In this document: positions 1 through 22,495 of the stretch, one piece after another
Numbering within the stretch: position 1 is the first letter of the stretch
How the letters are laid out: each line of letters starts with the position of its first letter
Program-made: the position numbers and the translations under genes
From: a virus
Reading direction: 5' to 3' (one strand)
Virus record (IMG/VR): IMGVR_UViG_3300007533_000211
Location: 1 to 22,495 of that record
DNA length: 22,495 bases
The notes under the pieces: generated by a model
Told to the model about the DNA's origin: nothing
Database searches by the model: none
Seen by the model: only the letters and a program-made list of their open reading frames with translations

Positions 1-347
1 ACTGGCCTCTCCAATCCGTGATCACCTATACCGCGCTGGCATTCGATGCGCACCTACCGGACGACGTCGACGGCACCGAGCCGCGGGCGCAGCTCGTGAT
101 CGACAACATCGGCGAGGAATTGGTCCAGTGGCTGGAGATGAGCAGCGGCGGCGAGGGCGCGACCGCGCGGTTCATTCAGGTATTACCGAGCGACCCCGAT
201 ACCATCGAGTACGAGGTCACGATGGACCTCGCCAATGTCGACATGACCCCCGTCGAGGTAAGCGGCGAGCTGTCGTTTGACAGCCTCGTCAACACGCCCG
301 GCGTGGCGATCCGCCATACCCCGGAAACGACCCCGGATATCTTCTGA
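1..347 (+). CDS. DUF1833-family tail protein, 5' end cut by the window
   Basis: The reading frame is open from the first bases of the window, so the true start lies upstream; a GTG at 18 is the first internal candidate and would give 109 residues. The visible part has the DUF1833 pattern: 'ALAFDAHLPDD' followed by 'AQLVIDNIGEE', a central beta-rich stretch and an acidic segment before a short C-terminus ending 'PDIF'. DUF1833 proteins are small structural or assembly proteins encoded next to the tail-tip peptidase in many siphoviruses; their exact role is not established. The stop codon overlaps the ATG of the next gene (TGATG), which indicates translational coupling. Family assignment is from pattern memory, supported by the DUF1833 - NlpC/P60 - tail-tip order. 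Confidence 0.75.
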   Translation, partial: WPLQSVITYTALAFDAHLPDDVDGTEPRAQLVIDNIGEELVQWLEMSSGGEGATARFIQVLPSDPDTIEYEVTMDLANVDMTPVEVSGELSFDSLVNTPGVAIRHTPETTPDIF

Positions 348-730
348 TGCTCGAGCATTGGTCCGACGCCTATGTCGACATGCCCTACGCCAAGGCCGAC
401 TGCGCCGAGCTTTGCGCGCTGGTGCGGCGTGAGATTTTCGGGCACACGGTCTGGCTGCCCACAGAACGCGGATTCGGCCTGCGCGACATGAACGACCAGA
501 TCGAGGGGCTGTTTCACGAGTACGTCGTTCGCACGAGCGACCCGGCAGACGGCGACGTGGCGCTCATGTTTTGTCGCGGGCGCCTCCGACACGTCGGCAT
601 CTTGTGCCTGATCGGGCGCCACACCTACGTCCTGCACGCCATGAAGATTTTCGGCCGGACCTGCCGGCACCGGACAAAGGATCTGTTCATGCACGGGCTG
701 ACGATCGAGGGATACTACAGATGGCGGTAA
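347..730 (+). CDS. NlpC/P60-type tail-associated cysteine peptidase
   Basis: 127 residues with the three landmarks of a compact NlpC/P60 papain-like fold: Cys19 in 'KADCAEL' at the head of a helix, His82 in 'RHVGIL' on a strand, and His97 in 'YVLHAM' as the likely third polar residue. Tail-associated members cleave peptidoglycan cross-bridges or process tail-tip proteins during assembly and entry. The length is short, matching stand-alone phage versions without the Mov34/JAB half found in lambda K. The ATG overlaps the stop of the DUF1833 gene, and the 3' end overlaps the tail-tip gene by 10 bp. No signal peptide is visible, as expected for a virion protein. Confidence 0.8.
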   Translation: MLEHWSDAYVDMPYAKADCAELCALVRREIFGHTVWLPTERGFGLRDMNDQIEGLFHEYVVRTSDPADGDVALMFCRGRLRHVGILCLIGRHTYVLHAMKIFGRTCRHRTKDLFMHGLTIEGYYRWR

Positions 731-3700
731 CGGCCGACATGGTGCCGCGCATTGCCTGCCGGCTGGTCTACGCGGACAACCCATTGCTGCCGGCAGCGAG
801 CCGGACGATCCTGCCCGTGCGGGTGCCCTCGGGCACGCCGCTCGCGTCGGTAATCCACGAGTACATCCCGCACATCGCGGCCGACACCGCCATCGTGCGC
901 GTCAACGACCGGATCCTCGAGCGCGACGACTGGCCGTGGTATCCGCTGTGCGATGGCGACGTGATCCATGCCGTGGCGGCGCTCGGAAACGGCGGCCATT
1001 CGGACGTCGGCCGGGCATTGCTGACGATCGCGGTCGCGGTCGCATCGATCTACGCCCCGGGTTACTTCGGCGTGACCAGCGCCTTCGGCGCCGCTGCGAC
1101 CCGGGCCGCCGTGCTGATCGCAGGGCAGTACCTCGTGAACCGGATCATTCCGCCACGCCTCCCCGACTTCAGCAACAAGCAAGCCGACACGGGCAGCCCC
1201 ACCTATTCGATCGCCGGCGGGCGCAACAGGGCCCGGGCCTACGAGCCGATGCTGCTGGTCTACGGCGACCACAATGTGGTGCCGGACATCGGCGCGAAGC
1301 CGTACACCGAGTACGAGGGGGAGGATCAGTACCTGTACCAGATCTTCCATTTCGGCGTAGCGAACAGCCTCGGCCTGTCCGACTTCAAGATCGGCGAGAC
1401 CGACTTGTCGAAGTACGACATCGACATCGGGGCCGACGTCCAGATATCGGGGTACGACGGCAAGCTGACGCTGTTCCCCGGCAACGTCGACACCATTGAG
1501 GGCGGCACCCTGACCGGCGACTCGACGTGGGTGACGCGCACGACCAGCACCGACACAACCGAGTTCGGCATCGATATCGTCGGCAGCCTCTACCAGATCG
1601 AGAAAGACGGCATCGGCAACCTGTCCTGCTCGATCGAGGCAGAGTACCGCGTGGCCGGGTCCGCGGATTCGTGGTCTCCGATCTGGCAGACGGACGTCAC
1701 GGTCACGCGCGACCACTATTGGTCCTTCGGCTATTACCCGCCGTTCGGCAACACCGAGTGGGTGCAGCTCAAGTACGACGACTCGACGGACTCGAGCAAG
1801 TACACCGGCGCGCCGCACGAGACATTCACAGTGTTTCGCGGCCGAGGCAGCTCCATCGATGTAGACGCCTACTGGCGCTGGCGCCCATACAGCGAGACCG
1901 AGAATCTGTGGACCCGGTACGGACGCGCGGGCCCTCCGACGACCGCGACGTGGAACGACGCGACGCCCCCAAAGACATACCGCCAGCGCGTCAACGCGAA
2001 GATCATCACGAACGGCACCTCGAAGCCCGTGCGGTTCACCGAAAAGGTGCGCGTGCCGCAAGGCCAGTACGAGGTCCGCGTGCGCCGGACCACGCCAGAC
2101 TTCACGGACGACAAGAAACAGGCGCAGTTCACGTTCACGCAGCTCAAGAGCTACCAGCCGGACACGGCCGACTATACCGGGCAGAAACGCGTCGCCATCA
2201 AGATCCGGGCGACCGGACAGCTCAACGGCGCGATCGATCAGTTCTCGGCCGTGGCGCATGCCCCGGTGCTCGTCTACGACGACGCGAATGCGGCGTGGGT
2301 GACGAAATACACCGCGAATGCGGCGTGGGTGTTCCTCGCGCACGCCCGCGGGCAGCACGACGCGAACGGCAAGCGCCTCTACGGCGCAGGGCTTGACGAC
2401 GAGCGGATCGACATCGAGGCAATCAAGGATTGGGCCGCCTTCTGCGAGACCAACAACCTCACCTGCAACATCGTGTTCGACAGCTACCAGAGCGTCGGCG
2501 AGCAGCTCGACACGATCGCGCAATGCGGGCGGGCCAGCAAGACGTGGGGCACAGGCAAGCTCGGCGTCGTGATCGACGAGCCCGGGGCCGTTGTGGCGGC
2601 ATTCGGCATGACCGATATCGTCGCCGGATCGTTCAAGGTCAGCTACATGACGCGAGCCGTGCCGGACCAGATCGAAGGCCAGTACATCAATGCCGAGATC
2701 GGATGGAAGCCCGACGTGGTGCGCGTGAACGTCCCCGGCGTTACCTCGCCCGAGCGCCCGACAAGCGTGCAGCTCGTGGGCGTTACGAACCCCGAGCAAG
2801 CCGCGCGCGAGGTGAACCTGATCGCGGCGTCGCAGTATTACCATCGCAAGCGGATCGAGTGGCAGACCGACGCAGCCGGCCTCGTCGTCCTGCGCGGCGA
2901 CACCGTGAGCCTGTCCCACGACCTCACCCGATGGGACTACAGCGGGCGCATCACCGCCGGAGACACGACCAACATCACGCTCTCGCGCGAGATCCCGTTC
3001 TACGGCCTCGACACGGCCGTATGGATCATGGCGATTCAGCCGGACGGCACGCAGACCTACCACGACGTGCAGCCGCAGGCGGTGGGGCAGAGCGATGCAA
3101 TCGAGCTGCTCACGCCCCTGCCCGCGGCGCCGACCGTCGACTGGCGATTCTTTGCCGGCACCAGCAGTACCCCCGGCAAGAAGCTGAAGATCATCGACGT
3201 GCGCCCGGCCAGCATGAACCGCATTCGGATCTCGGCCGTCGAGGAAGTCGACGAATACTACGCGGCCGCGGACGGCACCTTCGACGTGCCCGGAAGCGTG
3301 ACGGGATACCGCGACGCGCTCGCCGGCTCGATCGGATTCGATGAGCAAGTGCTGACCGGGGACGGCGTCACCCGCGTCTACATCACGTGGGAGCTGGTGG
3401 ATGCGGATTCCGCGCGCCTGCGCGTGCGCGTCAACGGCGGCAACTACACCGAGTACCCGGTCACCACCGCGCGATCGCAGCACATCGACGTCATGCAGGA
3501 CGACGTGATCGACGTCGAGGTCAAGCCGATTCAGAGCAACGCGCTGCTCGGGCCGAAGGGCGGCGTTACTGCCACCGCCACGCATACCGTCGCCGGGATC
3601 GGCGGCGCCCCGCCAGACGTGCAGGACTTCGCAGCATCGCGCTCCGGCAAAACCGATCGCATTCGACTGTCGTGGACCAGCGTCGCCAACGATGGGTACC

Positions 3701-5211
3701 GCTGGCTCAAGCAATACGAGATCCGCAAGGGCGCGAATTGGGGACAGGCAGTAAAGGTGGCGACAACCACCGATACAAACTACGAGCTGATCACGGCGCA
3801 GAACGGCACATTCCTGATCGAGGCAATCAACACGCGCCTGCAGGGCAGCACCACTGCGGCCGCCGTGATCATCAACACGGCGGCCGACATCAACGTCGTG
3901 GTGCAGGGCGACGAAGCGCCATCGTGGACGGGCGTCGGCACGAATGTGAACGTATCCGGGGGCACGCTCGAGCAAACAGACGCGACGGCCGAAGCCCGGT
4001 ACGAGGCCGACGACGTCGACATCGGGGCCGTGCTCACGTCGCGCATCGAGCTCGAATGGCAACCCGTCGGGCAAAGCATCGGAGACACGTGGGACAACTG
4101 GACCGACCCGTGGACCAGATATGGCAGCGGCTGGACGTGGGCCGGACCGACCGACGTCGTCGATGCAGATATCGAGGTGGCCACCAGCGACACCGACGCG
4201 CCGACCCCGACGACCGTGCCCGACTCGGGGCCGAACAGCAACGCAGCGACGCTGGCCGGGGGGACGAAGTTCTCGCTCGAGGCACTCGCCCCCGGCTTGC
4301 CCGGAAGCATCGTGTTCCCCAACACGGCCAGCGGAGACTCTGCGACACTCAACATCGGTGCTTCGGCCGCCGACCTCGGCATGTCCAGCAACCGATTCAC
4401 GGTCGAGTGCTGGTACAAGCCCGCGACGTTCAACTATCTCGTCGACATTTTCCGGTTCGGCGGATACGGCGCCGGCATCTGGACACTTTCCGTAGCGTCG
4501 AACGGCATGGTGGTGGTCAACATCACGGATTCCTCTTCCATAAATCATTCAGCGCTCGGCGGGAGCCTTACGCTTGGCGAGCCGGCCCGGATCGCGGGCG
4601 TTTACGACGGCACGGACGTGATCGCCTACATCAACGACACGGAAGTCGCGCGCACGACCGTGGGCGCCATCACCTTGAACACCACGGCCACCGGATCGGT
4701 CGGGAAGCCTTCGGGCAGCCTGTCAGAGCTTCGCGTCTGGAACATCGCCCGCACCCCGGCCGAGCTGCAGGCCACCGCCGGCGCGCGCCTCGCCGGCACG
4801 GAGACCGGCCTCACGGGCTACTGGAAAGGCGCCGACCAGCTCGGATTCACCGACTGGCGCCCGTACACCCCGGGGTATGCAACATTCCGGCACCTCAAGG
4901 TGCGCGCCACCATGCGCTCGCTCAACGGCGCTCTTTACAGAGCCGGCCTGACCGAGCTCAAGCACATCATCGACGTGCCGGACGTGGTGCAGACGTGGGA
5001 GGATGAGCCGATTGCGGCGGGAGGGACAACGCTCTCTTTCACGCCCCCGTTCACGGCGACGCCGCGCGTGTTCGTCACGATCCAAGGCGGTGCCGCCGGC
5101 GACACCTACAAGGTAACCGGCAAGAGCACGGCCGGCGTTACCATCCAGTGCTTCGACACCAATGGAACGGCCGTCGCGCGCTCCTGCGACGTCCGCGCCG
5201 AGGGATACTGA
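721..5211 (+). CDS. TipJ/gpJ-like tail-tip host-specificity protein with LamG domain
   Basis: About 1496 residues. The ATG at 721 is chosen because GAGGG lies about 10 bp upstream and the gene then overlaps the peptidase stop slightly. Residues 1-95 look like the small beta-grasp-type head of TipJ proteins. Residues 98-150 are hydrophobic and Ala-rich. After that come 'PTYSIAGGRNRARAYEP', 'VYGDHNVVPDIGAKPYTEY' and 'DQYLYQIFHFG', hallmarks of the TipJ/host-specificity family. A fibronectin-III-like segment spans about 963-1045. A LamG/concanavalin-like beta sandwich spans about 1178-1375, containing 'RFTVECWYKP' and 'LSELRVWNIARTPAEL', and a short beta tip follows. Family members form the central tail tip and contact the receptor; the LamG module is plausibly carbohydrate-binding (inference). 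An imperfect 30-bp duplication lies at 2283-2331. Confidence 0.88.
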   Translation: MAVTADMVPRIACRLVYADNPLLPAASRTILPVRVPSGTPLASVIHEYIPHIAADTAIVRVNDRILERDDWPWYPLCDGDVIHAVAALGNGGHSDVGRALLTIAVAVASIYAPGYFGVTSAFGAAATRAAVLIAGQYLVNRIIPPRLPDFSNKQADTGSPTYSIAGGRNRARAYEPMLLVYGDHNVVPDIGAKPYTEYEGEDQYLYQIFHFGVANSLGLSDFKIGETDLSKYDIDIGADVQISGYDGKLTLFPGNVDTIEGGTLTGDSTWVTRTTSTDTTEFGIDIVGSLYQIEKDGIGNLSCSIEAEYRVAGSADSWSPIWQTDVTVTRDHYWSFGYYPPFGNTEWVQLKYDDSTDSSKYTGAPHETFTVFRGRGSSIDVDAYWRWRPYSETENLWTRYGRAGPPTTATWNDATPPKTYRQRVNAKIITNGTSKPVRFTEKVRVPQGQYEVRVRRTTPDFTDDKKQAQFTFTQLKSYQPDTADYTGQKRVAIKIRATGQLNGAIDQFSAVAHAPVLVYDDANAAWVTKYTANAAWVFLAHARGQHDANGKRLYGAGLDDERIDIEAIKDWAAFCETNNLTCNIVFDSYQSVGEQLDTIAQCGRASKTWGTGKLGVVIDEPGAVVAAFGMTDIVAGSFKVSYMTRAVPDQIEGQYINAEIGWKPDVVRVNVPGVTSPERPTSVQLVGVTNPEQAAREVNLIAASQYYHRKRIEWQTDAAGLVVLRGDTVSLSHDLTRWDYSGRITAGDTTNITLSREIPFYGLDTAVWIMAIQPDGTQTYHDVQPQAVGQSDAIELLTPLPAAPTVDWRFFAGTSSTPGKKLKIIDVRPASMNRIRISAVEEVDEYYAAADGTFDVPGSVTGYRDALAGSIGFDEQVLTGDGVTRVYITWELVDADSARLRVRVNGGNYTEYPVTTARSQHIDVMQDDVIDVEVKPIQSNALLGPKGGVTATATHTVAGIGGAPPDVQDFAASRSGKTDRIRLSWTSVANDGYRWLKQYEIRKGANWGQAVKVATTTDTNYELITAQNGTFLIEAINTRLQGSTTAAAVIINTAADINVVVQGDEAPSWTGVGTNVNVSGGTLEQTDATAEARYEADDVDIGAVLTSRIELEWQPVGQSIGDTWDNWTDPWTRYGSGWTWAGPTDVVDADIEVATSDTDAPTPTTVPDSGPNSNAATLAGGTKFSLEALAPGLPGSIVFPNTASGDSATLNIGASAADLGMSSNRFTVECWYKPATFNYLVDIFRFGGYGAGIWTLSVASNGMVVVNITDSSSINHSALGGSLTLGEPARIAGVYDGTDVIAYINDTEVARTTVGAITLNTTATGSVGKPSGSLSELRVWNIARTPAELQATAGARLAGTETGLTGYWKGADQLGFTDWRPYTPGYATFRHLKVRATMRSLNGALYRAGLTELKHIIDVPDVVQTWEDEPIAAGGTTLSFTPPFTATPRVFVTIQGGAAGDTYKVTGKSTAGVTIQCFDTNGTAVARSCDVRAEGY
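2283..2331 (+). repeat. Short in-frame direct repeat inside the tail-tip gene
   Basis: A 19-bp sequence beginning CGCGAATGCGG occurs at 2283-2301 and again at 2313-2331, exactly 30 bp apart. It encodes two copies of 'ANAAWV' separated by a few residues. The offset is a multiple of three, so the reading frame is kept. It looks like a recent small tandem duplication within the tail-tip protein rather than a regulatory element. Confidence 0.6.
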
Positions 5212-5212
5212 T

Positions 5213-5668
5213 ATGTCGCAGGACTTCGCATTTCTCGACCAGACATCGGGCGGCAACAGCCCCCTCGATAGCTTCCCGAAGCTGCAGACCCTGTTCCTCG
5301 CCGTACTCAGCGCATGCTCGGGCACAACCGAGCCGAGCAAGACGTGGGCCGGCCAGCTATGGCTCGACACCTCCGCATCGATGCTGCGCGTTCGCAACGA
5401 CGCGAACGACGGCTGGATCGACCTTCTGGATATGAGCACCGGGCAGGTGGCAAACGCGGCCGCGCTCGAGGGCAACGCGGCTTCGGCTTTCGCCCCGGCA
5501 TCCCACGTCGCAAACACGAGCAACCCGCACGGCGTCACGGCCGCGCAGGTACAGCTCGGCAACGTGCTCAACAAGACCCTCAGGTTCGAGAAGAACGGCG
5601 GGGCCGCGCTGAACGCCACGTGGAATTTCAACACCGCCACCGGCGAGCTCGCCATAACTACCAGCTAA
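5213..5668 (+). CDS. Short tail-fibre-like protein
   Basis: 151 residues, ATG one base after the tail-tip stop (TGATATG), so translationally coupled. Residues about 40-70 contain 'WAGQLWLDTSASMLRVRND', a pattern common at the base of phage fibre proteins ('G-x-LWxDTS...LxxRN'). Residues about 100-115 contain 'SNPHGVTAAQVQLGNVLN', the recurring 'NPHGVT..Q.GLGNV.N' motif of trimeric tail fibres. The C-terminus is beta-rich and short, with no visible receptor-binding head, so it may be an adaptor or base onto which another appendage protein mounts. Function beyond tail fibre-like is inference. Confidence 0.72.
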   Translation: MSQDFAFLDQTSGGNSPLDSFPKLQTLFLAVLSACSGTTEPSKTWAGQLWLDTSASMLRVRNDANDGWIDLLDMSTGQVANAAALEGNAASAFAPASHVANTSNPHGVTAAQVQLGNVLNKTLRFEKNGGAALNATWNFNTATGELAITTS

Positions 5669-5669
5669 G

Positions 5670-5679
5670 GGGGCGCCCC
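5670..5679 (+). repeat. 10-bp palindrome overlapping a ribosome binding site
   Basis: GGGGCGCCCC is a perfect palindrome directly over the Shine-Dalgarno stretch (AAGGGGG) of the gene starting at 5681. It could partly hide the ribosome binding site in the mRNA. It is short and very GC-rich, so chance is possible in this genome. Confidence 0.35.
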
Positions 5680-5680
5680 G

Positions 5681-6802
5681 ATGGGCATCACAATCGACGG
5701 GACGTCCCTGACGGCCATCACGATCGACGGCACCGCGGTCTCGCGCGTGACCGTGGACGGCGTCGAGGTCTGGAGCCTGCGCAAGATCTGGACCTCATCG
5801 GACAGCTACGGATCCGGCACCGCGGAAACGATCGAGTACCTCTCCGACACGAACAATGCGTCCGGGCCGACATCGCAATTCAGCGTATCGCCAACCTACG
5901 ACACCTCCGGGCTGCCAAACGGCGCCCGGTACGACCCCACGGACGGCGGCGGCGTGTTCCTGCGGAGCAACGGCATCACGAAGGTGCTGCCCGACCAGAC
6001 GACCGCGTGGGAGCTGACCCCGCCGAGCGGAAACTTCTCAGGCATCGACCTCAGCTCCAGCTACGTCTACTTCAGCTACGGCAGCGGCCTCACGCATTCG
6101 ATCGAACGGCGGACTCTGGACACGGGGTCGGCCGCAGGCGACTCGTGGAGCTTCTACTTCAATCAGGCATTCGGCGGCTACGGCCTGCACAACTTCAAGG
6201 TCGACGCGGCCGGCGATATCTTCGCGGGCGTATGGCGGTCGGCCTACAGCGACGTGCACGAGATCCGCGCAGCATCGGGCAGCGTGCAGGGCGGCGCGGT
6301 CGCGCAGCTTTACCACTACACCCCGCCAAACTACACGGACAGCATCGAGGGATTCCAGCCGGACGCGGCCGGGAACCTCTACGCCGTGCTGCAGGACGGC
6401 AACGACTACTCGCACTTCCGGGTCGTCAAGATCGCCATCGACGGCACCACCACATGGACGCAGACCTTCGCCGGGCTTGGCACCAGCTCGGTCGTGAGGG
6501 TTGCGCCGGCGGGGCAGGTGTTCGTGATCTTCGGGAACAGCAGCGACACCCTGCTTCTCGATGGCGCGGACGGGAGTACCGTGTGGGGGCCGGGCACCCA
6601 TACGTGGCCGCTCGGCGTGTCGGAGGATGGCGTGCGCCTCTCCAGCGACGGGTTCGCCTACGGCATCGACACCTCCGCTGGCGGAAACTCCACGAAGCTC
6701 GATCTCGCCGGCGGCCTCACGCAGGTCTGGACCTACGACAACGGCGGCTACCAGCACTCGATCACGCCGCAGGGCGGGGACGAGGCGCAGGGATTCTGGT
6801 AG
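5681..6802 (+). CDS. Putative virion appendage protein, propeller-like
   Basis: 373 residues with a strong ribosome binding site (AAGGGGG) 7-8 bp before the ATG. The N-terminus has three tandem 'ITIDGT'-type units (residues 2-30), a recurrent head motif of phage tail appendages. The rest is rich in Gly, Asp and aromatic residues, with repeated short blades such as 'FKVDAAGDIFAGVWR', 'FQPDAAGNLYAVLQDG', 'VRVAPAGQVFVIFG' and 'VRLSSDGFAYGID'. These resemble NHL/PQQ/SMP-30-like beta-propeller blades ('D-x-x-G-x-x-Y-x'). I infer a beta-propeller receptor-binding or decoration protein on the virion. I do not recognise a named family. Position between tail-tip and other appendage genes supports a structural role. 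Confidence 0.6.
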   Translation: MGITIDGTSLTAITIDGTAVSRVTVDGVEVWSLRKIWTSSDSYGSGTAETIEYLSDTNNASGPTSQFSVSPTYDTSGLPNGARYDPTDGGGVFLRSNGITKVLPDQTTAWELTPPSGNFSGIDLSSSYVYFSYGSGLTHSIERRTLDTGSAAGDSWSFYFNQAFGGYGLHNFKVDAAGDIFAGVWRSAYSDVHEIRAASGSVQGGAVAQLYHYTPPNYTDSIEGFQPDAAGNLYAVLQDGNDYSHFRVVKIAIDGTTTWTQTFAGLGTSSVVRVAPAGQVFVIFGNSSDTLLLDGADGSTVWGPGTHTWPLGVSEDGVRLSSDGFAYGIDTSAGGNSTKLDLAGGLTQVWTYDNGGYQHSITPQGGDEAQGFW

Positions 6803-6884
6803 GAGAAATCTCCCCCCTGCCGGCCCCTCGCCCGCGGGGTAGGATTGGCCGGGCATAGCGGTTTCGACCGACTGGAGACGGACG
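6803..6884 (+). other. Structured intergenic segment
   Basis: This 82-bp gap holds a small inverted repeat GGAGA/TCTCC (6802-6813), then CCGGCC (6820-6825) facing GGCCGG (6847-6852), and CGGT-TTCG-ACCG at 6859-6870. None is followed by a T-run, so I do not call an intrinsic terminator. It may be an RNA-processing or promoter region separating the appendage genes. A ribosome binding site (GGAGACGGACG) precedes the ATG at 6885. Confidence 0.3.
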
Positions 6885-7328
6885 ATGAGCGATGACGTGT
6901 TCAATGTGGCGCGCGGCCGCCTGCGCGAGAAGGTGCTCAACGGCGGCGCCAATTTCGGGATCCTGATTCTCAAGGCGGTCGAGGCCGACGCCACGCTGGC
7001 GGATCGCGCCACCGTCGCCGACATACTGGCGCAAGCCGGCAACGTTGAGGCCGACTTCACCAACTACATCCGCAAGACCGGGCTCTCCCCGACCGACCTC
7101 GGCCCCGACAATGCGGCCGAAACCGCGTCTGTCGATCTGGCAAACCCGACGTGGGCCAACGCGGGTGGCGCCACGAACAACACGACAGCGAAGCTCATCT
7201 TCTTCTTCGACGAAGGCGGCACCGATGCCACCCGAATCCCGATGACCTTCCACGACTTCGTCGCCACGACCAACGGCAACGACCTGAACGGGATCGTCGA
7301 CGCGGCCGGATTCTACGGCTCGCAGTAA
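6885..7328 (+). CDS. Hypothetical virion structural protein
   Basis: 147 residues, ATG preceded by GGAG at good spacing. The N-terminal third is helical ('MSDDVFNVARGRLREKVLNG'), a middle block reads 'ANFGILILKAVEADATLADRATVADIL', and the C-terminal half has 'TTAKLIFFFDEGGTDATRIPMTFHDF' before a short Gly-rich end. This helix-then-beta layout recalls small structural proteins encoded near tail-fibre genes in other siphoviruses ('VFN.A.G...' starts), but I cannot assign a Pfam family with confidence. No membrane segment or signal peptide. Location in the appendage cluster suggests a virion component. Confidence 0.6.
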   Translation: MSDDVFNVARGRLREKVLNGGANFGILILKAVEADATLADRATVADILAQAGNVEADFTNYIRKTGLSPTDLGPDNAAETASVDLANPTWANAGGATNNTTAKLIFFFDEGGTDATRIPMTFHDFVATTNGNDLNGIVDAAGFYGSQ

Positions 7329-7337
7329 TCACCGGGG

Positions 7338-7352
7338 CCCGGCCCCGCCGGG
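7338..7352 (+). repeat. GC-rich hairpin between structural genes
   Basis: CCCGGC and GCCGGG form a perfect 6-bp stem with a CCC loop in the 36-bp gap before the gene at 7365. No T-run follows on either strand, so it is not a standard terminator. It may limit read-through or stabilise mRNA ends, or be chance in GC-rich DNA. Confidence 0.35.
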
Positions 7353-7364
7353 CGAGGCACCCGC

Positions 7365-10202
7365 ATGAGCTACGTCATCAGCGCAGCCGGCCGGGGCGCA
7401 TACCTCGCCTCTGGCCTCCCGGCATCCGCCGGGCAGACCGCGGCGTTCACCGTCGCTGCGTGGACGAAGATCGTCACCGACCGGGTCGGTCAGTGGCGCT
7501 ACCACATCGAGCTCGGCAGCGCGCTCACGAACGCCCCGCAGTACATCAACGCCGGATGGCGCGCCGATGGCTCGGGGCTCACCTATGAGGCCAATTCCTC
7601 CTTCTACGACCCGCTCAACCCGGGCAACCCACCCGTCGACGCCTCATGGTTCTATCACTACCTGCGCTGCGATGGCGCCGGCAGCCTCGAGGAAGGATGG
7701 TGGGATAGCGCAAACGGCGTATGGGTGCAGGGCACCACCACGATCGGAGGGGACATCAGTCTGGCCTGCCTGACGTTCGGCAGCGACAGCTACAGCGAGT
7801 GGATCAACGGCAAGATGCAGGGCGGGCGCATGTGGAGCGCCTACCTGAGCGACGCGCAGCTCGAGGCCGAGAAGGACGCCACCGCGGCCGTCACGACCGC
7901 CGGACTCGTGATCGACGCGCCGCTCGACACGGACGGCACCGATGCATCCGGCAACGGCAACGACCTCACCATCGCCTCCGGCACCTTCGACCCGGCGGAT
8001 TCCGCGCCACCGTGGAACGCCCCGAGCGGCACGGACGTCTCCATCGGCACGGCCACCGAGACCGAGACCGCCAAGCCCATCGGCGTGACGCTCGGGACCA
8101 CGGCCGTGCACGTCGAGTTCGGCCAGCAGGGCGACGCAGACAGCACCTACGACCTCTCCGGCGACGGCACCGGCCCGTGGGCGCTGGTCAACGCCCCGGC
8201 CAGCATGAGCGTGAGCGGCAGCACGCTCACGTTCTCCCACGCGACCCCGGTGCACGAGCGCGCCGTTCTCGAGGACAGCACCGGCCAGCGCGTGGCCGTC
8301 TGGCACTCGACGCGCCCGAGCACCGCGCCGCAGTACCCACTGAGCGTCTCCGGCGATCGGCGCTACATCACGGACGCGGGCGGCCACTGTTCCGCGTGGA
8401 ACGGCGATGCGGCGTGGAGTGCGGCGGTCAACCTTTCGCAGGCCGGCATGACCACATACCTCGCCGACCGGGCGGGGCGCGGCGTCAACGCCATCTACGT
8501 CAACGCCATCGAGCACGCATTCAGCGACCAGAGCCCGCGCTACCTGAACAAGAACGGCGACGCCCCGTTCACCACGATGACGGACTGGACCGCGCCGAAC
8601 GAGCCCTACTGGCAGCTCGTCGACTGGCTGGTGCGCGAGGCCCACCGCTACGGCATCACCGTGATGCTGTTCCCCGCATACGTCGGCTACGGCATGGGAT
8701 CCGAGGGATGGGCCGCGGAGATGGACGCGGCCGCGGCCGCCGACTTCACCACCTACGGGGATTTCCTCGGCAGCCGCTACGCCAGCTACCCGAACGTGGC
8801 GTGGGCGATGGGCGGCGACAGCCCCCCGACCGGCACCTACGACCTCACGACGAAGATCAACAACCTCGCCACCGCGATCAAGGCGGCCGCCCCGGATCAC
8901 CTCATCACCGCGCACTCGCAGCGCGGATCCTCGTCGATCGACAGCTACAACGAGACGTGGCTGGACCTGAATGCGACCTACGCGAGCCTGTCTACCGTGG
9001 CGGCCGAGACCGCGACCTCGTGGGCGCAGGATCCCACCGGCGCCGCGACGGCGATGCCCACGTTCCTGATCGAGTCCACCTACGGCAACGAGGCAAACAG
9101 CGCGCCCGAGGACATCCCGAAACAGGCGCTGGAGACCTTGATGCAGGGCGCCTGCGGGCACTTCGCCGGCTCCGACCCGACGTGGTACTTCGGCGTCGAC
9201 GCCTCGAGCCCCGCGAACAGCTTCGCCGACACCGGCGGCCTCGACTGGCACAACACGCTCGATCAGTTCGGCGCGCAGTATTTCCAGACGATCGCGGACC
9301 TGATCGACGCGCGCGACATCCCCACGCTCACCCCCGACCATGCGCACGCCGTGGTCACCGCAGGCGGGACATGGTGGGCGCGCGCCAGCGCGCAGGTGCT
9401 GGTGGCCTACACCACCACCGCGACCGACCTCACGATCGACCGCACGGCCTTGTCGGCGGGCACCTACAACGTAAATTGGTACAGCCCGACCACCGGCACC
9501 GTGACCAGCGAGGCCCCGCAGACGATGGGCTCGGGCAGCGTCGCGCTCACCCCGCCGGACGCGAACGGCTGGATCCTTCTGGTCGACGACCAAGCCCTCG
9601 GCCTGTCGGTGCCCGGGGCCACGCCCGTCGAGGCATCCATCGCGCCCGCCTACGAGACCGAGGCGGCGCGCGTAATCGTCGCACGGACCCCGACCACGGT
9701 CCCCATAGGGACTGCGACCGAAACGGAGCTGGCGCGGGCCGTGACGGCCTCCACCGCGGTATCCGCGGCCATCGGGCAGGCGGTCGAGACCGAGATCGCC
9801 CGCGTCGTGTCGGCCGGGTCGGCAATCAACGTATTGATCGGGCAGGCGGTCGAGACCGAAACGGCCGCGCCGATGACGGTTCGAATCCCGCTGTCGGTCT
9901 CCATCGGGCAGGCGGTCGAGCTCGAGCAGGCCCGGGCCGTCGTCGCCGGCGTCGATCGCAGCGCGGCCCTGCGCACCGCCATCGAGACCGAGGTGGCGCG
10001 ATCGATCACGCCGCAGATCATCGGCCCGATCAACGTCCCCATCGGGCGGGCGACGGAGACCGAGCACGCGCGCGCATTCCAGATCGACGTGGTACGGGTG
10101 ATTCTGGCCGGACTCACGATCGAGCCGGCCCTCGGGGCCACATTCAGCGTCGGCGCGCAGCTCGAGATCACGCTCTCGCTGCAGCCGCACAAGGGAGAGT
10201 GA
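7365..10202 (+). CDS. LamG + DUF4038 apiosidase-like tail protein with C-terminal repeats
   Basis: 945 residues, ATG after GCGAGG. Residues 1-220 form a LamG-like sandwich ('AAFTVAAWTKI', 'GGRMWSAYLSDAQLEAEKD', 'LDTDGTDASGNGNDL'). Residues about 320-660 resemble the DUF4038 TIM barrel: 'YLADRAGRGVNAIYVNAI', 'YWQLVDWLVREAHRYGITVML', 'YPNVAWAMGGD', 'FLIESTYGNEANSAPEDI', 'GACGHFAGSDPTWYFG'. In characterised apiosidases (GH140) the catalytic pair is Asp/Glu; here the Asp of 'MGGD' and the Glu of 'LIES' are the natural candidates. Residues about 665-745 match the putative collagen-binding domain usually following DUF4038 ('YNVNWYSPTTGTV...GWILLVDD'). Residues 750-930 are tandem 'IG.A.ETE.AR' repeats. 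I infer a virion-borne glycan depolymerase; the substrate is unknown. Confidence 0.78.
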   Translation: MSYVISAAGRGAYLASGLPASAGQTAAFTVAAWTKIVTDRVGQWRYHIELGSALTNAPQYINAGWRADGSGLTYEANSSFYDPLNPGNPPVDASWFYHYLRCDGAGSLEEGWWDSANGVWVQGTTTIGGDISLACLTFGSDSYSEWINGKMQGGRMWSAYLSDAQLEAEKDATAAVTTAGLVIDAPLDTDGTDASGNGNDLTIASGTFDPADSAPPWNAPSGTDVSIGTATETETAKPIGVTLGTTAVHVEFGQQGDADSTYDLSGDGTGPWALVNAPASMSVSGSTLTFSHATPVHERAVLEDSTGQRVAVWHSTRPSTAPQYPLSVSGDRRYITDAGGHCSAWNGDAAWSAAVNLSQAGMTTYLADRAGRGVNAIYVNAIEHAFSDQSPRYLNKNGDAPFTTMTDWTAPNEPYWQLVDWLVREAHRYGITVMLFPAYVGYGMGSEGWAAEMDAAAAADFTTYGDFLGSRYASYPNVAWAMGGDSPPTGTYDLTTKINNLATAIKAAAPDHLITAHSQRGSSSIDSYNETWLDLNATYASLSTVAAETATSWAQDPTGAATAMPTFLIESTYGNEANSAPEDIPKQALETLMQGACGHFAGSDPTWYFGVDASSPANSFADTGGLDWHNTLDQFGAQYFQTIADLIDARDIPTLTPDHAHAVVTAGGTWWARASAQVLVAYTTTATDLTIDRTALSAGTYNVNWYSPTTGTVTSEAPQTMGSGSVALTPPDANGWILLVDDQALGLSVPGATPVEASIAPAYETEAARVIVARTPTTVPIGTATETELARAVTASTAVSAAIGQAVETEIARVVSAGSAINVLIGQAVETETAAPMTVRIPLSVSIGQAVELEQARAVVAGVDRSAALRTAIETEVARSITPQIIGPINVPIGRATETEHARAFQIDVVRVILAGLTIEPALGATFSVGAQLEITLSLQPHKGE
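9630..10110 (+). repeat. Tandem ~22-residue 'IGQAVETE' repeats at the end of the depolymerase-like protein
   Basis: About seven degenerate units of 22-24 residues follow the pattern 'v.IG.A.ETE.AR.v..'. At DNA level an 18-bp block starting ATCGGGCAGG recurs exactly at 9771, 9837 and 9903, i.e. at a 66-bp (22-codon) period. A further unit ('IGTATETETAKPIG') sits near 8040, between the LamG and DUF4038 domains, so the motif is used both as linker and as tail. The near-identity of three central copies suggests recent unequal recombination. Confidence 0.8.
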
Positions 10203-10203
10203 T

Positions 10204-10518
10204 ATGCAGATCGACCTCTACGCGGGCGCGAACACCCACCGAGCCGTGGCGGTCGTCGTTGATGCAAACAACGACGCGATCACGAACGCCTCGGTCGGCC
10301 TCACCCTCTATGAGCAGGACGGCACCACGAAGGTCGGCGGCACGGCGTGGCCCGCGACGCTCGATCACGTCGGCGGCGGACACTACGAGGGGCAGATCAG
10401 CTCGGATGCGGCTGTCGAGCACGGCAAGCTCTACGTCGTCCTGCTTACGGTCACGCAGGGCGGGACGAAGGGCGAGCTTCGCTACACCGGCGTGCGCGCG
10501 CGGTACCGGCGGCCATAA
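10204..10518 (+). CDS. Small beta-rich protein, last gene of the tail module
   Basis: 104 residues; ATG one base after the preceding stop with GGGAG upstream, so coupled to the apiosidase-like gene. The sequence is a run of amphipathic strands ('HRAVAVVVDANNDAI', 'ASVGLTLYEQDGT', 'GGHYEGQIS', 'GKLYVVLLTVTQGG', 'GELRYTGVRARYR'), consistent with an Ig-like or BppU/carbohydrate-binding-like sandwich. I do not recognise a named family. The layout suggests a virion accessory or chaperone for the neighbouring appendage. Its stop codon runs directly into the T-tract side of the leftward terminator. Confidence 0.6.
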   Translation: MQIDLYAGANTHRAVAVVVDANNDAITNASVGLTLYEQDGTTKVGGTAWPATLDHVGGGHYEGQISSDAAVEHGKLYVVLLTVTQGGTKGELRYTGVRARYRRP

Positions 10519-10540
10519 AAAAGGCCCGCTCGCGCGGGCC
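10517..10540 (-). terminator. Intrinsic terminator of the leftward recombination operon
   Basis: A 7-bp perfect GC stem (GGCCCGC/GCGGGCC, 10523-10540, 4-nt loop) is preceded on the plus strand by six A residues (10517-10522). Read on the minus strand it is a stem followed by TTTTTT, a textbook Rho-independent terminator. It lies 27 bp past the end of the last minus-strand gene, between convergent operons. On the plus strand no T-run follows, so it should stop only leftward transcription efficiently. Confidence 0.85.
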
Positions 10541-10566
10541 CAAGGACTCCCCGAAGGGGGCGGGGC

Positions 10567-10974
10567 TCAGAAAACCAACAGGCCGACGCCGAACAGGCCG
10601 AGCGCGAGCCCGATCAGCGCGCCGAAAAAGATCAGGCCGAGCGACCCGATCATCTCGAAAGCGCCATCGTCGATATCGTCGGGCGACATGGGCCACTGCC
10701 GATTGAACACGAACATGGCGGTGCGCGCGTCCCCCGTGACCGACCACACGTCGTCAGGCGCCACGAAAATCTCGTCAGGGACGTGGCTGGCATGCCAGAC
10801 CGAGGCGCGCCCGCCATTCTCGATCTTCTCGGTGCGGCGGATCACGAGCCCATCGATACGCACCGCCTCGTAGGCGGTCAGCATGGTCCAGCCCGGAACC
10901 CCCGACTGCGCGGGCGGACGGTAGGAATCACGCAGAACCGCGCCATCCCGAAACCTCATCTTCTCGATCGTCAT
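10567..10974 (-). CDS. Small tail-anchored membrane protein, unknown function
   Basis: 135 residues from an ATG at 10974 with AGGGAG at ideal spacing; a GTG at 10989 would add five residues but has no better site. The first ~105 residues are soluble and mixed ('FRDGAVLRDSYRPP', 'IDGLVIRRTEKIENGG', 'DEIFVAPDDVWSVTG'). The last ~27 residues ('IGSLGLIFFGALIGLALGLFGVGLLVF') are one long hydrophobic helix ending at the stop, a tail-anchor layout. It is the last gene of the leftward operon, after SSB. No family recognised. Candidates include superinfection exclusion or membrane attachment of recombination/replication components; both are guesses. Confidence 0.6.
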   Translation of the reverse strand: MTIEKMRFRDGAVLRDSYRPPAQSGVPGWTMLTAYEAVRIDGLVIRRTEKIENGGRASVWHASHVPDEIFVAPDDVWSVTGDARTAMFVFNRQWPMSPDDIDDGAFEMIGSLGLIFFGALIGLALGLFGVGLLVF

Positions 10975-10988
10975 AGCCTTCTCCCTCA

Positions 10989-11004
10989 CGCCGCCCGGGC
11001 GGCG
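10989..11004 (-). repeat. Perfect 16-bp GC palindrome between ssb and the membrane protein gene
   Basis: CGCCGCCCGGGCGGCG reads the same on both strands and fills the gap between the SSB stop (11014) and the Shine-Dalgarno of the next gene. In RNA it can form a 6-bp stem with a CCGG loop. There is no T-run, so it is more likely an mRNA processing or stability element, or a dyad binding site, than a terminator. Confidence 0.55.
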
Positions 11005-11013
11005 CCAGTGGTG

Positions 11014-11430
11014 TCAGAACGGGATATCGTCGTCGAATCCCTGCCCCGGATCATACGACGTCCCGGCCCGCGCCCCCGAAGGGGCCTCCGAGCGGCCGCC
11101 GTCGAGCATAAGGAAGCTCGAGCCGATGATCTTGGTGGTGTAGCGGTCATTGCCCGAGCGGTCCTGCCATTTTTCGGTCTTGAGGCGCCCCTCGACGCAG
11201 ACCTTCGCCCCCTTGGCGAGAAGGCGCCCGGCGAGTTCAGCCTGCGGGCCGAACAGCACCACGCGGTGCCATTCCGTGTCCTCCTTCATTTCGCCGGAGC
11301 GCTTGTCCTTCCACCGCTCGGTCGTGGCGACCGAGAAGTTCGACACCGCCGTCCCCGAGGGCGTGGCGCGCTGCTCTGGATCGCGGCCGAGGTTCCCGAT
11401 AATGAACACCCGATTGATGCTGCCCGCCAT
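11014..11430 (-). CDS. ssb: Single-stranded DNA-binding protein
   Basis: 138 residues with an OB fold typical of bacterial-type SSB: '[23 protein letters not shown]' at the N-terminus, '[14 protein letters not shown]', '[22 protein letters not shown]', '[14 protein letters not shown]' and '[15 protein letters not shown]'. The C-terminal tip 'DDDIPF' is the acidic peptide by which SSB recruits partner proteins. The linker is shorter than in E. coli SSB. The gene has GGGGAGG about 10 bp upstream and starts one base after the stop of the DUF1351 gene. It protects ssDNA during phage recombination and replication, and acts with the exonuclease and annealing protein of the same operon. Confidence 0.95.
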
Positions 11431-11431
11431 G

Positions 11432-12538
11432 TCAGCTCGCCTCCCCGTTGTCAGGCCACGCGCGCACCGACACGATCAGATCGTCGGAAAGGAAGGCATC
11501 CTCGACCAGCACGCGCCGAATTTCGCGCTCGAGATCCTCCTGCGAAACGTGCGCCGCATGCACCCGGAAGCGCGCCTCGACGATCCAGTCCCCGAGTTCA
11601 TCCGGCGCGATCGTCACCCCCTGCGTCGGGCCATCGGCGGGCGCGGAGGCCGGCTCGGGCGCAGGGGCCGGCTCTGGATCCGGATCCGGCGCAGGAGGCG
11701 GCTCGGGCGTGGGCGCCGAAGCCTCCGCATCCGCGGCCCGCGCGCGCTCGGCCGCTTCCCGCTCCTGCCGCTCGCGGTTCTCGCGCTCAGCCTGCCGGCG
11801 GGCGTGATCGCGCATGCGCTCCTGCCGATCCTTTTCGACCCCGATCAGGCGATCCACCTCGGCATCGTAGGTGGCGTCGTCAGCCTCAATCACGCGCCAG
11901 ACGTGGTCGACCGACAGCGGCTCGGACAGGCCGGAACGGTAGCAGCGGTTCTCCAGCTCGAGCGCGCGCTGGCGGACGAGCCGCTGCAACTGCACGTCCT
12001 TCATGACCCGGTCCAGCAGCGCGTTATACGCCGATCGCGTCAACTTGCCCTTCGGCGTCACCGCCGACGCGATCGCCAGATCCGCGTATTCCGCCCGGCG
12101 GAACGAGTCGTCGACCTCGTGCGCGTTCCACAATTGCTCGCGCTCGCGCTCGAGGTGGTCGGCGGCCTCGGCGCGCTTGCGATCATCGAAGGCGGCGATC
12201 TGCGCCATGATCTCCTGCCGCACTTCCTCGCACCGGTTCGTCAGCGCGCGGATCCGCGCGTCGAACGCCTTGGCCGGGGCCGACAGCTCGTCGAGGACCG
12301 CGCGCCGGCGCTCATTGAGGCGCTTCTTCAGCGCATTGACCTCCGCGGCCGAACGCCGAGCGTCGGGTATGCGATCACCGGTCACGATCGTCTTGTATTC
12401 CTCGAGGCGCGCATCGAGTGCGGCCTCGAGGTACTCGAAATTGGCCTCGACCGACCCCGGCAGCACCGACACAACCAGCTCGGACTGCAGATCCTCGGCC
12501 TCGACCCCGGACGTTCCCGTACCCTTTGAAGCAGACAT
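11432..12538 (-). CDS. DUF1351-family protein of the recombination operon
   Basis: About 368 residues. An ATG at 12538 (adjacent GTG at 12541) has AGAGGGGG upstream. The N-terminal 170 residues are strongly helical and charged ('[19 protein letters not shown]', '[21 protein letters not shown]', '[24 protein letters not shown]'), likely coiled coil, which is the DUF1351 signature. A further charged helix ('[25 protein letters not shown]') leads to a Pro/Glu/Asp/Ala-rich linker at about 270-305 and a small C-terminal beta domain. DUF1351 genes travel with phage recombinases (RecT/ERF, YqaJ, SSB) across many bacteria; the biochemical role is unknown. Gap to the exonuclease gene is only a few bases. 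Confidence 0.8.
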
Positions 12539-12541
12539 CAC

Positions 12542-13270
12542 CTACCCCCTCTGAAAAATTCCGCGCGCCTTCTCTGCGCGCACCGCAACCCCGCCGGAGC
12601 CCCCGGCGACATGCTCCAGATCGTAGTACCCGGGATCCTCACGCAGCATCGCCTCGTAGCGATCGACCACGCTGGAAAACTCCACAAGATCCCGCTCCAT
12701 CGCCTCGATGTAATCGTCGTCGCGCTTGACCTCGTGGATGGTGAGGTCGCGCTTGCAATCCTTGAGCTGCGGGACGTACAAACAGAAGTGCCACCACAGA
12801 CGCCCCGTGATCCACATCCCGCCTTGGATCTGGTCCATGTAATCGGACACGTCGGAGGCGAAAATGATGTTGCGGATCTTGGCCACGTCGAGCAGGCACT
12901 TGTACTCGGCCCCGCCGTCATCGCCGATCAGCCCGTCCGCGCTGGCGCCGAACACGTCGTCGTCGGTGCGCACGAGCCCGGTAGGCTCCACGTCGAGGCC
13001 GACCGTGAACGCATGCAGCGAGCGCGCGTCGGATTCCAGCTCCATGCCGCGCTTCGCCTGCCACGGCGTGTAATCTTCCTCGAGCGGCCGACCCGAGATC
13101 CGCTCGATGGCGACCCGAAACGCGTAGTCCCGAGCCGCGGACGTGTAGTCCCCCTTGTTCGGCCCCGACTTCAGCCGGCGACGGATCTCGGCGAAGTTCG
13201 AGGCCGTGATCACCCCGGCGCGGGCGTTGAACCATTCCGGCGTACCTTGCTGGCATTCGATTACGTTCAT
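12542..13270 (-). CDS. YqaJ / lambda-Exo-type recombination exonuclease
   Basis: 242 residues. The N-terminal 'QGTPEWFNARAGVITASNF' is the conserved entry motif of YqaJ/lambda-exonuclease proteins (Q-G-[ST]-xx-W...R-x-G-x-x-T-A-S). The catalytic set is visible: Asp112 in 'SADGLIGDDGG' and Glu122-Tyr-Lys124 ('AEYKC'). The Asp-10-Glu-2-Lys spacing equals that of lambda Exo (D119, E129, K131). The enzyme should degrade the 5' strand of dsDNA ends to give 3' overhangs for the ERF annealing protein encoded just upstream. Start and upstream stop overlap by four bases (ATGA), indicating coupled, stoichiometric expression. Confidence 0.92.
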   Translation of the reverse strand: MNVIECQQGTPEWFNARAGVITASNFAEIRRRLKSGPNKGDYTSAARDYAFRVAIERISGRPLEEDYTPWQAKRGMELESDARSLHAFTVGLDVEPTGLVRTDDDVFGASADGLIGDDGGAEYKCLLDVAKIRNIIFASDVSDYMDQIQGGMWITGRLWWHFCLYVPQLKDCKRDLTIHEVKRDDDYIEAMERDLVEFSSVVDRYEAMLREDPGYYDLEHVAGGSGGVAVRAEKARGIFQRG

Positions 13271-14118
13271 GCACCACCTCCCTTTCTCGCGGCCTTGCCA
13301 TTGGCACGGCGACGGCGCTCGAGCGCCCCCACCGCCTCTTCGTATGCCTGCGCGCGCAGTTCCGAGATCTGCCGGATGCGGAAGTAGCGCAGGAATTGCG
13401 ACTTATCGACCCCCACCTCGTCGATCAGCGACTGGATGTTGGCGGCCTGTTCCTCCGAAATGAAGGGCCCGGCCGGGTCGTCCGCTCCCCCATCGCCGAC
13501 ATCGGACGCCCCGGCCGACACGCCATCGTCGTCGGCCTGCTCATCGGCAGCGACGATTCCGGTCATGGCCTCGAGGGTGTACCGCTGCAGATAGCGCACG
13601 GTCGAGCCCATCGCCTGAATGTTGTTCTTCTTGCCGGACTGATCGAGCCCGGCCTCGAGCGCCGTCGATTCCGAGTGCCCAAGCTCGTGGGTGATCACGC
13701 AGGACACCCGCACAAGCCCTCCCTCGAGGCGATCGGTGCGCCAGAAGTACGACAGGCCATACGGCGCCATCGCGGTCGAGATCACGCTGGCGAGGTTCGG
13801 CAGCGAGACATGGTTGTACTCGTGCCACTGATTGTTGCTGTCACAGAAGCGGACGGTGCGATCCTTGTAGACCACCGGGCAGTTCGCCCGGAATTGCGAC
13901 ATGGCGTGGTTGTACGCCTTGCGGGCCTCGTTCGCCTCCCACTCCTTCTGCACATCCAGAAGGTCGCGGATGGTCTGCGGATCGTAGCCGCGGGCGACGG
14001 CACGCTCGATCACGGCCATCGCGCCACCGCTATCGGTGCTTGGAACCGAGACAGGCTCGGACGTGGGTGTCGGTTGCGCCCCCGGATCAAGCGCCGGAAG
14101 GTCGTCCTGTTCAGACAT
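13267..14118 (-). CDS. erf: ERF-family single-strand annealing protein
   Basis: 283 residues from the ATG at 14118, preceded by AAGGGGGA; an in-frame start at 14151 is weaker. The core (about 65-195) shows the ERF pattern: 'ARKAYNHAMSQFRANCPVVYKD', 'YNHVSLPNLASVISTAMAPYGLSYFWR', 'VRVSCVITHELGHSESTAL', 'IQAMGSTVRYLQRYTLEAMTGI' and 'ADEQADDDG'. ERF proteins form rings that anneal complementary ssDNA (P22 Erf type). A Gly/Asp-rich linker leads to a C-terminal helical tail with a basic end. It is the first gene of the leftward operon and overlaps the exonuclease start by 4 bp, forming a two-component recombinase with it. The leftward promoter is probably in 14158-14200. Confidence 0.92.
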   Translation of the reverse strand: MSEQDDLPALDPGAQPTPTSEPVSVPSTDSGGAMAVIERAVARGYDPQTIRDLLDVQKEWEANEARKAYNHAMSQFRANCPVVYKDRTVRFCDSNNQWHEYNHVSLPNLASVISTAMAPYGLSYFWRTDRLEGGLVRVSCVITHELGHSESTALEAGLDQSGKKNNIQAMGSTVRYLQRYTLEAMTGIVAADEQADDDGVSAGASDVGDGGADDPAGPFISEEQAANIQSLIDEVGVDKSQFLRYFRIRQISELRAQAYEEAVGALERRRRANGKAARKGGGA

Positions 14119-14243
14119 GGCTTCCCCCTTCGGAAGTGAGCGGTCGCCCATCGACCGCAGCGACAGTACAGCATAAGGGCGCCTTGCTTACAACTAGAAT
14201 TTGCCGCATGATCCTCCCCGGGCACACGACAAAGGGCACGAGG
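14119..14243 (-). promoter_or_regulatory. Divergent early control region with inverted repeats
   Basis: These 125 bp separate the leftward recombination operon and the rightward replication operon. A 7-bp inverted repeat GCGGTCG/CGACCGC (5-nt spacer) lies at 14140-14158. A second dyad, TAAG-N9-CTTA, lies near 14174-14190. The segment around 14163-14203 is the least GC-rich part. This is where Cro/CI-type operators would be expected, and the adjacent Cro/YdaS-like gene is the obvious candidate binder. No CI-type repressor gene is present on either side in this window. Confidence 0.55.
14165..14193 (-). promoter_or_regulatory. Candidate sigma70-like promoter for the leftward operon
   Basis: On the minus strand TTGTAA (plus 14188-14193) and TGTACT (plus 14165-14170) are separated by 17 bp, and a TGn extended -10 element precedes TGTACT. 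Each hexamer matches consensus at 4 of 6 positions. Transcription would begin near 14158, right at the inverted repeat 14140-14158, which would suit repressor control. This is prediction by eye only. Confidence 0.35.
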
Positions 14244-14537
14244 ATGCCGAAACCACCGAAGATCCCGGCACGCTACAACACCCCGCCGGAGATGCAGGAA
14301 GTGTTCGACGAGATCGTCGCGGCGGTCGCCCCGCCGGATGGTGACGGCGGGATTTCCAAGCTCGCCGAGCACTTCAACGTCTCGTCGCAGGCCGTCGCCA
14401 AATGGCGCGTCGACGGGCTTCCGGGCTATCGAGCGATGGACGTCGCCGAGCTGACCGGGATCCCGATCGAGCGCATCTTCGTCGCGGTGCGCAAACCCGA
14501 GCACATTGGGCGCCGCAGGAAATCGGATGCGGCCTGA
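14244..14537 (+). CDS. Cro/YdaS-like helix-turn-helix regulator
   Basis: 97 residues. The ATG at 14244 is preceded by AAAGGGCACGAGG; an in-frame ATG at 14208 has no ribosome binding site. Residues about 37-56 ('ISKLAEHFNVSSQAVAKWRV') form a helix-turn-helix, and 'GLPGYRAMDVAELTGIPIERIF' follows as in YdaS/Cro-like DNA-binding proteins, where the segment recognises the 'V..WR..G.P..R...IE..TG' pattern. It is the first gene of the rightward operon, facing the divergent control region, so the role is probably Cro-like repression of early promoters or a YdaS-type antitoxin-like regulator. The stop overlaps the ATG of the initiator gene (TGATG). Confidence 0.8.
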   Translation: MPKPPKIPARYNTPPEMQEVFDEIVAAVAPPDGDGGISKLAEHFNVSSQAVAKWRVDGLPGYRAMDVAELTGIPIERIFVAVRKPEHIGRRRKSDAA

Positions 14538-15487
14538 TGGATCTGGCAGGGGCGCTGGCGAAGATCGTGGACGCAGACATCGGGGGCAACGCCCGGCGCT
14601 TGGCCGAGGCGGTGCTGCTCTCGAACATGCGAGGTGAGAGACCAACAGGGAGGGCAATCGGGCTGCGGTTCGGCTGGTCCAAGCACACAACCAGCCGGGC
14701 CGTCCGGCAACTGGAACAGGCCGGATTGGTCGAACGGGACAGCCAGCGGAGCGGGCTGGCGCTCGAGCTGATAGGGCATGAGGTTGCGAAAATCGCAACC
14801 TCGGGCGCAGAACAGGGGCATGAGGTTGCGAAAATCGCAACCTCGGGCGCAGAACAGGGGCATGAGGTTGCGAAAATCGCAACCTCGGGCGCAGAACAGG
14901 GGCATGAGGTTGCGAAAATCGCAACCTCGGAAGGTTCGGAGGGGCATGAGGTAGCGAAAATCGCAACCTCGACCACTGAGGTTGCGAAAATCGCAACCTC
15001 GTGCCTAGAGAGAGAGAGTAGTAGTAATACAGATATAGATAATCTCTCTCTCGCGCACGCGCGCGTGGACGGGGCCCGGTGCCGAAAGCTGCTGGAAGGG
15101 GCCGGGCACACGTGGCACGAGATCATGCGAGGCAGCACCGGCCGCATGATCGCCGAATGGATCGAGGCCGGTGCGACCGAGGCCGACGTCAAGAACGGGA
15201 TCGCACTGGCACGCCAGACGAACCGAGGCAAGCCGGACAGCCCGGCCTACTACCGATGGGCGATCCGCGAGGCGATCAAGCAAAGAAAAGCCCCGGATGG
15301 GGCCGGGGCTTCAGGGGTAGGGAACGGGCGCCCGGGGGAACAGGCACCTACGGAGAATATACATGGGCTCGACGACAAAGACTATACCCGAGGCGCTACG
15401 GGGCCTCGTGGATGGCTCGCGCAAGCTGCCACCGGCACCGGATTACCGGGAATGGACCCGGCAGATGGAAGCGGAGAGTCGGAGTGA
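14537..15487 (+). CDS. Replication initiator with iterons in its own gene
   Basis: 316 residues, translationally coupled to the regulator upstream. Residues 18-78 form a winged helix-turn-helix ('RPTGRAIGLRFGWSKHTTSRAVRQLEQAGLVER'). Residues 82-155 are six copies of 'EVAKIATS', the translation of palindromic iterons. Residues about 170-255 are a helical domain ('CRKLLEGAGHTWHEIM', 'IAEWIEAGATEADVKNGIALARQ', 'AYYRWAIREAIKQ') reminiscent of DnaD-like or other initiator C-termini, and the remainder is Gly-rich and probably disordered. The layout (N-terminal DNA-binding domain, iterons mid-gene, loader gene next) parallels lambda O with ori inside O, although I see no clear sequence homology to O. 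The last 125 bp overlap the DnaC-like gene in another frame. Confidence 0.78.
   Translation: MDLAGALAKIVDADIGGNARRLAEAVLLSNMRGERPTGRAIGLRFGWSKHTTSRAVRQLEQAGLVERDSQRSGLALELIGHEVAKIATSGAEQGHEVAKIATSGAEQGHEVAKIATSGAEQGHEVAKIATSEGSEGHEVAKIATSTTEVAKIATSCLERESSSNTDIDNLSLAHARVDGARCRKLLEGAGHTWHEIMRGSTGRMIAEWIEAGATEADVKNGIALARQTNRGKPDSPAYYRWAIREAIKQRKAPDGAGASGVGNGRPGEQAPTENIHGLDDKDYTRGATGPRGWLAQAATGTGLPGMDPADGSGESE
14780..15000 (+). repeat. Six palindromic iterons, putative origin of replication
   Basis: A 23-bp element (left arm GAGGTTGCGA, spacer AAA, right arm its exact reverse complement) occurs at 14780-14802, 14822-14844, 14864-14886, 14906-14928, 14948-14970 and 14978-15000. Copy five has one mismatch in the left arm. 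Copies one to five are spaced exactly 42 bp, about four helical turns, so they face the same side of the helix; the last step is 30 bp. The 19-bp linkers between copies one to four are identical. All steps are multiples of three, keeping the initiator frame open. An AT-rich island follows directly. Confidence 0.88.
15007..15052 (+). other. AT-rich island next to the iterons, candidate DNA unwinding element
   Basis: In otherwise very GC-rich DNA, 15019-15042 is about 79% A+T (19 of 24). It is flanked by (AG)6 at 15007-15018 and (TC)5 at 15043-15052, which are mutually complementary and could form a 10-bp stem enclosing the AT-rich loop. Its position just beyond the last iteron matches the ordering of iterons and unwinding element in the lambda origin. 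It is translated within the initiator as a Ser/Asn/Asp-rich linker. Confidence 0.7.
15284..15311 (-). terminator. Leftward intrinsic terminator inside the initiator gene
   Basis: AAGCCCCGG (15288-15296) and CCGGGGCTT (15303-15311) make a perfect 9-bp stem with a 6-nt loop. On the minus strand the stem is followed by TTTT-C-TTT counting the closing bases (down to 15282), a good U-tract. On the plus strand only CAGGGG follows. It therefore should terminate leftward (antisense) transcription about 230 bp before the AT-rich island, or end a small antisense RNA. It is wholly inside the plus-strand initiator coding region. Confidence 0.65.
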
Positions 15488-16118
15488 GGCGCGCCAGATG
15501 GCGCGGGACAACCGCGAGCGGTATCGGCGAAAGCGGCTCGAGGAACAGTTCGGCCATGCCGGGATCCCGCCACGGTTCCACGAGCGCGGCTTCGACAACT
15601 ACCGGGCCGTCTCGACGGAGCAGTACCGCGTGCTCCAGACCTGCAAGGCATACGCCGAGCGGTTCGACGAGGCGCAGAAGCTCGGCTCGAGCCTGATCCT
15701 CATCGGGCGCCCCGGTACGGGCAAGACGCACCTCGCCTGCGCGATCGCGCGCGTGGTCATCGAGCACGGGCACTCGGCGCTATTCACGAGCGTGGCCGAG
15801 ATGCTGCGCCAGACGCGCGACAGCTTCCGCGGCGAGGAAACGGAGCAGAAGATCCTGCAGCGGTTCACCGAGCCCGACCTGCTCATCCTCGACGAGGTGG
15901 GTATCGGCATCGGGCGCGAGGAAACGCGACACGCGATCATCATGGACGTGATCAACCGGCGCTACGAGCACCTGCGCCCGACCATCCTCATGGGGAACCT
16001 TTCGACGCAGGAGATGCAGGCCTACCTCGGCGAGCGAGTCTGGCGCCGGATCAGCGAGGACGGGGCCGGCGTGCTGGCCTTCACATGGGACCGGCAGAAT
16101 GCCGGCAAGGGGGACTAG
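15363..16118 (+). CDS. DnaC-like AAA+ helicase loader
   Basis: 251 residues; ATG with CGGAG 8 bp upstream, overlapping the initiator gene by 125 bp. Residues 115-122 are Walker A ('GRPGTGKT') and 173-178 Walker B ('LLILDE'), with 'FTSVAEMLRQTRDSF' between, 'GNLS' at 211-214 as sensor I and 'RRISEDG' at 228-234 holding the likely arginine finger region. This is the order in DnaC/IstB-type ATPases. Residues 1-80 are a charged helical N-terminus without the Cys cluster seen in some loaders. It should load the host replicative helicase at the adjacent origin in concert with the initiator. IstB from a transposon is excluded by lack of an IstA transposase. Confidence 0.92.
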   Translation: MGSTTKTIPEALRGLVDGSRKLPPAPDYREWTRQMEAESRSEARQMARDNRERYRRKRLEEQFGHAGIPPRFHERGFDNYRAVSTEQYRVLQTCKAYAERFDEAQKLGSSLILIGRPGTGKTHLACAIARVVIEHGHSALFTSVAEMLRQTRDSFRGEETEQKILQRFTEPDLLILDEVGIGIGREETRHAIIMDVINRRYEHLRPTILMGNLSTQEMQAYLGERVWRRISEDGAGVLAFTWDRQNAGKGD

Positions 16119-16121
16119 ATC

Positions 16122-16400
16122 ATGGCGAAAACAAACGCACGAACGACGCCGAGAGACCGGCGAGCACACAAGCTGGTGCGGCATTTCTCGATGCCATTCC
16201 TGCAGCTCGAGCGAGACCTCGAGACCCTCACCGACGACGAGCTCGATGCGATGGCGGGAAAGATCAAGGCCACGGACCAGACCAACTGCTGGTACGTCAC
16301 CTACAACTACCGCCACGCGATCCTGCAGGCGGTGCGCGAGGTGCAGGCCAGTCGAGCGCGGGCGCGTGCGCGCGTGCAGGACGAGATGGACCAACACTGA
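16122..16400 (+). CDS. Hypothetical early protein
   Basis: 92 residues. ATG lies 3 bp after the loader stop with GGGGG about 9 bp upstream. The sequence is charged: a basic N-terminus, a helix 'LQLERDLETLTDDELDAMAGKIKAT', then 'DQTNCWYVTYNYRHAILQAVREVQ' and an Arg/Ala-rich C-terminal helix. No membrane segment, signal peptide or known catalytic motif. Likely a small helical accessory protein of the replication operon. I do not recognise the family. Confidence 0.65.
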   Translation: MAKTNARTTPRDRRAHKLVRHFSMPFLQLERDLETLTDDELDAMAGKIKATDQTNCWYVTYNYRHAILQAVREVQASRARARARVQDEMDQH

Positions 16401-16417
16401 CACACAAGGGGAACGAC

Positions 16418-16771
16418 ATGGGGAATGACGAGAAACAGCAGCGCGAAACCGTCACATTCATGCTCGACACGCGGAAACTGCTGAGCGAGCCCAACCCGGT
16501 CGAGGCCATGATCACCTCGGTGCTCGAGGTCTATGGCAACGCAGGGGCCGGGGCCGGCGTCGATCGACACAACATGACCACCGCGATGATCACCGGGATC
16601 AATTACGCGCTGGCGGCCCGCGGATACGCGTCGCAACAGATCGACGAGGGCAAGAAGGAAAGCGGGCAAGAGCTGTTCCGGCGGTTCATGGATGATCTGG
16701 AACGCGTCGAGATGCGGATTATCGGGCGGCGGATGCATGAGCCGCGCGGGAACAATAACAGCCCGGAATAA
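16418..16771 (+). CDS. Hypothetical early protein
   Basis: 117 residues from the ATG at 16418, with AAGGGGA about 7 bp upstream. The body is helical: 'MLDTRKLLSEPNPVEAMITSVLEVYG', 'TTAMITGINYALAARGYASQQIDEG' and 'GQELFRRFMDDLERVEMRIIGRRM', ending in an Asn-rich polar tail. No transmembrane helix or enzymatic motif seen. It lies between the loader group and the exported-protein gene in the same direction. Function unknown. Confidence 0.65.
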   Translation: MGNDEKQQRETVTFMLDTRKLLSEPNPVEAMITSVLEVYGNAGAGAGVDRHNMTTAMITGINYALAARGYASQQIDEGKKESGQELFRRFMDDLERVEMRIIGRRMHEPRGNNNSPE

Positions 16772-16781
16772 GGGCAACGGA

Positions 16782-16795
16782 GGGGCGCACGCCCC
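16782..16795 (+). repeat. Small hairpin before the exported-protein gene
   Basis: GGGGCG and CGCCCC are perfectly complementary with a 2-nt centre (in RNA, 5 bp closing a GCAC loop). It sits in the 37-bp gap just upstream of the ribosome binding site of the gene at 16809. No T-run follows. It might modulate translation or mark an mRNA processing point. Confidence 0.35.
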
Positions 16796-16808
16796 GGGGG
16801 AACGGAAA

Positions 16809-17249
16809 ATGGAACGCACACACTATCTGGCGGCCTGCATGCTCGCGGCGGCCATGCTGCTCGGCGGGAGCCCGGCGGCGCTGGCGGGAAGCATTCAGCT
16901 CCACCTGCACTCGAAGCATTGGTCCGCGGCGACCGAGAAAAGGAACGAGGAAAACTGGGGTATCGGCTGGCGCGGCGACGGGCAGTGGGCGCCGATGCTC
17001 GGCTACTACACCAACAGCTACTTCAAGCGATCGGTATACGCCGGCGCGTCCTTCGAGTCCGACCCGGGGATTTACCTCTCGGTGCTGGCGGTCAGCGGAT
17101 ACCAGCACACCAGCGCAGGGTTCCCGAGCGTCGGGGCCTACGCGGTCGTGCCGCTGTTCTCGTGGCGCATGCTCAACGACCAGCCCGTATCGCCGATGTT
17201 GTCGGCGACCGTGGGCGTGTTCCTGTTCTCCGTGGACGTGCGCTACTGA
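16809..17249 (+). CDS. Exported, possibly outer-membrane, small beta protein
   Basis: 146 residues with a classical signal peptide: Met-Glu-Arg start, hydrophobic core 'LAACMLAAAMLLGG' and a likely signal peptidase I site after 'AALA' (about residue 26). The mature part alternates polar and aromatic residues ('SIQLHLHSKHWS', 'NWGIGWRGDGQWAPMLGYYTNSYFKRSVYAGASFES', 'GIYLSVLAVSGY', 'VGAYAVVPLFSW') and ends in 'FLFSVDVRY' with a terminal aromatic residue, as outer-membrane beta barrels do. I cannot assign a family. An exported barrel-like protein in a phage early operon suggests envelope modification or superinfection exclusion (inference). The stop overlaps the VRR-NUC start (TGATG). Confidence 0.65.
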   Translation: MERTHYLAACMLAAAMLLGGSPAALAGSIQLHLHSKHWSAATEKRNEENWGIGWRGDGQWAPMLGYYTNSYFKRSVYAGASFESDPGIYLSVLAVSGYQHTSAGFPSVGAYAVVPLFSWRMLNDQPVSPMLSATVGVFLFSVDVRY

Positions 17250-17800
17250 TGCCGCGGGCGAGCAAGCGGAATGTGGCGGGGCGGCGCAAGCCCCGCCACA
17301 TCGAGGAACAGCACCTGCGGGCGTACTTCTCGAAGGCGCAGATGCTGTGGATCCAAGGCGACGACCTCGAGCCCGACGCGCGCCTGTCCGATTACGCCTA
17401 TCACCCCCCGATGGGCGGGAAGCGCGATCGCTTCGAGGCGCACAACCTGCGCCGGCAGGGCGCCAAGGCCGGCGTGTCCGACATCCACGTCCCGATCGCC
17501 CGGCTCGACGGCAATTCCCTGTGGATCGAGCTCAAGGCCGAGTACCGCGCGATCAAGGCGGACGGGCTCCCGGGCCGGCTGATTCGCACGAAACCGACGT
17601 CAGAGCAGGTCGCGTGGCTCGAGCGGATGAGTCGCGGCGGCCACTGGACGGCAATGGCGTGGTCGTGGGAGGCGGCAATCGACCTCACGATGGCGTATAT
17701 TTCCGGGCAACGGCAACGCATGGTTGCCGTTGAACAAACAGGGTACGCTACCGTATGCCAACCCGGGGGGCCGGAGACATGGCGCTCATCGATGAGCTGA
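17249..17800 (+). CDS. VRR-NUC domain nuclease
   Basis: 183 residues, ATG overlapping the previous stop. The PD-(D/E)XK core of VRR-NUC proteins is visible: 'HNLRRQGAKAGVSDIHVPIARLDGNSLWIELKAE', with Asp78 and Glu94-Leu-Lys96 as catalytic residues, then 'SEQVAWLERMSRGGHWTAMAWSWEAAIDLTMAYI', the conserved C-terminal Gln/Trp region. Stand-alone phage VRR-NUC proteins are thought to be structure-specific (Holliday-junction or flap) nucleases used in replication and packaging. The last ~20 residues lie beyond the domain and overlap the Mor-like gene. The gene carries a 12-bp perfect hairpin near its 5' end and a 10-bp inverted repeat near its 3' end. Confidence 0.88.
   Translation: MPRASKRNVAGRRKPRHIEEQHLRAYFSKAQMLWIQGDDLEPDARLSDYAYHPPMGGKRDRFEAHNLRRQGAKAGVSDIHVPIARLDGNSLWIELKAEYRAIKADGLPGRLIRTKPTSEQVAWLERMSRGGHWTAMAWSWEAAIDLTMAYISGQRQRMVAVEQTGYATVCQPGGPETWRSSMS
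17271..17301 (+). repeat. Perfect 12-bp inverted repeat near the start of the VRR-NUC gene
   Basis: ATGTGGCGGGGC (17271-17282) is followed after 7 bp by its exact reverse complement (17290-17301). In RNA this is a very stable 12-bp hairpin, 22 bp past the start codon, covering codons 8-18. Neither strand has a following T-run. It could be an mRNA stability or processing element, a translational brake, or a dyad binding site. Confidence 0.6.
17708..17732 (+). promoter_or_regulatory. 10-bp inverted repeat upstream of the Mor-like gene, candidate operator
   Basis: CAACGGCAAC and GTTGCCGTTG flank a 5-bp centre (GCATG), a perfect dyad ending 46 bp before the Mor-like ATG. A possible -35 (TTGAAC, 17730-17735) overlaps its right arm, with a weak -10-like TATGCC 18 bp downstream. 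A repressor on the dyad could block that promoter. The dyad lies in the 3' coding end of the VRR-NUC gene. Alternatively it is an RNA hairpin that tunes expression of the activator. Confidence 0.5.
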
Positions 17801-18144
17801 CAGACCTGATCGGACACCAGAACGCAATCGAAATCGTCCGTGGATGGGGCGGGAGACGCCTGTCCATTCCATCGACCATCCCTGACCACCACCCCATCAC
17901 CTACAAGATCGGGCGCGACGCGGCCGACCTGCTCTCACACCACTACGGCGGCACCGAAATCGAGCTGCCGGTCGAGAGAAGCGCCCTGATTCGCCAGCGC
18001 GACAAGGGCATATACGACGACATGAAGCGCGGCGTCAGCGCGCGCAAGGTCGCCGAGATCTACGGCATCACCTCCCGCCACGCGCGGTTCGTATACACCC
18101 GCGAATGCCGCAGGCGTGACCCCGGGGATAAATCTCCCCCATGA
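17779..18144 (+). CDS. Mor/C-family transcription activator, putative late-gene switch
   Basis: 121 residues from the ATG at 17779, with GGGGGG 8 bp upstream; an in-frame ATG at 17755 is possible. The order matches the Mor family: N-terminal dimerisation helices ('ELTDLIGHQNAIEIVRGWGGRRLSIPS'), 'DHHPITYKIGRDAADLLSHHYGGTEIELPV', a basic helix and a C-terminal helix-turn-helix ('MKRGVSARKVAEIYGITSRHARFVYTRE', about 82-109). In phage Mu, Mor activates middle and C activates late promoters by binding dyads near -45 and contacting RNA polymerase. Here the gene is the last before lysis and packaging genes, so it is probably the late activator. It overlaps the VRR-NUC gene by 22 bp. Confidence 0.88.
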   Translation: MALIDELTDLIGHQNAIEIVRGWGGRRLSIPSTIPDHHPITYKIGRDAADLLSHHYGGTEIELPVERSALIRQRDKGIYDDMKRGVSARKVAEIYGITSRHARFVYTRECRRRDPGDKSPP

Positions 18145-18162
18145 ACCGGGCGCTCGCCCGGT
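18145..18162 (+). repeat. Hairpin between activator and lysis module
   Basis: ACCGGGC and GCCCGGT form a perfect 7-bp stem with a 4-nt loop directly after the Mor-like stop codon. GTAAAAAGC follows, so there is no U-tract on the plus strand. It may be a weak or factor-dependent terminator separating early and late transcripts, or a dyad for the late promoter expected in 18145-18192. Confidence 0.45.
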
Positions 18163-18192
18163 GTAAAAAGCAGCAAAACGGGAGGGGCCGCC

Positions 18193-18735
18193 ATGTCGCA
18201 CCGATTCCACCGCCTGATCATCCCCACGCTCCACCGCGAGGGATGGGACAAGTTCACCGACGACCCGGACGACCCGGGCGGCGCCACCCGATGGGGGATT
18301 TCCCTACGCACGGCCGAGATCCACGCGGAATTGTTCGACATCGACGGCGACGGCGACGTCGACGCCGACGACATCGAGCACCTCGACCGCGACACGGCCG
18401 AGGACTACTACCTCGAGTACGTCTGGAAGCCGCAGGGATGCGACCAGATCGCGGCCGACGCCGTGGCGGCAAAGGTGCTCGACCTGTCGGTCAACATGGG
18501 CAACACGCGGGGCGCGAAGCGGATCCAGATGGCGCTACGCGCGGTCGGCCGCCCCACCGCGATCGACGGCAAGATCGGCCCGCACACGATCGGCCGGATC
18601 AACGAGGCGCCCACGCTGGCGATGATGGCGGCGTACCGATCCGAGGCCGCGGGCTACTACCGCATGATCACCGCGCTGCGGGAAAAGAAGTTCTCCAAGT
18701 ACATCGACGGCTGGCTCAACCGTGCCTACGCCTGA
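18193..18735 (+). CDS. GH108-type endolysin (N-acetylmuramidase) with EF-hand-like loop
   Basis: 180 residues; GGGAGGGG sits upstream of the ATG. Residues 10-40 match the GH108 entry motif: catalytic Glu16 in 'LHREGWDKF', then 'DDPDDPGGATRWGIS'. Residues 49-60 ('DIDGDGDVDADD') fit a 12-residue EF-hand/dockerin-type calcium loop with Asp at positions 1, 3, 5, 9 and 12 and Gly at 6. Residues about 90-178 resemble the PG_binding_3 domain that follows GH108 ('VLDLSVNMGNTRGAKRIQ', 'DGKIGPHTIGRIN'). The enzyme cuts the glycan strand of peptidoglycan to release progeny. No signal peptide or anchor, so it needs a holin, and holin-like genes lie downstream. Confidence 0.93.
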   Translation: MSHRFHRLIIPTLHREGWDKFTDDPDDPGGATRWGISLRTAEIHAELFDIDGDGDVDADDIEHLDRDTAEDYYLEYVWKPQGCDQIAADAVAAKVLDLSVNMGNTRGAKRIQMALRAVGRPTAIDGKIGPHTIGRINEAPTLAMMAAYRSEAAGYYRMITALREKKFSKYIDGWLNRAYA

Positions 18736-18748
18736 CGCCCCCGTGAGC

Positions 18749-19126
18749 ATGGCCGGATGGATGGCGCTCGCCGGCAAGGCGGTGGCGCCGGCCGTCACCC
18801 CGTGGTCGATCGCGGCGATCGCGGCGGCATGGGCGATCGTGCACGGCGTGAAGCTGTGGGTTGCGGCCCTGTTCCCGGCCATCGCTGCCGACGAGACCCG
18901 CTGGAAGGCGCTGATCTGGACGGCGACGATCGTGGCGGGCGCCCTGTCCGGTGGCGTGACCTCGGCGATCATGCTCCCGGGGAAGGACTGGATCCCGCTG
19001 GCGGCCATGACCGCGGCCTTCAATGGCGCCCTGTGGCGCGCGGCCGTCGCCTACGTCCCCGGCGCCAAGCGCGTGCTGCTCACCGACGTCGACCGGCGCC
19101 ACGGCGCGCGCAAGGGGGCCTCCTGA
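18749..19126 (+). CDS. Putative holin, three membrane helices
   Basis: About 125 residues from the ATG at 18749; GTG at 18743 or 18722 are alternatives, and none has a clear ribosome binding site, so translation may be coupled to the endolysin stop at 18735. Three hydrophobic stretches are visible: 'WSIAAIAAAWAIVHGVKLWVAALF', 'LIWTATIVAGALSGGVTSAIML' and 'WIPLAAMTAAFNGALWRAAVAYV', with a basic C-terminal tail ('VDRRHGARKG'). This is the plan of class I holins. It lies between endolysin and Rz, where a holin is expected. No specific holin family is recognised. The stop overlaps the Rz start (TGATG). Confidence 0.68.
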   Translation: MAGWMALAGKAVAPAVTPWSIAAIAAAWAIVHGVKLWVAALFPAIAADETRWKALIWTATIVAGALSGGVTSAIMLPGKDWIPLAAMTAAFNGALWRAAVAYVPGAKRVLLTDVDRRHGARKGAS

Positions 19127-19539
19127 TGTTCGCCGGCCTGAGCGCATGGCGCATCGGCGCGTGGGCGGCCGCCGGCGCGGGCGTGCTGGTGCTGTTCCTT
19201 ATGTGGAAGGCCGAGCACGCCCGGGCAGCCATGCTCGAGGTGAGCGCCAACGTCGCGCAGACGCAGCTCGACGCGGCCACGAAGCGTGCCGCCACCCTTG
19301 CCCGACAGAATCAGGCCTTCGAACGGGATCTGGCCGAGCGATCGACCAAGCTCCGCAACATCCGCAATCAGACCGACGCGCTGCGCCACGACCTGCGCGC
19401 GGCCCGGGAGAAAGGCAGTGAAGCGTACCGCCAGTGCATGGATATCCGCGTGCCTGATGCTTACCGCAAGCGGCTGCGCGCCTACCTACACGGCAGCACC
19501 GCCGGAGCCTCCCCCGGCGTACCCCCGCCACCTGAGTAA
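19126..19539 (+). CDS. Rz: Rz-like inner-membrane spanin (i-spanin)
   Basis: 137 residues, coupled to the gene upstream, with AAGGGGG before the ATG. One N-terminal membrane helix ('IGAWAAAGAGVLVLFLMWKA', about 8-27) is followed by a long coiled-coil periplasmic stretch ('AAMLEVSANVAQTQLDAATKRAATLARQNQAFERDLAERSTKLRNIRNQTDALRHDLRAARE') and a Pro-rich end. This is the i-spanin layout. It pairs with the nested lipoprotein gene starting at 19418 to bridge and fuse the inner and outer membranes in the last step of lysis. The presence of spanins argues for a Gram-negative host. Confidence 0.88.
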   Translation: MFAGLSAWRIGAWAAAGAGVLVLFLMWKAEHARAAMLEVSANVAQTQLDAATKRAATLARQNQAFERDLAERSTKLRNIRNQTDALRHDLRAAREKGSEAYRQCMDIRVPDAYRKRLRAYLHGSTAGASPGVPPPPE

Positions 19540-19756
19540 AGGCGGGTGCCCGATTCCGCAGCGCGTACAAGACGCGCTTGCGCGCCCGGACCTGTCGATC
19601 GGAGACATGCAGGACGACGTAACGCCCGCGTTGCTCGAGCGCATCCGCGAGTGCGACACGGACCTTCATACCATCGACCAATGGTTCCAAACCCATGAAA
19701 ACGATCACTCTCCCGGGAAACACCACGATGCACGACCGGATTCTGGACCTCACTGA
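19418..19756 (+). CDS. Rz1: Rz1-like outer-membrane spanin lipoprotein (o-spanin), nested in Rz
   Basis: 112 residues in the +1 frame relative to Rz, from a GTG at 19418 with GGGAGAAAG a few bases upstream. The N-terminus is a textbook lipoprotein signal: 'MKRTASAWISACLMLTASGC', with basic residues, a hydrophobic core and lipobox LTASGC (Cys20 lipidated). A Pro-rich segment ('APPEPPPAYPRHL') follows as in Rz1 proteins. Unlike lambda Rz1 it runs 217 bp beyond the Rz stop, adding a C-terminal domain of about 70 residues that is acidic and helical ('VQDALARPDLSIGDMQDDVTPALLERIRE'). It overlaps the downstream membrane-protein gene by 29 bp. The start is inferred from signal peptide and ribosome binding site. 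Confidence 0.85.
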   Translation: MKRTASAWISACLMLTASGCAPTYTAAPPEPPPAYPRHLSKGGCPIPQRVQDALARPDLSIGDMQDDVTPALLERIRECDTDLHTIDQWFQTHENDHSPGKHHDARPDSGPH

Positions 19757-20120
19757 AGCCCTCATCTACGCGCTCATGCTGGTCAGCGGCGGCCTCGGCG
19801 GGGCGGCGATCGCCAGCCGGCGCGTGCTCCGGCACAAGAGCGTGTCGTGCATGATGGTCGTGGCCTACGTGATCATCGGAGCGGCCTCCGGCAGCATGGT
19901 GTGGGCCGCGGCGATCATCTTCGGCCTCGACCAGCACCTCGACACCCTCGCCCTGCTCGGCTTCTCGACGTTCACCGGCGGGGCCTTCGCGGTCGTGCTC
20001 GGCGCCACGCAGGGCGGCATCACGCTCATCGCCGAGAAGCTCGGATGGCACTTCGAGTTCACCGTGAAGCGCGACGACCGGCCGAGCGACAAGCGCGAGC
20101 GCGAGGGGCAGAATCAGTGA
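19728..20120 (+). CDS. Second holin-like membrane protein
   Basis: 130 residues from the ATG at 19728, with GGGAAA about 10 bp upstream; the in-frame ATG at 19695 would add 11 residues but lacks a good site. Three hydrophobic segments: 'ALIYALMLVSGGLGGAAIA', 'SCMMVVAYVIIGAASGSMVWAAAIIFGL' and 'TLALLGFSTFTGGAFAVVLGATQGGITLIA', followed by a long charged cytoplasmic tail ('KRDDRPSDKREREGQNQ'). The overall form suits a LydA-type or other class I holin. With a similar protein encoded before Rz, one may be holin and the other antiholin or pinholin. The stop overlaps the GTG of the ParB-methyltransferase gene. Confidence 0.68.
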   Translation: MHDRILDLTEALIYALMLVSGGLGGAAIASRRVLRHKSVSCMMVVAYVIIGAASGSMVWAAAIIFGLDQHLDTLALLGFSTFTGGAFAVVLGATQGGITLIAEKLGWHFEFTVKRDDRPSDKREREGQNQ

Positions 20121-21442
20121 GCGATATGTGGGCCACCCGGATTGTCGAGGAAGGCACGGAAGCCCCCGACAACCTGCTCGCCAATCCCCGCAACTGGCGC
20201 GTCCACCCGAAGATCCAGCAAGACCGGCTCGAGGCACTGCTCGACCGCGTCGGATGGGTGCAGCGCGTGATCGTCAACCGCACGACCGGGCACATCGTCG
20301 ACGGCCACCTGCGCGTGTCGCTGGCAGCGCGGCGCGGCGACCCGAGCGTCCCCGTGGCCTACGTCGAGATGACCGAGGACGAGGAAGCGCTCGTGCTCGC
20401 CACCTTCGACCCCATCGCCGAGCTGGCCGGGCGCGATGCCGAGATCCTCGCCGACCTGATCAAGGACATCGAGGTCGACGATTCGCGGATCGACGAATTC
20501 CTGCTCGAGCTCGAGGGCGTGGACCCGAACAAGGTGGAGAAGCCCGGCCAGACCGACCCGGACGACGTGCCGGTCCCGGCGCTCACCCCATGCTGCCAGC
20601 CCGGGGAGCTGTGGCAGCTCGGCGACCATCGCCTCTACGTCGGGGATTCGCGCGCAGCATCGAGCTTCCGCACCCTCCTGCAGAGCCCGAATGAGCAGGA
20701 ACAGCCCGACGCGATCTGGACCGATCCGCCGTACAACGTCGCCTACACCGACTCGAGGGGCCGCACCATCCAGAACGACCAGATGGACACGGCGGCCTTC
20801 GTGCGATTCCTGCGCGACCTGTTCACGGCCGCGTTCTCGACCCTCAAGCCCGGCAGCGCGGTCTACGTCGCGCACGCCGACAGCGAGGGCGAGGCCTTCC
20901 GCCGGGCCATGCGCGAGTCCGGCGTCGAGGTGCGCCAGTGCCTGATCTGGATCAAGGACCGATTCACGATCGGGCGGCAGGACTACCAATGGCAGCACGA
21001 GCCGGTGCTCTACGGCTGGACGGAGGGAACGCACCGCTGGTACGCAGACCGCTCGCAGAGCACCGCACTCGACGAGGGCCGCGACATCGACAGCCTGCCG
21101 AAAGCGGAGCTGCTCGACCTCGTGCGCGGCATCCTCGAGCAGATCGAGCCGACCGTGCACCGCGAGGACAAGCCGAGTCGATCCGAGGCGCACCCGACCA
21201 TGAAGCCCGTGCGCCTCATCGCCCGGCACCTGAAGAACAGCACGAAGCGCGGAGACCTCGTGCTCGACCCCTGCGCGGGGAGCGGATCAACCCTGATCGC
21301 ATGCGAGCAGCTCGGGCGGCGGGCCCGCGTGATCGAGCTCGACCCGGTCTACGCCGACGTCATTATCCGGCGCTGGCAGACCTTCACGGACATGCAGGCC
21401 GAGCGAGTCGACGGCGCCCCGTGGCAAGATCCGAACGGTTGA
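20117..21442 (+). CDS. ParB-like + DNA methyltransferase fusion
   Basis: 441 residues from a GTG at 20117 that overlaps the previous stop and has GAGGGG 8 bp upstream. Residues about 15-115 are a ParB/Srx-type domain ('NPRNWRVHPKIQQDRLEALLDRVGW', 'TGHIVDGHLRVSLAARRGDPSVPVAYVEM'). Residues about 165-425 are an amino-methyltransferase: catalytic 'DPPY' at 203-206, a variable region at about 285-350, then the SAM-binding 'DPCAGSGST' at 384-392 and 'EAHPTMKPVRLIARHL'. DPPY before the SAM motif marks the beta/D21-like group, usually N6-adenine or N4-cytosine modifying. It probably protects phage DNA from host restriction or marks it. No partner restriction enzyme is present. Confidence 0.92.
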   Translation: MSDMWATRIVEEGTEAPDNLLANPRNWRVHPKIQQDRLEALLDRVGWVQRVIVNRTTGHIVDGHLRVSLAARRGDPSVPVAYVEMTEDEEALVLATFDPIAELAGRDAEILADLIKDIEVDDSRIDEFLLELEGVDPNKVEKPGQTDPDDVPVPALTPCCQPGELWQLGDHRLYVGDSRAASSFRTLLQSPNEQEQPDAIWTDPPYNVAYTDSRGRTIQNDQMDTAAFVRFLRDLFTAAFSTLKPGSAVYVAHADSEGEAFRRAMRESGVEVRQCLIWIKDRFTIGRQDYQWQHEPVLYGWTEGTHRWYADRSQSTALDEGRDIDSLPKAELLDLVRGILEQIEPTVHREDKPSRSEAHPTMKPVRLIARHLKNSTKRGDLVLDPCAGSGSTLIACEQLGRRARVIELDPVYADVIIRRWQTFTDMQAERVDGAPWQDPNG

Positions 21443-21461
21443 TGCACCGGAGGTTGATGGC

Positions 21462-21968
21462 GTGGGGCAATCGGAAACATCGGCACGACGCGCTCTGGCG
21501 GCCCAACGACGGCGCGAGGCGATGCGGTTTCGACGCACGGGTATGTCCTACGCGACCATCGCCCAACAGCTCGGATGCACCCCGCAGGCCGCGCACAAGA
21601 TGGTCCGCAAAGAGCTGGAGAAGCTCGAACAGGACACGGCCAGCGACCGCGAGGAAGTGCGCCTGCTCGAGCTTGAGCGCCTCGACCGCATGCTCATGGG
21701 CTGTTGGAACGCGGCGACTGACGGCGACAAGGACGCGATCCTGTCGGCCCTGCGTATCATGGAACGACGGAGCAAGCTGCTCGGCACAGACATGCCGGCA
21801 AAAACCGCGTTCACGGATCCCACCGGGGAGCACGAGGCCGAGGGCGCTGGCGTGCTGGTCCTGCCGGAAACGGCCGAGGGAGTAGATGCGTGGCTGCGAG
21901 CAGTCGGGCACTGGAAAGAAAGAAAGGGCGAGGACGATCAGCAGACGACGCCCAAGGACGACGGCTGA
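21462..21968 (+). CDS. terS: Putative terminase small subunit
   Basis: 168 residues from a GTG at 21462 with GGAGG 8 bp upstream. Residues about 20-50 ('MRFRRTGMSYATIAQQLGCTPQAAHKMVRKELEKL') are a helix-turn-helix. A helical oligomerisation region follows ('EEVRLLELERLDRMLMGCWNAATDGDKDAILSALRIMERRSKLLG'), and the C-terminal ~55 residues are acidic and flexible. This HTH plus 'L.R.....A..GD..A...AL.I..RR..LLG' pattern is common in TerS-like proteins encoded before TerL. It should recognise the packaging site, often in or near this gene, and load TerL. The TerL gene starts within its 3' end in another frame. Confidence 0.85.
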   Translation: MGQSETSARRALAAQRRREAMRFRRTGMSYATIAQQLGCTPQAAHKMVRKELEKLEQDTASDREEVRLLELERLDRMLMGCWNAATDGDKDAILSALRIMERRSKLLGTDMPAKTAFTDPTGEHEAEGAGVLVLPETAEGVDAWLRAVGHWKERKGEDDQQTTPKDDG

Positions 21969-22495
21969 TATGGGCGCCGCAGGAAGGCCCGCAACAGCTT
22001 CTGCTCACCTGCCCGGTCGAGGACATCCTGTTTGGCGGGGCGCGCGGTGGCGGCAAGACAGACGGCCTCGCCGGGGACTACCTCAAGCACTGGAACCGAT
22101 GGGGCCGGCGCGCCCGCGGGATCCTGTTTCGCCGATCCTACGACGAGCTCGAGGAAGTGATGGCGCGCCTGTTCGAGGTGTTTTACCCGCTCGGCGCCCG
22201 ATGGCGTGCCGGGGCAAAGACGTGGTACATGCCCGGCGGCGGCCCGAGCGGCGGGTTCCTGAAGCTGCGCTACCTCGAGCGAGACCACGACGCGGCCCGC
22301 TATCAGGGGCATTCCTACACATGGCTCGGCGGCGACGAGATCGGCAACTTCCCGACCCCGGCCCCGATCGACAAGATGCGGGCGACCCTGCGCTCGGTGC
22401 ACGGGGTGCCCTGCGTCATGCGCCTGACGGCGAATCCGGGCGGCGTGGGCCACGGCTGGATCTACGAGCGGTACATGGAGGGCAAGACACCGCTG
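21890..22495 (+). CDS. terL: Terminase large subunit, 3' part beyond the window
   Basis: 202 residues visible. I choose the GTG at 21890 because GAGGGAG lies 7 bp upstream; it overlaps the small-subunit gene by 79 bp. After a basic N-terminus, 'LIWAPQEGPQQLLL' resembles an adenine-binding Q motif, 'FGGARGGGKTDG' is the Walker A loop of phage terminases, 'ILFRRSYDELEEVM' follows as usual, 'RYQGHSYTWLGGDEIGNFP' holds Walker B with its Asp-Glu pair, and 'RLTANPGGVGHGWI' is the coupling motif region. It is the ATPase motor that fills the capsid and cuts DNA; the nuclease half lies outside the window. Confidence 0.95.
   Translation, partial: MAASSRALERKKGRGRSADDAQGRRLIWAPQEGPQQLLLTCPVEDILFGGARGGGKTDGLAGDYLKHWNRWGRRARGILFRRSYDELEEVMARLFEVFYPLGARWRAGAKTWYMPGGGPSGGFLKLRYLERDHDAARYQGHSYTWLGGDEIGNFPTPAPIDKMRATLRSVHGVPCVMRLTANPGGVGHGWIYERYMEGKTPL

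Follow-up and report, generated by a model that had tools for sequence, protein, structure and literature searches.

The stretch of viral DNA analyzed here (the window; 22,495 bases, 67% G+C) comes from a virus record that may be a fragment. Three plus-strand genes lie one after another in it, encoding a small helix-turn-helix (HTH) protein, a winged-HTH (wHTH) protein referred to below as the initiator, and a DnaC-like helicase loader. The TGA of the small HTH gene overlaps the ATG of the initiator gene (TGATG), and the loader gene overlaps the 3′ end of the initiator gene by 125 nt in a different frame. Six dyads are in frame within the initiator gene and are followed by an A+T-rich stretch (Table 1). 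Genes for an Erf-like annealing protein, a YqaJ exonuclease, and an SSB are found on the opposite strand. Elsewhere in the window, an apiosidase-like glycoside hydrolase domain (Pfam, 7e-48) is combined with a putative collagen-binding-type domain in a 945-aa protein encoded at 7365–10202 (+); this protein lies in the apparent tail region and is possibly a polysaccharide-degrading tail protein. A Mor-type transcription activator (Pfam, 2e-12) is encoded at 17755–18144 (+), as in Mu-like phages, here together with a probable lambda-type origin. An N6/N4-type DNA methylase (1.6e-26) is encoded at about 20120–21442 (+), and the stretch preceding it in the same frame appears ParB-like by eye.

Table 1. 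Positions of the genes, iterons, and candidate unwinding element at the locus
Feature	Position	Strand	Remarks
Small HTH protein, 97 aa, Cro/YdaS-like	14244..14537	+	Pfam YdaS_toxin 1.5e-5 and P22_Cro 1.2e-4, both under the curated cut-off
Putative replication initiator, 316 aa	14537..15487	+	Pfam MarR_2 2e-7; wHTH ~1–70, linker 82–154, C-terminal domain ~160–251
Iteron 1	14780..14802		Perfect 23-bp dyad
Iteron 2	14822..14844		Perfect dyad
Iteron 3	14864..14886		Perfect dyad
Iteron 4	14906..14928		Perfect dyad
Iteron 5	14948..14970		One left-arm mismatch, 14953 T to A, synonymous
Iteron 6	14978..15000		Perfect dyad
Candidate DNA unwinding element	15008..15052		(AG)n, A+T-rich core 15019–15043, (TC)n; inverted repeat
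DnaC-like helicase loader, 251 aa	15363..16118	+	PHROG 50 2.2e-62; IstB_IS21 5e-22

The initiator matched Pfam MarR_2 above the cut-off over residues 32–70; this is a general regulator family and not a replication family. A single-sequence structure model contained a confident winged HTH over approximately residues 1–65 (pLDDT 72–91 for residues 1–60) but was of low confidence past this domain, with no defined fold in the repeat region. Foldseek searches with the N-terminal model returned weak matches, none with E below 0.1, mostly to dimeric winged-helix repressors of the LexA, DtxR, and ArsR/MarR types, and comparison of the initiator with solved structures by sequence gave chance matches only. 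No match to Pfam Phage_rep_O (PF04492) was obtained at E values up to 1, nor was there a Pfam match to HTH_36 (PF13730) or DnaD, and O-like and DnaD-like initiators in PHROG gave weak matches (E about 0.01; 0.009 for DnaD-like). Judged by these profiles, the initiator is outside the Phage_rep_O and HTH_36 families. Its neighbor had been called a DnaC-like loader in the first-pass annotation, and the strong match to PHROG 50 bears this out; in an alignment with nine phage loaders its Walker A motif is conserved, as in an AAA+ loader.

The iteron array extends over 14780–15000. Its unit is a 23-bp dyad, GAGGTTGCGA-AAA-TCGCAACCTC, and the coordinates of successive dyads give the spacings of 42, 42, 42, 42, and 30 bp that had been claimed for them. 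All six dyads are present; five of them are perfect, in line with the text of the first-pass annotation but not with its title, which has six, and iteron 5 carries a single arm mismatch that changes GTT to GTA and leaves Val unchanged. Each dyad translates as EVAKIATS, linker residues 82–154 of the protein being iteron-encoded, and the proposal of in-frame repeats inside a wHTH protein was confirmed by translation, by the MarR_2 match, and by the structure model. The 19-bp linkers between the dyads had been described as identical, which holds for three of the five: linkers 1–3 are the same, 8 of the 19 positions are different in linker 4, and linker 5 has a length of 7 bp. Array units 1–3 are one exact tandem duplication, and the fourth spacing retains part of the duplicated unit. 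An antisense open frame of 285 aa (14374–15231, minus strand) passes through the array and, owing to the palindromic dyads, contains a repeat as well, EVAIFATS; this frame is probably a by-product of high G+C.

Dinucleotide-preserving shuffles of the 22.5-kb window contained 0 matches to the dyad. The half-site GAGGTTGC was absent outside the array when the whole window was searched, including the divergent control region at 14152–14243, so the array is not part of a spread-out operator set. A search for the dyad elsewhere had been proposed in the first-pass annotation; the exact dyad core had zero matches in viral contigs, the looser GGTTGCGANNNTCGCAACC gave single, unrelated matches in eight viral contigs, none of which is an array, and the dyad with a free center had no match in 398 genomes of one phylum. 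By these searches, the iteron sequence is previously unrecorded. Two genome matches to the repeat region proved to be unrelated repetitive proteins.

Comparison of 30-mers over the whole window places its A+T maximum immediately 3′ of the array, at about 15013–15051. The claimed 79% A+T stretch directly after the dyads is present, with a content of 80% over the core (15019–15043) and 64% over 15008–15052. Its flanks are complementary, as proposed, the (AG)n arm at 15008–15020 and the (TC)n arm at 15040–15052 being 92% complementary.

To place the array among related loci, a survey of 160 loci with related loaders was carried out, in which ∼1.3 kb upstream of the loader was searched for repeated palindromes; 149 loci had enough sequence. 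With an array called from at least three copies and with cut-offs of our own choosing, palindromic arrays were found upstream in 36 of 149 loci but in none of the 156 downstream controls or the 149 shuffles; the palindrome search misses direct-repeat origins, and the loci are partly non-independent, several having one iteron family in common. Repeated 12-mers of any kind in at least three copies were present upstream in 52 of 149 loci, downstream in 2 of 156, and after shuffling in 0 of 149. The window array had the top palindrome score in the survey (112; next 106). Flanks were analyzed for 38 palindromic arrays with a score of 20 or more, three loci having been removed by hand. Each of these arrays, like the window array, is confined to one open frame. 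In 38 of 39 cases (window included), the A+T content of the 60 bp 3′ of the array exceeds that of the surrounding DNA, the mean excess being +0.17 on the 3′ side versus +0.06 on the 5′ side. It is common for an initiator gene beside a DnaC-like loader to contain palindromic iterons. The dyads of the relatives are often short- and imperfect-armed. When 16 survey initiators were scanned, 11 matched Phage_rep_O and three matched HTH_36, with two giving no match; for many array-bearing relatives the Phage_rep_O match is strong. Just 3′ of the arrays at eight loci (L036, L052, L087, L134, L140, L141, L149, and L175) is an A-rich motif like ACACAAAAGACA, within what is likely the unwinding region. 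These relatives, which have Phage_rep_O initiators, have the motif in common despite their different iterons; the window is without it.

Close relatives of the initiator were not found at the usual thresholds in the viral contigs, genome contigs, and phage records searched, nor did the whole window have a near relative among phage records. A permissive phage search identified Pseudomonas phages AUS531phi, BR153a, and D14P, in which the protein in the same slot (the O slot) distantly resembles the C-terminal part of the initiator; one of the three has a gene annotated as replication protein P directly after this slot, and an alignment built on the AUS531phi group matched 37 further loci. Plasmid matches to the initiator were weak and were mostly IS91 transposases. 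The loader matched 704 phage records, and in the records that were opened the preceding gene was often annotated as "replication initiation protein," "replication protein," or "replication initiation O-like" and was otherwise hypothetical. At L110, 1159–2013, the gene ahead of the closest loader relative (50% identity) carries several copies of a repeat, AAGCAGTCCCAAAA, mostly 22 bp apart, which was not listed by the palindrome search.

In phage lambda, O binds inverted-repeat iterons located centrally in its own gene, beside an A+T-rich tract; lambda has four iterons and the Stx phages P27 and 933W have six, on the same origin plan (PMC7466680). In lambda, P22, and L, the coding region for the ori-binding protein apparently contains iterons that differ from phage to phage (PMC8022706). 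The window shares with lambda O/ori-lambda and with P27 and 933W the inverted-repeat iterons mid-initiator gene, the A+T-rich tract, and the adjacent loader gene, which upholds the earlier description of the locus as lambda O/ori-like in principle. The accompanying statement that the arrangement was not recognized from described origins does not stand, because palindromic intragenic iterons are common by DnaC-like loaders and the lambda iterons are themselves inverted repeats (PMC7466680). Differences from lambda are seen in the iterons, which there are about 19 bp and imperfect, compared with 23 bp, perfect 10-bp arms, and 42-bp spacing in the window; in the initiator, which is without a Phage_rep_O match; and in the loader, which is DnaC-like and not lambda P. 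Gene 18 of Salmonella phages P22 and L likewise has its own iteron set in the initiator coding region (PMC8022706), although the iteron sequences are others and a DnaB-type helicase gene (12) takes the place of the loader.

The replication protein of phage mEpX1 and its relatives (L020, L131, L134, and L138) have palindromic in-frame repeats ahead of a DnaC-like loader, as in the window; these repeats, TGTCTCGAAGTTAGAGACA, are read as VSKLET and are 24 bp apart, and the group differs from the window in having a Phage_rep_O initiator (L134) and dyads that are shorter and imperfect. Vibrio phage Baybae gp21 (L029) has dyads around TGTCGAAAACTTCGACA within a wHTH gene, but its initiator is of the HTH_36 type and its spacing is about 22 bp. 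Pseudomonas phage AUS531phi QGF21349 (L025) is a distant C-terminal homologue of the initiator (E 9e-6) with repeats within the gene; unlike those of the window, they are 11-bp direct repeats and not long dyads, and no adjacent DnaC-like gene is annotated.

The 14537–15487 locus is very probably a phage replication origin of the lambda O/ori type, at which the initiator would bind dyads in its own gene, the adjacent DNA would melt, and a helicase would be loaded. The proposal of an intragenic origin with an A+T-rich unwinding region is supported by the array in its open frame, by the A+T maximum, and by the layout seen in the survey. The wHTH domain of the initiator, probably dimeric, would bind each 23-bp dyad, and the dimeric binding unit per iteron that had been proposed is likely. 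A compact nucleoprotein complex would form as several bound dimers fold the DNA, straining the adjoining 15008–15052 region until the strands open. The C-terminal domain of the initiator and/or the DnaC-like loader (15363–16118) may then place host DnaB helicase on the exposed strands. Counting against the origin reading are the absence of close initiator relatives from the collections searched, the match of the initiator wHTH to MarR_2, the weakness of its PHROG matches to replication initiators, and the 42-bp spacing, which exceeds that usual in relatives (18–24 bp). Because lambda, P22, L, and the Stx phages have been described with intragenic iterons (PMC8022706, PMC7466680), the origin belongs to a known kind and is not a new type.

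A different view of the same features is that the locus represents a separate, undescribed initiator family, with a MarR-like wHTH, a C-terminal domain confined to few Pseudomonas phages, and long perfect dyads four turns apart; we consider this unlikely. If true, the geometry of the complex would be unlike that of the lambda O-some, with most dimers on one DNA face and with wider gaps. Helical phasing, which had been claimed for the dyads, is possible, but the argument for it is weak. The 42-bp spacing does equal four turns at 10.5 bp, the last spacing of 30 bp being 2.86 turns. Against designed phasing, the 42-bp spacings within units 1–3 are not independent, these units being one duplication that accounts for most of the equal spacings, and the spacings of the relatives, usually 18–24 bp, cluster at 22–24 bp, which is no exact number of turns. 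The periodicity of the relatives' spacings is moderate and much the same for all periods from 10 to 11.5 bp (resultant 0.34–0.45), and on average these spacings lie 1.8 bp off whole turns.

It is distinctly improbable that the dyads are intragenic operators serving to repress or time transcription, and not to start replication, when bound by the Cro/YdaS-like protein encoded upstream or by the initiator-like wHTH protein itself. MarR-type wHTH proteins and small HTH proteins are frequent dimeric palindrome binders, and the Foldseek matches of the N-terminal domain are to dimeric repressors, all of them weak (E 0.1 or worse). The array, however, is mid-gene and away from a promoter, neither a dyad copy nor the half-site occurs in 14152–14243 or elsewhere in the window, and the array occupies the position that repeats have in the initiator genes of many phages. 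A search at the array revealed no sigma-70-like promoter. Autoregulation could accompany the origin role.

We see very little likelihood that the EVAKIATS units matter as protein, as a flexible or interacting linker, with the DNA palindrome as a by-product. Such a role would suit spacings that are all multiples of three and a peptide that is identical in six copies. Given the peptide and the codon usage of the phage, a perfect dyad with 10-bp arms would arise with a probability of about 4%, and much of the symmetry is thus already present in the peptide. However, the dyads use codons that are rare in the phage (GTT 4%, AAA 7%, and GCA 9% of their amino acids), and these are retained in nearly every copy, and the repeat region is modeled with low confidence and has no defined fold. 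Copies 4–6 show 1 change in 69 dyad sites versus 8 in 19 in the changed linker (p = 9e-6), a test that is weaker if the copies were homogenized by recent duplication. In some Pseudomonas relatives, the dyads are 22 bp apart and one dyad is read in different frames, which shows that in those phages the DNA is kept and not the peptide; this argument cannot be carried over directly to the window, where all spacings are multiples of three. A role of the dyads as hairpins within the mRNA of the initiator, where they would slow translation or influence stability, can scarcely be credited: each dyad does fold as a 10-bp hairpin (−15.3 kcal/mol), but zero Rfam families were matched, and the often short, imperfect arms in relatives mean that strong hairpins are not a common feature.

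Particular to the window are an initiator without a Phage_rep_O or HTH_36 match and with distant relatives only, an unrecorded iteron, and a 42-bp unit. Palindromic iterons occur with at least three N-terminal classes (Phage_rep_O, HTH_36, and MarR_2-like), which suggests that the origin plan has been kept while proteins and sites were exchanged. As a clean, readily testable candidate for an intragenic origin with near-uniform sites, the locus would suit asking what number and spacing of dimers are needed for DNA opening.
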